Shown here piece after piece: positions 1 through 64,000 of a DNA stretch of 64,000 nt. Source of the stretch: Methanofervidicoccus sp. A16. GTDB taxonomy: Archaea > AGJL01 > Methanococci > Methanococcales > Methanococcaceae. The stretch is taken from assembly GCF_003351865.1 (NCBI RefSeq), contig NZ_CP022242.1, positions 806,001 through 870,000 on the forward strand, given 5' to 3'. The translations under genes were made by a program, and so were the position numbers. Below the pieces are notes generated by a model that had not been told where the DNA came from, searched no databases, and saw only the letters and a list, made by a program, of their open reading frames with translations. How positions within the stretch are numbered: the first letter of the stretch is position 1; each line of letters starts with the position of its first letter.

Positions 1-362
1 TATTTAAAAATAAGCCCCATAAAAAGACATACTTGGCACTTGTGGAATGTGAGGAGGAAGTTTCCGATGAGGAACTTTCAGAGTTAGAGAAAAAATTGGA
101 GAATTTAACCATCTACCAGAGGACTCCTCAACGTGTATCCCATAGAAGGGCTGATCTAGTGAGGATCCGTAAGGTATACAAGGTATGGGCGGAGAGGGTG
201 GATCCTAAGAGGTTTAAACTCAAGATATACTGTGATGGAGGGTTGTATATAAAAGAATTAATCAGTGGAGACGAGGGAAGAACCACTCCTTCAGTTTCAG
301 AGATTCTTAATAAAAAATGCGTATGTAAAGAGTTAGATGTTTTGAAGGTTCATGATGAATAA
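1..362 (+). CDS. pus10: tRNA pseudouridine synthase Pus10, C-terminal end (partial)
   Basis: This reading frame is open to the left edge, so only the last ~120 residues are present. The segment YQRTPQRVSHRRADLVR followed by GGLYIKELISGDEGRTTPS is characteristic of the C-terminal catalytic half of archaeal Pus10, which makes pseudouridine at positions 54 and 55 of tRNA. The catalytic Asp and the N-terminal THUMP-like part lie outside the window. A TTG at 33 is an internal leucine codon, not a start, because similarity continues upstream of it. The order pus10, L21e, rpoF, DUF655 fits an archaeal information-processing neighbourhood, although about 1.46 kb of repeat-bearing DNA separates this gene from L21e here. 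Confidence 0.9.
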   Translation, partial: FKNKPHKKTYLALVECEEEVSDEELSELEKKLENLTIYQRTPQRVSHRRADLVRIRKVYKVWAERVDPKRFKLKIYCDGGLYIKELISGDEGRTTPSVSEILNKKCVCKELDVLKVHDE

Positions 363-671
363 CATTATCTTTATTGCTAATATGTAGTAGTTATTCTAGT
401 TGTTATCAAGACAAAAAATAATAATTAAAAAATAATTAATAAAAAAATAGAAAAAAGATTAATAAAAGAAATAAAAACTCTTCTTAAAGGATGGATTGAT
501 AAAAATCTCCAGTTTTTCTAGTATGCAGAATAATTTAAGAGACAAAGATTATATTTTTTTATTTTTTTACCATATTTTGTCTTTTTTAGGTATTAACACT
601 TTTTAAAACATTTTATTTTTTATAATATTTAATTTTATTACTCTTTTTTTATTATTATAATAATTTAAATA
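363..671. other. AT-rich intergenic DNA, nothing recognised
   Basis: AT-rich sequence between the pus10 stop and the first repeat element. No open frame of credible composition, no tRNA-like fold and no terminal motif of the repeat families was seen here. Confidence 0.5.
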
Positions 672-922
672 ACCCTAGTCCCCACCAGTGATAATATAAA
701 ATAATAATAAAATAAGAAATTAATAATAAAATACGAAATAAGGATAAAACTAAAAAATTAAAAAGTAACCCTACTTGTTCTTCAGTGTCCAAAAAAGGTT
801 ATATTTTATTTTTTACCTCTATCGGAATTTTATTCCTTTTATTATCCCTCTTAAAACTTTTATAATTTTTATCATAATAATAATTATTATATTTTTAATC
901 ACAATCTTGATGGGAATTGGGA
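672..922 (-). repeat. F3 repeat element (MITE-like), most complete copy
   Basis: The element begins with ACCCTAGTCCCCACCA and ends with TGATGGGAATTGGGAT, an imperfect inverted pair like the ends of families F1 and F2. Its right half (TCTTAAAA...ATCACAATCTTGATGGG) recurs at 49034-49130, and in the other orientation at 52837-52967 and 63481-63611. The interior holds CCCTACTTGTTCTTCAGTGTCC-like sequence (about 768-790) that also occurs alone in several other intergenic regions. A 69-codon open frame inside it is low-complexity Ile/Phe sequence and is not accepted as a gene. Confidence 0.6.
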
Positions 923-1019
923 TTTTATTTATTTTTATCATAAATTACAGTTATAAACAGAACACTATTTTAAAAATATCATAAATATCATATCTAAATA
1001 AAAAAATAAGAATTTATTA

Positions 1020-1370
1020 ACCTTAGTTCCCACCAAGTAGTGATTAAAGGACAATGAAAAAATGAAAAATAATAATAATTGTTATAATAATAAAAATCAT
1101 GATTAAAATGATCAGTATAGAACTATATAAAAACTATTAAACATTCTAGGATCTTTCTGATCACTTAGATAAGATAGAAAATCCTATTCTGGTATTCACT
1201 ATACTAGAAGGTTTACAGAGGATCATTCTCCTTCAATATTATTTTTAAAATTTTGTATCTAGGATAATAGAAGTTTTTATTTTAAAAGTTTTTTCTTATT
1301 TTCTTATTTTTATTATTTTTATAATTATCCTTATTATTTTTTAAATTATCATTTTGATGGGAACTAGGGT
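1020..1370 (+). repeat. F1 repeat element (MITE-like), 351 bp
   Basis: Ends are ACCTTAGTTCCCACCA on the left and TTGATGGGAACTAGGGT on the right, forming terminal inverted repeats of about 16 bp. The conserved F1 core lies at about 1148-1265: GATCTTTCTGA, then GAAAATCCTATTCTGGTATTC, then AGAGGATCATTCTCC. The core is shared with the copies at 4777, 20485 and 23669 in the same orientation and with minus-strand copies at 53505, 54030 and 59591. No convincing target-site duplication is visible at this copy. Confidence 0.75.
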
Positions 1371-1826
1371 TTTAAATTTTTATTTAATTTTAATTATTAT
1401 ATTTTTTTAAGATCCTTAATTAATTCTTATCCATAACTATAGAATAAAAATAAAAATATTTAAAAAATAAAAAACCTCTTATTATTATTTTAGGTGCAAA
1501 TTTTGAAAGTGAAAGAGATATAAAATATCTTTTCTACCCTAAACATTGGAAAACGTGAAACCTTTTCTCTTCTCTTTTGGTTATATCTACTAAATAATTT
1601 TTTATTATAACAGATTCTCTTACCTTATTTTTTAGTATTTAAAAATACCCTAAAATTAATAAAATAATAACTTCCACACACAATATAGATAGAGTTTCAT
1701 TTTCCTCTTTATTCAATACTATTTAATTAATTTTAACAAAAACTAAAATATACAATAATAATCTTTTTATAGTTGATTGGTAAATTATAATTTTCATTAT
1801 CAATATAGAAATAAGGAGGAGTGAGT
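1371..1826. other. Leader/promoter region of the L21e cluster
   Basis: AT-rich. An imperfect inverted repeat AGATATAAAATATCT lies at about 1517-1531. AT-rich TATA-like stretches precede L21e, but I cannot choose one promoter. A good Shine-Dalgarno GGAGGA lies at 1815-1820. Confidence 0.35.
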
Positions 1827-2123
1827 ATGGTACAGAGGAGTGAAGGTTTTAGGAGTAAAACAAGAAAAAAACTTAAGAAACACCCAAGAGAGAAGGGAAT
1901 ATATCCTATTACAAGGGCGTTAAAGGAGTACAAAGTAGGAGATATTGTTCACATTGTAATAGATCCTTCAGTACATAAGGGTATGCCCCATCCAAAGTTT
2001 CATGGAAGGACTGGTACTGTAGTTGGACAGAGAGGAAGGGCGTTTATTGTTAGAGTTAGAGATGGAGGAAAATACAAAGATATTATAGTTAGACCTCAAC
2101 ATCTAAGAGAGTATAGAGGGTAA
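1827..2123 (+). CDS. rpl21e: 50S ribosomal protein L21e
   Basis: 98 residues, the usual length of archaeal/eukaryotic L21e. Signature segments are [11 protein letters not shown] near the N-terminus, then [19 protein letters not shown], then [10 protein letters not shown] and a basic C-terminus ending [10 protein letters not shown]. It is a protein of the large ribosomal subunit. A GTG two codons upstream (1821) is possible, but ATG at 1827 sits six bases after GGAGGA and gives the family length, so it is preferred. It is followed 25 bases later by rpoF, probably cotranscribed. Confidence 0.95.
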
Positions 2124-2148
2124 ATTAAAAAAATAAATTTGGATTACT

Positions 2149-2478
2149 ATGATAGGGAAGAAGTTGATCTCTGAGAGATACGTTACCATATCCCAGTCGA
2201 AGGAGATATTTATTAACAGTAGGAGAAATTACGAGGAAATGCCCTACGAATTAAGTTGTGCACTTAATTACTTAGAAAAATTTGCAAAGTTAAGTGCTGA
2301 AGAGGCTGAAAAGTTATTGAATGAACTAAGAAGTTTAGGATTGGATGAAAGAACTAGTGTTAAAATAGTGGATCTACTTCCAAAGGACGAGGAGGATTTA
2401 AAGGTAATATTCTACAAGTCCGATCTTCCAGAGAATACTGAGGAAATACTAAACACAGTCCGTAAATATATCGAATAA
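2149..2478 (+). CDS. rpoF: RNA polymerase subunit F (Rpb4-like)
   Basis: 109 residues. The family pairs with subunit E (Rpb7) to form the polymerase stalk that contacts nascent RNA. Recognisable features are the N-terminal IGKKLISERYVTISQSKEI segment, the middle MPYELSCALNYLEKFAKL helix and the C-terminal HRDC-like helices with LLPKDEEDLKVIFYK. It lies between L21e and DUF655, the arrangement usual in euryarchaea. The ribosome binding site is weak, which agrees with translation from a cotranscript with L21e. Confidence 0.92.
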   Translation: MIGKKLISERYVTISQSKEIFINSRRNYEEMPYELSCALNYLEKFAKLSAEEAEKLLNELRSLGLDERTSVKIVDLLPKDEEDLKVIFYKSDLPENTEEILNTVRKYIE

Positions 2479-2557
2479 TTATTTTTCTGATATCTATTAA
2501 ATTTCTTAATTGATCTTTTTTTCTATTTTTATCTTTAAATTTCAGAGGGTGTATTGT

Positions 2558-3139
2558 ATGAAAAAATATAGAGGTAAGAAGAGAGTCTTTGAGAATTACG
2601 CTTATGTATTGGATTTTTTACCCTATGGGTATCCAGAGGAGAATATTCCCCTACATCAGAGAAAACCTATAGCCCAGGGATTTGGTGAAAAACAGTTTGT
2701 ACTCATGGAGATGATTATAAAAAAGGATCAAACTGTAGATCTGGCTGAGAGGGTATATATTGGTAGAGGTAAGAGGGATAAGGTGGAATATATCTCAAGA
2801 ACTCTAAACTATGAAGATCTAACACCTACTGCAAAAACTGAATTACTGTACGTTATAATGGAGGCAGTTAAACGTAACGAGAAGAGGTTTGTAAATTTTA
2901 TCAACACATGTCAACCTATAACAACAAGGTTACATACACTCCAACTTTTACCTGGAGTCGGTAAAACACTTATGTGGAAGATACTGGAGGAGAGGGAGAA
3001 GAAACCCTTTGAAAGTTTTGAGGATATAGAGAAGAGAATCCATAGGAACCTACTAAATGCCATAGCGAAGAGGATTGAGGAGGAGTTAAAAGAACCACAG
3101 AAGTACTACCTATTCGTTAAGTGGAAAGAAAAGGAGTAA
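2558..3139 (+). CDS. DUF655 family protein (putative nucleic-acid binding)
   Basis: 193 residues from ATG 2558. This start follows GAGGGTG, and the frame upstream of it is a Phe/Ile-rich non-coding extension. The family is archaeal, of unproven function, and predicted to bind RNA. It has an N-terminal OB/S1-like region (YAYVLDFLPYG, VLMEMIIKK, ERVYIGRG) and a C-terminal helix-hairpin-helix-like region around LQLLPGVGKTLMWKILEERE. In related genomes ksgA often follows this gene; here the next gene is argD on the opposite strand, so the usual cluster is broken. Confidence 0.85.
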   Translation: MKKYRGKKRVFENYAYVLDFLPYGYPEENIPLHQRKPIAQGFGEKQFVLMEMIIKKDQTVDLAERVYIGRGKRDKVEYISRTLNYEDLTPTAKTELLYVIMEAVKRNEKRFVNFINTCQPITTRLHTLQLLPGVGKTLMWKILEEREKKPFESFEDIEKRIHRNLLNAIAKRIEEELKEPQKYYLFVKWKEKE

Positions 3140-3142
3140 TAT

Positions 3143-4360
3143 TTATCTCTCTATCTCGGAGAATACCTCATCCAAGGCATCTACAAGGGCATCTATATGC
3201 TCCCTCTCTATAATAAGAGGTGGGAGGAACCTTAACACTCTTTCCGCTGTACAGTTTATTAGATAACCTTTTTCAAGGATCTTTTTAACAATATCTCTAC
3301 CTTCGAAGGACAACTCCATACCTAACATAAGACCCATACCTCTAACCTCTTTTATAAATGAGTACTTACTCTGTAGATCCCTCAACTTTTTTATGAAGTA
3401 CTCTCCCATCTCCTCTACATGTGTTAGAAGATCCTCCACAATACTTAAGGTAACATAGGCACTTACACAGGCTAATGGGTTGCCACCGAAGGTAGATCCA
3501 TGACTTCCAGGTGTGAAAGTTTCAGCAACCTCCTCTTTAGCCAAGGTAGCTCCTATAGGAATTCCGCCACCAAGGGCCTTTGCCAACGTTAGTATATCAG
3601 GTTTAACATCGTAGTGTTGATAGGCAAACATCTTTCCTGTTCTCCCTATACCACACTGTACTTCGTCGAATATGAGAAGAATACCCTTATCATCACATAT
3701 ATCTCTGACACCCTTTAGGTATTCCTTATCTGCAACATGTATTCCACCCTCTCCCTGAACAGGCTCTATCATTATCCCTGTAGTTTTATTAGATATACTC
3801 TCCATCAGTTTATCCAAGTTGTTAAAGGGCACGTACTTAAATCCCTCTGGAAGAGGTTCAAAACCTTTCTGATACTCTACCTTTGGAGTTGCAGTTATAG
3901 TTGCTAAGGTCCTTCCATGGAATCCTCTCTCCATAGTTATTATCTCTCCCTCTCCTATTCCCATCTTTTTACCGTATCTTCTTGCAAGTTTTATTGCACA
4001 CTCATTTGCCTCTGCACCACTGTTTGAGAAGAAGACTTTATCCAGCCCTGAAAGATATGCAAGTTTTTTTGCCAACTTCACTTGGGGAATGGTGTAGTAT
4101 AGGTTAGATACGTGGATGAGGGTTTCAAGTTGTTTTTTTACATTTTCTACCAACTTTGGGTTGCAGTGACCTATATTGTTTACACCGATCCCTGAGATAA
4201 AGTCTACATATCTTCTACCTTTAACATCTTCTACATAGACACCGTTACCTCTTATAAGTACTACAGGGAGTCTTCCATAGGTGCTCATTATATATTTTTT
4301 CTCCTCTTCTATTATGGTATTTTCATCTACATCTTTGTATATCTCTTGAAAGATATCCAT
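3143..4360 (-). CDS. argD: Acetylornithine aminotransferase
   Basis: 405 residues, a class-III PLP aminotransferase that converts N-acetylglutamate semialdehyde to N-acetylornithine in arginine synthesis; some archaeal members also act on lysine intermediates. Visible motifs are FISGIGVNNIGHCNP, NSGAEANECAIKLAR, FDEVQCGIGRTGKMFA and the PLP-lysine segment LTLAKALGGGIP. ATG at 4360 is chosen because GGTGA lies five bases upstream; a TTG at 4372 would add four residues. argB lies about 58 kb away, so the arginine genes are dispersed. A perfect 22-bp palindrome lies about 105 bp upstream. Confidence 0.93.
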   Translation of the reverse strand: MDIFQEIYKDVDENTIIEEEKKYIMSTYGRLPVVLIRGNGVYVEDVKGRRYVDFISGIGVNNIGHCNPKLVENVKKQLETLIHVSNLYYTIPQVKLAKKLAYLSGLDKVFFSNSGAEANECAIKLARRYGKKMGIGEGEIITMERGFHGRTLATITATPKVEYQKGFEPLPEGFKYVPFNNLDKLMESISNKTTGIMIEPVQGEGGIHVADKEYLKGVRDICDDKGILLIFDEVQCGIGRTGKMFAYQHYDVKPDILTLAKALGGGIPIGATLAKEEVAETFTPGSHGSTFGGNPLACVSAYVTLSIVEDLLTHVEEMGEYFIKKLRDLQSKYSFIKEVRGMGLMLGMELSFEGRDIVKKILEKGYLINCTAERVLRFLPPLIIEREHIDALVDALDEVFSEIER

Positions 4361-4776
4361 AGGTTTCACCAAATTACTATTATCTAAAGTATATTCTGGA
4401 TTTAAAAATAGTAATTATAAAAATTTATTAAATATATAAAAATTATAAAATTTAAGAAAAAATAGTAATATCTTAAGATATTACTTACATAATATCATAA
4501 TTACCTAATATCCACAATACCAACCTTATTTAAAGGAATTTATTACTTTTTTAATGTTTAAAGGTGGTTTAAAAAATATTAATCTGTTTTTTATTATTAA
4601 CATTATTTTATTTATTATTTTTATCCCATAAGATTTTTAATATTGATAGAATAATTCCTTTCCATCTAAGACTTCTTAACTGAAAATAAATCTTGAAAAT
4701 ATGTAATTTTTATTTTTTAAGTATATTTTGAAATTTTTAATTAACATTATCCTGTTTACATTAGTTTTTTATTTAT
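4361..4776. other. argD upstream region
   Basis: On the minus strand a TATA-like TTTTTATATATTTAAT lies at about 4425-4440, followed upstream by a 22-bp palindrome (4464-4485). The rest up to the F1 element is AT-rich, without a credible gene. Confidence 0.45.
4464..4485. promoter_or_regulatory. Perfect 22-bp palindrome upstream of argD
   Basis: The left half AGTAATATCTT is followed directly by its exact reverse complement AAGATATTACT. It lies about 30 bp upstream of the TATA-like box of argD. Position and symmetry suggest the binding site of a dimeric regulator; this is an inference. Confidence 0.5.
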
Positions 4777-5142
4777 ACCTTAGTTCCCACCAAGTGTGAT
4801 TAAAAGAATAATAAAAAGATAATAAATTGTTATAATAAAAATCATAATGAAAATAACCAATATAAAAATCATTAAATATCCTAAGATCTTTCCGGAACCC
4901 TTAGTTAAGATAGAAGATCTTATGATCTTATTCTGAATTCCTATATTAGAAAATCTTCAAAGGATCATTCTCCTCCAATCTCCTTTTTAAATTTTATATT
5001 TGATAATGATAGAAGTTAGAAGTTTTTTTATTTTTTAAACATTTTTATTTTATTATTTATTTTTAAATTTTCTTTTTTATCATAATTATTTTTTTATAAT
5101 TCTTATTATTTTTTAAACTATCCTTTTGATGGGAACTAGGGT
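4777..5142 (+). repeat. F1 repeat element, 366 bp, with 9-bp flanking direct repeat
   Basis: Left end ACCTTAGTTCCCACCA, right end TGATGGGAACTAGGGT. The core at about 4890-4990 contains GATCTTTCCGGAA, TTATTCTGAATTCC, AAAGGATCATTCTCCTCC. The base run TTTATTTAT occurs directly before the element (4768-4776) and directly after it (5143-5151), as expected for a 9-bp target-site duplication, although the sequence is AT-rich. It lies between convergent-side ends of argD upstream DNA and flaJ. Confidence 0.75.
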
Positions 5143-5253
5143 TTTATTTATCTTTGATGAAAATTAGCATAATGATTATTTTTTGTAATTTTTTAATTAA
5201 AAATCTTAAAAAATAATAAAATAATAAAGAAATATCGATTACCCACTATTATT

Positions 5254-6933
5254 TTAGTAAATAGGTATATTTACTCCAAGTATCTTATTTATCAACAATT
5301 CTGCACCGATAGACACCAAGGAAGATATCCATACCATTATAACAAAGTGATAGAGTAGAACTTGAGGATGTCCCCCATCTGTTACTTTGATCAAGTACGC
5401 TGAAACTAAGGAATAAACTAATAAACATCCGTACATGAGATAGGAGATAATGGAAAGATCTCCTGGTGTCATAATATTTATAATAGATATCATAGCCTCA
5501 GGAATTTCAAGGGAGTTATAAAGTTTATTTACCATGTATGCTACACCATAGGAGGCAAAGAGTGCCAAGGCCAGTCCTCCTGCAAGTCCATAAACTATAG
5601 CGGTAAACTGTTCAACACTTTGATATTTAGATTTTCTTAAATTAATTATCTTACGAAAGTTATCGCCAATAATTTCTGCAGCTTTTCCAGCATCTCCTCC
5701 TAGAAAAACACACCTCTCAAACATCTCTGAAAATAACTGTATAAGATAACTACAGGTCTCTACACCGAAGAGTTTCCAGGCTTTCTGGTTATCTATCCTT
5801 ACAGCTACTCTTTTATATAGTCTCTCTAAATCCTTAGTAAGGGGACCAAAATCATGAGAGGAGAGATATTTCAAAGAATCTGTCATTCCTCCTCCTTTTG
5901 CACTAACAGATTCTCCCAAAGATCTTAGAAATCCTGGAAAGTGGAATTCTTTTCTTATAACTAAATTTTCCTCTTTTTTAGCAACATATCCAGCAATAAA
6001 GAGAGGGGTAAATCCCAATGCAACTAGTATTTGATAGGGGATATTCTGAAGTTCAGGTATCTTTGCTATATATTTACCTCCCAATAATACACCCATAGCT
6101 ATTAGAGTTAAAATTATAGATATTATTAGATACTTTCTAAGTTTTTTATCTACTGCAGTGAGTATGTCTGCAGTGTGCCACAACCTATCTGAGGGCATCT
6201 TATTTTTTATAATATAGACTAAACATATTTCAAATACTATAAATCCAAAAATAGCCAAGGTTACTGCAGTTACAAAATTGTAATGGACTATAAAAGGAGC
6301 GATCACTGCAAAGGTTACGAAGAATGCCAGGGATGTGATAGCACTGATGTATATCTCTTTAAACATATCTAAGGTGTAAAGTGCCCTTCTGTAGAATGCG
6401 GCGTAATCGTTCATTACTATGCTCTGTTCCTTCATTAAGAAATCTTTAAGATCCTCACCACTATCTAGAGAGTAGGCCATCCTATCTAAGAAATCTGCAA
6501 ATTCACTACTGGGAGTTTTCTGGGCTAAAAATCTACAAGCCTCGGCAAGGGATTGATTCCATCTTTTTACCAGTACGTAAATTTTTCTAGACTCCTCCGC
6601 CAACTGTCCAAGTTCCTCCTTTTCAGATGCTAACATTTTAAGTAGTTCTTTTCTATCGAGATCTGTAATTGAAAGTACTCCAAACTTTGTAATGAATATG
6701 TGTAATTTTTCATTTATCTTGTTTTTTTGAGAGTCTAACTCTATGAGAGGGTATCCTATGGCACTGACCAATATTAACAGTGGGATAAGTAATACTAACA
6801 CTCTTACATATCCTGTAAAGTATGTTAAGCCTATTACAGTAAGGACTATTGAAACTATAAGTGCAGGGAGGACATACCTTAGCAGGTATTTTTTTGGAGT
6901 AAGCCCTACTTTATACAGGATATCAAAAAACAT
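5254..6933 (-). CDS. flaJ: Archaellum platform protein FlaJ (ArlJ)
   Basis: 559 residues. FlaJ is the polytopic membrane platform of the archaellum motor and belongs to the TadC/GspF superfamily; it partners with the ATPase FlaI. Hydrophobic segments are visible near residues 18-60 (including LVLLIPLLILVSAIGYPLI), about 195-250, about 270-320 and near the C-terminus (IVYGLAGGLALALFASYGV, ISYLMYGCLLVYSLVSAYLI). The cytoplasmic domains contain conserved charged helices such as FPGFLRSLGESVSAKGGGM. It is the last gene of the archaellum operon, nine bases after flaI. Confidence 0.93.
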   Translation of the reverse strand: MFFDILYKVGLTPKKYLLRYVLPALIVSIVLTVIGLTYFTGYVRVLVLLIPLLILVSAIGYPLIELDSQKNKINEKLHIFITKFGVLSITDLDRKELLKMLASEKEELGQLAEESRKIYVLVKRWNQSLAEACRFLAQKTPSSEFADFLDRMAYSLDSGEDLKDFLMKEQSIVMNDYAAFYRRALYTLDMFKEIYISAITSLAFFVTFAVIAPFIVHYNFVTAVTLAIFGFIVFEICLVYIIKNKMPSDRLWHTADILTAVDKKLRKYLIISIILTLIAMGVLLGGKYIAKIPELQNIPYQILVALGFTPLFIAGYVAKKEENLVIRKEFHFPGFLRSLGESVSAKGGGMTDSLKYLSSHDFGPLTKDLERLYKRVAVRIDNQKAWKLFGVETCSYLIQLFSEMFERCVFLGGDAGKAAEIIGDNFRKIINLRKSKYQSVEQFTAIVYGLAGGLALALFASYGVAYMVNKLYNSLEIPEAMISIINIMTPGDLSIISYLMYGCLLVYSLVSAYLIKVTDGGHPQVLLYHFVIMVWISSLVSIGAELLINKILGVNIPIY

Positions 6934-6942
6934 AGTCTCACC

Positions 6943-8577
6943 TTAAATTGGGAATGGTAATCCTTCCAATCCTCTTTCGTAGAAGTTCCAAATAATATCT
7001 AAAACTTCGTAGTATCCAAAGATCTTTCTTGCAATCATCTCTTCAAGTATTCGTTTTCTCAATTCCAACTCGTTATATATCTCTCTAGGGTCTTCGTAAC
7101 CTGCAACTTTTGCAATCTTATCTTCAAGGATATAACTGTTGTTAATTCCAGTAAAGACATGTTTATCATCGTGTGGATCCCATTCGAAAACCCTTCTGGT
7201 AATTACACCATCTACCTCTTTGTAGTATCCTTCAATCTCTTCAACACCAACAACTCTTCTCAACAGTTTACCTCTAGTATATACTGCAAGTTGGAATAGG
7301 GCTACATTTAGGTTATCCATAAAGGTTAGTGGAATGTTGATAGGTTCTCCATTCAACCTTTGGATCATCTTCTTAATATTTGCAGCGTGGAAGGTGGAAA
7401 GGACAGGGTGCCCAGTCTGCATAGCCTGGAATGCTACAGCCCCCTCTACACTCCTTATCTCTCCAACGATAATATAGTTAGGTCTAGACCTCAATGCCGC
7501 CCTTAAAAGATCGAAGAGTGTAACTCTACTCTCTTCAGGCCCTCTCTCTCTAGTTAGTAACTGCTGCCATACAGGATGGGGGGCCTTTACCTCTGCAGTA
7601 TCCTCACATGAGAATATCTTAGATCTTGGTTTAATGAAAGGTAGTATAGCGTTTAACGTTGTAGTTTTACCAGAGGCAGTCTCTCCACAGATAAATATAC
7701 TCATCCCATACTCCAAACAGAGCCATAGATAGGCTGCAGTTTGTGCAGACATTGTTCCCCAACTGATGATCTGGGTAATACTGATTGGAACCTCTGTAAA
7801 TTTCCTAATAGTAAATGATGGACCCTTTAGGGACACATCTGTAGAGTAAATTATGTTTATTCTTGAACCATCTGGGAGGGATCCGTCGACAATAGGATTT
7901 GCATCTGATACAGGCCTCCCCATCCTTTCACATAGGTTTTTTAGATAGTCGGCAAGTTCCCTATCGCTATCCCATGTGATATTGGTGGGAAGCATGTCAA
8001 ATATCTTATGGACTATATGACAGGCATGGGCGCCTATTACATGTATATCCTCTATATAAGGATCTCTCTTAATAGGTTCAAGTTCTCCCAACCCTATTAA
8101 GTCTCTTTTTAATAAGTATAGGAATTTGTCTCTCTCAAATTTTGTAAGTTCTATTTTTCCAGTACTGAATAATCTAGATAGTATATTTTTCTTTTTTTTA
8201 TTCTCCACTACTTTTGTAACCTTATTAAATAGGTTAGTTAATACTCTTTCAAATTCCTCGTCATCTTCTGGAGAATCTTCATAAGGAGCATATTCCAACA
8301 GTTTATCCATGATTTTTTTATACAGTAACTTCTCTTCGTGGGTTTCCAACCTGGGCTCTATGACAATATATTTAGTTTTTACCTCGGGAGAACCAAATAT
8401 ATGGATAAAAATAGGATCGCCAATAGGGTATATAATATTGGGGTATTTTATCTCTTTTAATTCCCTAGAGAGAGATATCATAAATTCAGGTATTTTCAAA
8501 TAAGTTTTTTTGAAATTTTCAACGTACTTACGTAAATGAGGGTTTCTTTTCATACTATTTTTAAATTCATCTGCCAT
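6943..8577 (-). CDS. flaI: Archaellum assembly/rotation ATPase FlaI (ArlI)
   Basis: 544 residues, a type II/IV secretion superfamily ATPase (VirB11/TadA-like) that powers assembly and rotation of the archaellum. Walker A GETASGKT is at residues 298-305. The Asp-box/Walker B region includes RSRPNYIIVGEIRSVEGA and the His-box region TGHPVLSTFHA. The N-terminal ~170 residues carry the variable domain and an acidic stretch (EDSPEDDEEFE). It lies 17 bases after flaH and nine before flaJ, the conserved H-I-J order. Confidence 0.96.
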   Translation of the reverse strand: MADEFKNSMKRNPHLRKYVENFKKTYLKIPEFMISLSRELKEIKYPNIIYPIGDPIFIHIFGSPEVKTKYIVIEPRLETHEEKLLYKKIMDKLLEYAPYEDSPEDDEEFERVLTNLFNKVTKVVENKKKKNILSRLFSTGKIELTKFERDKFLYLLKRDLIGLGELEPIKRDPYIEDIHVIGAHACHIVHKIFDMLPTNITWDSDRELADYLKNLCERMGRPVSDANPIVDGSLPDGSRINIIYSTDVSLKGPSFTIRKFTEVPISITQIISWGTMSAQTAAYLWLCLEYGMSIFICGETASGKTTTLNAILPFIKPRSKIFSCEDTAEVKAPHPVWQQLLTRERGPEESRVTLFDLLRAALRSRPNYIIVGEIRSVEGAVAFQAMQTGHPVLSTFHAANIKKMIQRLNGEPINIPLTFMDNLNVALFQLAVYTRGKLLRRVVGVEEIEGYYKEVDGVITRRVFEWDPHDDKHVFTGINNSYILEDKIAKVAGYEDPREIYNELELRKRILEEMIARKIFGYYEVLDIIWNFYERGLEGLPFPI

Positions 8578-8594
8578 TCTACCACCAATGTAAA

Positions 8595-9287
8595 TTATGC
8601 TACCGAGGATATCTCAACTGCGATACCTAACTTAGGTTCAACTCTGAATACCATAGTTTTTTGATATGGGCCCCTTGCCAAGTTGTACTTTTCTACTTTT
8701 AAAATATTCTTTATATTTCCACCAAAAGTATAGGTTTCTGTCTTCAATACCATTGTCGCAGCTGTTCTAAGCATAGTTAAAATAGACTCAGGTAACTCTT
8801 TTGGATTTACTGTGTAAATTATAATTTTATCCATTGCTGCTATTCTTTTAAAAAAAGCGACTAGGTCGTTTACCTTTACTTCACTAGCATCGTTTATTAT
8901 TAGGGATGATAAACTATCGTATATAATCACGTCTTTTTCGTAAAATTCACGTGTTTCCATAATTTTCCTTAAAAAATCTTCCCTATGAAGATTATCAGCT
9001 ATTAGAGGATATACAGGTATATAGAGTAAAATACCACTTAACAACTTCTTGTTTATATTGTAATTTAACGACATCATCTGTTTTACAAATTCTAAGGTAG
9101 TAAGTTGAGTTGATATATAGGTAACTGAATGGGCATTCTGTAAAAAACCGTAGGTCAGCCTCTGGGCTATTACAGATTTTCCTGTAGATTCTTCCCCCTC
9201 AATAAGTATTATACTACCATAAGGAATACCCCCTCCCAACCTTTTGTGGATATCGTCTCTACTAAGTTCAATTTTTGCAAGTTTCAT
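8595..9287 (-). CDS. flaH: Archaellum RecA-like protein FlaH (ArlH)
   Basis: 230 residues, a KaiC/RecA-fold protein that binds ATP and docks on FlaI at the motor base. Walker A GEESTGKS is at residues 31-38, and a Walker B-like strand VIIYDSLSSL lies near 118-127. In the family the protein binds ATP but is a poor ATPase. It starts with ATG followed by KLAKIELSRDDIHKRLGGG. It sits nine bases downstream of flaG and upstream of flaI. Confidence 0.94.
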   Translation of the reverse strand: MKLAKIELSRDDIHKRLGGGIPYGSIILIEGEESTGKSVIAQRLTYGFLQNAHSVTYISTQLTTLEFVKQMMSLNYNINKKLLSGILLYIPVYPLIADNLHREDFLRKIMETREFYEKDVIIYDSLSSLIINDASEVKVNDLVAFFKRIAAMDKIIIYTVNPKELPESILTMLRTAATMVLKTETYTFGGNIKNILKVEKYNLARGPYQKTMVFRVEPKLGIAVEISSVA

Positions 9288-9296
9288 AAAATCACC

Positions 9297-9752
9297 TTAT
9301 TGAATATACACCTTCAATGACCTTATTATACCACCTTCAGTGATCACCTTTACTACATGATATCCTGTGTTATTATAACTAACATTTATACTACCTACCA
9401 TTGAGGGATAAAGCACTTCCAATGATTCATCGTTAATAACCTTTGTAGATACTATAGGAACAACATCTCCATCTATCATTACAGTAAGTACGTCCTTAGT
9501 GAAAGTTATTGGCGATTTTCCAGTATTTTTTATGTATATGAGTATAGTACCTGTTGAAGTGTCTCTGGGAATATTCTCTGGATCGTTGATTATTTCAAAA
9601 TCTTGGGATAACCTTGAAGATAGGATGTCCCCTTTATTATCAATTCCAAGGGATATTTCATGGGTGGTAGTAGCTAAGATTCCTGAGACAGCGGCGGCGA
9701 TTATTAAAACACTGACAAATAGGATCATCTCTGAAAATATATTAGATGCCAT
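9297..9752 (-). CDS. flaG: Archaellum stator protein FlaG (ArlG)
   Basis: 151 residues with one N-terminal transmembrane helix (MILFVSVLIIAAAVSGILA) followed by an extracellular beta-sandwich domain. FlaG and FlaF form a pseudoperiplasmic stator complex binding the S-layer. The C-terminus IIRSLKVYIQ and the middle GTILIYIKNTGKSPIT strand resemble the archaellin/FlaG fold. A 111-bp AT-rich gap separates it from flaF, the largest gap in the downstream half of the operon. Confidence 0.9.
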   Translation of the reverse strand: MASNIFSEMILFVSVLIIAAAVSGILATTTHEISLGIDNKGDILSSRLSQDFEIINDPENIPRDTSTGTILIYIKNTGKSPITFTKDVLTVMIDGDVVPIVSTKVINDESLEVLYPSMVGSINVSYNNTGYHVVKVITEGGIIRSLKVYIQ

Positions 9753-9863
9753 TAAATCACCTTAAATGATATCCTGCAGGCAAATAATAAAAATAATAAA
9801 TTAATTAAAGTATAAATTTTTACTAATAATGTAAACATAATAAACATTAAAATATTAAAGAAA

Positions 9864-10271
9864 TTAGGGAATATCGCAGTAGTACTTATTACCGTACTCT
9901 GATACTATACACAATCTTGCCGGTGTAGTGGCGTTTATGCTAATATTTACACTGTTCAAGGGAAAGACGTATTTTACATTGGGGTGTACACTGAAGTTTA
10001 TTGGAACTCCGTTGTATAGTACTGTCCATTTTGAGGGCTCATGGACTATGGGACCGTCGTTCTTAATAGTTATATTTATGTTGTCAGATGAACTTGCTAC
10101 CGAAATTATAACCAACTTTTCCCGTAACTTTTTATTTTCTAGTTCAATATGGTCTGAGTAGGCTTTAGATATCTTTCCCAAATTCAGGTCCAATGAGGAG
10201 TATAGATAAATAGTGCAAACTAGCAAGGTTGATAGGATTATAATTACACCTACAGTAGAACTAAATCCCAT
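9864..10271 (-). CDS. flaF: Archaellum stator protein FlaF (ArlF)
   Basis: 135 residues from ATG 10271. An upstream TTG at 10283 adds four residues and cannot be excluded, because GGGGG lies directly before it. One N-terminal membrane helix (VGVIIILSTLLVCTIYLY) is followed by a beta-rich extracellular domain with several N-X-S/T sequons (NIT, NFS, NIS, NAT). The start overlaps the end of flaE by 11 bases, which suggests translational coupling. The family anchors the motor in the S-layer together with FlaG. Confidence 0.88.
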   Translation of the reverse strand: MGFSSTVGVIIILSTLLVCTIYLYSSLDLNLGKISKAYSDHIELENKKLREKLVIISVASSSDNINITIKNDGPIVHEPSKWTVLYNGVPINFSVHPNVKYVFPLNSVNISINATTPARLCIVSEYGNKYYCDIP

Positions 10272-10668
10272 AGTACTCTTCAACCCCCTTTCTAATTCTC
10301 CTTATTTCCCACTCTATCCTGTCCAATATATCACTGGATATCTTTTTACCATTTAATCTCTCTATGAAGAGTAAGGAAACTAGATGGTCAGTAATGGTCA
10401 ATCTTGGAGGCAATTCTTCCTCTTCCTCTATCCCAGTTCTAATACCCTTTAAAAGTTTCAATAGATCCAATACTGCTCTATCAGAGAGCCACCCTAAGTT
10501 GTAGTAGAACTCCAACACATCTGGAATGTTTGAATACCCTACCTTTTCTGAGAGGTACTCTATCCATTTGAAGGCAAAGATTATGGATATTGGATCGTCA
10601 GGTATCTTCTCCAATTTAGCTGGTCTATGGGTTTCAAGTAATATGGATGATAGTGATGTAGTATCCAT
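10261..10668 (-). CDS. flaE: Archaellum cytoplasmic ring protein FlaE
   Basis: 135 residues. It is a FlaD/E-domain protein: PDDPISIIFAFKWIEYLSEKVG, DVLEFYYNLGWLSDRAVLDLL and TITDHLVSLLFIERLNGKKI match the C-terminal third of the neighbouring FlaD. FlaC, FlaD and FlaE form the cytosolic collar around the euryarchaeal archaellum motor, linking it to chemotaxis proteins. It begins 22 bases after flaD, and its 3' end overlaps flaF. Confidence 0.93.
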   Translation of the reverse strand: MDTTSLSSILLETHRPAKLEKIPDDPISIIFAFKWIEYLSEKVGYSNIPDVLEFYYNLGWLSDRAVLDLLKLLKGIRTGIEEEEELPPRLTITDHLVSLLFIERLNGKKISSDILDRIEWEIRRIRKGVEEYYGI

Positions 10669-10690
10669 AGCAGATCCCTCCTTAAATTTT

Positions 10691-11689
10691 TTAGATAAAT
10701 TGTAACTCTTCAGCCCATTTTCTTATTCTAGTAACTTCTCTCTCAATATTCTCCAGTTCATCTATAGGGATTGGCCTACCTGCCAACTTCTCTATATAAA
10801 GGAGAGAAACAATATGGTCCTCTGGAATCATTTTATCTACGGGCTTTCTAAGTTCCTCATTTAGATATTTCATATTCTTTGATATTTTTATCAACCTATT
10901 TACCACTTTTTCTGATATCCACCCTAAGTTGTAGTAGTAGTCAAGGATGTCGATTAAGTTGTTTAGACCAACTCTACTTATTAGAAATTCTAACCACTTA
11001 AAAACCAACATTGTAGACAACGTATCTTCAGGTATATCTTCTAGCCTATACTTCCTATCACTTAATTTCTGTATTTCAGATGCCATGTCAATACCTCCCT
11101 CCTTCTTCTTAGAGATAGGAGTTACTTCAGAAATTTGTTTTTCTAAAGGTTCTAGAGCACTTTCTTCTTCTACAGGTTTCTCTTTTTCTTTTTCTTCTTC
11201 TATCTCTTGAGATACTAGTTCCTCACTTTCTAGATCCTCTTCTTTAACTTCTACTTCTTCTTTAACTTCTTCATCCTTTTTAATCTCTTCCTCTTCTTTG
11301 ATCTCTTCTTCTTTAATTTCTTCTTTCTCTTCTTCTAACTTAGATATTTCTTTTTTTATGTCCTCTGAGATTTTTGTCGCGGAAGAGATTGCAGCAACTT
11401 TCATTAATGCATCTAATTTTTTACTTAATTCATTAATTTTTTCCATCAATTCCTGGGTTTTTTTATCATCAGGCCTTTTACCTAGGTACAAATCTGTTAT
11501 TCTGGTAACTATCCTATCTAACTGACTTTTAGTCAATCTTCTATTTTTCAAATTGTTTTTCAAAAGTTCGACAATAAATGATGGGATCTTAGTTTTTAAA
11601 TTTTCTAGATATTCTTCCAATTCGTCATCAGTTAAGTACTCTTCCTCTAAGGAGGATGTGGATGAGAGTACTTCTGTTCCGCTAATCAT
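10691..11689 (-). CDS. flaD: Archaellum cytoplasmic ring protein FlaD, with likely internal start
   Basis: 332 residues in three parts: an N-terminal helical region (1-95), a low-complexity Glu/Lys coiled segment (about 110-190), and a C-terminal FlaD/E domain (202-332) homologous to FlaE. At residue 202 an in-frame ATG (11086 on the minus strand) is preceded by GGAGGGAGGTATTGAC, a stronger ribosome binding site than that of most genes here. A separate ~131-residue protein of FlaE size could therefore be made. Work on Methanococcus voltae reported a short FlaD form, as I recall. The flaD start overlaps the flaC stop by 8 bases. Confidence 0.93.
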   Translation of the reverse strand: MISGTEVLSSTSSLEEEYLTDDELEEYLENLKTKIPSFIVELLKNNLKNRRLTKSQLDRIVTRITDLYLGKRPDDKKTQELMEKINELSKKLDALMKVAAISSATKISEDIKKEISKLEEEKEEIKEEEIKEEEEIKKDEEVKEEVEVKEEDLESEELVSQEIEEEKEKEKPVEEESALEPLEKQISEVTPISKKKEGGIDMASEIQKLSDRKYRLEDIPEDTLSTMLVFKWLEFLISRVGLNNLIDILDYYYNLGWISEKVVNRLIKISKNMKYLNEELRKPVDKMIPEDHIVSLLYIEKLAGRPIPIDELENIEREVTRIRKWAEELQFI

Positions 11690-12235
11690 AAATATCCTCC
11701 TCCTCTGGCATTACTCTGGAGATCTCCTCCTCAGCAAGTACATCTTCTATAATATCGTTTATATCTATATCATGCTGTTTTAAATAAATCTCCGCTAAGA
11801 TTATTATATCCTTCTGTAATTCATCAATTTTTTTTCGAAGGATTTTGGTTTCATGTTCTAATTTTTCCAATTTTTCCATACTTGCAGCAGTAATTTTTGA
11901 GATTCCGATAAATGGATTTATTTGATTAGAGACAACTTCGTAAAGTGCCATTATATCTTGAAAATTCTCATTGATCTTATCTATACTCTCTCGTAAAGTC
12001 TCATTTTCTTTTCTAAGGTTGGTAATCATCATCTCTATTTTTGGAAATTTAGATTCTAATTCTTCGATTTTAGCTAGAAGTTCTTCATTTGCAGCCGCTA
12101 ATTCATCACCTCCAGTTTCTACCACTTCCTCTTCAATTATAAATTCCTCTCCTAATTCTTCTTTTTCCTCTTCCTTCTTTTTACCAAACGCTATTTTTTT
12201 TTTATCTCTTCAATTATTTCTGCTATACTAGGCAT
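11682..12235 (-). CDS. flaC: Archaellum cytoplasmic ring protein FlaC, frame interrupted at an A10 tract
   Basis: The downstream frame (from 12125) gives 147 residues of coiled-coil protein with the FlaC segment PFIGISKITAASMEKLEKL. The natural start is ATG 12235, preceded by GGTGA: it reads MPSIAEIIEEIKKK and then meets TAG right after ten consecutive A (T tract 12194-12203 on the plus strand). One extra A, or a -1 slip, continues as IAFGKKKEEEKEELGEEF into the FlaC frame and gives ~184 residues, the family length. The break may be a sequencing or assembly error, a phase-variable tract, or programmed slippage. The stop overlaps flaD. Confidence 0.8.
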
Positions 12236-12247
12236 AGTTTCACCATT

Positions 12248-12919
12248 TTATTGGAGATATACAACTTTTCTAGTGTAAGTAGATGGTGTTATGAACTCTA
12301 TTATCCCTGAGGCACCGTATTCAGGAATAACTTCTCCAGATATTCGTTCTCTTGGTGAGATTCCTCCTATTATTTGTCCTACGTTTACCGTAAGGACCAC
12401 TTTGTCTCCGTAGTTGATAGTTGGGTGTTCTTTACTACCTGTAGAATTATCTTCATCCTGAAGTACAATTACTCCGAACTTAGACTCGTTCTTTAATATC
12501 CAACCATCTTTTGTATTCTCCTGCCCTCCTTCAACTAATCCTTTAAATATATTATCTATTCCACTTTCTTCAGTATGCATTATTTCTCCTGAATATACTA
12601 AAGACATTTTTTTATCTTTATTAGATAATACTACTATAGTAGAGTTAAGATCTATACTATCTCCAATATTAGGTCCTATAATTATCGCTAGTCCTTTAAT
12701 ATTATCATTTTCTGCATATCCAACAACTCTAATAACTTGAATTCCACTTGCAACCTGTTTTGTACTTTCCCTACCAACAAGAGATGCCTTCTGTTGCAAG
12801 TGTCCTGCTGTATTTATTATTACAGCCGCTGCAACTGCCGCGACTAGTACTAGAGCAATGAATATTATCAGAGTACCAATACCTATTGCTCCTTTTTTAC
12901 TTTTGATGAACCTCATCAT
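12248..12919 (-). CDS. flaB4: Archaellin FlaB4
   Basis: 223 residues. It carries a class III (prepilin-like) signal peptide, [10 protein letters not shown], cleaved by the FlaK peptidase before [18 protein letters not shown], the conserved hydrophobic polymerisation helix. The rest is the beta-rich surface domain. It is the most divergent of the four archaellins in its first 60 residues ([18 protein letters not shown]). ATG 12919 follows AAGGGGGA. The leader and upstream spacer are nearly identical to those of flaB3. In Methanococcus relatives the last archaellin often builds the hook-like proximal segment; that role is an inference here. Confidence 0.93.
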
Positions 12920-12975
12920 AAGAAATCCCCCTTAAAAATTTTTGTAAAGAGAGATGGATAAGAAAATAATATCAT

Positions 12976-13614
12976 TTACTGAAGTCTTACCACTTGTGTA
13001 TCGTCCAAGTATGTTGCTGGTGTTGTGAAGGATATTACTCCTGGAGCACCAAACTCAGGCTGTACATTTCCTGATATGGTCGATCTTGGACCCATATTTA
13101 AAGTTGTTGTATTCAATACGATTGCTACAATATCTCCTTTGTTTATTACTGGTGTTATATTCTTACAGGAACCATCTGCATCTTGGATAACTACTATTCC
13201 AAAGTCTGTTGATTTCAATCCACTCCAATTAACTTCTTCGAATAAGGATCCACCATTTCTTAAATCGTAATGTTGGGATACATTATACTTTGCTACTAAC
13301 TTTTTCTTACCATCAGTTATCATTACAACTGCCTGACTTAAGTCTATTGGAGCACTTCCAGCGTTTGGTGTTATGAATATAGCAGTTCTGTTTATGTTAG
13401 TTGTATTATGCATTCCTTGGACTTCTAAAATGTTAATACCACTTGCAACCTGCTCTGTACTCTGCCTACCTGTGGAGGATGCCTTCTGCTGCAAGAATCC
13501 ACTTGTGTTTATCAATACACTTGCTGCAACTGCTGCTACTAGAACCATAGCTATGAATACTATTAAGGTACCAATACCTATTGCTCCTTTTTTACTTTTG
13601 ATGAACCTCATCAT
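12976..13614 (-). CDS. flaB3: Archaellin FlaB3 (recent duplicate of FlaB2)
   Basis: 212 residues from ATG 13614, following AAGGGGGA. From [10 protein letters not shown] to the C-terminus it is identical to FlaB2, and the DNA is also identical by eye, including the stop and downstream spacer, with a period of 696 bp. Only the first residues differ (MMR in place of MKSEIWK), matching the leader of flaB4. The gene therefore looks like the product of unequal crossing-over between the conserved 5' ends of flaB2 and flaB4. Several N-X-S/T sequons are present (NTT, NRT, NVS, NWS, NIT). Confidence 0.93.
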   Translation of the reverse strand: MMRFIKSKKGAIGIGTLIVFIAMVLVAAVAASVLINTSGFLQQKASSTGRQSTEQVASGINILEVQGMHNTTNINRTAIFITPNAGSAPIDLSQAVVMITDGKKKLVAKYNVSQHYDLRNGGSLFEEVNWSGLKSTDFGIVVIQDADGSCKNITPVINKGDIVAIVLNTTTLNMGPRSTISGNVQPEFGAPGVISFTTPATYLDDTQVVRLQ

Positions 13615-13671
13615 AAGAAATCCCCCTTTAAAAATTTTTGTAAAGAGAGATGGATAAGAAAATAATATCAT

Positions 13672-14322
13672 TTACTGAAGTCTTACCACTTGTGTATCGT
13701 CCAAGTATGTTGCTGGTGTTGTGAAGGATATTACTCCTGGAGCACCAAACTCAGGCTGTACATTTCCTGATATGGTCGATCTTGGACCCATATTTAAAGT
13801 TGTTGTATTCAATACGATTGCTACAATATCTCCTTTGTTTATTACTGGTGTTATATTCTTACAGGAACCATCTGCATCTTGGATAACTACTATTCCAAAG
13901 TCTGTTGATTTCAATCCACTCCAATTAACTTCTTCGAATAAGGATCCACCATTTCTTAAATCGTAATGTTGGGATACATTATACTTTGCTACTAACTTTT
14001 TCTTACCATCAGTTATCATTACAACTGCCTGACTTAAGTCTATTGGAGCACTTCCAGCGTTTGGTGTTATGAATATAGCAGTTCTGTTTATGTTAGTTGT
14101 ATTATGCATTCCTTGGACTTCTAAAATGTTAATACCACTTGCAACCTGCTCTGTACTCTGCCTACCTGTGGAGGATGCCTTCTGCTGCAAGAATCCACTT
14201 GTGTTTATCAATACACTTGCTGCAACTGCTGCTACTAGAACCATAGCTATGAATACTATTAAGGTACCAATACCTATTGCTCCTTTTTTACTTTTGATGA
14301 ACTTCCAGATTTCAGATTTCAT
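13672..14322 (-). CDS. flaB2: Archaellin FlaB2
   Basis: 216 residues with a class III signal peptide ending SKKG before [18 protein letters not shown], then an archaellin surface domain rich in Asn sequons, likely sites of N-glycosylation. Start ATG 14322 follows GGGGTGAG. Together with flaB3 it doubles the dose of the same mature archaellin. It lies 62 bases downstream of flaB1. Confidence 0.95.
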   Translation of the reverse strand: MKSEIWKFIKSKKGAIGIGTLIVFIAMVLVAAVAASVLINTSGFLQQKASSTGRQSTEQVASGINILEVQGMHNTTNINRTAIFITPNAGSAPIDLSQAVVMITDGKKKLVAKYNVSQHYDLRNGGSLFEEVNWSGLKSTDFGIVVIQDADGSCKNITPVINKGDIVAIVLNTTTLNMGPRSTISGNVQPEFGAPGVISFTTPATYLDDTQVVRLQ

Positions 14323-14384
14323 AGATTCTCACCCCTATCTTTTATAATAAAAGTTAAAAATTTAGTAAGAAGAGCCTAGGTGCC

Positions 14385-15380
14385 TTACTGTAGTTCTATA
14401 ATCTCACTTGTATATGCTGCTGGAGTAGTTACATCCAATATTGCTGGAGCACCAAATTCTGGCTGTAATTTACCTGTTATTTCAGCTCTTTCAGGAATAT
14501 CATTTCCAAATGCTGCTTCAACGTTTATCAGTATTGCTACAATATCCCCTTTGTTTATTACAGCACTCTCTATAACTGATTTATCGTTGTCCTGCAGTGG
14601 AACTACGAGGAACTGCTTATCGTCAGCGCCTCCCCATGTTGCTTCATTGCTTTTAATGTATAGCCAGTCAGAGGATCCAAAATTATTATCAGCAGTTACT
14701 GAGCTATTACTCTCATCAATAATTTGAACTATCATGTTGTTATCATCGTATGATGTTATATATAATGTTCCTGTACCACCATTAGCATTTATATTAGAAT
14801 TGTTAGATTTAATAGTAACACTTATACCATTAAATTGTTTCAATAATGCCATTAATTTGTGGTTATTAGTTGTTATTTCTATGATATCTTTACCACCTCC
14901 ATTTCCATCATTATCCTTAGCCACAATCCCAGTTGTTGGATAATCATCTTCTGTGAAATTTATAACTCCATAATTCTTCAGTTCAAATATATCCTCAGTA
15001 CCTGTAGTAGCTTCTATTGTATTGTTATACTTCAATACTACGGATTTACCATTATGTGTAAGGAACAACTTTGCCTCTTTTAAGTCTATTGGAGCACTTC
15101 CTGCGTTAGGAGTTACGTACATTACCATTCTATCTAAGTCGTAATATTTTCCATTAAATCTGAAGACATGACCAGTAACTCCGCTACAGTACAATCCACT
15201 TGCAACCTGCTCTGTACTCTGCCTACCTGTGGAGGATGCCTTCTGCTGCAAGAATCCACTTGTGTTTATCAATACACTTGCTGCAACTGCTGCTACTAGA
15301 ACCATAGCTATGAATACTATCAAGGTACCAATACCTATGGCACCTTTTTTATTCTTCATGTACTCCAAAAGTTTCTTCAT
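14385..15380 (-). CDS. flaB1: Archaellin FlaB1 (long form)
   Basis: 331 residues, about 110 longer than FlaB2-4. The first ~60 mature residues ([40 protein letters not shown]) are the same as in FlaB2/3. The surface domain is different and longer, with repeated Asn/Asp-rich loops (DNDGNGGGKD, NSNINANGGTG, DDNNM). It is the first gene of the operon; ATG 15380 follows GGTGAT. The extra length sits in the variable outer domain, so this archaellin would expose a distinct filament surface. Confidence 0.94.
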   Translation of the reverse strand: MKKLLEYMKNKKGAIGIGTLIVFIAMVLVAAVAASVLINTSGFLQQKASSTGRQSTEQVASGLYCSGVTGHVFRFNGKYYDLDRMVMYVTPNAGSAPIDLKEAKLFLTHNGKSVVLKYNNTIEATTGTEDIFELKNYGVINFTEDDYPTTGIVAKDNDGNGGGKDIIEITTNNHKLMALLKQFNGISVTIKSNNSNINANGGTGTLYITSYDDNNMIVQIIDESNSSVTADNNFGSSDWLYIKSNEATWGGADDKQFLVVPLQDNDKSVIESAVINKGDIVAILINVEAAFGNDIPERAEITGKLQPEFGAPAILDVTTPAAYTSEIIELQ

Positions 15381-15432
15381 GGTATATCACCTAAATTTGT
15401 AGTTGATTTTGTATTATTTGCAATTACTATTG

Positions 15433-15460
15433 TTATAATTATATAATAAATACTTTTTTT
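15433..15460 (-). promoter_or_regulatory. Probable archaellum operon promoter (BRE/TATA)
   Basis: On the minus strand AAAAAAAGTATTTATTATATAA-like sequence offers an A-rich BRE followed by a TATA box, centred about 65 bp before the flaB1 ATG. This gives a leader of about 35-40 bases carrying GGTGAT. It is the only good box in the intergenic region for this strand. Confidence 0.55.
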
Positions 15461-15492
15461 GTATTCCATGTTGCATACGTTTTTGTATCTTC

Positions 15493-15521
15493 TTATGTAG
15501 GTACCACTAAAACCTACATAA
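15493..15521. promoter_or_regulatory. Inverted repeat between archaellum operon and HEAT gene
   Basis: TTATGTAGGT (15493-15502), nine-base spacer, ACCTACATAA (15512-15521): a perfect 10-bp inverted repeat. Each arm contains TACATA in opposite orientation, and a further half-site-like TACCTACC follows. It lies upstream of both divergent promoters. TACATA-type hexamers are, as I recall, the reported binding sites of the Methanococcus archaellum activator EarA. Confidence 0.55.
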
Positions 15522-15592
15522 ATACCTACCCTTTAAACTTAATATATCCATTTATATAAATATTGATTATAACAACGTTGGATGGCGAGACT

Positions 15593-17242
15593 ATGGTGAA
15601 AAGAATATCTAAAACTTCAGAATTATATGATGATAATCTCATTTCTGTAGATTCTCACAACCTAAAAGATCTCTTAAAGACGTTTAAAAAGGGAGATGTT
15701 AAAACAAAACTATCTATACTCAACAAGATATCTCTTATTTCAGTGGCAGATCCAAAGGCACTCCAGGATGTGATACCCTATTTAATAGAGTTAATAGAGG
15801 ACAAAGATTGGAAAATAAGAAAAAATACTGTTGAAATTCTAGGAAATATTGGACTTGTAAGTTATGAAATGGTAGAAAATTATTTAGACAAAATACTAAA
15901 GAAATTGGATGATAAAAACCTAGATGTAGTGTATTCAACAGCCTATGCAGTAGTTAAGATATCTATAAATCCTAAATGTAAAAATAAGCACAGACTTATA
16001 AACAAGGTACTGAAAAAGATAAGACCAAAGAGCAACCATCTATATAGCGAAATAATTAAAAATATAAGTGAAATCTACCCCCATATTGCACAAAAGTATA
16101 TAAAAAATACATTGAAACTTCTCAATGAGGATAGCCCAATTATAAAAATAAATATATTAAAAACCTTAGGAAATGTTGGAGATATAAAGATAGATAGAGA
16201 AGTTGCTCAGGAGATTGTAAAATATCTAAGAGGTCCCCCAGAACTTAAGAGGTATAGTGCATATGCAATATGGAAACTAAGTAAAAAGAACCTGAAACAT
16301 TTCGATAATGCCATAGAACCCCTTATAGAGATTGCAAATGTGGAGAAGGATGAGAAGTTAATAATTTATTCAATACTGGCCTTAAATGCACTCTGTCATA
16401 TAAACCCCAAAAAATTCAAAAAATTGAATATAAACAGTTTAATCTACAACAAGCATCTAAGAAAACCCCTTTTAGAACTCCTTTATAATTTATCAACATT
16501 GGACTACACTCTGTTAGCCCCATATATCGATATATTACATGATATACTCAACACCGAGGAAGATGTCTATACAAATAAGATGATTATACGAATTATTGGC
16601 AATATGGGACTATACGATCGTAGATATATTGATAAGTATATACCCATCCTACAGAAAAAACTAAAGATCCGAAAGTTAAAACAAGATGTAGTATTAACAT
16701 TAGTAAAAGGTAACTATATTGATAAGAACGTCCTTCGTACCATACTCCACGGATTTCGTAATTTGGACAATGAAGAAAACATGAAATTTTTAGAGGAGAT
16801 CATCGCTCACTATCCATTAAATCTATTAGATGCCCTCTACAATGAGATAAAAAAGTTAGAGCCCTATCTAAATAGAAATAACAACTTCAAGAAACTTTTA
16901 AATATAATAAAAGAACGATTAGAAGAGAAAGATAAAATATCAACAGAGGACATAAATACAGTAATAGAGGAGGAGGCTGAAAAAAATATACCTAAGATAG
17001 TGGTAGCCTTAGAGTCTGAATGTGCGAAGGTAGAATTGGAAGATGGTAAAAAAGTATACATTATACCAGAGAATACCTGTGTAAAAACACCACTATCTAA
17101 TGAACTGTTAAAAGTCCTTGAAAAATACAGTAAAAATGAGATGGAGATGTATAAGTTAGTCCATGAGATTATGGTAAAATCTCTTATAGAGGACGTACTT
17201 TTAGATTATAGTATGGATCAAAATGATAGAAAACAGGGATAA
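15593..17242 (+). CDS. HEAT-repeat protein of unknown function
   Basis: 549 residues from ATG 15593; a TTG at 15563 would add ten. A TATA-like TTTATATAAATA lies about 35 bp upstream, so transcripts may have almost no leader. Repeated helical pairs such as DVIPYLIELIEDKDWKIRKNTVEILGNIG and IIKINILKTLGNVG identify HEAT/ARM repeats through about residue 430. A Glu-rich linker and a small C-terminal domain (VVALESECAKVELEDGKKVY) follow. HEAT proteins are scaffolds for protein contacts. It is transcribed divergently from the archaellum operon across a shared palindromic site, and its stop lies two bases before moaB. Confidence 0.75.
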   Translation: MVKRISKTSELYDDNLISVDSHNLKDLLKTFKKGDVKTKLSILNKISLISVADPKALQDVIPYLIELIEDKDWKIRKNTVEILGNIGLVSYEMVENYLDKILKKLDDKNLDVVYSTAYAVVKISINPKCKNKHRLINKVLKKIRPKSNHLYSEIIKNISEIYPHIAQKYIKNTLKLLNEDSPIIKINILKTLGNVGDIKIDREVAQEIVKYLRGPPELKRYSAYAIWKLSKKNLKHFDNAIEPLIEIANVEKDEKLIIYSILALNALCHINPKKFKKLNINSLIYNKHLRKPLLELLYNLSTLDYTLLAPYIDILHDILNTEEDVYTNKMIIRIIGNMGLYDRRYIDKYIPILQKKLKIRKLKQDVVLTLVKGNYIDKNVLRTILHGFRNLDNEENMKFLEEIIAHYPLNLLDALYNEIKKLEPYLNRNNNFKKLLNIIKERLEEKDKISTEDINTVIEEEAEKNIPKIVVALESECAKVELEDGKKVYIIPENTCVKTPLSNELLKVLEKYSKNEMEMYKLVHEIMVKSLIEDVLLDYSMDQNDRKQG

Positions 17243-17244
17243 GG

Positions 17245-17733
17245 ATGCATGAAAAAATAGAAAATGTCGTCTATGGAGTAGTAACTGTAAGTGATAGTAG
17301 ATTTAACAAACTGATCGCTGGAGAAGATGTTGAAGATAGATCTGGAAGTTTTCTAAGAGAGGAGTTAAAGGCTAAATATCACGTATTAATACCTGACAAC
17401 AGAGATATGTTAAAGGGAGTCATAGATCACCTTATAGACTTCACAGATGTAGATTGTATAGTAATAACAGGTGGTACAGGTATTTCTCCAAGGGATAACA
17501 CTCCAGAGGTTTTAAGGGAGATGTTTCATAAAGAGTTAACAGGGTTTTCAGTACTATTCCATAATTTAAGTTATAAAGAGGTAAAATACGCTACATTACT
17601 TTCAAGGGCTACTGCAGGGATATATAGAGGGAGAGTAATATACGCATTACCAGGATCTCTAAATGCCTGTAAAACTGCATTACCAATTATTAAAGAGGAG
17701 ACTGGACATATTTTAAAGCATATAAGAGAGTGA
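17245..17733 (+). CDS. moaB: Molybdopterin adenylyltransferase MoaB/MogA family
   Basis: 162 residues. The family activates molybdopterin by adenylylation before metal insertion (molybdenum or tungsten cofactor), which methanogens need for formylmethanofuran dehydrogenase. Motifs are GVVTVSDSR at the N-terminus, then DCIVITGGTGISPRDNTPEVL and the C-terminal IYALPGSLNACKTAL. The start two bases after the HEAT gene stop, with AAGG just upstream, indicates one transcript with it; the functional link is not obvious. Confidence 0.9.
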   Translation: MHEKIENVVYGVVTVSDSRFNKLIAGEDVEDRSGSFLREELKAKYHVLIPDNRDMLKGVIDHLIDFTDVDCIVITGGTGISPRDNTPEVLREMFHKELTGFSVLFHNLSYKEVKYATLLSRATAGIYRGRVIYALPGSLNACKTALPIIKEETGHILKHIRE

Positions 17734-18288
17734 CACTTTTTTAAGAAATTATGATATAATTTATAATATTACTTATACATTAAATAATGAGAATGCTAAA
17801 ATAAAAATTAAATAAAAAGAATAGGATAAGAGTTTGACAGAAATCTTTTACTTTTTCAAACTGTATATATTATTTTGTAAGTAATTTGATATTTTTTTTA
17901 GGTTTTTTATTTTTTAATTTTAAATTAATTTTTCATTATCAATATTCTAATTATTTTTTATAAAGTTTTTATAAAGATCTTCCTAGTTCTTATTTTTGTA
18001 TATAATTTTGATAAAATATAAACTAAAATTTAATTTCCCTTTGAGAAAATTCATAAAAATAATTATAAATAATTTAGAATTATAAATGAAGAATATATGA
18101 AATAAGGAACATATTATAAAGAACCATAAAAATAGGTAAATATTTATCCTGAACACTCTCTCTTTTAATCTACTAAACATATTAAAAAACAGTCAAATTA
18201 AATATTGTTTTAATAAAAAATCTTCGTCTATTTAACTTTTTATTCGAAATTTTCTAGATAAAAAAATAGAATAGAAGAATAATCAAAG
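17734..18288. other. AT-rich intergenic DNA, nothing recognised
   Basis: Region between the convergent ends of moaB and ilvD. Very AT-rich with T-runs that may end both transcripts. No repeat-family end or credible gene was seen; a 65-codon frame on the minus strand is low-complexity and rejected. Confidence 0.5.
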
Positions 18289-19950
18289 CTAAAACTTCAA
18301 TATTGCCCCTTCATCTGCCGAGGTAACTAATCTGGAATACCTTGCCAAGTATCCTTTTTTAACCTTAGGTTCCGGCCTCTTCCACTTTGAGAATCTCTCC
18401 CTTATCTCCTCCTCAGATAACTTCAACTGGAGACTCTTCCCTATCATATCTATGGATATAATATCTCCATCCTCTACAATAGCAATAGGACCTCCAGCCA
18501 TTGCCTCTGGAGATACATGACCTATACAAGGGCCTCTACTACCTCCACTGAACCTACCGTCTGTAATAAGGGCAACTTTATCATCTAGCCCCATACCACA
18601 TATTGCAGATGTTGGAGCCAACATCTCCTTCATCCCAGGACCCCCTGCAGGGCCCTCGTATCTTATAACTATTATATCACCTGCCTCAATCTCCCCTCCA
18701 AGTATAGCCTCTAAGGCCTCCTCCTCAGAGTTAAATACCCTTGCAGGTCCCTCATGTTGATACATCTTTGGATCCACTGCACTGATCTTAACTACAGCAC
18801 CCCTTGGGGCGAGATTTCCCCGTAATATCCTTAAACCTGCCTCCTTATGCACAGGTTTATCAATAGGTCTTATTACCCTATGATCTATATACTTAACCTC
18901 CCTTATGATCTCCTTTATAGTCTTCCCACTTACAGTTTTAGCATCCCTTATCTTATCCTCAAGTACCTTCAAGACTGCAGGAATACCTCCAGCCCTGTGT
19001 AGATCCAACATAAAATGCTCTCCATTGGGCCTAATAGAGGCTATATGAGGCACTTCCTCACTTAGCCTGTCGAAGTCATCTAAGGTTATAAGACCTCTCT
19101 CCATCTCACTTGCAATTGCAGGGATATGTAGAGTTGTATTTGTGGAACCTCCCAGTGCCAGATCTACAAGTATGGCGTTCTCAAAGGATTCCTTTGTTAG
19201 GATATCTGTAGGTTTTATATTTTTCCTCACTAAATCTACCACCACTTCTCCACTTCTCTTACATATCCTTACTTTCTGGGCATCTACCGCATGGGTTGTG
19301 GCACACATGGGCAGAGATAACCCCAACGCCTCAGTTATACATGCCATAGTATTGGCAGTAAATAATCCTGCACAACTCCCAGGTCCAGGGCAGGCATGAT
19401 CTTCTATCTCTTTTAACTCCTTTTCATCTATCTTTCCAGCTTTATAAGCCCCTACACCTTCAAATACACTTATTAAATCGTATCTCTTTCCATGGATCTC
19501 TCCAGGGAGCATAGGACCTCCAGTAACAACTACAAAAGGAATATTCAACCTCAATGCTCCCATTATCATACCAGGCACTATCTTATCACAGGATGGAAGG
19601 AGCACCAACCCATCGAAACCATGGGCTTTAGCCATACTCTCTACAGTATCTGCTATAATCTCCCTTGAAGGTAGAGAGTATCTCATACCCTCATGTCCCA
19701 TGGCAATACCGTCACAGATAGCCATGGTGTTGAACTCAAAGGCAGTACCTCCATTTGCATATATACCTTTCTTAACAGCATCTGCAAGAGTTCTCAAGTG
19801 TATATGGCCAGGCACAACCTCTGTATAACTGTTGACCACTCCGATAAAGGGTCTGTTTATCTCCTCATCTGTATAGCCACAAGCCTTTAGTAAACTTCTA
19901 TGAGGTGCTCTGTTTATTCCCTTTTTCACACTATTGCTTATCAATACCAT
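18289..19950 (-). CDS. ilvD: Dihydroxy-acid dehydratase
   Basis: 553 residues, full family length. It catalyses the last common step of valine and isoleucine synthesis, dehydrating 2,3-dihydroxy acids, with an iron-sulfur cluster. Cluster cysteines lie in [29 protein letters not shown] and [18 protein letters not shown]. The C-terminal domain has [23 protein letters not shown] 19950 overlaps a GGTGAT; GTG 19953 is equally possible. It cooperates with CimA (35.98 kb) in the citramalate route to isoleucine. Confidence 0.96.
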
Positions 19951-19953
19951 CAC

Positions 19954-20423
19954 CTGAAATAATCTTATTCTTAAAATAGAGGTTTAATATTATAAATATC
20001 TTATATAGTTAGGTTATAAAACAATTTCAAAACTTGTAATAAAAAACATGTGAAAATCTATTTTCTTTTTTCTAGTGTTTATGGTATTTCTACAGAGAAT
20101 CTTCATTTAATAGGCTGTATTAAAATTAAGAAGAAATTTAATTATTTATCGTTGTTGAGAAATATTTCTGAAAATATTTATTTTACCTCACTTCCTATCA
20201 AGATCATGATTAGAAAAATAATAAAAATAACGATATTTATAAAAATTAATAAATAAAAAGGGAGACAGATAACTTCTTAAAAAGAGAGATCGGTAAAATC
20301 CAGCCCTACTTTCCCAGTGTTTAGTGTAGTTTAAGATATTAGGATCAATTTTTATTATTTCACCTATAGTTTGTCCTTTATTACGATTTTAAATGTTCTT
20401 TATTATTTTTTATTTTTATTTAA
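19954..20423. other. Intergenic DNA with a solo F3-type core
   Basis: Upstream region of ilvD. At about 20285-20325 the sequence CCCTACTTTCCCAGTGTTTAG resembles the inner core of the F3 element and the reverse strand near 49215-49275. No complete terminal repeats surround it. A 68-codon frame at 20050 is judged non-coding. Confidence 0.4.
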
Positions 20424-21023
20424 ACCTTAATTCTCATTAAAGTAATGATTTAAATAATAAAAATAATAAAAAAGACTGGAAAAAACCTTAGTTCCCATCA
20501 GTAGTGATTAAAAGAACTATGAAAAAATGAAAAAATAATAATAATTGTTATAATAAAAATCATGATTAAAATAATCAGTATAAAATCTATATAAAAATAA
20601 AAACTATTAAATACCCTTAGGATCTTTCCGAATCTTTAGATAATATTATGAGATCTTACTCTGAATCCCTGTATTAGATAGTATTCGGAGGGTTATTCTC
20701 CTTCAATCTTCTTTTTAAAATACTATATCTGAGATAATAGAAGTTTCTGTTTTTTAAACATTTTCTTTATTTTTTATTTTTATTAATCTATTATTTTTTA
20801 TAATTATTTTTATTATTCTTTAAACTACTCTTTTGATGGGAATTAGGGTTACTTTTAATAAAAATTAATAATAGTTAGCCTGTTAGAAAGGATCCACTCC
20901 ACTTCTATAGTATCTTAGAGCATTCCAGAAGAGACTATTTATCTCTCTTATTAATACCTTCTTTTTATACGTTTATTATAATTATTGTTATTTTTATTAG
21001 AATTTTTTAATGGGAATTAAGGT
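20424..21023 (+). repeat. F2 repeat element interrupted by an F1 element
   Basis: The left F2 end ACCTTAATTCTCATTAAAG is at 20424, the F2 core (GGATCCACTCCACTTCTATAG, then TATCTTAGAGCATTCCAG) is at about 20890-20935, and the right end TTTTAATGGGAATTAAGGT stops at 21023. Removing the inner F1 copy (20485-20849) leaves about 235 bp, the F2 size. About 25 bp of F2 present in other copies is missing at the junction. Confidence 0.72.
20485..20849 (+). repeat. F1 repeat element nested in F2, 365 bp
   Basis: Ends ACCTTAGTTCCCATCA and TTGATGGGAATTAGGGT. The core has GGATCTTTCCGAATC, TCTTACTCTGAATCCC and ATTCGGAGGGTTATTCTCC. In this copy the hairpin arms differ from other copies by a change that still allows a G-T pair. 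Its left junction (GACTGGAAAA then ACC) matches the junction near 53766, where the same arrangement occurs inverted. Confidence 0.75.
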
Positions 21024-21330
21024 AATATAATAAAAAATAAAAAAGATATATTCCAAAAAACAACCAATAGGAGAGACAGAGATCTTATATTAACTATTAA
21101 CTTTATATCCCTTGAAGTATTTCCTAAGCCACTAGAATAAGAATCTATTTTTTCTCTTTTCTATATTTAGAAGTTGTTAGAAAATAAGAGATTTATTTTT
21201 TAGTTTTAAAGGGTTTAACTATATTTATTATAATTATTTATTTTTTTATTGGGATTTTTTAATAAAAATTAGGGTTATTATATAATGATTATTATTTATT
21301 TCTATTATTATCAATAACTATGGTGAAAAG
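21024..21330. other. hisA upstream region
   Basis: AT-rich DNA. A weak terminal-repeat-like AATAAAAATTAGGGT at about 21262-21276 may be a decayed element end. The hisA ribosome binding site GGTGA is at 21321-21325. Confidence 0.35.
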
Positions 21331-22053
21331 ATGATAGTTATTCCAGCGGTAGATATTAAAGATAGGAAATGTGTTCAACTTGTACAGGGCGATCCAGAGA
21401 GGAAACTTGTAGAACTGGAAGATCCCTTGAAGGTGGCGGAGAGATGGGTAGATGAAGGGGCAGAGATGCTTCATGTGGTGGATTTAGATAGGGCTATATA
21501 TCAAAAGAATACCAACGTAGATATAGTTAAAAATATAGTAAGTACCTTAGAGGTACCTGTGCAGGTAGGAGGTGGTATAAGGACTGTAGAAGATGGGATA
21601 GATCTTATAGATGCTGGGGCTTATAGGGTTATCTTAGGCACTTCTGCAGTTAAGGATCCAGGGATCGTGGAGAAACTCTCTAAGGAGGTAGGTAAGGAGA
21701 GAGTGATGGTTGCTCTGGATTCCAAGGGGGGAAAAGTAGTTATAAGGGGATGGAGAGAGAGAACTGAGCACTCTCCAGTAGATATTGGTAAGACTCTGGA
21801 GGAGAAGGGGGCAGGAAGTATTCTATTTACAAATGTAGATGTGGAGGGATTACTTAGAGGGGTAGAAATCGACACTGTTAAGATCTTGGTAAAGGAATTA
21901 AATATTCCAGTTGTGGCGTCTGGTGGTGTTAGTACCTATGAGGATATCCTTAAACTGAAGGAAACTGGGGTTGAGGGGGTAGTTATAGGATCTGCACTCT
22001 ATAAAAATTTACTGGATCTTAGGAAGTGTATTGAGATATCTAAAGGTGATTAA
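21331..22053 (+). CDS. hisA: ProFAR isomerase, histidine biosynthesis
   Basis: 240 residues, a TIM barrel that isomerises ProFAR to PRFAR in histidine synthesis. Both catalytic aspartates are visible, D8 in [10 protein letters not shown] and D130 in VALDSKGG. The two phosphate-binding motifs VGGGIRT and ASGGVST are present in the two half-barrels. ATG 21331 follows GGTGA. The stop codon abuts the start of the following sugar/nucleoside kinase, so the two genes are probably cotranscribed. hisG lies 36 kb away. Confidence 0.95.
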
Positions 22054-22986
22054 ATGAACTCTGAGGATAATAAAAAGATAATTGCAGTTGGGCATATAGC
22101 CCTTGACTATATCTTCAACGTTGAAAAATTCCCTGAACCTAATACATCTATTCAAATACCCTCTGTTAAGAGATACTACGGAGGTGCTGCCTGTAACGTG
22201 GCTGTGGCAGTTGCTAAGTTGGGACTTCGTTCTGGTATAGTCTCCTGTGTAGGATACGACTTTATAAACAGTAACTATAGTTCCTATCTAAAAAATCTCA
22301 ATATAGACGTTTCTAATATATACCACTCAGATGAGGAGGAGACTCCAAAGGCTTGGATATTTACAGATCCAAAGAACAACCAGATAACTTTTTTCCTCTG
22401 GGGTGCAGCTAAACACTACAAGGAGTTGAAACCTCCAACATTTGACGGAGATATAGTACATTTAGCCACTGGTGATCCAGATTTCAATGTAAAATGTGTC
22501 GATGCTGCAAAGAAGGAAGATAAGATAGTATCCTTCGATCCTGGACAGGATCTACCTCTTTATTCCAAGGAGAACATGGAGTATATCATAGATAATGGGG
22601 ACTTTGTATTTATGAACGTCCATGAATACAGGAGAGCCCTTAAACTGTTGAAAATAGATGAGGAGGACTTCAGAAAGAGGGTACCTATCTTGGTGGTAAC
22701 CTTTGGAGAGAAAGGAAGTGTTATATACATCAAGGATAAAGAGATAAAGATACCTTCCATACCTACAAAGGTTGAGGATCCCACTGGTGCAGGAGATGGC
22801 TACAGGGCTGGATTTCTAACTGCCTATCTAAAGGGCTACGATCTCAAGGATTGTGGACTTATAGCCTCTGCAGTGGCCTCCTTTGTAGTTGAGAAAAGAG
22901 GATGTCAGACAAATCTACCTACCTGGGAGGATGTTATAAAGAGGTTGAAAGGGAGAGGATACACTATTGAAGAGGTTAAGAGTTAA
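22054..22986 (+). CDS. PfkB-family nucleoside/sugar kinase
   Basis: 310 residues. It is a ribokinase-family enzyme, similar as far as I can judge to the Methanocaldococcus nucleoside kinase MJ0406, which phosphorylates nucleosides such as inosine, guanosine and cytidine. The N-terminal GG motif is YYGGAACNVAVAVAKLG and the C-terminal PfkB signature is DPTGAGDGYRAGF, with catalytic Asp at about residue 248. The start directly follows the hisA stop. The last four bases overlap the end of the convergent AcnX-type gene. Confidence 0.85.
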   Translation: MNSEDNKKIIAVGHIALDYIFNVEKFPEPNTSIQIPSVKRYYGGAACNVAVAVAKLGLRSGIVSCVGYDFINSNYSSYLKNLNIDVSNIYHSDEEETPKAWIFTDPKNNQITFFLWGAAKHYKELKPPTFDGDIVHLATGDPDFNVKCVDAAKKEDKIVSFDPGQDLPLYSKENMEYIIDNGDFVFMNVHEYRRALKLLKIDEEDFRKRVPILVVTFGEKGSVIYIKDKEIKIPSIPTKVEDPTGAGDGYRAGFLTAYLKGYDLKDCGLIASAVASFVVEKRGCQTNLPTWEDVIKRLKGRGYTIEEVKS

Positions 22987-23384
22987 TCTCTTTTGTATAT
23001 CTTAACTATCCCTTTATCTCCATCTAAAACTACCCAGTCTCCAGTCTCTATCTTAGAGATATCTATATTATCCACTAATGGAATCCTCCCTAGTATTGCT
23101 CCAGTGGCTACTATAGGTTCACACTCCCTATTTACTATTCCCTTCAATATACCTTTCCTTCCAAGGGCGTATATAACGTAGGACCCTACAGTACTCCCTT
23201 TACCTGTTGGAAAAACAAGTATTCTATCTTTTATACTTTTGCCGTATATATCACTCTCCCTATCAACTACTATACCCTCTTTATTTACCCCCCCTAGGAA
23301 AGATATAGGTTTATGGGATACCAACGCCTCACCTTCAACTATACCCTTTGATATGGATCTTCCCTTTATCTCAATGTATTCCAT
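22983..23384 (-). CDS. Phosphomevalonate dehydratase small subunit (AcnX swivel, DUF126)
   Basis: 133 residues with the aconitase-X swivelling-domain signature: GRSISKGIVEGEALVS, SFLGGVNKEGIV, LVFPTGKGSTVGSYVIY and EPIVATGAILGRIPLVD. In archaea the small and large AcnX subunits form phosphomevalonate dehydratase of the modified mevalonate pathway, which supplies isoprenoids for lipids. The large subunit is not in this window. The gene converges on the kinase with a four-base overlap. Confidence 0.85.
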   Translation of the reverse strand: MEYIEIKGRSISKGIVEGEALVSHKPISFLGGVNKEGIVVDRESDIYGKSIKDRILVFPTGKGSTVGSYVIYALGRKGILKGIVNRECEPIVATGAILGRIPLVDNIDISKIETGDWVVLDGDKGIVKIYKRD

Positions 23385-23668
23385 AGTCTCACATTTTTTA
23401 TTTGATGTCCATATCTACTAAACGATAACTATTGAGAGTTCCAATTTCATAAAAACTCCTATTAAATCCTCATAAAATAGTTTAATATATTTAATGAGAA
23501 TTATGTTAATTTCTTTATTTTTAACTACAGGTATTAAGATATACACCTATAGTTTCTATTAGAGAAATCCTGATTTAAAGATTTTAATAATAATACTATT
23601 ATATGAGGTAAACAAAATTTGTTTTATACTACACAACAACTATGAAGGGTCTCGATAGATAATAAAAA

Positions 23669-23953
23669 ACCTTAGTTCCCATCAGTAGTGATTAAAAGAA
23701 CAGTGAAAATAATCTATATATAAATTATTAAATACTCTTAAGATCTTTCTGAACACATAGGTAAGATAAGGGATCATATTCTGATATCCACTATATTAGA
23801 AGGTATTCAGAGGATCATCAATCTTCTTTTTAAAATTTTTTGTATCTGGGATAATAGAAGTTTTTTATTTTTAATTTTTTCTTATTTTTTTTATCTTATT
23901 ATTTTTATAATTCTTATTATTCTTTAAACTATTCTTTTGATGGGAACTAAGGT
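23669..23953 (+). repeat. F1 repeat element, 285 bp
   Basis: Left end ACCTTAGTTCCCATCAGTAG and right end TTTTGATGGGAACTAAGGT: the cleanest inverted pair in the window, 16 bases complementary (ACCTTAGTTCCCATCA against TGATGGGAACTAAGGT). The core GATCTTTCTGAACAC, TATTCTGATATCC and TATTCAGAGGATCATC is present. It is shorter than other copies because part of the AT-rich left arm is missing. Confidence 0.8.
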
Positions 23954-24011
23954 ATATAATAAATTTAAAAAATTTTTATTATTTTTATTCCAATAATATA
24001 AAATCCAAATG

Positions 24012-25013
24012 TTATATAACCTCACACTCTTTTAATATCTCCTCAGCCCTCTCCTTGGAAATGCCCTCCCTTAATATTGTATACCTTTTCCTAATATTGT
24101 GGGCTATCGTTAGCGCCTCAATAAGAATCTCCTCTTCAAAACCTAACTCCTTCCCAGTAGTAGGTGCTCCAACTTTTTTTAAAGATAGTTTGATATTCTC
24201 CATATCTTCATAGTTGAGATTGCCCTCTTTGTAGTGTAGATAGGAGGAAATAATAGTACCTACTCCACACTGTTCTCCGTGGAGGCTATCTATATCCAAA
24301 TCGTATTTTTTCTTTAAATAATCTAAGGCATGAGAAAATAGGTGTTCGCTTCCAGAGGCTGGCCTAGTGGAGCCTGCTATAGATATGGTAATTCCACTAC
24401 CTATAAGTGCCTTTACAAGTTTCTCTGGATACTGAGATAGATCAGTATCTCTCAATACGTAATCCATCAACTCCTCTGCAATAGTTTTTGAAAAGATGGC
24501 AGAACTCTCACTGTAGTTCTCCCCTATCTCTCTATGGGCAAGTTTCCAATCTAACACCGCAGTTATATTAGATATCATATCTCCAAAGCCTGCACTTAAT
24601 AGTCTCTTGGGAGATTTTCTTATGATATCCAAATCTACAACTACAGCTATTGGAGGATCCACCAAAATAGAGGGTTGTTCTAGAGAAACCACAGGTGATG
24701 CTATACCATCATTTGATGCTGTAGTAGGCATAGATATAAATGGAATTCCTGAACAGTATGCCATATATTTACCTATATCTATGGATTTTCCACCACCTAC
24801 TCCTATTATAGAGTCGTATCCCTTTGTGATATTCTCGATATTCTTATCTTCCAGATCTATATCACTGTAGTAGATATAATCGAAATCTGGGGCGTATTTT
24901 TTAGTTCTTTTACCTGCAACAACTAAGGGGTTTTTTAGATTAAGTTTCGAAAGAATTTTATATAGGGCATCCCTACCTTCATCTACTGCTATATACCTTG
25001 GTATTGTGATCAT
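24012..25013 (-). CDS. egsA: sn-Glycerol-1-phosphate dehydrogenase
   Basis: 333 residues. It reduces dihydroxyacetone phosphate to sn-glycerol-1-phosphate, setting the stereochemistry of archaeal lipids. The NAD(P)-binding motif [18 protein letters not shown] and the metal-binding region [16 protein letters not shown] with [12 protein letters not shown] are present. It starts 15 bases after a phosphodiesterase gene in the same orientation. The lipid enzyme DGGGP synthase is at 50.3 kb. Confidence 0.95.
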
Positions 25014-25028
25014 CTTTTCACATCGTCG

Positions 25029-25532
25029 TTATTTTAAAGGTATTAAAGTAGGTTTTATAATATTATCCTCAATTTCAACCTTCATTATACTCTTTCCAAA
25101 CCCTCTTGGCACTGTAGGGCTTCCAGGATTTAATAGGAGAATTTTTTTATTTAACTCTTCAATGTCGATCTTTTTAATAAGAGGTACATGGGTATGTCCA
25201 GAAATTAGAACATCTAAATTTTTCTCTAAGGAGTAGTACTTCATTTTCAATATATCTCCCCTTGGATATATAATGTCTCCATGTATAACCCCTATATTGA
25301 AACCTCCAATGTTTAAAGTTATTTCCCTTGGAAGATCGAGATAATCCATATTACCTCTTACAGCGACAGTTTTACAGATATCCCTTAAATCCTCCAATAC
25401 ACACTCCGATGTTATATCCCCACAGTGAATAATGAGATCTACATCTGAAAAATGTTGAAATACCTCTTCAGGCACCTTATCTGCCCTGTCATATACATGG
25501 GTATCAGAGATGATCCCTAAGATCAACTTCAT
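25029..25532 (-). CDS. MJ0936-type metallophosphodiesterase (YfcE/DUF2062-like fold)
   Basis: 167 residues, a small calcineurin-like phosphoesterase. Metal ligands are visible in the motifs GIISDTHVYD, IHCGDIT, VRGNMD, VIHGDI and SGHTHVP. The Methanocaldococcus homologue hydrolyses phosphodiesters with nickel or manganese in vitro; its natural substrate is not known. ATG 25532 and GTG 25535 are both possible starts behind AGGTGAT. It is upstream of egsA and probably cotranscribed. Confidence 0.88.
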   Translation of the reverse strand: MKLILGIISDTHVYDRADKVPEEVFQHFSDVDLIIHCGDITSECVLEDLRDICKTVAVRGNMDYLDLPREITLNIGGFNIGVIHGDIIYPRGDILKMKYYSLEKNLDVLISGHTHVPLIKKIDIEELNKKILLLNPGSPTVPRGFGKSIMKVEIEDNIIKPTLIPLK

Positions 25533-25873
25533 CACCTATTTTTTACTTTAAAATGTTTTAAACTCTTTAAATTAAAATAATAATAAATTAAAATAATAGT
25601 TAAAAATTATTAATAAAAATAGATAAAAAATATTAAACCATTTAACTCTATCTACTCCTTAAGAAGTTCCCTAAATCCTGGGAGAGGATGAGAGAGTTCC
25701 CGGGGAATTAAGGGCATCCAACGGTTGTAATATGTATAAGTTTACAGTAATTTTTACCTTATACTATCTAGATAATATAAACATAAAAAATAAATAATAA
25801 ATAAATTGGGGTTGATAATTATTAAATGTCTGAGGTAGTAAAATTATTTACAATGATAAAAGGAGCAGGTAGT

Positions 25874-26376
25874 ATGCCTTTACTAAATAAAAATATTGTA
25901 ATTTTATGTTTGTTTCTTTTACTACTAAATGGAGTATTTGCTGAAAATGTTGAATATAATTTTGGATATATAAAGATTAACCGTACAAAAACCACTGAGA
26001 TTTGCAATTTTTTTATTGATAAGATGGAGAACTGTATCTACATACTTACATTTGAACACTATGGAAATATAAACGAGAGTATGAAAGTTGAGATCTATCT
26101 AATGAGAACTTAATATATATCATTGATGATTCCAACGACGGTTCTTCTAGATATAAAAAGAATGTTGGTATAGATATTACAAGTTATTTAGAAAATGGGA
26201 GTAATACCCTAATGGTAGAGGGGAAAAATTTAGATAAAAGAAGATATTATGTTTTAAATAAAAACCTCTATTATATGTAATCCCTCTACTACAGTTAAAG
26301 TACCTGTGTCTATTCCTCAAGTAATATTATCTTCAATAATGACAATATTTATCAGTTTGGAATATTTAACAAATAA
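25874..26376 (+). pseudogene. Decayed gene for a small secreted protein
   Basis: ATG 25874 follows AAAAGGAGCAGGTAGT and encodes a signal peptide (MPLLNKNIVILCLFLLLLNG, cut near VFA). A beta-rich stretch runs to 26113. The coding pattern then continues one frame over (NENLIYIIDDSNDGSSRYK, then DITSYLENGSNTLMVEG) to 26280, and seems to continue again in another frame (CNPSTTVKVPVSIPQ, then NNDNIYQFGIFNK) to 26376. At least two single-base losses would be needed. It resembles extracellular beta-sandwich proteins of methanococci, but I do not recognise the family. Confidence 0.5.
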
Positions 26377-26427
26377 CTATCGAGAATCCCAATAAAAATC
26401 CTAATTTCTATCAAAATAGTAATTAAA

Positions 26428-26577
26428 ACCCTAGTTCCCATTAAGAGTGAGATTAATTAGAAGAATAATAAGAATAATAATGATAATAACAACAAAATGT
26501 AATAAAATTTTATCTGGGAATTGTATTATGATTATAATTATTATTTTTTAAATTATTCTTTTGGTGGGAATTAGGGT
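26428..26577 (+). repeat. Short element with F-type terminal inverted repeats, 150 bp
   Basis: Left end ACCCTAGTTCCCATTAAGAG and right end TCTTTTGGTGGGAATTAGGGT. The interior is AT-rich and has none of the F1, F2 or F3 cores, apart from CTGGGAATTGT. It may be an internally deleted derivative. It lies just downstream of the decayed secreted-protein gene. Confidence 0.55.
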
Positions 26578-26633
26578 TTTTTTATTAATTATTTTTTAAT
26601 TATCACTTTTATAGGAAGATATAATAAAACTCC

Positions 26634-26951
26634 CTACCTCTCCAGACTCTCATCTATCCAACTTAAGTAATCCTTAGAACCTAATACAATAGGCATAGCA
26701 ATAATCTCTGGCACCTCATAGGGATGGATCTCCTTTACCCTCTTTTCTAAACTTTCAAATTTATCCTTCCTTGTTTTGATAATGAGTAGATGCTCCTTAT
26801 CCTCTTCTATCCTTCCCTTCCAAAAATACACAGATTTGATCTCAGATGTGATATTTACACAGGCGGCAAGTTTTTCCTCAACAAGTGTATTTCCTATCTT
26901 CTCTCCAACTTCCAAGTTTGGGACAGTTATAAAGACAACAATATACTCCAT
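26634..26951 (-). CDS. cutA: CutA1 divalent-cation tolerance family protein
   Basis: 105 residues. CutA1 is a small, very stable trimer of ferredoxin-like folds; it binds divalent metals, but its role in archaea is unsettled. The signature VNITSEIKSVYFWKGRIEEDKEHLLIIKT and the C-terminal HPYEVPEIIAMPI segment are clear. The start follows GAGGGA. It is a single gene between repeats and the divergent aspartate kinase. Confidence 0.93.
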   Translation of the reverse strand: MEYIVVFITVPNLEVGEKIGNTLVEEKLAACVNITSEIKSVYFWKGRIEEDKEHLLIIKTRKDKFESLEKRVKEIHPYEVPEIIAMPIVLGSKDYLSWIDESLER

Positions 26952-27000
26952 ACTATCCCTCTTTTATCAACAACGATAAAGTTTTTAAATATTTTTATAA

Positions 27001-28440
<1,440 letters not shown>

Positions 28441-29011
28441 TGGAGATGAAAGGCTTTTTCCTACATATAGTCTCAGATATTTAGGATAATAATATTTTTT
28501 ATAAGAATACAAAATTTTTAGGTTATTTTTATAGCAATAGGAGAATTCTTTAAATTAATACGACCATTAAGAATCTTCAATAAAAAATAATAATTTTTAT
28601 AATTATTAATTAATTAAAAAATAATGAAAAATCTTGAAACTGTTGGTACCTAAAATATAAAATAAAAATAAAGACTCTTACTCCCTAGACTTTACCGAGC
28701 GCTAAGAAACTGTGTGGGATTTCTCTGTTAATCCTCTTCTTAAGATGTTTCTTACTCTTTTTTAATTTTTAAATTTTATTATTTACTTTTATTATATTTA
28801 TTTTAAAGTAATAATTAAATGTTAAATATTTATGTGTTTGATTCTAATAGTAAGGACTCTAAGTATATTTCAATCTCTTAAACTTTCCAATTTGTACCTT
28901 CTTACTCTAAAAGGGAGTTTTCTAAGTGTAAAACTCCACCAACGAAAGATCTTATCTTTTCATGTTTTTAGGAACGTCTCTTTTTATTTTTTTGTTTATT
29001 GGTTTTTTAAT
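28441..29011. other. Intergenic DNA with a solo F3-type core
   Basis: AT-rich gap between convergent lysC and tmk. On the minus strand at about 28695-28732 the sequence GATTAACAGAGAAATCCCAC and following GTTTCTTAGCGCTC resembles short motifs at 37523 and 50102 and the F3 core. A 110-codon frame at 28832 overlaps tmk and is judged non-coding. Confidence 0.4.
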
Positions 29012-29611
29012 TTATTGTTCTATTATTCCCCTCTCCTTCAAAACTCTCAATATCTCCCTGTGGGTTTCTTCAATAGATTTTTTAGTAGTATCTATAACAA
29101 TGTAGCCATATCTTGGCTTAAATATCTTGTTCTTTACAATATCCCAATACCTCTCCCTCACTAACCTTAGTGTATCTCGATTCTCAAATATCTCCTTTCT
29201 ATATTTCCCCAACCTTCTAAGGGCCTCTTCAACATCTACATCTAAATACACAAGGATGTCCGGTTTTATGGCGAATCTGTTAATACTTAGTATAAAATCT
29301 AAATCAACTCCCTGAATAGTTTGATACACTATAGAGGAATAAATATATCTATCTGAGACTACATGTCTATTCTCTAACTCCCTACTTATAGTAGATACAT
29401 GTTCCCTCCTATCTGCGGCAAAGAGTAAAGCCAGTGTTTCACTACTGTAGTCTATCTCTCCCCTAAGAACCCTTCTTATAAGTTTTCCAATCTCACCATC
29501 TGTTGGTTCATAGGTATAGTATCCATTGATACTCTCTGAGAGTTTCTTAGATTGCACCGTCTTACCACTGCCATCTATACCCTCAAATACTATAAACTTA
29601 TACTTTCCCAC
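29012..29611 (-). CDS. tmk: Thymidylate kinase
   Basis: 199 residues, phosphorylating dTMP to dTDP. The P-loop FEGIDGSGKT is at residues 9-18; the DRY-type motif appears as VVSDRYIYSSIVYQ; the LID region follows LVYLDVDVEEALRRLGK. The start is GTG 29611 with AGGTGG upstream. The gene begins eight bases after aroC on the same strand, so the two are cotranscribed. Confidence 0.94.
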   Translation of the reverse strand: MGKYKFIVFEGIDGSGKTVQSKKLSESINGYYTYEPTDGEIGKLIRRVLRGEIDYSSETLALLFAADRREHVSTISRELENRHVVSDRYIYSSIVYQTIQGVDLDFILSINRFAIKPDILVYLDVDVEEALRRLGKYRKEIFENRDTLRLVRERYWDIVKNKIFKPRYGYIVIDTTKKSIEETHREILRVLKERGIIEQ

Positions 29612-29619
29612 CTTTCCAC

Positions 29620-30753
29620 CTACTGCAGATTACACTCTAAATTACAGGGATGTATAAAGCCTCCCCTTATCATAAGATCTGCCAAAACTATGGCAACTAC
29701 AGACTCCAATACAGGTATTACTCTTGGTAGAATAATAGGATCATGCCTTCCCTCTATCTCAATATCTACTTCCTCTCCAGTCTTTAAATTTACAGTCCTC
29801 TGAGGTTTAGATATAGATGGAGTAGGTTTAACTGCAACCCTTAGAACTAGAGGAGTGCCACAACTGATACCTGCCAGTATTCCTCCACAGTTGTTGGTCT
29901 TCAGATGTATCTCCTTGTTGTAGTAGATATACTGGTCGTTCATCTCACTGCCGTAGAGTTCAGATGATTGAAATCCCCTTCCTATCTCCACACCTTTAAT
30001 GGCATTTACACTCATAATTCCTCCTGCTAACTCTCCACTTAACTTGGAGAACAGAGGATTTCCCACACCTACAGGGACATTCAACGCAACTAACTCCACC
30101 ACACCTCCTACACTGTCTCCTCTCTCCATAGCCTCCTTAACGTACTCTACCATCTCCTGGGCATTTGAGGATGGACATCTAAGGGGATCACCTTCTATTC
30201 TCTCAACAACCTTATCTATATCCTCGATGTTAAACACCTCTGGATTAGAGTAGTAGTTAAAATCCCCCTCGATCTTCCCAACCTTCACAGTGTACCCAAC
30301 TATCCTGATGTTGTAGGTATATTCTAACAGTTTCTTTGCAACACTCCCCCCAATTACAAGTCCCACTGTAGTTCTACCACTTGCCCTCCCCCCTCCCCTG
30401 TAGTCGTAGTTACCGTACTTCTTATAGTACGTATAGTCTCCATGTCCAGGTCTCGGTGTATATCTCAACTTACTGTAATCCTTAGATCTCTGATCTCTGT
30501 TATACACTAATGCAGATATAGGGGTACCTGTAGTTCTACCTTCAAAGACACCTGAGAGTATCTCCACCTTATCAGGTTCCCTTCTAGGTGTAGAGAATAT
30601 ACTGTATCCCGGCCTTCTCCTGTTCAACTCCCTCTGAATATCCTCCTCCGAGAGAGGGAGGTTACTTGGACAGCCATCTATCACAGCCCCAAGTGCTTTC
30701 CCATGACTCTCCCCCCAGGTTGTAACCCTAAAAGTTTTCCCTAAGGTGTTCAT
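29620..30753 (-). CDS. aroC: Chorismate synthase
   Basis: 377 residues. It converts EPSP to chorismate with reduced flavin, the last common step of aromatic amino acid synthesis. Signatures are TTWGESHGKALGAVIDGCPS, RRPGYSIFSTPRREPD, DYRGGGRASGRTTVGLV and the C-terminal GRHDPIILPRVIPVLES. The start is ATG 30753. Length and motifs are complete. Confidence 0.96.
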   Translation of the reverse strand: MNTLGKTFRVTTWGESHGKALGAVIDGCPSNLPLSEEDIQRELNRRRPGYSIFSTPRREPDKVEILSGVFEGRTTGTPISALVYNRDQRSKDYSKLRYTPRPGHGDYTYYKKYGNYDYRGGGRASGRTTVGLVIGGSVAKKLLEYTYNIRIVGYTVKVGKIEGDFNYYSNPEVFNIEDIDKVVERIEGDPLRCPSSNAQEMVEYVKEAMERGDSVGGVVELVALNVPVGVGNPLFSKLSGELAGGIMSVNAIKGVEIGRGFQSSELYGSEMNDQYIYYNKEIHLKTNNCGGILAGISCGTPLVLRVAVKPTPSISKPQRTVNLKTGEEVDIEIEGRHDPIILPRVIPVLESVVAIVLADLMIRGGFIHPCNLECNLQ

Positions 30754-30926
30754 ATTACCACATATTTTTAACTCTTTCTAAATCTCTCTAGTACTCAGTA
30801 TAAGGTAGGAGATAAGGACTAAAAATTTTTTTATTATTTTTATAATTATTATTTTTTATCAGTGATGGATAGTTATTGTTTAGTTTTTAAAAAGTTTTGT
30901 TCATAACTAGTGTGTTGGATTTTACA
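30754..30926. other. aroC upstream DNA
   Basis: AT-rich region containing the aroC promoter on the minus strand; no clear single TATA box was chosen and no repeat end was seen. Confidence 0.35.
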
Positions 30927-31350
30927 ATATAACGAAATAAAATAGATGGTACGAATCTCGGAAGGTTCAGGAATCAAGCCTATAGGCTGGATTCTCCAAA
31001 GGGTAAGGATTCCAGAAATATTGGGAATTTTATCCTGGGAATAATTACATCAAAAGTACGAATTTTATCCGGTTTTTACGATGTACCTTATAATAAAACA
31101 AAATAGGTAGTAATAATTTCGGAAAATTAATAGTTTTACTCCCAATATAATTGCATCAAAAGTACAGATTTCGTCAAATTTTAGAATTTTGAGAGAAAAA
31201 ATCTCGGGACTAATTTTTTGGAGATACGAATTTCGCTGGAAAAATGGAATTTTATATTATAAGAAAATAGAGTAAGTTATTTTATATTATAATAGAACAA
31301 AATGAGGAGCGTAATTTGGAGAATTTTAGTAATTACCATATAACAATAGA
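30927..31350. repeat. Degenerate direct repeats of about 100-165 bp
   Basis: Related phrases recur in the same order. TATAACGAAATAAAATAGATGG (about 30928), TATAATAAAACAAAATAGG (about 31089) and TATAATAGAACAAAATGAGG (about 31288) each begin a unit. Units one and two also share CATCAAAAGTACGAATTTTA (about 31049) and CATCAAAAGTACAGATTTCG (about 31153). The base composition is less T-rich than nearby gaps. No open frame crosses it, and the terminal motifs of the F families are absent. Confidence 0.5.
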
Positions 31351-31366
31351 GAATAATACCTTTTCT

Positions 31367-32938
31367 TCAACTCTCCCAAAACTCGTTGTAAAAGAGTTCA
31401 AAATCTTGAACATACTTCTTACCTATCCTTAGGGCGATCTCAGCCTTCTGAAGTTCCCTACCTATATAAGCAGCATGATCCATCATTCCAATAAAGTTCT
31501 CCCTTATAAGGGTATCGTATATCTCCTTGGCCCTTCTCCCTTTAACAATACATATAGGTTTCTTCCTCCTATCAAAGACGATCACTACTATATACTTATT
31601 CTCCCTGTCTAACTCTATCTTAAAACTAACCCTATCTAACACTACTTTTGAATTCTCCTCGGCAAATATAACAGGCACATCGTAGTTTTTATATGTTGTA
31701 ATCTCATCGAACTTCTTATCCTTGTAGTTTATCAGGTGAAATCCTACATCCTTCGGTATGGAGTTCCTTATCTTTGCTAAGAACATCATCTTCGAGGCTA
31801 TCTTCAACTCCCTTATGGAAAACCTACACTTAGAGGACGCCTCTGGAGTAAACAGTATATTGGCACCAACCTCAGATCCTATGGCAGTAAGGAGGGCATT
31901 AACCCCGTTACTGTCAGCATCAAACAACTCACTTACGTTACCTACACCGAAGAACGTTGGTATTTTATTCCTCTCCTTGAAGATCTTATAGGCAATTACA
32001 CTCTCTACGAAGTTGTTATTTATAGGCTCTAATATTAGATCTCCAACAACTTTTATACCCTCCTCTATCAACCTACTTATATTCCTCTCCAACATCTCCA
32101 CCCTCTCCATTGCACCTTTAGGTACTATATTCAACTTATAGTTTGTAGGAAGCACCACTGGGACGGTATTACCATCCTTCAGATAAGGTAGTAGTTCCTC
32201 CAAATTCCCTCCATCTACGCTAAGTATCATATCTACGTCTAACTTTATACCCTGAATCAACTCCTTAATGTTCATGGTGTCTATACTGACAGGTTTATCT
32301 GTGATATCCCTGACTATCTTTAAGATCCTTCTTAAATCCTGGGAGTGATCTTCGTTGGACACCATCCCCAGATCTATCATATCCGCCCCACTCTCTATGT
32401 AGTAAATAATCCTCTTTTCCAACTCCTTATCCTTCAACCATGGTACATGGACTATCTCTCCAAGTACCCTCATAGGGTAGTTATCTCCAACCTTCAGAGA
32501 ACCTATCTTAATATCTCCAGAAGATAGGGGCTTTTCCTCGTACTCCCTTATTAGATTCTCTGCCTCCTCCCTTAGGTACTTCAATATCTGGGCATCTGCA
32601 TAATCCTTAGTAGATAGTTCTATACTCTCCAAGTTATCTAACAGTAACGGAATATCCGAAGCCTCCCTCGTTGATTTATAGCACCTTATCCCAGTCTCCT
32701 CCTCAACTACCTTTAAGTCATGCCTAATTAGTCCAGTAACCAGTACAAAATCGTATATCTCTGAAAGTGGTTTATTGAACCTTTTCTCCAGGGATCTTAT
32801 CTCCCTTATTATCATCCTCGGTGTTAAAAATGCGGCGATGGAGATGTCAGCCATATGTACATCTACGTAGTTATACTTTTTTACAGTTTCCTTTACCCTT
32901 TGATAGGCCTGTTTTCCAGTAATTATAAGTATCCTCAT
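31367..32938 (-). CDS. Dihydropteroate synthase-like protein (archaeal, TIGR00284 type)
   Basis: 523 residues. The middle region (about 155-400) is a pterin-binding TIM barrel: ESGADMIDLGMVSNEDHSQD, KPVSIDTMNIKELIQ, MILSVDGGNLEEL and VVGDLILEPINNNF parallel dihydropteroate synthase strands. An extra N-terminal domain (MRILIITGKQAYQRVKETV, FVLVTGLIRHDLK) and a C-terminal domain are specific to the archaeal family. A role in tetrahydromethanopterin synthesis is commonly proposed; the exact reaction is not shown by the sequence. It stands alone. Confidence 0.82.
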   Translation of the reverse strand: MRILIITGKQAYQRVKETVKKYNYVDVHMADISIAAFLTPRMIIREIRSLEKRFNKPLSEIYDFVLVTGLIRHDLKVVEEETGIRCYKSTREASDIPLLLDNLESIELSTKDYADAQILKYLREEAENLIREYEEKPLSSGDIKIGSLKVGDNYPMRVLGEIVHVPWLKDKELEKRIIYYIESGADMIDLGMVSNEDHSQDLRRILKIVRDITDKPVSIDTMNIKELIQGIKLDVDMILSVDGGNLEELLPYLKDGNTVPVVLPTNYKLNIVPKGAMERVEMLERNISRLIEEGIKVVGDLILEPINNNFVESVIAYKIFKERNKIPTFFGVGNVSELFDADSNGVNALLTAIGSEVGANILFTPEASSKCRFSIRELKIASKMMFLAKIRNSIPKDVGFHLINYKDKKFDEITTYKNYDVPVIFAEENSKVVLDRVSFKIELDRENKYIVVIVFDRRKKPICIVKGRRAKEIYDTLIRENFIGMMDHAAYIGRELQKAEIALRIGKKYVQDFELFYNEFWES

Positions 32939-33106
32939 AGTTTAAACCGTTTAAATCATTTTTTACCTTAACCGAATATTTTATATATTAGTAAGTTTTA
33001 CTATTGTAGGATATTTTAACAAAAACTATTTTTATTATTATAATAATAATTAATTTTTAATTAATTATATTTTTTATCCATTTTTATAGCCTTAGGAGGT
33101 GTCTCT

Positions 33107-33607
33107 GTGGAAAAGGGGAAAGTAAGTAGTGGTTTTATACATCCTTCTCTACCAAATACTCTCTCCTTAGTTGCTGGGAGCGGTGAGGGGAGTAATCCAT
33201 TGAATGCCTTCGATAGGGCACTTCTTAATGCAGGAGTAGGTAATCTAAATTTAATCAGGATTAGTAGTATCGTACCACCTAAGGTGGATATCATCCCACT
33301 GCCTAAGATACCTATGGGTTCCCTGGTACCAATAGCCTATGGATATCACACAAGTGATATAAAAGGAGAGACAATAGCGGCAGCAGTTAGCGTTGCCCTT
33401 CCAAAGGATAAGGAGTTATGTGGTCTTATAATGGAGTACGAAGGCGTCTGTAGTAAAAGGGAGGCAGAAAATAAGGTTGTTGAAATGGCGAAAGAAGGAT
33501 TTGAGATGAGAGGTTGGGAAATCGACAAAATAATCTCCATATCTTCAGAGCATACTGTAGAAAAGGTAGGATGTGCCTTTGCAGGGGCAGTTCTATGGTA
33601 TAAGTAA
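33107..33607 (+). CDS. pdaD: Pyruvoyl-dependent arginine decarboxylase
   Basis: 166 residues. It decarboxylates arginine to agmatine, the start of archaeal polyamine synthesis. The proenzyme cleaves itself between two serines in [10 protein letters not shown] (S53/S54 here), producing the pyruvoyl cofactor. Other conserved parts are [32 protein letters not shown] and [19 protein letters not shown]. The start is GTG 33107 six bases after GGAGGTG. It heads a cluster with speD and speE; an agmatinase gene is not in the window. Confidence 0.95.
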
Positions 33608-33714
33608 AATAAGGAGTAAGTTTTTAAAATAAAATTAAAAATAATAGTTAAAAATTTATTATAAGAAGATTATTATTAAGATAAAAATTATAAAATTTTA
33701 AGGGGGTGAGACTA

Positions 33715-34068
33715 TTGAAACACTTAGGAAAACACCTAATATTGGAACTTTGGGGTTGTGACAGTAGGGCTCTCGACGATCAGGAGGGTATTGAGAGGAT
33801 GTTAGTAGATGCTGTAAAGGCCTGTGGGGCTACTTTGATATGTGTGAAAACACATAAATTCTCCCCCCAGGGAGTTACAGGAGTTGCAGTTTTAGCGGAG
33901 AGTCATATATCTATCCATACCTGGCCTGAATTGGGATACGCTGCAATGGATGTATTCACCTGTGGCGAGCATGTGAATCCAGAGGATGCTATACCTACTA
34001 TAAAGTCCTTCCTGAAACCAACTAACTTTGAGGTAATAGATATAAAGAGGGGCAATATAGTGGATTGA
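33715..34068 (+). CDS. speD: S-adenosylmethionine decarboxylase proenzyme
   Basis: 117 residues from TTG 33715, which lies at a good distance after AGGGGGTGAG; GTG 33706 would place the start inside the ribosome binding site. The enzyme makes decarboxylated AdoMet, the aminopropyl donor for spermidine. The self-cleavage site is E62-S63 in [14 protein letters not shown]; His68 and Cys83 (FTCGEH) are the other catalytic residues. It lies between pdaD and speE, so the operon codes for consecutive steps. Confidence 0.94.
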
Positions 34069-34105
34069 CTATCAATTATCCACAGGAACAGATCGGAGGG
34101 ATACT

Positions 34106-34963
34106 TTGCCCTGTGAGTTATGGTTCTCAGAGTATCAGACGAAGGATCTCAAGTTATCTGCTAAGGTAAAGGATGTCCTATTTACGGGAAGATCTAAGTA
34201 TCAGGAGATACAGATATTGGATACTGTTACATTTGGTAGGGCACTTATACTGGATAACACATTTCAAACCACAGAAAAGGATGAGTTCATATACCATGAA
34301 CTTATAACCCATCCTGCCATGTTTACCCATCCAGATCCTAAGAAGGTTTTAGTTATTGGAGGGGGAGATGGAGGTACTGTAAGGGAGGTCCTTAAACACG
34401 ATACCGTTGAGAGGGTGGATTTTGTAGAGTTAGATGAGATGGTTGTAGAGGTCTGTAAGAAGTATCTCCCTACCCTCAGTTGCCAGATAGACAACGAAAA
34501 GGTAAATACTATATTTACAGATGGGATAGAGTACGTTGCTAAATGTAAGGAGAAGTACGACGTTATCATCGTCGATTGTCCAGATCCAGTGGGTCCTGCA
34601 AAGGGCCTCTTTGAGAAGGACTTCTACAAGAATTTATACAAGTGTTTAGGGGAAGATGGGGTAATGGTACAGCAGACAGAGAGCCCTATATTCAACAGGG
34701 ATCTCATCTTCAACATTAAAAAGTACTTAGAAGATGCAGGGTTCAACATTGTGAAACTTATGGTTTATGCAATACCAACCTATCCAAGTGGGTTCTGGAG
34801 TTTCACATTGGCCTCGAAGAGATACGATCCTTTAGAGGTGCCTCCTGAAAAGATTAAGGAGAGACTTAAGAAGATGGAGACTAAGTACTACGATGAGGAT
34901 GTCCATCGAGGTGTATTTTTGGCGGTACCTAAGTTTTTGAAGGAAAATATTCCTGTGTTTTAA
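34106..34963 (+). CDS. speE: Spermidine synthase / aminopropyltransferase
   Basis: 285 residues. It transfers the aminopropyl group from decarboxylated AdoMet to a diamine or agmatine. The nucleotide-binding motif VLVIGGGDGGTVREVL is at residues 82-96, the acidic loop DFVELDEMVVEV follows, and the catalytic Asp is in IIVDCPDPVGPAKGLF. The start is TTG 34106, five bases after GGAGGG. It is the last gene of the polyamine cluster. Confidence 0.93.
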   Translation: MPCELWFSEYQTKDLKLSAKVKDVLFTGRSKYQEIQILDTVTFGRALILDNTFQTTEKDEFIYHELITHPAMFTHPDPKKVLVIGGGDGGTVREVLKHDTVERVDFVELDEMVVEVCKKYLPTLSCQIDNEKVNTIFTDGIEYVAKCKEKYDVIIVDCPDPVGPAKGLFEKDFYKNLYKCLGEDGVMVQQTESPIFNRDLIFNIKKYLEDAGFNIVKLMVYAIPTYPSGFWSFTLASKRYDPLEVPPEKIKERLKKMETKYYDEDVHRGVFLAVPKFLKENIPVF

Positions 34964-35347
34964 AAAAAGATTAATATATTTATTTCCCCTCTCTCTACCT
35001 TATCTTTACCAATATTATTTTTCTTTAAGTTCCCTCTCTAAGAAATATATAAAATATCTGAGTAATAATATACTAATCCTAATACTAATCCTAGATCTTA
35101 GAACTATCGACAGTTAGATAAATCAAGACACTAGGAGCAAAATAGGGTATAGATCATCATTACAGTATTTGCAAGGAGATATACCACGGGGCGTTAAAAA
35201 CTCCTTTTTTTCTTTTCTTATCTCCTTGTAGCCTTCTTTATGCCCTCCAATGATCTCTCTTCTGTCGTTTTCTTATTCTTTTCTGATTACTACTTTCTCA
35301 TATTTTTCTTATATTTATTAAAAAATTTTTTATGTAAAAGAGTAAAA
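34964..35347. other. Intergenic DNA with two potential stem-loops before 7S RNA
   Basis: Two inverted repeats stand out. TCCTAG (35089-35094) pairs with CTAGGA (35131-35136) around an inner AACT/AGTT. CAAGGAGATA (35172-35181) pairs with TATCTCCTTG (35219-35228), with a T-run in the loop. These could be a terminator of the polyamine operon or a small structured RNA. No gene is seen. Confidence 0.4.
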
Positions 35348-35357
35348 TTTATATATC
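35348..35357 (+). promoter_or_regulatory. TATA box of the 7S RNA gene
   Basis: TTTATATAT within an AAAATTTATATATCAC context lies about 27-30 bp before the expected RNA 5' end at 35381, the spacing usual for archaeal promoters. Confidence 0.65.
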
Positions 35358-35380
35358 ACCTTATACAAATAATTATCTGT

Positions 35381-35690
35381 GGCTAGGCCGGGGGGTTAGG
35401 CGTCCCCTGTAACCCGAAATCGCCTTATGCGGGGGCCGAAAACTTGGGGGCGGCATGGGTCTTCTCTACCCATCCCTAAGTCCTACGATGACATTTCGTC
35501 CTGTGGGGTAAGACGGTGGAGGGGCCTACTTCGGAGGAAGTAGGTAACCTCCTTTACCTACCGAACCCCGTCAGGCCCGGAAGGGAGCAGCGGTAGGTAG
35601 GACGTCGACGCTCACAGGGGAGCGGAATGGAGTAGGACTTGGGGGACAATGGGTAGAGGAGGCCCATGTCCACCCCAAGGAAGCCACACA
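35381..35690 (+). ncRNA. ffs: 7S RNA of the signal recognition particle
   Basis: About 310 nt of strongly GC-rich sequence in AT-rich surroundings. The 5' end GGCTAGGCCGGGG can pair with the 3' end CCACCCCAAGGAAGCC, closing the Alu-domain helix. The S domain shows the diagnostic GTCAGGCCCGGAAGGGAGCAG with its GGAG-type tetraloop and asymmetric loop, where SRP54 and SRP19 bind. Transcription probably ends in the T-run at 35691-35696. Confidence 0.96.
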
Positions 35691-35696
35691 TTTTTT
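35691..35696 (+). terminator. Oligo-T terminator after 7S RNA
   Basis: Six T directly follow the closing helix of the 7S RNA, the usual archaeal termination signal. Confidence 0.5.
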
Positions 35697-35891
35697 ATTG
35701 TTAACAAAGATTTATATATTTAAATAAATAATTTTTATTTTTAGTATTTTAACCAATAAATTAAAATACAATCCTAATTTCATCAAAAGTATTTAATAAA
35801 TATTGATAATTAATTATAGGACTATAAAATAAACAGATGGATTTTCCTAAGTTATTATTGAAGATTGTGGAGGGGGAAATTTCTCAAAATA

Positions 35892-35909
35892 TTTTCTAAC
35901 GTTAGAAAA
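35892..35909. promoter_or_regulatory. Perfect 18-bp palindrome at the cimA promoter
   Basis: TTTTCTAACGTTAGAAAA is exactly palindromic. It directly abuts and partly overlaps the BRE/TATA sequence AAATTATATATAATA (35908-35922), about 70 bp before the cimA start. A dimeric regulator bound here would interfere with TBP/TFB, so repression is the likely mode. Confidence 0.6.
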
Positions 35910-35976
35910 ATTATATATAATAATCTATAAACTATCTTAAACACTGTTTATAAAAACCTATTAAAAAGTGATCTCT

Positions 35977-37452
35977 ATGGTAAAGATCTTAGACACTACT
36001 TTGAGAGATGGAGAACAAACTCCAGGGGTATCTCTAAGTCCCCATGAGAAGTTAGAGATAGCCATAAAACTTGACGACTTAGGAGTAGATATAATAGAGG
36101 CTGGAAGTGCTATAACCTCTAAAGGAGAGAGGGAAGGAATAAAGGCTATAACCTCCCAGGGGTTAAATGCTGAAATATGTTCCTTTGCCAGGGCCATGAC
36201 TGTGGATATAGACTACGCCTTAGAGTGTGATGTAGATAGTGTCCACCTCGTAGTCCCTGTATCAGATATACATATTAAGTACAAACTGAGAAAAACAAGA
36301 GAGGAAACCCTTAAATGTGCACTGGATGCTGTAGAGTATGCCAAGGATCATGGTCTAATTGTAGAGCTATCGGGAGAGGATGCTACCAGGAGCGATGTTG
36401 ACTTTCTAATAGAGTTGTTTAAGAAGGGAGTAGAGGTTGGTGCAGACAGGGTCTGTATATGTGATACTGTGGGGGTACTTACTCCAGAGAGATCCTACGA
36501 CCTCTTTAAGAGGATAAGTGAGGAGATACCTGTACCTGTATCTGCCCACTGTCATAACGACTTCGGTATGGCAACTGCAAACACCATATCTGCAATAAGA
36601 GGAGGTGCCCAGGAGTGTCATCTAACTATCAACGGTATAGGAGAGAGGGCTGGAAATACCTCCTTAGAGGAGGTTGTAATGGCACTCCATATACTTTACA
36701 ACATCAAGACGAATATAAAGACTGAGAAACTTTACGAGGTATCAAGGTTAGTATCTAGAATTATGAAGATACCTGTTCCTCCAAATAAGGCGATAGTGGG
36801 GGACAACGCCTTTGCCCATGAGGCAGGGATACATGTAGATGGACTTATAAAGAACAGTCAGACTTACGAGCCTATACCTCCTGAGATGGTTGGAAACAGG
36901 AGGAGAATCATACTTGGGAAACACAGTGGTAAGGCTGCACTTAAGTACAAGTTGGATCTTATGGGCATATCACTAAGTAAGGAGGAGTTTGAGAAGGTGT
37001 ATGAGAGGATAAAGAACCTTGGAGATCTTGGTAAATATATATCTGATGTAGATCTTAAAACTATAATAAACGAGGTTAGAGGAGAGTCCCCTGAAAGAAA
37101 GATACAATTAGATGAACTTACAGTGGTATCAGGTAATAAGATAACACCTGTTGCATCTATTAGATTGAAGTTCTCTGGAGATAGGAAAGAGGAACAACTT
37201 ATAGAGACATCCTTTGGTGTAGGTCCAGTGGATGCGGCGATAAATGCCATCAGGAAGGCTTTAAGTAGTGTTGCAGATATAACCCTTGAGGAGTATCACG
37301 TTAGATCCATAGGTAGTGGAACAGATGCCTTCGTAGAGGTAACAGTTAAACTTAGGAGAGGACATGAGGTAGTAGAGGTCAAGAGCCAACAGGAGGATAT
37401 AATAAGGGCTTCAGTGGATGCAATGATGGAAGGTATAAATCTCCTTATTTAA
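35977..37452 (+). CDS. cimA: (R)-citramalate synthase
   Basis: 491 residues from ATG 35977; GTG 35968 lies in the ribosome binding region. It belongs to the isopropylmalate/homocitrate/citramalate synthase family: DTTLRDGEQTPGVSLSP, then the metal site AHCHNDFGMATANT, INGIGERAGNTSLEEVVMAL and the C-terminal LeuA-type regulatory domain (about 370-491, FGVGPVDAAINAIRKAL). The segment DVDSVHLVVPVSDIHIKYKL, the length and the overall match to my memory of Methanocaldococcus MJ1392 favour CimA over LeuA or AksA. It makes citramalate from pyruvate and acetyl-CoA for isoleucine synthesis. Confidence 0.85.
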   Translation: MVKILDTTLRDGEQTPGVSLSPHEKLEIAIKLDDLGVDIIEAGSAITSKGEREGIKAITSQGLNAEICSFARAMTVDIDYALECDVDSVHLVVPVSDIHIKYKLRKTREETLKCALDAVEYAKDHGLIVELSGEDATRSDVDFLIELFKKGVEVGADRVCICDTVGVLTPERSYDLFKRISEEIPVPVSAHCHNDFGMATANTISAIRGGAQECHLTINGIGERAGNTSLEEVVMALHILYNIKTNIKTEKLYEVSRLVSRIMKIPVPPNKAIVGDNAFAHEAGIHVDGLIKNSQTYEPIPPEMVGNRRRIILGKHSGKAALKYKLDLMGISLSKEEFEKVYERIKNLGDLGKYISDVDLKTIINEVRGESPERKIQLDELTVVSGNKITPVASIRLKFSGDRKEEQLIETSFGVGPVDAAINAIRKALSSVADITLEEYHVRSIGSGTDAFVEVTVKLRRGHEVVEVKSQQEDIIRASVDAMMEGINLLI

Positions 37453-37522
37453 AAAATTTTAAAAATAGTTGTCGGGAATAAAACGTTTTAAAAAAAAAGA
37501 TAAAAAAACTTCTAGAAAGAAA

Positions 37523-37560
37523 GATTAACAGAAAGGCTCTATCCCATCTCTTCAGTGCAA
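37523..37560 (+). repeat. Solo copy of an F3-core-like motif
   Basis: GATTAACAGAAAGGCTCTAT followed by CCCATCTCTTCAGTGC resembles motifs near 50102 and (reverse strand) 28695 and 45970, and the interior of the F3 element at 768-790. Terminal inverted repeats are not seen around it. Confidence 0.35.
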
Positions 37561-37687
37561 ATATAGGCTAAGAAATAAGAGTTTATTTTATTTTTTTATC
37601 TGATTAGATCTTTATAAGTTTAGGACTATTTTATAATTTACTCTCTTTTTTATAATAATTATTATAATAAGTATATTCATTTTTAAA

Positions 37688-38158
37688 TTATCTTTTCTGA
37701 TAGATACCAGAGTAGGTACCAACTACACCACTACACTTAATAAAGAGGATCTGGGCAATCCTTGCATATCTGTAGAGTGTAATTGGATTCATCACATTTA
37801 AAAGATACTCAGGATATCCTTCATATCCAGGGTCATGAACTGCAGTATATAAGGTACATCCCATCCTTAAGAGACTACTCCTTGGATAGACTAGGGCGGC
37901 CATATCTTCAGGCACCTTTACCTTATCTGCCACTTTTATAAGATAAATCCCTTTATCTAGGGAAATCTTGATATCGTCTTCTGAGGAAAATATCCTCCTG
38001 TAATTTGGAAGTTTTCTCTTATTATTACTGTAGTCGAGAACTCCCTCTCCCTCAATCTTATATATACTTCCAACCCTTAGATCTATACCACACTGTTGTA
38101 CCTGTGTATCGTCCAATATTTCTACAAATTTTCTAGATATCTTAGGTCCTAGGATCAT
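37688..38158 (-). CDS. dut: dUTPase / dCTP deaminase family protein
   Basis: 156 residues, the length of the methanococcal dUTPase MJ1102. It hydrolyses dUTP to dUMP and keeps uracil out of DNA. Family motifs are QQCGIDLRVGSIYKIE at the N-terminus, ALVYPRSSLLRMGCTLYTAVHDPGYEG in the middle (the trimer active site) and a C-terminal GTYSGIYQKR tail. Two adjacent ATG codons (38161, 38158) are possible; the second is better spaced from AGGGA. It is divergent from adkA. Confidence 0.82.
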   Translation of the reverse strand: MILGPKISRKFVEILDDTQVQQCGIDLRVGSIYKIEGEGVLDYSNNKRKLPNYRRIFSSEDDIKISLDKGIYLIKVADKVKVPEDMAALVYPRSSLLRMGCTLYTAVHDPGYEGYPEYLLNVMNPITLYRYARIAQILFIKCSGVVGTYSGIYQKR

Positions 38159-38341
38159 CATTTATCCCTTGTAGTTTAAATAGTTTTTATTGTAATTTTA
38201 TAGAATTATAACTTATATAACGAATAATAATTAAAAGTTATAGAACTTTATATATATAAGAAAAATAAAAAAAGCAAAATTTCTGTTATTATTTCTTATC
38301 TTAAATGTTTTTGAGATTTTACAACATTTAATAAAAAATAA

Positions 38342-38980
<639 letters not shown>

Positions 38981-39023
38981 TTCTTTTTTACTCTTTTTTC
39001 TTATAAATACTGAGGAGGTAAAG

Positions 39024-39629
39024 ATGTTTGAGATATTACATGTTATCGTAGGTGCCTACTATAAAACTATGGATATGTTGTTTATGCCCATTATAATAAA
39101 CACCCATCCTGCCCTCGCTATACTTATAATATCCTTTATAGTATCTTTTATTATTACACTGGCTACTAAGTTATTGGTTGATCAGAAGAGGATGGAAGAG
39201 ATTAGAGAGAAAATTAAAGAGTTTCAGGTGAAGATAAGGAAGGCTTCTAAGGATCCAGAACTTATGAAAGAGATAGAGAAGGAACAGGAAGAAATAATGA
39301 AGATTCAGATGGAAATGATGAGGATGAGTTTTAAACCTATGATATACACCTGGATACCTATTATAGCTATTTTCGCCTATTTGAAACATGTCTACGATTA
39401 CAACGGGGTGTTGCATACCTTAGATCCTACCTGGAACGGAGTGGTAGTTTATCTCCCTCCTATCCTCTCTAAGTTATTACTAGTGCCCTTCTTCCACTGG
39501 TTAGGGGGTTTGTTCTATAAGGGTGGATTTGGTATAGTCTCAGACTATGCCCTTGGATGGCTTGGATGGTATATAGTATGTTCAATGGCTACATCCACTG
39601 TTTTGAGGAAGGTGATGGGTGTAAAGTAA
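39024..39629 (+). CDS. DUF106 membrane protein (EMC3/YidC-like insertase)
   Basis: 201 residues with three or more membrane helices: [21 protein letters not shown] (about 29-49), [15 protein letters not shown] (about 106-120) and a C-terminal [19 protein letters not shown] long basic coiled-coil (about 52-95, rich in KE and EI) separates the first two, as in archaeal YidC-like proteins of the Oxa1/EMC3 superfamily. Such proteins help insert membrane proteins. It follows adkA, as in related archaea. Confidence 0.87.
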
Positions 39630-39639
39630 AAGGGATAGT

Positions 39640-40161
39640 ATGGCAAAGAAACCTGTAGTAGGGGTACTCTCTGGAGATAGGATAGTGGTATTTAGTAAAG
39701 AGGGTATGTCCCGGTTAAGTGCCAAGAGGTACGGAGAGTTAAACGAGAACTTTCTATCACTATCTCTAATAGAGGGGCTCTATCTACTGTCGAAGAACTG
39801 GATAAAGGTTAAATTTAAGGATAGGTTTCTATCCTTTGAGGAACTTTACAACTACGCTAAAGAAATAGATGAAAGACTGTGTATAAAGTATCTGGTGTAT
39901 AGGGATCTGAAAAATAGAGGTTATACAGTAAAAACTGGACTTAAGTACGGGGCTGATTTTAGGCTCTACAGTAGGGAGAACATCGATGAGGTACACTCTG
40001 AATACCTTGTAAAGGTGTTCTCCGAGGATAGACCTTGTTCCATATCAGAACTTACAGGGTTTGTAAGGGTCGCCCACTCTGTTAGAAAGAAGTTAATAAT
40101 CGCCATCGTAGATAATGACGGGGATATCGTCTACTACAACATGGAATATATAAGACCTTAA
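39640..40161 (+). CDS. endA: tRNA-splicing endonuclease
   Basis: 173 residues, the homotetrameric type. It cuts introns at bulge-helix-bulge motifs in pre-tRNA and pre-rRNA. The catalytic triad is visible: Tyr110 in GADFRLY, His119 in DEVHSEYLV and Lys150 in AHSVRKKLIIAIVD. It begins ten bases after the DUF106 gene and ends nine bases before comC, so the four genes from adkA on form one unit. Confidence 0.93.
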   Translation: MAKKPVVGVLSGDRIVVFSKEGMSRLSAKRYGELNENFLSLSLIEGLYLLSKNWIKVKFKDRFLSFEELYNYAKEIDERLCIKYLVYRDLKNRGYTVKTGLKYGADFRLYSRENIDEVHSEYLVKVFSEDRPCSISELTGFVRVAHSVRKKLIIAIVDNDGDIVYYNMEYIRP

Positions 40162-40170
40162 GGTGATAAG

Positions 40171-41211
40171 ATGGTTTTAAGGATCTCACCTGAGAAGGAG
40201 AAGGAACTTATTATGGATATATTGAAGAGTTATGGAGTAAGTGAGGAGGATGCAGAGATCACTGCAAATATATACGTAGAGGCTGATCTTAAGGGGTTCC
40301 GATCCCATGGTATAGGCAGGTTTCCCCAGACAGTTACAAGTATTGAAGTAGGGAATATCAACGTCAACCCAGATATTAAGGTTATAAGGGAGAGTCCTGC
40401 AGTGGCTACCATCGACGGAGACATGGGGTTAGGTTATGTGGTGGGAGAGAGGGCTATGGAGTTGGCTATGGAGAAGGCGAAGAATGTAGGTATAGGTGCA
40501 GTTGCAACTGTGAATTCCAACCACTTCGGTATAGCAGGGCACTACGCAGAGATGGCACTTAGGGAGGATCTCATCGGTATAGTGATTACAAATACAGAAC
40601 CTGCAATGGCACCTTTTGGAGGTATGGAGAAGATACTTGGGACAAACCCAATAGCGATAGCCATCAAGGGGAAGAAACATATATACTCCTTAGATATGGC
40701 AACCTCCTCCATTGCAAGGGGAAAGATAATGGAGGCTGCAAGGACTGGAAAGAAGATCCCTGAAAATTGTGCCATAGATAAGGAAGGTAATCCTACTACA
40801 GATCCTAAGAAAGCCTTAGAAGGTTGTATTTTGCCATTTGGAGGTCCAAAGGGGTACGCCTTAGCCTTAGCAATTGAGATAATTGCGGCTATAGGAGGGG
40901 CGGAGATGGGTAGTAAGGTTAGAGGGACTGCAACTCCAACTGAGAGATGCACTAAAGGGGATCTCTTTATAGCCATGGATCCAGGATTCTTTGGAGATAA
41001 GGAGGAGTTTATGGAAAAGGTTGATGCCCTTATAGAGGAGATAAAAAACTCCAAACCTGCCAAGGGTTCTAAGATACTTATACCTGGAGAGATAGAGAGG
41101 ATGAATATGGAGAAGTATAGAAAAGAGGGTATTGAAATTGATGAGGTACTTTACAACAGATTAAAGGAGATATGTGAAAAGAGAGGGTTAAAGATAGAGA
41201 AATACTTTTAA
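40171..41211 (+). CDS. comC: (R)-sulfolactate / L-2-hydroxycarboxylate dehydrogenase
   Basis: 346 residues of the MDH/LDH2 (non-Rossmann) oxidoreductase family. In methanogens ComC oxidises sulfolactate to sulfopyruvate in coenzyme M synthesis and can also act on other hydroxyacids. Motifs are EADLKGFRSHGIGRFPQTV, VATVNSNHFGIAGHYAEMA, GTNPIAIAI and LPFGGPKGYALALAIEI. Adjacency to endA matches my memory of the Methanocaldococcus order. Its length is close to the characterised enzyme. Confidence 0.88.
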   Translation: MVLRISPEKEKELIMDILKSYGVSEEDAEITANIYVEADLKGFRSHGIGRFPQTVTSIEVGNINVNPDIKVIRESPAVATIDGDMGLGYVVGERAMELAMEKAKNVGIGAVATVNSNHFGIAGHYAEMALREDLIGIVITNTEPAMAPFGGMEKILGTNPIAIAIKGKKHIYSLDMATSSIARGKIMEAARTGKKIPENCAIDKEGNPTTDPKKALEGCILPFGGPKGYALALAIEIIAAIGGAEMGSKVRGTATPTERCTKGDLFIAMDPGFFGDKEEFMEKVDALIEEIKNSKPAKGSKILIPGEIERMNMEKYRKEGIEIDEVLYNRLKEICEKRGLKIEKYF

Positions 41212-41346
41212 AATATTCATTGTAATTATTTAAACAAAACCCTACCAACAGGTACGAAAATCTTTTATTAGTATATTAAAAAATAGTTTAGAAGATAATT
41301 ATAATTTTTTATTATTTATAACATTAAAATTATTATTAAAAAATCA

Positions 41347-41895
41347 TTATCCACTCTCTAACTCCTCCTTCAATTCAAGGGCTCTCTTTATCCACTCCTC
41401 TTCAAATGGCCTCTCAGATGCTATCATCACTATACTCTTTCCGTAGAACGTTTTTCTTATCCTCATACCCTCTGGAAATACCCTATTCATAAAGTCTAGT
41501 ACCTTAGATATGAACTCTTCCTCTGCATCGTATATAATCATATCTAGATCTATGGGTGTATCTGTAATAATCTCGAACCTTGAGGGCTGATCTATTACAT
41601 TCAACTTTTCCAATAACTGAGGGGCATAGGTTTCGTCTTCTATTTTTAATTTTGTGATCGTTCTATCTCCCTCCTTTTTACTCTCCTCTACAGTTACAAC
41701 ATCTCTAAGTTTTATAGGTTTGGAGGTGGATTTTGGGAGAACACCAATGATAAAGTAGGGGTCTTTTTCTCTACATATCATAACTACTTTAGTTAAAGAT
41801 TTTCCAATAACTACATCCATCAGGGCAGTTTGAATTATTTTATAGTATATCTCCTGTCCAGCCTTATCCTCACAATCTACGTATATCTTAGCCAT
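41347..41895 (-). CDS. Probable methanogenesis marker protein 17
   Basis: 182 residues. N-terminal KIYVDCEDKAGQEIYYKII, PYFIIGVLPKSTSKPIKLRDV in the middle and a C-terminal EEWIKRALELKEE fit, in my judgement, the methanogenesis marker 17 family, which is found only in methanogens and is of unknown role. No membrane segment or cofactor motif is visible. It stands alone, divergent from the rpoH cluster. The assignment rests on memory of the family, not on a search. Confidence 0.62.
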   Translation of the reverse strand: MAKIYVDCEDKAGQEIYYKIIQTALMDVVIGKSLTKVVMICREKDPYFIIGVLPKSTSKPIKLRDVVTVEESKKEGDRTITKLKIEDETYAPQLLEKLNVIDQPSRFEIITDTPIDLDMIIYDAEEEFISKVLDFMNRVFPEGMRIRKTFYGKSIVMIASERPFEEEWIKRALELKEELESG

Positions 41896-41996
41896 GCTTC
41901 TTCCCCAAAAATTTATCTAAAATCTAATATCACCGTTATTCTTTATTGGTGAAGATTATTTAAAACTTTTTATTACAAGGGAAGCAACTTACCGAA

Positions 41997-42010
41997 AAAG
42001 ATATATAGGA
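41997..42010 (+). promoter_or_regulatory. TATA box of the rpo operon
   Basis: AAAAGATATATAGGAG has an A-rich BRE-like start and a TATA core about 75 bp before the rpoH GTG. Confidence 0.45.
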
Positions 42011-42079
42011 GTAAAAAATACTCTACATGATGCACATCGAAAGATTATCACACTAGACTATTTTACGGAGGCTAAGAAT

Positions 42080-42316
42080 GTGAAGGTGACCTCCCATAGG
42101 TTGGTACCTAAACATGAAATTATGTCAGAAGAAGAAGTACAAGACTTGTTAAAAAGGTACAATATAAAGATACAGCAGTTACCTAAGATATTCGACACCG
42201 ATCCTGTTGTTGAGGAGATAGGGGCAAAACCAGGTGATGTTATTAGGATAACTAGGGAGAGCCCTACAGCCGGGAAGAGTGTATATTATAGGTTAGTAAT
42301 TAAGAAAACTGTATAA
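42080..42316 (+). CDS. rpoH: RNA polymerase subunit H (Rpb5 C-terminal domain)
   Basis: 78 residues from GTG 42080, eight bases after GGAGG. It is equivalent to the C-terminal assembly domain of eukaryotic Rpb5: [42 protein letters not shown] and YYRLVIK. It heads the rpoH-rpoB2-rpoB1-rpoA1 cluster, the usual order in euryarchaea. Confidence 0.96.
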
Positions 42317-42405
42317 CTAATTTTATTAATACCTATCTATGATATTCAATTTTTATCTATTATCCGTATTATAATTATTATTAATACCTACCAATGGGGA
42401 GAAAT

Positions 42406-43938
42406 ATGGAAACCCAGACAATAGTAGATTCCTTTTTTAAAGAGAATAGTTTAGTAAAACATCAGATAGAGTCCTTCAACAGATTTTTAGATTATAAATT
42501 ACAGAAGATAATAGATGAAGTAGGAGTTATAGAGACTGAAATTAAAGGAGGATATAAGGTAAAACTTGGTAAGATCAGAGTGGAAAAACCAGTAAATAAA
42601 GAGGCAGATGGTTCTATTAGAAGAATAACTCCTATGGAGGCTCGAATAAGGAATCTATCATATTCTGCCCCGGTATATCTAGAGATGACGCCTATTATTG
42701 GAGGGGATGGTGAAGAAGAGGTCGTTGGTGAAACTGTAGAGGTGTATATAGGAGAATTACCTATAATGCTTGGATCCAAGGCCTGCTATCTTTATGGGAA
42801 AAGTAGGAAAGAGTTAATAGACATGGGGGAGGATCCTGAGGATCCGTTCGGTTACTTTATAATAAACGGTTCAGAGAGGGTACTAGTAACCCAGGAGGAT
42901 CTAGTTCAGAATAGGATTCTATGTGAGAAGACTGAAAGAAACAACAAGATGGTTTATGTTGCTAAGGTGTTTTCAACTAGACATGGGTTCAGGGCTCTAT
43001 GTACCGTTGAAAGGCATGAGGACGGTAAGTTAAATGTAACCTTTCCAGGTCTCGCTGGAAGTATTCCTCTTATTATACTCATGAAGGCCCTTGGAGCAGA
43101 AAGTGATAGTGATTTAATAAACATGATATCTGACGATCAACGAGTAGTTATGCAGTTAATTACAAATATACTAGAGATTAGGGAGGAGTACAACATAGCC
43201 ACCCAACAAGACGCTTTGGAGTATATTGGAAAGAAGGTTGCACCTGGACAGCCAAAAGATTATAGGCTTAAGAGGGCAGAGACTATACTCTGTAACTATC
43301 TACTACCACATATGGGCGTTAAAAAAGAGGACTTTATTAAAAAGTGTGCCTTCTTAGGGAGGATGGCGAGAAATGCCATTGAGTTGTATCTAGGTCTTAG
43401 AGTTGAGGATGACAAGGACCACTATGGGAATAAGAGATTAAAACTTGCAGGGGAGTTGATGGAGGATCTATTTAGGTACTCCTTCAACCAGTTAGTTAAA
43501 GACATAAAGTATCAGTTAGAGAGGCAGGTTCTTAGGAACAGATCTCCCTCTATACAGTCTGCAGTGAGAAGTGATGTTTTAACTGAGAGAATAAGGCATG
43601 CCATGGCTACAGGAAACTGGGTAGGAGGTAGAACTGGAGTAAGTCAGTTGTTAGATAGAACAAGTTATCTCTCTACTCTATCTCAACTGAGAAGGGTAGT
43701 ATCTCCACTATCTAGGTCTCAGCCACACTTCGAGGCAAGGGATCTTCATGCTACCCAGTGGGGTAAGATATGTCCCTCTGAAACACCTGAGGGTCCAAAC
43801 TGTGGTCTCGTTAAGAATCTGGCAATAATGTGTAAGGTTACTACAGATGAGAAGGAAGGGGAGAAGAAGGTATTAGAAATTTTAAAGGATATCTCTATAA
43901 ACCCTGTTAGAGAGTTTCTAACTCCTCCTAACTCCTAA
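42406..43938 (+). CDS. rpoB2: RNA polymerase subunit B'' (N-terminal part of the beta-like subunit)
   Basis: 510 residues from ATG 42406, five bases after GGGGAG; ATG 42394 overlaps that site. The subunit B of methanogens is split, and this is the N-terminal half. Conserved regions are the protrusion/lobe parts GYFIINGSERVLVTQED and LATQWGKICPSETPEGPNCGLVKNL near the C-terminus, the latter part of the fork/rifampicin-site region. The split lies after EFLTPPNS, as in other Methanococcales. Confidence 0.96.
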   Translation: METQTIVDSFFKENSLVKHQIESFNRFLDYKLQKIIDEVGVIETEIKGGYKVKLGKIRVEKPVNKEADGSIRRITPMEARIRNLSYSAPVYLEMTPIIGGDGEEEVVGETVEVYIGELPIMLGSKACYLYGKSRKELIDMGEDPEDPFGYFIINGSERVLVTQEDLVQNRILCEKTERNNKMVYVAKVFSTRHGFRALCTVERHEDGKLNVTFPGLAGSIPLIILMKALGAESDSDLINMISDDQRVVMQLITNILEIREEYNIATQQDALEYIGKKVAPGQPKDYRLKRAETILCNYLLPHMGVKKEDFIKKCAFLGRMARNAIELYLGLRVEDDKDHYGNKRLKLAGELMEDLFRYSFNQLVKDIKYQLERQVLRNRSPSIQSAVRSDVLTERIRHAMATGNWVGGRTGVSQLLDRTSYLSTLSQLRRVVSPLSRSQPHFEARDLHATQWGKICPSETPEGPNCGLVKNLAIMCKVTTDEKEGEKKVLEILKDISINPVREFLTPPNS

Positions 43939-43988
43939 GGAGGGAATATAACTGTTAAAGTGTTAATAATACTCCAAAGGTGAAATCC

Positions 43989-45824
43989 TTGAAAAAGGAG
44001 GTAAATCTCTATATCAACGGAAAGTTGGTAGGTACAGTAGATAATCCCGAAGAGGTTGTCAAATATTTAAGAGAGAAGAGGAGAAGGGGGGAGTTATCAC
44101 CCTATACCTCCATATCCTATAACGAGGAGAGTAACGATATCCACATCTCTACAGATGGAGGTAGGATAATAAGACCTCTTATTGTTGTAGAAAATGGGAA
44201 GCCCAAACTAACTGAGGAACATATTGAGAAGTTAAAGAAAGGAGAGATAACATTCTCAGATCTAGTTAAAGAAGGAGTTATAGAGTATCTAGACGCTGAA
44301 GAGGAGGAAAATGCCTACATTGCAGTGTACGAGGAGGAGTTAACTGAGGAGCATACCCATTTGGAGATAGATCCCATGTCTATATTAGGGGTGGGTGCAG
44401 GTGTGGCCCCCTATCCTGAACACAACTCTGCACCAAGAATTACCATGGCTGCTGCCATGGCAAAGCAGTCTATAGGTTTCCCAACGTCAAATATTAGGCA
44501 GAGAATGGATACTAAAGGCCATCTTCTTCATTACCCTCAGGTGCCAATAGTAAAGACAAAACACCAAGATATAATAGGATTTGATAAAAGACCTGCTGGA
44601 CAGAACTTCGTAGTAGCCATTATGAGTTATGAAGGATACAATATGGAGGATGCATTTATATTGAACAAGGCGTCCATTGAGAGGGGACTGGGTAGAAGTA
44701 CCTTCTTTAGATGCTACGAGGGTTACGAGAAGAGATACCCTGGAGGACAGATGGACAGATTTGAAATACCTGAGAGGGGCGTTAGGGGATACAGATCAGA
44801 AGAGGCCTATAAAGCCTTGGGAGAGGATGGAATAGCAGAGGTTGAGGCAGAGGTAGAATCTGGAGATGTGATAATTGGAAAGACATCTCCACCAAGGTTC
44901 TTAGAGGAGCAGGATATATCCCTTAGAACGAAATCCCAGAGAAGGGACACCTCCGTTACAGTGAGACATGGGGAGAAAGGTATAGTAGATACTGTAGTAC
45001 TGACGGAGACCAAGGAAGGAAATAGACTGGTAAAGGTGAAGGTTAGAGATCTAAGGATACCTGAGTTGGGAGATAAGTTCGCCTCCAGGCATGGACAGAA
45101 GGGGGTTGTTGGGTTAATAGTTCCCCAGGAGGATATGCCATTTACTGAAAGTGGAATAGTACCAGATCTAATAATAAACCCTCACGCTATACCATCTAGA
45201 ATGACAATTGGACAACTTTTAGAGATGATAGGAGGAAAGGTTGGAGCCTTAGAGTGTAGGAGGATAAACGGTACAATATTCTGTGGAGAGAAGGAGTGGG
45301 ATCTGAGGAAAGCTCTAGAAATGTACGGCTTTAAACATCATGGGAAGGAGGTAATGTACAGCGGAAAGACGGGAGAAAAGTTAGAGTGTGAGATATTCAT
45401 CGGGATAGCCTACTACCAGAAACTGCACCACCTCGTTGCAGGTAAGATACATGCAAGAAGTAGGGGACCAATTCAGGTGCTTACAAGACAGCCTACAGAG
45501 GGTAGAGCAAGGGAGGGTGGTTTAAGATTTGGAGAGATGGAGAGAGACGTACTTATAGGACATGGTGCTGCTCTACTTCTCAAAGAGAGGTTATTTGATG
45601 AGTCTGATCCTTACCAGTGTTATATCTGTTCAAACTGTGGAGAGATTGCCATATATGACCATAGAAAAGGTATTAAGTACTGCCAAGTATGTGGGGAGAT
45701 TGAGGACGTCCAGAGTAACAAAAAGATTCCTGGAATCAAAATGCCATATGCATTTAAGTTGCTCCTGGATGAACTTAAAAGTATGGGTATAAATCCAAAG
45801 TTAAAGGTTAGAGATAGGGTATAA
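43989..45824 (+). CDS. rpoB1: RNA polymerase subunit B' (C-terminal part of the beta-like subunit)
   Basis: 611 residues from TTG 43989, five bases after GGTGA; GTG 43980 lies in that site. Conserved are [17 protein letters not shown], the active-site parts [12 protein letters not shown] and [17 protein letters not shown], and the zinc finger CYICSNCG...CQVCGE close to the C-terminus. It starts 50 bases after rpoB2. Confidence 0.96.
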
Positions 45825-46086
45825 TAGTAGTATTTTCTCTTAAAAATAATAATTATTATTATAAAAATTATTTAAAAAAAATTAAGAAGGATGTTAAAAA
45901 TAGGGGTTGAAGTCCTATTGTCTATTATTTCCCTTTAATTATCCCTATATTTTCCCCTAATAATGTCCATAAGCACTGAAGAAAGTAGTATCTCACTCCG
46001 ATAGTACTGTCACTCTTTGATTTATAAACATGAATAAAACTTCAACCTCTAAAGCATCTTATAATAGTTAAGATAGGTGAAGTCCT
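45825..46086. other. rpoB1-rpoA1 spacer with a solo F3-type core (minus)
   Basis: A 261-bp gap, unusually long inside this operon. On the minus strand at about 45970-46010 the sequence CTACTTTCTTCAGTGCTTA matches the F3-core-like motif. AGGTGA at 46076-46081 serves rpoA1. A TATA-like sequence is not obvious, so I cannot say if rpoA1 has its own promoter. Confidence 0.4.
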
Positions 46087-48759
46087 ATGGACAAATATGA
46101 CATTCCAAAGGAAATTGGAGAAATTTTATTTGGTCTCCTCTCTCCCGATTATATTAGAAAGATATCTGTAGCGAGAATAGTAACGGCAGATACTTACGAC
46201 GATGACGGTTATCCTATAGAAGGAGGATTGATGGATACAAGGTTGGGAGTTATAGACCCTGGGTTAATATGTAAAACATGTGGAGGTAGAATTGGAACCT
46301 GTCCAGGACACTTTGGACATATAGAACTTGCGAAACCTGTAATACATATTGGATTTGCAAAGGAGATATACAAGATTCTTAAGGCTGTATGTCCTCACTG
46401 TGGAAGGGTGACACTCTCTGAAACGAAGAGGGAGGAATATTTAAAGAAAATGAAAAAATTGGAGGATGAAGGAGGGGATAGGTGGACCTTAGTAGATGAG
46501 ATACTGAAGGATGCTGCAGGGAAGGAAGTCTGTCCCTACTGTGGAGAGACAAAATACAGTATTAAGTATTCTAAACCTACATCCTATTACAGGGTAGAGG
46601 GCAAATCAGAAAGGCAAATGACACCTTCAGAGGTTAGAGAAATACTAGAAAAGATACCAGATGAGGATTGTCCACTGTTGGGAATAAATCCAAAGACTAC
46701 AAGGCCAGAGTGGATGGTTTTAACTGTATTACCTGTACCTCCCGTTACTGTGAGGCCCTCTATTACACTTGAAAGTGGAGAGAGGAGTGAGGACGATCTA
46801 ACCCATAAGTTGGTTGATATAATAAGGATAAATCAGAGGTTGGAGGAGAATATTGAAGGAGGAGCTCCACATTTAATTATTGAAGATCTCTGGGATCTTC
46901 TACAGTACCATGTAAATACCTACTTTGACAACGAGGCACCAGGTATACCTCCCGCCAAACATAGAAGTGGAAGGCCCCTTAGAACCTTGGCCCAGAGATT
47001 AAAGGGTAAAGAGGGTAGGTTCAGACACAACCTTGCTGGTAAGAGGGTAAACTTCTCTGCAAGGACTGTTATATCACCAGATCCAAGACTGAGTATAAAC
47101 GAGGTAGGAGTACCAGTAGAGATAGCGATGGAGTTGACAGTACCTGAAAAGGTTACAAAGCACAACATCGAGAGGATAAGAAGACTTATAAAGAACGGTG
47201 CACAGAAACACCCTGGAGTGAACTATGTAATAAAGAGGATAAAATTGGGAGATGGAAGAGAAGAGGAAGTAAAGATAAAAATAAACGAGAAGAACAAGGA
47301 TCTATGGGCTGAAAAGGTTGAAGAGGGAATGGTAGTTGAGAGGCATCTAATGGATGGAGATATAGTACTGTACAACAGACAGCCATCCCTCCATAGGATG
47401 TCCATCATGGCCCATAAGGTTAAAGTACTACCTTACAGAACCTTCAGACATAACCTCTGTGTATGTCCACCATATAACGCAGATTTCGATGGAGACGAGA
47501 TGAACCTCCATGTTCCTCAGAACGAGGAGGCCATGGTAGAGGCTGAAGTCCTCATGTTGGTGGAGAAACATATCGTCTCCCCAAGGTTTGGAGGACCTAT
47601 TATCGGAGCGATCCACGACCATATCTCTGGAGCATATATATTGACAAGTTCCTACTTCACAAAGGATGAGGCTGTTCTTATACTAAGGGCTGCAGGAATT
47701 AAGGAGGATCTAGGAGAACCTGATATAGTAAAGGATGGTGTAGAACTGTACAGTGGGAAGAGACTCTTCAGTAAGGTACTGCCAGAGGGACTAAATCTGA
47801 AGTACAGGGCAAAGGTCTGTAAAAAATGTGATGTATGTAAGGATGAGTGTCCCTACGACGCCAAGGTAGTTATAAAGAACGGAGAACTTGTAAAAGGTGT
47901 GATAGACAAAAATGGATATGGTGCAGAGGCAGGTATCCTCTTGAATACAATAGTGAAGGAATACGGATCTGAGGTTGCAAGAGACTTCTTAGATAGATCT
48001 ACAAAGATGGTTATTGAAACCCTTATGATAAAAGGGTTTACAACAGGTATAGACGACGAAGATATACCAGAGGAGGCTAGAAAGGAGATCCAGAGGATAC
48101 TAGATAAGGCTGAGGAAGAGGTAGAGGAGATTATTAGGGCTTATGAGGAGGGAACTCTTGAACCTTTACCTGGAAGAAACCTAGAAGAATCTAGGGAAAC
48201 CTACATTATGCAGATACTAGGTAGGGCAAGGGATGAGGCAGGTAAGGTTGCAGAGAGATATCTAAGTGAGAACAACCACGCTGCACTGATGGCTAGAACT
48301 GGTGCTAGAGGATCTCTCTTAAACATCACCATGATGGCGGCCTGTGTAGGTCAGCAATCTGTAAGAGGAGGAAGAATATTCAGAGGGTACAGAAGAAGGA
48401 CACTTCCACACTTTAAGAAGGGTAGTCTATCGGCGAGATCCCATGGATTCGTTAGAAGTTGCTATAAAGAAGGTCTATCTCCAACTGAGTTCTTCTTCCA
48501 CGCAATGGGAGGAAGGGAAGGTTTAGTTGACCAGGCAGTTAGAACTGCCCAGTCAGGATATATGCAGAGGAGACTTATAAACGCCCTCCAGGATTTAAAG
48601 GTAGAGTACGACGGCACAGTTAGGGATGCAAAAGGACTTATAGTTCAGTTTACCTACGGAGAGGACGGAGTAGATCCCGCTAAGGCAGACCATGGAAAGG
48701 CTGTAGATTTAGACAAGATATTCACAAAGGTACTGTCTAGGAGAGGAGAAATGACTTAA
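46087..48759 (+). CDS. rpoA1: RNA polymerase subunit A' (N-terminal part of the beta'-like subunit)
   Basis: 890 residues. It contains the catalytic magnesium site NADFDGDEMNLHVP (Asp 466, 468 and 470), the N-terminal zinc site CKTCGGRIGTCPGHFGH (C62, C65, C72, H75), a second zinc-binding pair (CPHCG and CPYCG) and the bridge-helix region with GLVDQAVRTAQSGYMQRRL near the C-terminus. No intein interrupts it, in contrast with Methanocaldococcus jannaschii. The gene ends at the normal A'/A'' split, but rpoA2 does not follow. Confidence 0.97.
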   Translation: MDKYDIPKEIGEILFGLLSPDYIRKISVARIVTADTYDDDGYPIEGGLMDTRLGVIDPGLICKTCGGRIGTCPGHFGHIELAKPVIHIGFAKEIYKILKAVCPHCGRVTLSETKREEYLKKMKKLEDEGGDRWTLVDEILKDAAGKEVCPYCGETKYSIKYSKPTSYYRVEGKSERQMTPSEVREILEKIPDEDCPLLGINPKTTRPEWMVLTVLPVPPVTVRPSITLESGERSEDDLTHKLVDIIRINQRLEENIEGGAPHLIIEDLWDLLQYHVNTYFDNEAPGIPPAKHRSGRPLRTLAQRLKGKEGRFRHNLAGKRVNFSARTVISPDPRLSINEVGVPVEIAMELTVPEKVTKHNIERIRRLIKNGAQKHPGVNYVIKRIKLGDGREEEVKIKINEKNKDLWAEKVEEGMVVERHLMDGDIVLYNRQPSLHRMSIMAHKVKVLPYRTFRHNLCVCPPYNADFDGDEMNLHVPQNEEAMVEAEVLMLVEKHIVSPRFGGPIIGAIHDHISGAYILTSSYFTKDEAVLILRAAGIKEDLGEPDIVKDGVELYSGKRLFSKVLPEGLNLKYRAKVCKKCDVCKDECPYDAKVVIKNGELVKGVIDKNGYGAEAGILLNTIVKEYGSEVARDFLDRSTKMVIETLMIKGFTTGIDDEDIPEEARKEIQRILDKAEEEVEEIIRAYEEGTLEPLPGRNLEESRETYIMQILGRARDEAGKVAERYLSENNHAALMARTGARGSLLNITMMAACVGQQSVRGGRIFRGYRRRTLPHFKKGSLSARSHGFVRSCYKEGLSPTEFFFHAMGGREGLVDQAVRTAQSGYMQRRLINALQDLKVEYDGTVRDAKGLIVQFTYGEDGVDPAKADHGKAVDLDKIFTKVLSRRGEMT

Positions 48760-48807
48760 AATATTATTATATTTTTAATTTTAATTAGTTTCCATTAAAT
48801 AATATTT

Positions 48808-49033
48808 ACCCTAATTCCCATCAAAAAATTCTAATAAGAATAACAATAATTATAAAAAATAAAAATATAAAAAGAAGTATTAAAATTATTGAAATCAAAA
48901 TAAGAGATAAATAATCTCTCCTGGAATGCTCTAAGATACTGTAGGGATAAAACAGATCCTCCCTAACAGTCTGCTATTATTAACTTTATTATTTTTTTTA
49001 TTATCTAAATCTTACTTTGGTGGGAATTAAGGT
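48808..49033 (-). repeat. F2 repeat element, 226 bp, minus orientation
   Basis: Reads ACCCTAATTCCCATCAAAAA on the left and TTTGGTGGGAATTAAGGT on the right. The inverted F2 core TCTCTCCTGGAATGCTCTAAG and GATCCTCCCTAACAG is at about 48915-48970. It lies directly downstream of rpoA1, where rpoA2 would be expected, and is joined to a truncated F3 element. Confidence 0.72.
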
Positions 49034-49130
49034 TTATTTTATTGTTCCTCTTAAGATTTTTATTATTTTTTATTATGATAATCATTTTTATTATTATTTT
49101 TTTAATCACAATCTTGATGGGGACTAGGGT
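49034..49130 (-). repeat. Truncated F3 element joined to F2
   Basis: CTCTTAAGATTTTTATTATT to AATCACAATCTTGATGGGG then ACTAGGGT is the same F3 arm seen at 672-922 and, inverted, at 52837 and 63481. In all three composites the F3 arm ends where the F2 terminal repeat starts. A short direct repeat GGTATAATATTTATT follows at about 49128-49160. Confidence 0.6.
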
Positions 49131-49354
49131 ATAATATTTATTTAGGGTATAATATTTATTATTATTTTTATTCTTTAGGATTTTAATGAATAGAAATAAA
49201 AAAAGGAAAAAATACTGGTGAAAAACAAATCTGCTGTATTTTCTAGAAAGTTTTACCACTGGGAAAGTAGGAAAAAACACTACTATTAGTTCTATTCCTT
49301 ATAAATATTGATTACCGTCTCCACTCCAATCTATAGATAGAATTCTGTCGGAGA

Positions 49355-50005
49355 TTACTTCCTCTTTTTCCTTCTGTACTCTTCAACATATTTATTGATC
49401 ATACTCAATATTTTATTCCATCCGAAGTTTTTCTTTAGAGAACCTACTACGAAGGTATCTGTCCACTGGCTCCATGGAGGAGAATATCCAAATAACTCCA
49501 CTATCCTATCCAACTGACTATCCCAATCCCTCCTCTTTATCTTATCCATCTTGTTTATTAGAACTATAGGGTTTAACTTCAACTCTTTTAAAAACTGGAA
49601 CATTTCAATATCAATTGGTATCTCATTCCTGCTATCCCATCTTTTCACAATCTCAGGAAAGGCCTTCCCATCTATTACTAAAATTGAACAGGCTATCTTC
49701 TCACAGTTATCCTCTATATACCACACTATTTTATCTTTTATAGATTCCTCAACTTTCTTATCTAAACCGCTCATAAATCCAAAACCAGGGAGGTCAACCA
49801 AGGTATAGTTTTTCATGGGGTATTTATTTATTTTTAAGGTAACTCCTGGTCTCTTTCCAACCCTAACGTTCTTGTTGCTGGTGATTAACCTAACTAAGGT
49901 AGATTTTCCTACGTTAGACCTCCCAGTAACTATAACCTCAGGTTTATCTGGCTCTTCCTCCTTAATAAATCTTTTAAATTTTTCAATATCTTTTAACTCT
50001 CTCAT
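49355..50005 (-). CDS. engB: EngB-type GTP-binding protein
   Basis: 216 residues, a TRAFAC-class GTPase. EngB/YsxC proteins assist ribosome assembly in bacteria; the archaeal role is less clear. G motifs are visible: G1 GRSNVGKST (28-36), G3 DLPGFGF (71-77) and G4 NKMD (150-153). A basic tail (EEYRRKKRK) ends the protein. It is a single gene, convergent with the rpo cluster across the F2/F3 repeats. Confidence 0.92.
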   Translation of the reverse strand: MRELKDIEKFKRFIKEEEPDKPEVIVTGRSNVGKSTLVRLITSNKNVRVGKRPGVTLKINKYPMKNYTLVDLPGFGFMSGLDKKVEESIKDKIVWYIEDNCEKIACSILVIDGKAFPEIVKRWDSRNEIPIDIEMFQFLKELKLNPIVLINKMDKIKRRDWDSQLDRIVELFGYSPPWSQWTDTFVVGSLKKNFGWNKILSMINKYVEEYRRKKRK

Positions 50006-50283
50006 ATTTTCCCTTTATAATCGTGTCATATTTTAAACAATTAAAAATAATAAAAATTAAAAAATTAGTTATAAAGATGAAAAATAGAAAGAAAAAGTAA
50101 GAAACAACAGAACTCCACTCTGTTTCTTCAGTGTCCAGATATTCCAAGGAATAAATATAATTATTTTTAATCTCTTAATGAGAATTATTTTTAACTTGTA
50201 TTATTCTTTTGTTTATAATTTTAAATCTTATGATATGGTAGTATTAATATTGGAATAAATTTTCCCATGACCATTATTATACA

Positions 50284-51120
50284 CTAGCCATATACAGCTC
50301 CTACTATAAAAGATACCAATATAAAACTTATAATCATCTTTATTTCCTTAGCACACCTATGTGCCTCTTCCTTGGTAGGATTCTTGAGCAGTTTTACAAT
50401 GGAGTAAAGGAGTAATGTATCACAAAATAGTATTCCTAGAAGATATAGGGAATTGAAAATACCTATCAAGTAGGGTAGTGGACTTAAGATTATCGCTAAA
50501 ATCAGTAGCCCAAGTGCAAGGTAGAGAGACCTCTTACCGTATTTTATTGGAAGTGATAGAACACCTCTGCTCCTATCTCCTTCTATATCTTCAAAGTCTT
50601 TTACTATTTCCCTTGCCCAAGTTGTTAGCATGGCACAGAGGAAGAGTATAAATGTGATAAAAATATTACCAACTGAAGCACCACCGAAGAGAAACACAGA
50701 ACCTGTAAGGTATGCAACTAGGAGATTACCTATTCTTTTATCCCTTTTGAATCTTTTGGCGTAGAGATATAGAATAAGAGTATTCACCAAGGCTATAATA
50801 AAACATATCCAGTTGAAGAGAGAAATAAGTAGCCCAGATATAGCCATTATCCAAACTAGTATTTTGGCACTTTTTAAAGATATTCTGCCAGAGGGAAGAG
50901 GACGGTGAGGTTTGTTTATCCTATCTATGTCTATGTCGTATATATCATTTATAACATTTCCAAAACCACAGATGAGGAAGACAACAAGGGCGGCGAGAAG
51001 TACCCTATCTAACAGATGGATGTTGAAATTAGAGGCTATTAATCCAGCGATAACTGTCCCAAAAGAAGCAATTAAACAGTTCTTCACCCTTATAAGATCC
51101 ATGTAGTCCTTTATACCCAT
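50284..51120 (-). CDS. Digeranylgeranylglyceryl phosphate synthase (UbiA family)
   Basis: 278 residues with about eight membrane helices. The UbiA signatures are GNVINDIYDIDIDRINKPHR (residues 55-72) and REIVKDFEDIEGDRSRG (about 168-185), which bind the prenyl diphosphate through magnesium. The enzyme adds the second geranylgeranyl chain in archaeal membrane lipid synthesis. Together with egsA (24 kb) and the AcnX-type subunit (23 kb) it shows lipid genes spread over the window. Confidence 0.9.
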   Translation of the reverse strand: MGIKDYMDLIRVKNCLIASFGTVIAGLIASNFNIHLLDRVLLAALVVFLICGFGNVINDIYDIDIDRINKPHRPLPSGRISLKSAKILVWIMAISGLLISLFNWICFIIALVNTLILYLYAKRFKRDKRIGNLLVAYLTGSVFLFGGASVGNIFITFILFLCAMLTTWAREIVKDFEDIEGDRSRGVLSLPIKYGKRSLYLALGLLILAIILSPLPYLIGIFNSLYLLGILFCDTLLLYSIVKLLKNPTKEEAHRCAKEIKMIISFILVSFIVGAVYG

Positions 51121-51319
51121 AGATATCCCATAGATTAATCTTACCTATTTGTTATTCCTCTGTATTAACTAAATAGGGAAGAGTATTAATAAATCTTGTT
51201 TCTATTAAAAGGCAATAGTTTAAAAAATGATAAAAAAGCATCTTAGTACTTGAGATGAGACTCCTTAATCTCTGATTTGATAAAATCCCGATATAATAAT
51301 AGAAATTTTTTTCTGTTTT

Positions 51320-52489
51320 TTACCATAAACTACCTTCTAAATAACTCTTAATCTTATCTTTAGTAGATGGATACACCTTACCTATAACTATTCTGTAGAT
51401 ATTGTCTTTCAATACCTCCCTCTCCTTTACAACGTAGGATATATGGACCTCCCTTAGATACCTAAGGAACTCCTCAATATCCTCCTCACTCTCGAAGTAT
51501 AACTCAAAATCCTCTGTAATCAACTCTCCTTTAGAGACTTTTCTTATAGACTCTACCATAGGGTAGATTATAGATTTTCCTATAGATACAGCCCTTCTCT
51601 CCAACTCCTCCTCTCCTTCGTTGAACTCGTAGGACTGGTACCCTTCCCTTATCAATCTACTGAACATAAAGTGGATACCTAAGTCGAATGTGTATCTGAA
51701 GGCTACAGAGAGATCCTCGCAATGGGTATAATGGGTAGTGTACTTTATAGGGCCTACCATCATATCAGGGTCCTTTAGTATTATCCCTTCTCTACCTTCA
51801 CTGTTTAACTTCAATACAATATTCTTTATCTCCTCTATATCCTCTTTCTTAAATACACCTAAGGGTTTTACATAGGGAACATTGTATTCCTCTAACAGTT
51901 TATTTCTTTTCTCTACAGGTAAGGATATATTTCCTTCCCTTATATCAAATACATAGAGACCTAAATTTTCTTTAATAACCATATCCCCATCCTTGTAGAT
52001 CTCTCTATCCACTTCAGGGTAGTAGTGAGGAACGTAAGGGTTATTCAATCCTATTACCTCCCCACATAGTGTTATCTCTGGGTGATCCTCTAAAATATCA
52101 GTATTTAACAACTTTGATATCTTCTTGGTAGTAAAGGGACAGATCCTACCTCCTCTAGTAATTCCCAGTACTTCTCCATCTATATTTACAATCCTTACAT
52201 TGTATCCATTTAACTTCTCCTCAACTATCACTTTATCGATGAAGTGTTTTTTAACTGTTGGATCCAATACTAGGGCCCTCCTTATTTTTGGATATCCCAT
52301 TACAACATCCATCTCCTCATTTAAAAATAGAATAGTCCCCCTTTCAATATGTCTAACTTTCTTTTTAAATATAATGTATCTCTTATCCCTATATTTACAG
52401 AAGGAAATTACTCTCCTCTCAATAGCATTCTTTACAACTTCTTCATCTAAATTCAGTTTTTCAGACACTTTAGAGATATCTATATCCAT
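51320..52489 (-). CDS. ATP-dependent RNA ligase, archaeal Rnl3 (Pab1020/MTH1221) family
   Basis: 389 residues from ATG 52489, which follows GGTGAT at good spacing; TTG 52501 would add four. Nucleotidyltransferase motif I is VEEKLNGYNVRIV, with the adenylated Lys at about residue 92. Later motifs include LYVFDIREG (IIIa region), SEGREGIILKDP (motif IV) and LSVAFRYTFDLG (motif V region). Thermophilic family members circularise RNA and form homodimers. The natural substrate in methanogens is not established. Confidence 0.87.
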   Translation of the reverse strand: MDIDISKVSEKLNLDEEVVKNAIERRVISFCKYRDKRYIIFKKKVRHIERGTILFLNEEMDVVMGYPKIRRALVLDPTVKKHFIDKVIVEEKLNGYNVRIVNIDGEVLGITRGGRICPFTTKKISKLLNTDILEDHPEITLCGEVIGLNNPYVPHYYPEVDREIYKDGDMVIKENLGLYVFDIREGNISLPVEKRNKLLEEYNVPYVKPLGVFKKEDIEEIKNIVLKLNSEGREGIILKDPDMMVGPIKYTTHYTHCEDLSVAFRYTFDLGIHFMFSRLIREGYQSYEFNEGEEELERRAVSIGKSIIYPMVESIRKVSKGELITEDFELYFESEEDIEEFLRYLREVHISYVVKEREVLKDNIYRIVIGKVYPSTKDKIKSYLEGSLW

Positions 52490-52625
52490 ATAGATCACCA
52501 ACTGGATAAATTTTGTTATTGTTGGAATTTTAGAGGGTCATTTTAACGCCAATTAAAGTACTAAACTGAAACTGACAATCTATCATGAAGATATGATAAG
52601 GCTCTTTTAGTAATTTAAATTATTT

Positions 52626-52836
52626 ATTGATAGATCTTAGTTCCCATAAAAAAATAATAACTGGAAAACATGATAATAAAAAACTATCTCTTCCTGGAAT
52701 ATATATCTTCAAAACTTAAAACACTGAAAAAATATAGACATCTAGATCCATCTACTACTGGCTGGATAAGAAGAAAATTCATAAGAGGTATATCAATAAT
52801 TACGCTGATCTAAGGTTTTTTCATTTATTTTAATAA
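52626..52836. repeat. Decayed element ends
   Basis: A lone terminal motif ATCTTAGTTCCCATAAAAAA lies at about 52626-52645 without a matching partner. The sequence up to 52836 has GATCCATCTACTACTGGCTGG and other less AT-rich parts, but no family core was recognised. Confidence 0.35.
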
Positions 52837-53187
52837 ACCTTAGTTCCCATCAAGATTGTAATTAGAAGAATAATAATAAAAATAATTATTATGATAAAAA
52901 TAATAAAAATCTTAAGAGGAATAACAATAAAATAATTCTGAAGGGATAAGAATAAAAAAGTTAAATAACCTTAAATCCATCAAAGTAACGATTTAAATAA
53001 TAAAAAAGACTGAAAAAAATGATTAAAATTAATGCTATCTATTAAGAAGAATCTATTTCACTTCCATAGCATCTTAGAGCATTCCAGGAAATTATCTTTT
53101 GTTCTGGATTTTAATACCTTCTTTTTATACGTTTATTTTTTATAATTATTATTGTTTTTATCAGAATTTTTTGATGGGAATTGGAGT
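52837..53187 (+). repeat. F3-F2 composite element
   Basis: The F3 arm (ACCTTAGTTCCCATCAAGAT to about 52967) runs into an F2 copy (52968-53187) that starts with a weak end ACCTTAAATCCATCAAAG. The F2 core AATCTATTTCACTTCCATAG and CATCTTAGAGCATTCCAGG is at 53045-53090, and the right end TTGATGGGAATTGGAGT. The same composite is at 63481-63887 (plus) and 48808-49130 (minus), so it behaves as one unit. Confidence 0.65.
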
Positions 53188-53504
53188 TTTAATAATTATA
53201 ACTACAAATTTCTCATTTTCTTTTAATGTATAGAAATACCCAGAAATAGAAAAATACAGAAGTTTAAATGGTTTCACTTCTCATTTATAAATTAGTTTAT
53301 TTTATTGAGATTTTTATTTTTGTAATAATTTTATTAGTATTTTAATGATTTTTTTAGTTATCTTTTTAATAGGAACTAAGTTGATATATGTTATATTTTA
53401 AAAATCTTATTATTCTACTCAGTTAGAGAACATTAGAAGGAACTATATGATAAAATTTATTAAAACCAAAAAATTCCTTAAGATTGATTAAGTTATAATT
53501 TTAT

Positions 53505-53766
53505 ACCCTAGTTCTCATCAAAAGGATAATTTAGAGAATAATAAAAATAATTATAAAAATAATAAAAATAAAGAAAATGTTTAAAAAACAGAAAATTTTA
53601 AAAAAAAAGATTGGAGGAGAATGATCCTCTGAATACCTTTTAATACAGGGATTCAGAATAAGATCTCCTATATTATCCAAGGGTTCAGAAAGATCCTAAG
53701 GATATCTAATATTTTTATATTGGTTATTTTCATTCTTCTTTTAATCACTACTTAGTGGGAACTAAG
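53505..53766 (-). repeat. F1 repeat element, minus orientation
   Basis: The left end ACCCTAGTTCTCATCA and right end TTAGTGGGAACTAAG enclose the reversed F1 core: GGAGGAGAATGATCCTCTGA, then CAGGGATTCAGAATAAGATC, then GGGTTCAGAAAGATCC. In this copy the hairpin arms TCTGAATACC and GGGATTCAGA, flanked by GATC on both sides, are almost perfect. Confidence 0.72.
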
Positions 53767-54029
53767 TTTTTTATAGTCTTTTTTATTATTTTTATTATTT
53801 AAATCGTTACTTTAGTGGGAATTAAGGTATTAAAATATTATTAAAATATAATACTTTTAACAAAATTAATAATAGCAACCTGCTAAGAAGGATCTGCTCC
53901 ACTTCTCCATAGTGTCTTAGAGCGTCCCAGGAGGTGATTATTTATCTCTTATTTTGATTTTAATACCATCTTTTTATACTTTTATTATAATTATTATTCT
54001 TATCAGAATTTTTTGATGGAAATTGGGGT
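53767..54029 (+). repeat. F2 element with its left end inverted
   Basis: Bases 53767-53828 are the F2 left arm in reverse orientation (ending TAGTGGGAATTAAGGT). Bases 53829-54029 then give the remainder of F2 in forward orientation, with core GGATCTGCTCCACTTCTCC and GTGTCTTAGAGCGTCCCAGG and end TTGATGGAAATTGGGGT. This shows rearrangement inside a nested cluster. Confidence 0.6.
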
Positions 54030-54263
54030 AAATATATTATAAAAATAATAAAAAGAATTTAAAATAAAAACTTCTATTATCCTAGATACAAAATTTTAAA
54101 ATGAAGATTGGAGGGGAATGATCTCCTGTATATCTTTTAATACAGGAATTCAGAATATGATTCCTTAATCTTACCTAAGTGTTCAAAAAGATCCTAAGGA
54201 TATATTTAATGATTTTTATATTGATTTATTATTCTTTTAATCACTACTGATGGGAACTAAGGT
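54030..54263 (-). repeat. F1 element remainder, minus orientation
   Basis: Starts with AAATATATTATAAAAATAAT, the same junction sequence that follows F2 at 59897, and contains the reversed F1 core (GATTGGAGGGGAATGATCTCC, AATTCAGAATATGATTCC) and the end CTGATGGGAACTAAGGT. Its other end was lost or lies across the rearranged F2. Confidence 0.6.
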
Positions 54264-54609
54264 TTAAAAAATATAATAAAAAAGATATAATAAAATAATA
54301 AATAGAGTGGTAAAAATCCACCTACCTATAGTATTCTCCCTAAAAATGTCCCTAAGATCCTGTAAAAAATGAGATTCCAATTTCAACCACCTTTAAGGAG
54401 GTATTAAGGAGTCCTATATTATTTTCTAAGTGCTTAGATCTTCTAAAAAGATAGTGTTCCTTGAATACATATTTATATCATTCTTCTTCTGTAAATTCTA
54501 TTAAAATAAAAGTCCAAAAATGTATAAATAGTAATTAAATATTATTATCTAAATATGAAATAATTATTGATTAAAGAGAACAACCCTCCTCTTTAAATTT
54601 GGTGTTAAC
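54264..54609. other. Upstream region of the DUF2226-like gene
   Basis: AT-rich DNA with short hairpin possibilities, AGTGGTAAAAATCCACCT at about 54307-54324 and CCACCTTTAAGGAGGT at about 54388-54404. No element core or gene. GGTG at 54600-54603 may serve the next gene. Confidence 0.4.
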
Positions 54610-55833
54610 ATGTCAAAAATTATTAGTGATATCTCCGATATTAATTTAAAAAATGCTTTAAAAGAGTTAAATAGGGGATGTATCTATTTTATCTTCAAAA
54701 ATAAGGAAGGAATCGATGACGTCCATATATTCACTGTTAATGATGGAGAGATTGTAAGTAACGTATATACAAACGGAGAACTGTGGAACGTCTATGGAAA
54801 TACTGAGTTAGCCTATGAAATACTTCATGATATTAACAAGAAGGTACTCCTATATATTGTAGAGGATGAAAATGTTATAGGACAGTTGTTCATAAGTAGG
54901 GAGACTATAAGGGTAAAGGGAGATTCGAAAGAAATTGGAGAGGTTCTGAATAAAAATAGAAATATACTAATAAGGTGTTGTAGCGATATCTATTTCAACA
55001 CACCTTATATTAAATATATTCAACGTGTAGATAAAAACAAAGTAAGGGATTTTGAAAGTTATTTAAAAGAGAATAAATACTATCTTGTGCATATCAATCT
55101 CTCTGTTCTAAATGTCCATAGAAACGGATACTTGGTATATAGAGGTAAGAAACCTGTGGCAGCTGCCTATGAGGACAATTACGGTATTCTATATGGTGAT
55201 ATAGCATATAGAAAGATAAAAAGACTGCTAGAAAAGAATATCTCTATCATTGATATTTATGAGTATAGGGAGGACTTTGTAAAATCATTATTAGATAGTT
55301 GTCCAGGAATGAGGGTCATCTGTGAAGAGAAAAGGGCATATAATGAGAGTGAAGATATCTCTATTGAAATAGAAGAAGATGGAGGAAATATATTCGATAT
55401 TAACTACGATATTAGCATAGAGGATGTAAAAATAGAAGAGACATTATCAGAAGATGATCTTGCACTCTCTAGAGAGGAATTATTGAAAAAATTTGGATTA
55501 AAGGATCCAGATGAAGAATGGGTTGAGAGTATATTGAAAGAATATTATGCTCCATCCTTTGATGAATTACTTATTCTAAAAAAGGAATTAGAGAATGAGA
55601 TCGTTAAAATATGTAGTAAGATAAAGGGGATTAAAAAGATCAACGTATCGCTGGAGGTATCTTGGAAAGATGAAACTTATATTATAGAAGGGGATGTAAT
55701 AGTGGTAACGAAAAAGGTATTAGGTATAATTGGAGGCATAAACCCTAGATCTATAAGGAGAGAAATAGACAACGTTATAAAGAGACGTATTCCCACAGAT
55801 TACTCTTTGAATATATCTATAAATATTCTATAA
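54610..55833 (+). CDS. Uncharacterised archaeal protein, possibly DUF2226
   Basis: 407 residues, soluble, acidic. The N-terminal part (about 1-130) has a repeated beta pattern (GCIYFIFKNKEGIDDVHIFTV), a second similar module follows (about 140-250, VHRNGYLVYRGKKPVAAAYED), then an acidic linker and a C-terminal alpha/beta domain (310-407, IKKINVSLEVSWKDETYIIEG). The layout resembles the archaeal DUF2226 family, whose function is unknown. It starts about 350 bp after the large repeat cluster and ends 11 bases before an FAH-family gene, so the two are likely cotranscribed. Confidence 0.55.
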   Translation: MSKIISDISDINLKNALKELNRGCIYFIFKNKEGIDDVHIFTVNDGEIVSNVYTNGELWNVYGNTELAYEILHDINKKVLLYIVEDENVIGQLFISRETIRVKGDSKEIGEVLNKNRNILIRCCSDIYFNTPYIKYIQRVDKNKVRDFESYLKENKYYLVHINLSVLNVHRNGYLVYRGKKPVAAAYEDNYGILYGDIAYRKIKRLLEKNISIIDIYEYREDFVKSLLDSCPGMRVICEEKRAYNESEDISIEIEEDGGNIFDINYDISIEDVKIEETLSEDDLALSREELLKKFGLKDPDEEWVESILKEYYAPSFDELLILKKELENEIVKICSKIKGIKKINVSLEVSWKDETYIIEGDVIVVTKKVLGIIGGINPRSIRREIDNVIKRRIPTDYSLNISINIL

Positions 55834-55844
55834 AAGGGAAAAAC

Positions 55845-56456
55845 ATGTTGAATATAAATCCAACGAAGGTTGTCTGTGTAGGTCTAAACTACAGGGATCA
55901 TGCAGAGGAACTTAACATGGAAATACCAGAGGAGCCTATAATATTCCTAAAACCTACATCCTCCATTATCTACCACGAAGATAAAATAGTACTACCTAAG
56001 CAGTCTAAAAGGGTAGATCATGAGGTTGAGTTGGCTGTTGTAATAGGTAGGAAATGTAAAGATGTAAAAAAAGAGGATGCTCTGGACTACATCATGGGAT
56101 ACACTATACTAAACGACGTTACCGCTCGAGATATTCAAAAGAAGGACGGCCAGTGGACAAGGGCTAAATCCTTCGATACCTTCTGTCCCATAGGTCCAAG
56201 GATAGTAAAGGATATAGATCCAGGGAATTTAGATATTCAGTTGAGGGTTAACGGAGAAGTTAGACAGAAGTCCAATACCAAGAATATGATATTCAGTGTA
56301 GAGGAGTTGATAGAGTTTATATCAGAGGTTATGACTCTATATCCTCATGATATTATATCTACTGGAACTCCGCCAGGAGTGGGCATGTTAAGGAGAGGAG
56401 ATGTTGTAGAGTGTGAGATCGAGGGAATAGGGATCCTGAGGAACTATGTAGTATAA
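55845..56456 (+). CDS. Fumarylacetoacetate hydrolase family protein
   Basis: 203 residues, the compact FAH fold. Motifs: VVCVGLNYRDHAEELN, PIIFLKPTSSII, the metal-binding VDHEVELAVVIGR, then NDVTARDIQKKDGQWTRAKSFDTFCPIGP and STGTPPGVGMLRRGDVVE. Members cleave C-C bonds or decarboxylate or hydrate small keto acids such as oxaloacetate. The substrate cannot be read from the sequence. Confidence 0.88.
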   Translation: MLNINPTKVVCVGLNYRDHAEELNMEIPEEPIIFLKPTSSIIYHEDKIVLPKQSKRVDHEVELAVVIGRKCKDVKKEDALDYIMGYTILNDVTARDIQKKDGQWTRAKSFDTFCPIGPRIVKDIDPGNLDIQLRVNGEVRQKSNTKNMIFSVEELIEFISEVMTLYPHDIISTGTPPGVGMLRRGDVVECEIEGIGILRNYVV

Positions 56457-56696
56457 TTTTTCATTTGGTTTATTTTAATATAGTATAGTAAAAAAGAGTG
56501 TAGGAATATAAGTTATTTTCCCTCTCGGAATATTTGTGGGCATTAGGGGAGCAGAATGAAGTTTATAAACTTTTTATTAAAGGTATGGGTCCTATCAATG
56601 ATTAGAGTTTTTTCTTTTTCCTAGACCTTAAGATAATAGGGAGAGAAGACTTTTTTATTCAATATAATCCTTTATATAATTATGGACATAACAATT

Positions 56697-57404
56697 TGGT
56701 CCTGTCCACATAAAACAAACATCATATATAACAATGTACATAAGATACTATTATGCTAAGAGTAAAAGATATTATAAAGGAATTAAAAATCTTTAAGAGG
56801 AACAAAATACCTATAGAAATTAAAACACTCGCCATTGCAACCTACATTCAGACATCTTCAGTAAGAAGAACTGCCAGAATTCTTTCAGAGATTTATCCAG
56901 TCTCAAAAACATCAGTTTGGAACTGGATAAATAAGTTTAAAGAAGAATTATCCATTACAACAGAGGAAAGAGAAAGAGATCTAATAGCGGTGGATGAAAC
57001 TGTTGTTAAAGGTGGCGGGAAGCACTATTACGTTTATTCAGCTGTAGATGTTGAGAGGAATGAATTAATTTTAATGAGAGTCTATACAATAAGGAATCAT
57101 CTAATTACGAGGTCCTTTGTAAAGAAAGTACTGAAGTACTGTAGGGGTGAGCCTAAATTCCTTATAGATAAAGCCCCATGGCTAATTAGTGCTCTAAAAA
57201 GTCTTAATTTAAACTTTGAACATCAGACTTTTGGGCGGGGGAGTTTGATAGAATCGGTGTTTTCTTCTCTGAAGCAGAGGGTAAAGATCTTTTTCTGCTC
57301 TATTAATGCTAAAAATCCTGTTAGAAACTGGAACTTCTTTTGTAGGTTATTTGTTCTGTATTATAATAAACTGAGGTGGTGTTTATGTTAAGTGGACAGG
57401 TCCC
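56697..57404 (+). mobile_element. Insertion sequence, IS6-like, about 0.7 kb
   Basis: The left end GGTCCTGTCCACATAA (from about 56698) and right end ending GTGGACAGGTCCC (57392-57404) are imperfect inverted repeats sharing CCTGTCCAC. One transposase gene fills the space, its stop directly before the right end. No clear 8-bp target duplication could be seen. The ends are unlike those of F1-F3. Confidence 0.7.
56753..57391 (+). CDS. tnp: DDE transposase of the IS6/IS240 type
   Basis: 212 residues. The N-terminal helix-turn-helix (SVRRTARILSEIYPVSKTSVWNW, about residues 38-60) precedes an RNase H-like DDE domain: first Asp in DLIAVDETVVKGGG, second in PKFLIDKAPWL and Glu in RGSLIESVFSSLKQR. Length and layout match short archaeal IS6-family transposases. 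The gene looks intact, so the element may be active. Confidence 0.82.
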   Translation: MLRVKDIIKELKIFKRNKIPIEIKTLAIATYIQTSSVRRTARILSEIYPVSKTSVWNWINKFKEELSITTEERERDLIAVDETVVKGGGKHYYVYSAVDVERNELILMRVYTIRNHLITRSFVKKVLKYCRGEPKFLIDKAPWLISALKSLNLNFEHQTFGRGSLIESVFSSLKQRVKIFFCSINAKNPVRNWNFFCRLFVLYYNKLRWCLC

Positions 57405-57565
57405 ATTTTTTATTATAAAAAGTAAAATCTCGACTGTAATCTTTTTCTCTTTATTAATTTTTAATCTAATCATTATTATAAATATCATAAATATAAAGAA
57501 TAATTAACACTACCTCTAAAGAAAAGAAGTAAGATAAATAACTGTCATAAAAAAGGTGATGTATT

Positions 57566-58432
57566 TTGATACTTTTAGCAGTGCCTAATAAAGGGAGGAT
57601 CTCTGAGCCTGTTATTAAGATACTGGAAAAGGCTGGGTTAAAGATGTCTGTCAAGGGAAGGAGTCTATTTGCAAAAACTGTAGATGAGGAGATAAATGTA
57701 ATGTTTGCCAGGGCTAGGGATATTCCAGAATTTGTTGCTGATGGTGTGGCAGATTTAGGTATTACAGGGTACGACTTAGTACTTGAAAGGGAAGTGGAGG
57801 ATAAGGTAGAGTTCCTCCTAGATCTTAATCTTGGAAAGGCAGATTTAGTAATTGCTGCTCCAGAGGACTCTAATATCTCCTCTATCGAGGACTTAAAGGA
57901 TGGCATGAGGATAGCTACAGAGTTTCCAAATATTACAAGGAAGTTCCTAGAGAGCAGAAATTTAAAGTTGGAGATTGTGGAACTTAGTGGAGCCACTGAG
58001 ATAGCGCCCTTCATAGGGGTTGCAGATCTTATAAGCGATCTAACCTCTACAGGTACCACTTTACGATTAAATAGATTGAGGCCTATTGCAACGATAGTAT
58101 CCTCTACCACAAGGTTGATAGGAAATAAAGAGAGTATAAAAGATCCTAAGAAACTAACAAAAATAAATCAGATAGTTACTGGAATAAAAAGTGTTCTCCA
58201 TGCCCAGACAAAGAGACTTATTATGATGAACGCTCCTAAGGAAATATTGGAAGATATTAAAAGGGTACTACCTGGTATGAGTGGCCCTACAGTTTCACAG
58301 GTTCTCTCTGACGACAGTATAGTAGCTATCCATGCAGTAATAGATGAAAAGGAGGTATTCTCTACAGTGGCTAAATTGGAAGAACTTGGTGCTAGGGATA
58401 TACTAATAATACCGATTGAAAGAATCTTGTAA
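57566..58432 (+). CDS. hisG: ATP phosphoribosyltransferase (long form)
   Basis: 288 residues. It joins ATP and PRPP in the first step of histidine synthesis. N-terminal [35 protein letters not shown] and the PRPP-binding [16 protein letters not shown] are conserved. The C-terminal ~75 residues ([24 protein letters not shown]-like domain) form the histidine-binding regulatory domain of long HisG, so HisZ is not needed. The start is TTG 57566 after AAGGTGATG. Confidence 0.94.
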
Positions 58433-58449
58433 AATAACTATTTTATTTT

Positions 58450-58540
58450 GTGGAGAAGAATATTCCTTTCTTGGGAATGGAAACTTCTAAATGCTGAAGA
58501 ATAGAGTTTTTAAGAGAAACTGGGAGAACTACTTAAAAAA
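58450..58540 (+). pseudogene. Relic of a transaldolase 3' end
   Basis: TGGAGAAGAATATTCC and, after a gap, ACTGGGAGAACTACTTAAAA match the last ~90 bases of the intact transaldolase gene (60850-60935: TGGAGAAGATGTTCC and ACTGGGAGAACTATTTAAAA). It lies just upstream of a membrane gene that is homologous to the one downstream of the intact transaldolase. Confidence 0.65.
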
Positions 58541-58559
58541 TAGATAACAGGTAATTTTT

Positions 58560-59417
58560 ATGCAATATATAAATGACAGGATGATTAAACCTGTGATAAT
58601 CGGAGGATTTATTATGGGGGTGTTAGTATTTATTCTTCGATGGATAGAAGGAGATCGTTATTACTATATTCTCTATATTTTATCTGGTATCATCACAGCC
58701 CATCTACTAACTCAGGAGTATCTTTCAAGGGATAGGGACTATCTAATATCTGGGGTATTAAGTGGGGGTGTTGCAGGATTTGTCAGTTGGTTGTTGATAA
58801 CTGTATATTATGTATTGGATGCCCTTGTACATGAGAGGTTGCCTATCTACTCCAGTTTAATGGATTTTGTATTATTTGTCATTTTCCTCTTAATATACTC
58901 TCTTACTCCTTTACTACTAGGTGTTACTTTTGGAACTATCGGAGCAATACTTTATAGGATAGTAGAAGGAATAATAAAAAATAAAAAAGATGGAATGGCT
59001 AAAGCTGTACTTATTGGAGGAGTTGTCGGCGGAGTACTGCTCTCTATTTTTACTATAGGATTGTTAGAGTGTTACTGTCTTCTCTGTATTCTCCCTGGTG
59101 TCATCACAGCTCATTTAATGACTGAAGAAAAAAAAGGATTTAATCAAACTGATAAAGACTATATAATATCTGGGGGTTTTAGTGGTTGTATTGCAGGACT
59201 TATCAATTGGGGGCTAGATACGTTGATAATTCTCATAGATGGAATTTTATCGATGGCTAATTACCGTAGTCCTGATGAAATAAGTATGGAAATAGCAATA
59301 GCAACAGATTGGCTCATGATGAACATCCCTCTATATATATTAATAGGTGCCATTTCTGGATCTATTGGAAGTATACTCTACAAAAAAGTAAGGAGTAAAA
59401 TCATTATTAAAAAATAA
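58560..59417 (+). CDS. Two-repeat glycine-rich membrane protein
   Basis: 285 residues, all hydrophobic helices with glycine zippers. Residues 1-138 and 143-285 are two copies of one module: VIIGGFIMGVLVF / VLIGGVVGGVLLS, LYILSGIITAHLLTQEYL / CILPGVITAHLMTEE, then DYLISGVLSGGVAGFVSWLL / DYIISGGFSGCIAGLINWGL and a final GTIGAILYR / GSIGSILYK. The single-module homologue is at 61077. The pattern resembles small archaeal DUF5518-like membrane proteins; function unknown. The start follows AGGT. Confidence 0.72.
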   Translation: MQYINDRMIKPVIIGGFIMGVLVFILRWIEGDRYYYILYILSGIITAHLLTQEYLSRDRDYLISGVLSGGVAGFVSWLLITVYYVLDALVHERLPIYSSLMDFVLFVIFLLIYSLTPLLLGVTFGTIGAILYRIVEGIIKNKKDGMAKAVLIGGVVGGVLLSIFTIGLLECYCLLCILPGVITAHLMTEEKKGFNQTDKDYIISGGFSGCIAGLINWGLDTLIILIDGILSMANYRSPDEISMEIAIATDWLMMNIPLYILIGAISGSIGSILYKKVRSKIIIKK

Positions 59418-59590
59418 AATCTAATTTTGTCTAAAAAATCGAAGTATAAGGTGGGGATTGAAATAAATAATAGAGAATGAAGTAAACCTCAAGTGTCTCG
59501 AAGAACTGTCAAAATTGTTACAAGTACAAAACTCCAGAAGAACATATTTTACCAAGTAATAATAATAGATTATAGATTTCTATGATGATC

Positions 59591-60182
59591 ACCTAGTTCC
59601 CATCAAAAGGATGGTTTAAAGAATAATAAAAATATATACCTTAATTCCCATCAAAGTAATGATTTAAATAAAAAAATAATAAAAACTGAAAAAATATTAA
59701 AATATTATTAAAATATAACACTTTTAACAAAATTAATAATAGCAACCTGCTAAGAAGGATCTGCTCCACTTCTCCATAGTGTCTTAGAGCGCCCCAGGAG
59801 GAGATTATTTATCTCTTATTTTGATTTTAATACCCTTCTTTTTATACTTTTATTAATTATTATTCTTATCAGAATTTTTTTGATGGGAATTAGGGTAAAT
59901 ATATAATAAAAATAATAAATAAGAAAATGTTTAAAAACAGAAAACTTCTATTATTCCAGATACAGCATTTTAAAAAGAAGATGAAGAAGAATGATCCTCT
60001 GATACCTTCTAATACATGAATTCAGAATAAGATCTCCTATCTTATCTAAGTGATTGGAAAGATCCTAGGAATGTTTAATAGTTTTTATATGATTTTATAC
60101 TGATCATTTTAATCATGATTTTTAATTATAATGATTATCATTTTCATCGTTCTTTTAATCACTACTTGGTGGGAACTAAGAT
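59591..60182 (-). repeat. F1 repeat element interrupted by F2, minus orientation
   Basis: The outer ends are ACCTAGTTCCCATCAAAAGG (59591) and TTGGTGGGAACTAAGAT (60182). The F1 sequence breaks at AAATATAT and resumes after the inner F2 copy (59638-59896). The reversed core GAAGAATGATCCTCTGATACC, GAATTCAGAATAAGATC and GATTGGAAAGATCC lies at 59985-60070. Without the F2 insert the element is about 325 bp. Confidence 0.75.
59638..59896 (+). repeat. F2 repeat element inserted in F1, with 8-bp duplication
   Basis: Ends ACCTTAATTCCCATCAAAG and TTTTGATGGGAATTAGGGT. The core GGATCTGCTCCACTTCTCC and GTGTCTTAGAGCGCCCCAGG lies at 59755-59800. AAATATAT occurs immediately before (59630-59637) and immediately after (59897-59904), an exact 8-bp direct repeat within the host F1 copy. 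The element is 259 bp. Confidence 0.8.
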
Positions 60183-60227
60183 TATAAAAATTAAAGTTAT
60201 TTTATTATTTTCTTTTCCTTACTAAGA

Positions 60228-60240
60228 AAAATATATAAAG
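60228..60240 (+). promoter_or_regulatory. TATA box of transaldolase
   Basis: AAAATATATAAAG lies about 45 bp upstream of the GTG start, with an A-rich BRE-like preceding segment. Confidence 0.5.
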
Positions 60241-60281
60241 ATAATAAAGAGAATAATGACTAAAAAATTAGAGGTGAGAAG

Positions 60282-60938
60282 GTGAAATTTTTCTTAGATA
60301 CTGCAAACGTTGAGAAGATAAGAGAGTTTGCCGAATTAGGTATAGTAGATGGTGTTACAACAAATCCAACACTCATTGCAAAAGAGGGAAGAGATTTCCA
60401 AGAGGTAGTTAAAGAGATATGCTCCATAGTAAAGGGCCCTGTAAGTGTAGAGGTAACTGCCTTAGATACTGAAGGTATGGTTAAAGAGGCTAGAGAACTA
60501 TCAAAACTTGCAGATAACATAGTAATTAAGATACCTATGACTAAAGAAGGTATAAAGGCTGTAAACATCCTATCAAAAGAGGGCATAAAAACCAACGTTA
60601 CCCTAGTATTCTCTGCAAATCAGGCTCTAATTGCGGCAAAGGCTGGGGCAACTTACGTCTCTCCCTTTGTAGGTAGGTTAGACGACAACGGACAGGAAGG
60701 TATGGAGTTAATAAGAGAGATAGTAACTATATTCAAGAACTACGATATAGAAACGGAAATTATCGTGGCATCTATCAGGCATCCACGTCATGTAATCGAG
60801 GCTGCAAAACTTGGAGCCCATATAGCTACCATACCATTCCAGGTGTTGGAGAAGATGTTCCACCACCCATTAACAGATAAAGGTATAGAAATTTTCAAGA
60901 GGGACTGGGAGAACTATTTAAAAAATAGAAGTAAATAA
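60282..60938 (+). CDS. tal: Transaldolase (short form)
   Basis: 218 residues, the short MipB/TalC-like transaldolase. The Schiff-base lysine is K83 in [12 protein letters not shown]; other signatures are [30 protein letters not shown] and [16 protein letters not shown]. The enzyme interconverts sugar phosphates, giving pentoses for nucleotide synthesis. The start is GTG 60282. It is followed 138 bases later by a membrane-protein gene, a pair that exists a second time in decayed form at 58.45-59.4 kb. Confidence 0.93.
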
Positions 60939-61076
60939 TTTTTTATATCCTTTGATCTTGTAATATCATTATTTTTCTGTTTTTTGGAGGTTATTAAATA
61001 TTCATTTTAAAAAATAATATATATAATAAAAATTAAGATATTTTTTAATAATATTTTTGTTATTATTGGTGGAATT

Positions 61077-61514
61077 ATGGGATATATAAGAGATGAGATG
61101 GTTAAACCTATTCTCATTGGAGGAATTATTGGAGGGGTGTTATCTTCTATCCCAATAATATCGTGTTTAAATTGCTGCTGTCTTCTCTACATTCTATCTG
61201 GTGCTATTACCGCTTATTTAATGAGTAAAGAATTTGATCCAAGTGACACTGAATACCTGATAGCTGGAGCACTTAGTGGAGGTATTGCAGGGGTTATCAA
61301 TTGGTTGTTAGGAATGTTAATAAATATTTTGATATATGGAGTAATGGTTCCATTTATAGGGGAGTACTATCCTACTGAACTACATATGGAGATGATGGGA
61401 GCAATGGGTTCCTCTCTGGTAATATCTATGCTTTATATCCCACTATATATAATAATAGGTGCTATCTTTGGAAGTATTGGGGGATTACTCTACGAGAAAT
61501 TGGGGAACAAATGA
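61077..61514 (+). CDS. Single-module glycine-rich membrane protein
   Basis: 145 residues with four to five hydrophobic segments. PILIGGIIGGVLSS, CCCLLYILSGAITAYLMSKEF, EYLIAGALSGGIAGVINWLL and IIGAIFGSIGGLLYEKL match both halves of the protein at 58560. Cysteines cluster at residues 30-35 (LNCCCLL). The gene overlaps the next one by four bases (ATGA), indicating translational coupling. Function unknown. Confidence 0.75.
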   Translation: MGYIRDEMVKPILIGGIIGGVLSSIPIISCLNCCCLLYILSGAITAYLMSKEFDPSDTEYLIAGALSGGIAGVINWLLGMLINILIYGVMVPFIGEYYPTELHMEMMGAMGSSLVISMLYIPLYIIIGAIFGSIGGLLYEKLGNK

Positions 61515-62020
61515 TGAATATGAAGGGGAGTGTCCGTTATACCTATCTAATAATTCTATTTTTATTTCTTATCTTTTATGCAGGTATTTTTTTGGCTCCT
61601 TATTTCTACGATAAAAACAGGATGCTATCTCTTCTTATCTACTCTATATATTCGCAGATCTGCCACCAATTACCTGAAAGAAGTTATTATGTATTTAACC
61701 ACAAGATGGGAGTATGTGCTAGATGTTTTGGAATTTACACTGGAATCCTAGTAGGAATGATAATATATCCCTTTGTTAGAAGGTTGGATAACTTCAAAAC
61801 TCTAAATAGATGGTATCTAATTTTGGCATTGGTTCCTATGGGGATAGACGGCACCACTCAATTACTAGGGTTAAGAGAGAGTTTCAACGAGTTGAGATTT
61901 ATAACAGGATTTATAGGAGGATTTGTAGCTCTCTTTTATATTTTACCTGTATTCTTAAGTATTTTAAAAGATCTTTGGATAGGTAAGATAACAACCCTCG
62001 AGAATATTAATAAAAAATAA
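61511..62020 (+). CDS. DUF2085 membrane protein
   Basis: 169 residues with about four membrane helices. The DUF2085 signature is complete: QICHQLPERSYYVFNHKMG, then VCARCFGIYTGILVG and DGTTQLLGLRESFNELRFITG. The conserved Cys-His and Cys-x-x-Cys residues suggest metal binding or redox activity, but no function is established. Start ATG 61511 overlaps the stop of the upstream membrane gene; GGGGAAC at about 61501 can act as ribosome binding site. Confidence 0.85.
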   Translation: MMNMKGSVRYTYLIILFLFLIFYAGIFLAPYFYDKNRMLSLLIYSIYSQICHQLPERSYYVFNHKMGVCARCFGIYTGILVGMIIYPFVRRLDNFKTLNRWYLILALVPMGIDGTTQLLGLRESFNELRFITGFIGGFVALFYILPVFLSILKDLWIGKITTLENINKK

Positions 62021-62168
62021 AATATAATAATAATTTAAAAATAAATAAAAAAATAAAAAGAATTATAATCAAAATAGAAAAATCCCGATCTTCTCCCTAA
62101 GGCTCTTTTCTTTCTTTATTTCTGTATTTTTCAATTTAAATAATAATTATTTCTAAACTTACTTTCAT

Positions 62169-63059
62169 CTAATCCTTAACGATCATAGTTCCAATACCCT
62201 CCTCTGTAAATATCTCCAGAAGGATAGAGTGAGGTATCTTGCCATTTATAATATGGACGCTCTCCACACCTTTTTTTAGGGCATTTATACAGGCCTTAAC
62301 CTTTGGTATCATCCCTCCAGAGATCACTCCCTCCTTCATTAACTCCTCCGCCTCTGAGACTGTAAGTTTTTTAAAGAGTGTTGAAGGATCTTCTAAATCT
62401 TCCATAATGCCGTCCACATCTGTAATCATTATCAACTTCTTTGCTCCAATAGCTGCAGCAATATCTCCTGCAACTATATCAGCATTTAGATTGAATATTT
62501 CACCTCTATCGTCTATTCCAATAGGAGATATTACAGGAATATACTTTTTCTCCAATAGTATGTCTATTAACTCAGTATTTATCCTCTCCACTTCACCAAC
62601 TTTACCTAGGTCAACCTCTATCTTTTTGTTATCCTTTATAATATACTCCTTCTTCTTTTTAGCCTTAATAAGATATCCAGATTTTCCAGAGAGCCCTATA
62701 GCCTTACCTCCATACTTTCCAAGTTTTGATACAATATCACCGTTGATCTTTCCAACGAGTATCATCTTAACGATCTCCATCGTCTCCTCGTCAGTCACCC
62801 TTAAACCATGGATAAACTCAGGTTTCTTTCCCATCTTCTTCATTGCAGCATCTATTTCAGGACCACCTCCATGAACAACAACAGGATTTAAGCCAACAAA
62901 TCTTAGGAGAACTATATCCTGGGCCACCCAATTTTTAGCCTCTTTATTTATCATGGCGTGGCCACCATATTTTATTACAATCTTATGGTCCTGAAACTTA
63001 CATATGTAAGGTAGTGCCTCTACCAGCACCTCTGCCTTGAGTTTGTTGTCTATCTTCAT
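62169..63059 (-). CDS. argB: Acetylglutamate kinase
   Basis: 296 residues, amino-acid kinase fold. It phosphorylates N-acetylglutamate in arginine synthesis. Motifs: [14 protein letters not shown] (phosphate-binding Lys), [20 protein letters not shown] (substrate), [27 protein letters not shown] (nucleotide) and [21 protein letters not shown] 63059 follows GGTGA. It stands alone; argD is at 3.1-4.4 kb. Confidence 0.95.
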
Positions 63060-63480
63060 AGTTTCACCTTTTTAAGAGTTATATTGAGTTCCATCGAAGT
63101 GATAGTAAAATAATGAAAAATAGTAATTATAAAAATTATTAAAAATATTAAAAAGTTAAGATAGCAAATAATAAAAAGAGTAAAAATTCTCATCTTTTCG
63201 ATTTTTATTTCTTTATTTTTATTACTTATTTTTTTATGATATTATAGTTAAGTACATAAATGTTTTAAACCTTGTAATAAAAATTAAAATTAAAATAATA
63301 ATAAAAACAAGTAAAAATAGAAATAAGAAATTAAAGAGAACAAAAAATCCCTTAAGAAAAAGAGTTAGCAGGAATCTACCTTATTTCTCGAGTGCTCAGC
63401 ACATCTAAGGGATAACGGCGAGAATATTCATCACTATATTTTTTTCAGAGTCCATAGTCGAAACTAAAAATATTTTTAAT
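63060..63480. other. argB upstream region with a solo F3-type core
   Basis: GAGTTCCATCGAAGTGATAG at about 63088-63107 resembles a decayed F2 end. At 63367-63410 the sequence AGTTAGCAGGAATCTACC and TTTCTCGAGTGCTCAG resembles the F3-core motif, enclosed by CCCTTA / TAAGGG arms (about 63350 and 63410). No gene. Confidence 0.4.
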
Positions 63481-63887
63481 ATCTTAGTTCCCATCGAGAT
63501 GGTGATTAGAAGAATAATAAAAAAATAATTATTATAATAAAAAATAATAAAAATCTTAAGAGTAATAACAATAAAATAATTCTGAAGGGATAAGAATAAA
63601 AAAGTTAAATAACCTTAAATCCATCAAAGTAAGATTTAAATAATAAAAATAAAGAATAATAAAAAAGGACTAAGAAAGTATTAATAATAAAAATATAATA
63701 TCTAATAATCTAACAAAATTAATAATACCCAGCCTGTGAGGAAGGATCTGCTCCACTTTCATAGAGTATCTTAGAGTATCCCAGGAGAAATTATTTATCT
63801 CTTATTTTGATTTTATACCTTCTTTTTATGTTCTTTTATTTTTTATAATTATTATTCTTATCAGAATTTTTTGATGGAAATTAGAGT
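63481..63887 (+). repeat. F3-F2 composite element
   Basis: F3 arm from ATCTTAGTTCCCATCGAGAT to 63611, then F2 from ACCTTAAATCCATCAAAG (63612) with core GGATCTGCTCCACTTTCATAG and GTATCTTAGAGTATCCCAGG, ending TTGATGGAAATTAGAGT. The junction and the TTCTGAAGGGATAAGAATAA segment are the same as at 52837-53187. Confidence 0.65.
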
Positions 63888-63903
63888 TTTTTAATTATAA
63901 TTA

Positions 63904-64000
63904 ACCTTAGTTCCCACCAAATAGCAGTTAAAAGAACAATGAAAATAATAATTGTTATAATAATAAAAATCATGATTAAAATGATCATGATCAGTATAAA
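63904..64000 (+). repeat. F1 repeat element, cut by the window edge
   Basis: Left end ACCTTAGTTCCCACCA, then GCAGTTAAAAGAACAATG and the TTGTTATAATAATAAAAATC arm shared with the copies at 1020, 4777 and 20485. The core lies beyond the window. Confidence 0.65.

Follow-up and report, generated by a model that had tools for sequence, protein, structure and literature searches.

Within the window, by which we mean the whole 64,000-nucleotide stretch of Methanofervidicoccus sp. A16 DNA analysed here, an F1 repeat is interrupted by a second repeat, F2. Did F2 reach this position by transposition and, if so, which enzyme would have moved it? The interrupted F1 element, a MITE on the plus strand, occupies 59591-60182 and has the termini ACCTAGTTCCCATCA and GGTGGGAACTAAGAT. 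Its left terminal repeat (59591-59606, plus strand) carries a 1-nt deletion versus the consensus ACCCTAGTTCCCATCA, while the right one (60167-60182, minus strand) is ATCTTAGTTCCCACCA. Inside it lies the 259-bp F2 element, likewise a MITE on the plus strand (59638-59896; ACCTTAATTCCC...GGGAATTAGGGT), whose left terminal repeat, ACCTTAATTCCCATCA (59638-59653, plus strand), matches ACCYTAVTTCCCAYCA exactly and whose right terminal repeat, ACCCTAATTCCCATCA (59881-59896, minus strand), forms its other terminus. A copy of the octamer AAATATAT abuts F2 on either side, at 59630-59637 and 59897-59904 of the plus strand, exactly where the first-pass annotation had placed the two. Its further claim that excision of F2 with one octamer restores a continuous F1 is borne out as well: what remains is a 325-bp element for which the genome offers dozens of uninterrupted counterparts that align with it through the junction, its right arm being matched by 40 scored genomic candidates. 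No duplication is seen at the outer flanks of this F1.

About 40 copies of F2 are present in the genome. The element has a conserved, G+C-richer core (59735-59815; CCTGCTAAGAAGGATCTGCTCCAC...CGCCCCAGGAGGAGAT), the rest of it being AT-rich. Folded as single-stranded DNA the whole element scores z = -4.0, and an Rfam search of window positions 53-61 kb, F2 included, returned no family at the gathering threshold.

The octamer could be a chance repeat in AT-rich DNA, with F2 just a neighbour or a component of a larger F1-F2 repeat. Such a reading gains from the abundance of AAATATAT in the window, where 26 occurrences are observed and 17.9 expected, and from its absence from uninterrupted F1 copies, in none of whose 54 alignments spanning the insertion point is it found. 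Those 54 alignments reveal a single AT-rich site, AAATAATTAT or similar, the consensus being one T off the target. The solo-F1 site type AAATAATTATAAAAATAAT also differs by one T from AAATATATTATAAAAATAAT, as inferred from the flanks of a composite at 60.2 kb in the genome. The first-pass annotation had predicted a single AAATATAT-like site in uninterrupted F1 and had held that, were the octamer missing there, the repeat would be coincidence. The prediction stands loosely, one AT-rich site being present, but fails letter for letter; octamer identity is too strict a criterion for a drifting AT-rich stretch. The octamer is indeed missing from the uninterrupted copies, but coincidence is excluded by the statistics of the family as a whole.

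For these, ends of the ACCYTAVTTCCCAYCA form were taken from sampled loci, the flanks of facing pairs 120-1200 bp apart were compared, and expected repeat counts were obtained by re-pairing the flanks of distant elements. Re-pairing of this kind puts the chance probability of an exact 8-bp match flanking two element ends at about 0.0023. Exact direct repeats of 8-11 bp nevertheless flank 39 of the 201 end pairs, against about 0.9 expected. By length, 18, 11, 7 and 3 pairs have repeats of 8, 9, 10 and 11 bp, respectively, where 0.46, 0.12, 0.22 and 0.07 would be expected, while repeats of 6-7 bp show only a slight excess. The duplication thus has a modal length of 8 bp, is mostly of 8-10 bp and reaches 11 bp three times, and a target duplication of 8-11 bp is therefore a property of the family. 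Near full-length solo copies, 43 of F1 and 30 of F2, also speak against a chance repeat within a larger unit: since each element stands alone in dozens of copies, the combined F1-F2 form is secondary. We consider the chance reading extremely improbable. F2, a transposing element, has inserted itself into F1 and left the octamer as its target-site duplication. The junction is, however, not the best proof of F2 mobility that it had been taken for, since less ambiguous duplications accompany insertions elsewhere, for example ATTCTTAG, CAATATCT, TTCTATACA and AAAAAGAAT.

F1 and F2 share their terminal 16 bp, ACCYTAVTTCCCAYCA, and differ in their interiors. With up to one mismatch allowed, this terminus is matched 383 times in the 1.504-Mb genome, compared with once for a reversed-pattern control, which implies about 190 elements; at 300 bp each these would by our estimate take up some 4% of the genome. 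Both repeats have the traits of MITEs. They are short (259 bp for F2, about 325-340 bp for F1) and contain no listed open reading frame of 100 or more amino acids, they are flanked by target-site duplications at the frequency given above, and the terminal inverted repeats ACCYTAVTTCCCAYCA are shared with transposase-bearing elements of related genomes. F1 is mobile too, and comparison of flanks shows a solo F1 at 4777-5142 of the window (minus strand) with an exact 9-bp target duplication, TTTATTTAT. As F1 has the same terminal repeat as F2, one transposase family would have served both.

A search with the IS982 transposase model (NF033520) over 30 related genomes points to the identity of that family. 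In three relatives, G020, G006 and G014, IS982 transposase genes lie between termini within one mismatch of ACCYTAVTTCCCAYCA. G020 has two 987-bp elements with the ends ACCTTAGTTCCCATCA and ACCATAGTTCCCATCA, one of them with an exact 8-bp duplication, TAATTATC, and in the congener G006 a 942-bp element is bounded on both sides by the 7-bp sequence TTAAATT. The transposase copies in G020 and G006 are broken, while G014 has open copies, one of which, a protein of 240 residues, matches the model at 3.7e-37 and 128.2 bits, narrowly below the NCBIfam cut-off of 130. The genome of A16 itself yielded a relic of about 70 amino acids at 218135-218344 as its sole transposase trace, and no transposase of family PF01609. 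This decayed relic is probably all that remains of the parent element here. It ends (positions 1350-1737 of locus L150) at a matching terminus, ACCCTAGTTCTCATTA, which lies on the minus strand at position 1724 of that locus. The genome appears to lack an active transposase at present and, with nothing but the relic found, F1 and F2 appear to be stranded.

The shared terminus, together with the IS982-family transposases found between such termini in relatives, identifies F1 and F2 as IS982-derived MITEs. Ends of IS982 elements begin with AC and their direct repeats measure 2-10 bp (PMC7335449). The ends of F1 and F2 likewise begin with AC, and when set against the published consensus AC(N)6T(N)5TT (PMC7335449) they match at AC and at T9, whereas the final TT is CA. 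Duplications are of 7-8 bp in the IS copies of relatives and of 8-11 bp here, compared with the published 2-10 bp. IS982 members are known from Methanotorris formicicus and Methanocaldococcus bathoardescens, and the archaeal branch of the family includes ISPfu3 and ISTli1 (PMC7335449), both of which are listed with 2-bp duplications (PMC7335449). Unlike the family proper, F1 and F2 have no transposase and agree with the end consensus only in part, and they resemble the IS982 ends of relatives over the terminal 16-18 bp only, no internal homology being seen by eye. They are, then, derivatives of IS982 rather than members of it, lacking a transposase of their own, and are best described as IS982-type MITEs whose transposase appears to have gone from the genome.

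A mechanism can be proposed on this basis. An IS982-type transposase acting in trans would recognise ACCYTAVTTCCCAYCA, the 16-bp end common to both elements, and, by excising or copying F2, bring it into an AT-rich part of an F1 copy, some 45 bp in from that copy's left end. Repair of the staggered cut would there duplicate 8 bp, AAATATAT. The same transposase would also move F1 and several F1/F2 composites or hybrids, each with its own duplication of 8-11 bp. We hold it very likely that this is how F2 entered F1 and how F1, the composites and the hybrids moved, although mobilisation in trans is here deduced from sequence. Any two ends of the ACCYTAVTTCCCAYCA type seem able to work together.

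Nesting is common in this genome. Two positions of F1 harbour F2 insertions, which occur in both orientations, and the converse, F1 within F2, is likewise seen in either orientation; in the window, an inverted F1 is inserted inside an F2 at 20424-21023 (plus strand). Around F1 position 45, an oppositely oriented F2 with the duplication AATAAAAATA(A) is found at 16.5 and 1151.8 kb in the genome; this AT stretch of F1 was there struck independently. What we call type-B composites have F2 inverted at about F1 position 240, with the junction TTTTATATTGA. Several hybrids with one F1 end and one F2 end are bounded by exact duplications, for instance at 1408023-1408432 (CAATATCT) and 924553-925022 (TCAATATT). 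A third type of end, 'F3' (ACCYTAGTTCCCATCAAGATTGTGA), is paired with an F2-type end in hybrids at 52837-53187 and 63481-63887 of the window, with exact duplications of 8-9 bp, and further hybrids of this sort, also with exact 8-9-bp duplications, lie at 1028795-1029095 and 1295767-1296277 of the genome.

The F2/AAATATAT junction is present at four genome loci, at 60.2, 450, 859.8 and 865.6 kb, the last being the copy discussed so far, which raises the question of whether F2 entered F1 there once or several times. At 450 and 859.8 kb the AAATATAT junction is found on the right side of F2; the latter locus is a second F1/F2 composite in the window (53505-54263, plus strand; genome 859505-860263). 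This composite and the one at 449766-450573 are rearranged, of the form F1-F2-F1 with an inverted F2 start, and are 88-100% identical until about 60 bp past F2, beyond which identity falls to 43-75%. No solo F1 has the octamer and the F2 copies of the four loci group tightly, joined by just a single further copy, so that a single origin is likely: the four junctions are probably one insertion, not four. As evidence of transposition the junction in the window accordingly retains part of the value first assigned to it, in that F2 did move once into F1, but the window copy, being one of four such loci, does not by itself count as an independent insertion.

How one insertion came to occupy four places can be approached through the divergence of its parts. 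Among the four loci F2 is 93-97% identical, compared with a background mean of 68%, while the F1 arms show differences of 15-30%. For three of the four loci the first 58 bp of F1 past F2 are 98-100% identical, a level that none of 630 solo F1 pairs reaches over the same part, and beyond about 58 bp the F1 sequences return to the background of 70-83% (Fisher p 4e-5 to 1e-3). All of this is what would be seen had the F2 insertion, after a single transposition, spread among dispersed F1 copies by gene conversion or template switching, the window copy perhaps being a recipient; the block of about 600 bp common to the 450- and 859.8-kb loci, with the same kind of end, fits as well. The window copy, however, has F2 and the octamer in common with the other three without sharing the 58-bp flank, so that no tract boundary is visible there. 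The ends of the three tracts, moreover, nearly coincide, contrary to what one would expect of random conversion, and a tree that places the four F1 arms in one clade is not rejected (p-AU 0.74). On balance we lean slightly towards spread by conversion or template switching, a reading that bears on how the copies were distributed and does not conflict with their ultimate origin by transposition.

That an F1::F2 composite moved whole to each of the four loci finds support in outer duplications: an exact 9 bp, AATTATATT, around the 611-bp composite at 60.2 kb, TTATTAAAG around the 808-bp composite at 450 kb, and, in a further composite at 1322195-1322817, 11-bp duplications both outside and inside. 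It was the 60.2-kb duplication that suggested joint transposition of the AAATATAT composites to us, and we dropped the idea because divergence is much greater in their F1 arms than in their F2 copies. Joint transposition would leave the F1 arms as alike as F2, so that recombinational copying fits better, and an outer duplication may stem from the older host F1; jumping as a unit is improbable. Nor do we favour the AT stretch as a hot spot that took up F2 in the window copy independently of the other three, at an identical F1 position. The oppositely oriented F2 in that very stretch at 16.5 and 1151.8 kb would accord with a hot spot, as would the window F1 arm, which derives from another F1 lineage, but the agreement in nucleotide, orientation and octamer, the last absent from solo F1, and the tight grouping of the F2 copies make it fairly improbable. 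The type-B composites, in which no near/far gradient is seen and F1 and F2 are both at background divergence, neither support nor refute recombinational spread; for them, such equal divergence of arms and insert would accord with movement as a unit. Spread of the insertion by recombination between F1 copies seems to have played at least some part. Whether homologous recombination copied the insertion and its target duplication together between dispersed repeats, so as to yield seemingly 'fresh' duplications without local transposition, is a more tentative matter, for which we would put the chances a little short of even.

IS982-derived MITEs are a known kind of element, of which the present genome is an unusually rich and interleaved case. 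MITECca01 of Cardinium is an IS982-derived MITE of about 240 bp, with 169 copies making up 3.5% of the genome (PMC9769881). The elements described here are alike in derivation and size and, at about 190 elements and an estimated 4% or so of the genome, in abundance, a likeness of origin, size and number rather than one established by sequence comparison. MITECca01, however, has a bacterial host with intact copies of the parent IS, and few of its copies are disrupted by other elements, whereas here nesting is common. TIMEs of Pseudomonas are mosaic, non-autonomous elements of the Tn3 family with 5-bp duplications that have been captured experimentally (PMC4133298). They too are small, transposase-less elements that join into larger mobile composites, but belong with Tn3 and not IS982, and F1 and F2 are known from sequence only. 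Three features stand out in the present case: an apparent loss of the transposase, dense nesting, and what seems to be mosaic spread. In methanogens, MITEs and IS982 elements have been little studied, and the repeats now gain a parent family and a mechanism: about 190 IS982-type MITEs in a 1.5-Mb archaeal genome with no surviving transposase. They also counsel caution: an exact target duplication within a repeat may be reproduced by mosaic copying and so need not mark an insertion of its own. Recombinational copying, if true, would mean that insertions can multiply where the parent enzyme has been lost and no active transposase is at work.

The age of the insertions can be viewed against the closest congeners by transaldolase identity, G001 (95%) and G004 (93%). 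F1 with F2 lies just upstream of the transaldolase promoter in this lineage only, as compared with G001 and G004, in both of which F1 and F2 are absent upstream of the orthologous gene while the TATA-like promoter, AAAAATATATAA, is kept. F2 itself is present in G001, which makes the family older than the species. A third AAATATAT, at 60229-60236, falls within this conserved promoter, which belongs to the transaldolase gene at 60282-60938; some 45 bp upstream of it the F1/F2 composite comes to an end. The transaldolase gene is flanked at 58560-59417 and 61077-61514 of the window by paralogous genes for small membrane-protein-like products, with 51% identity where they match. Of the two, the upstream one matches DUF5518, and the pair lies near transaldolase in several congeners too.
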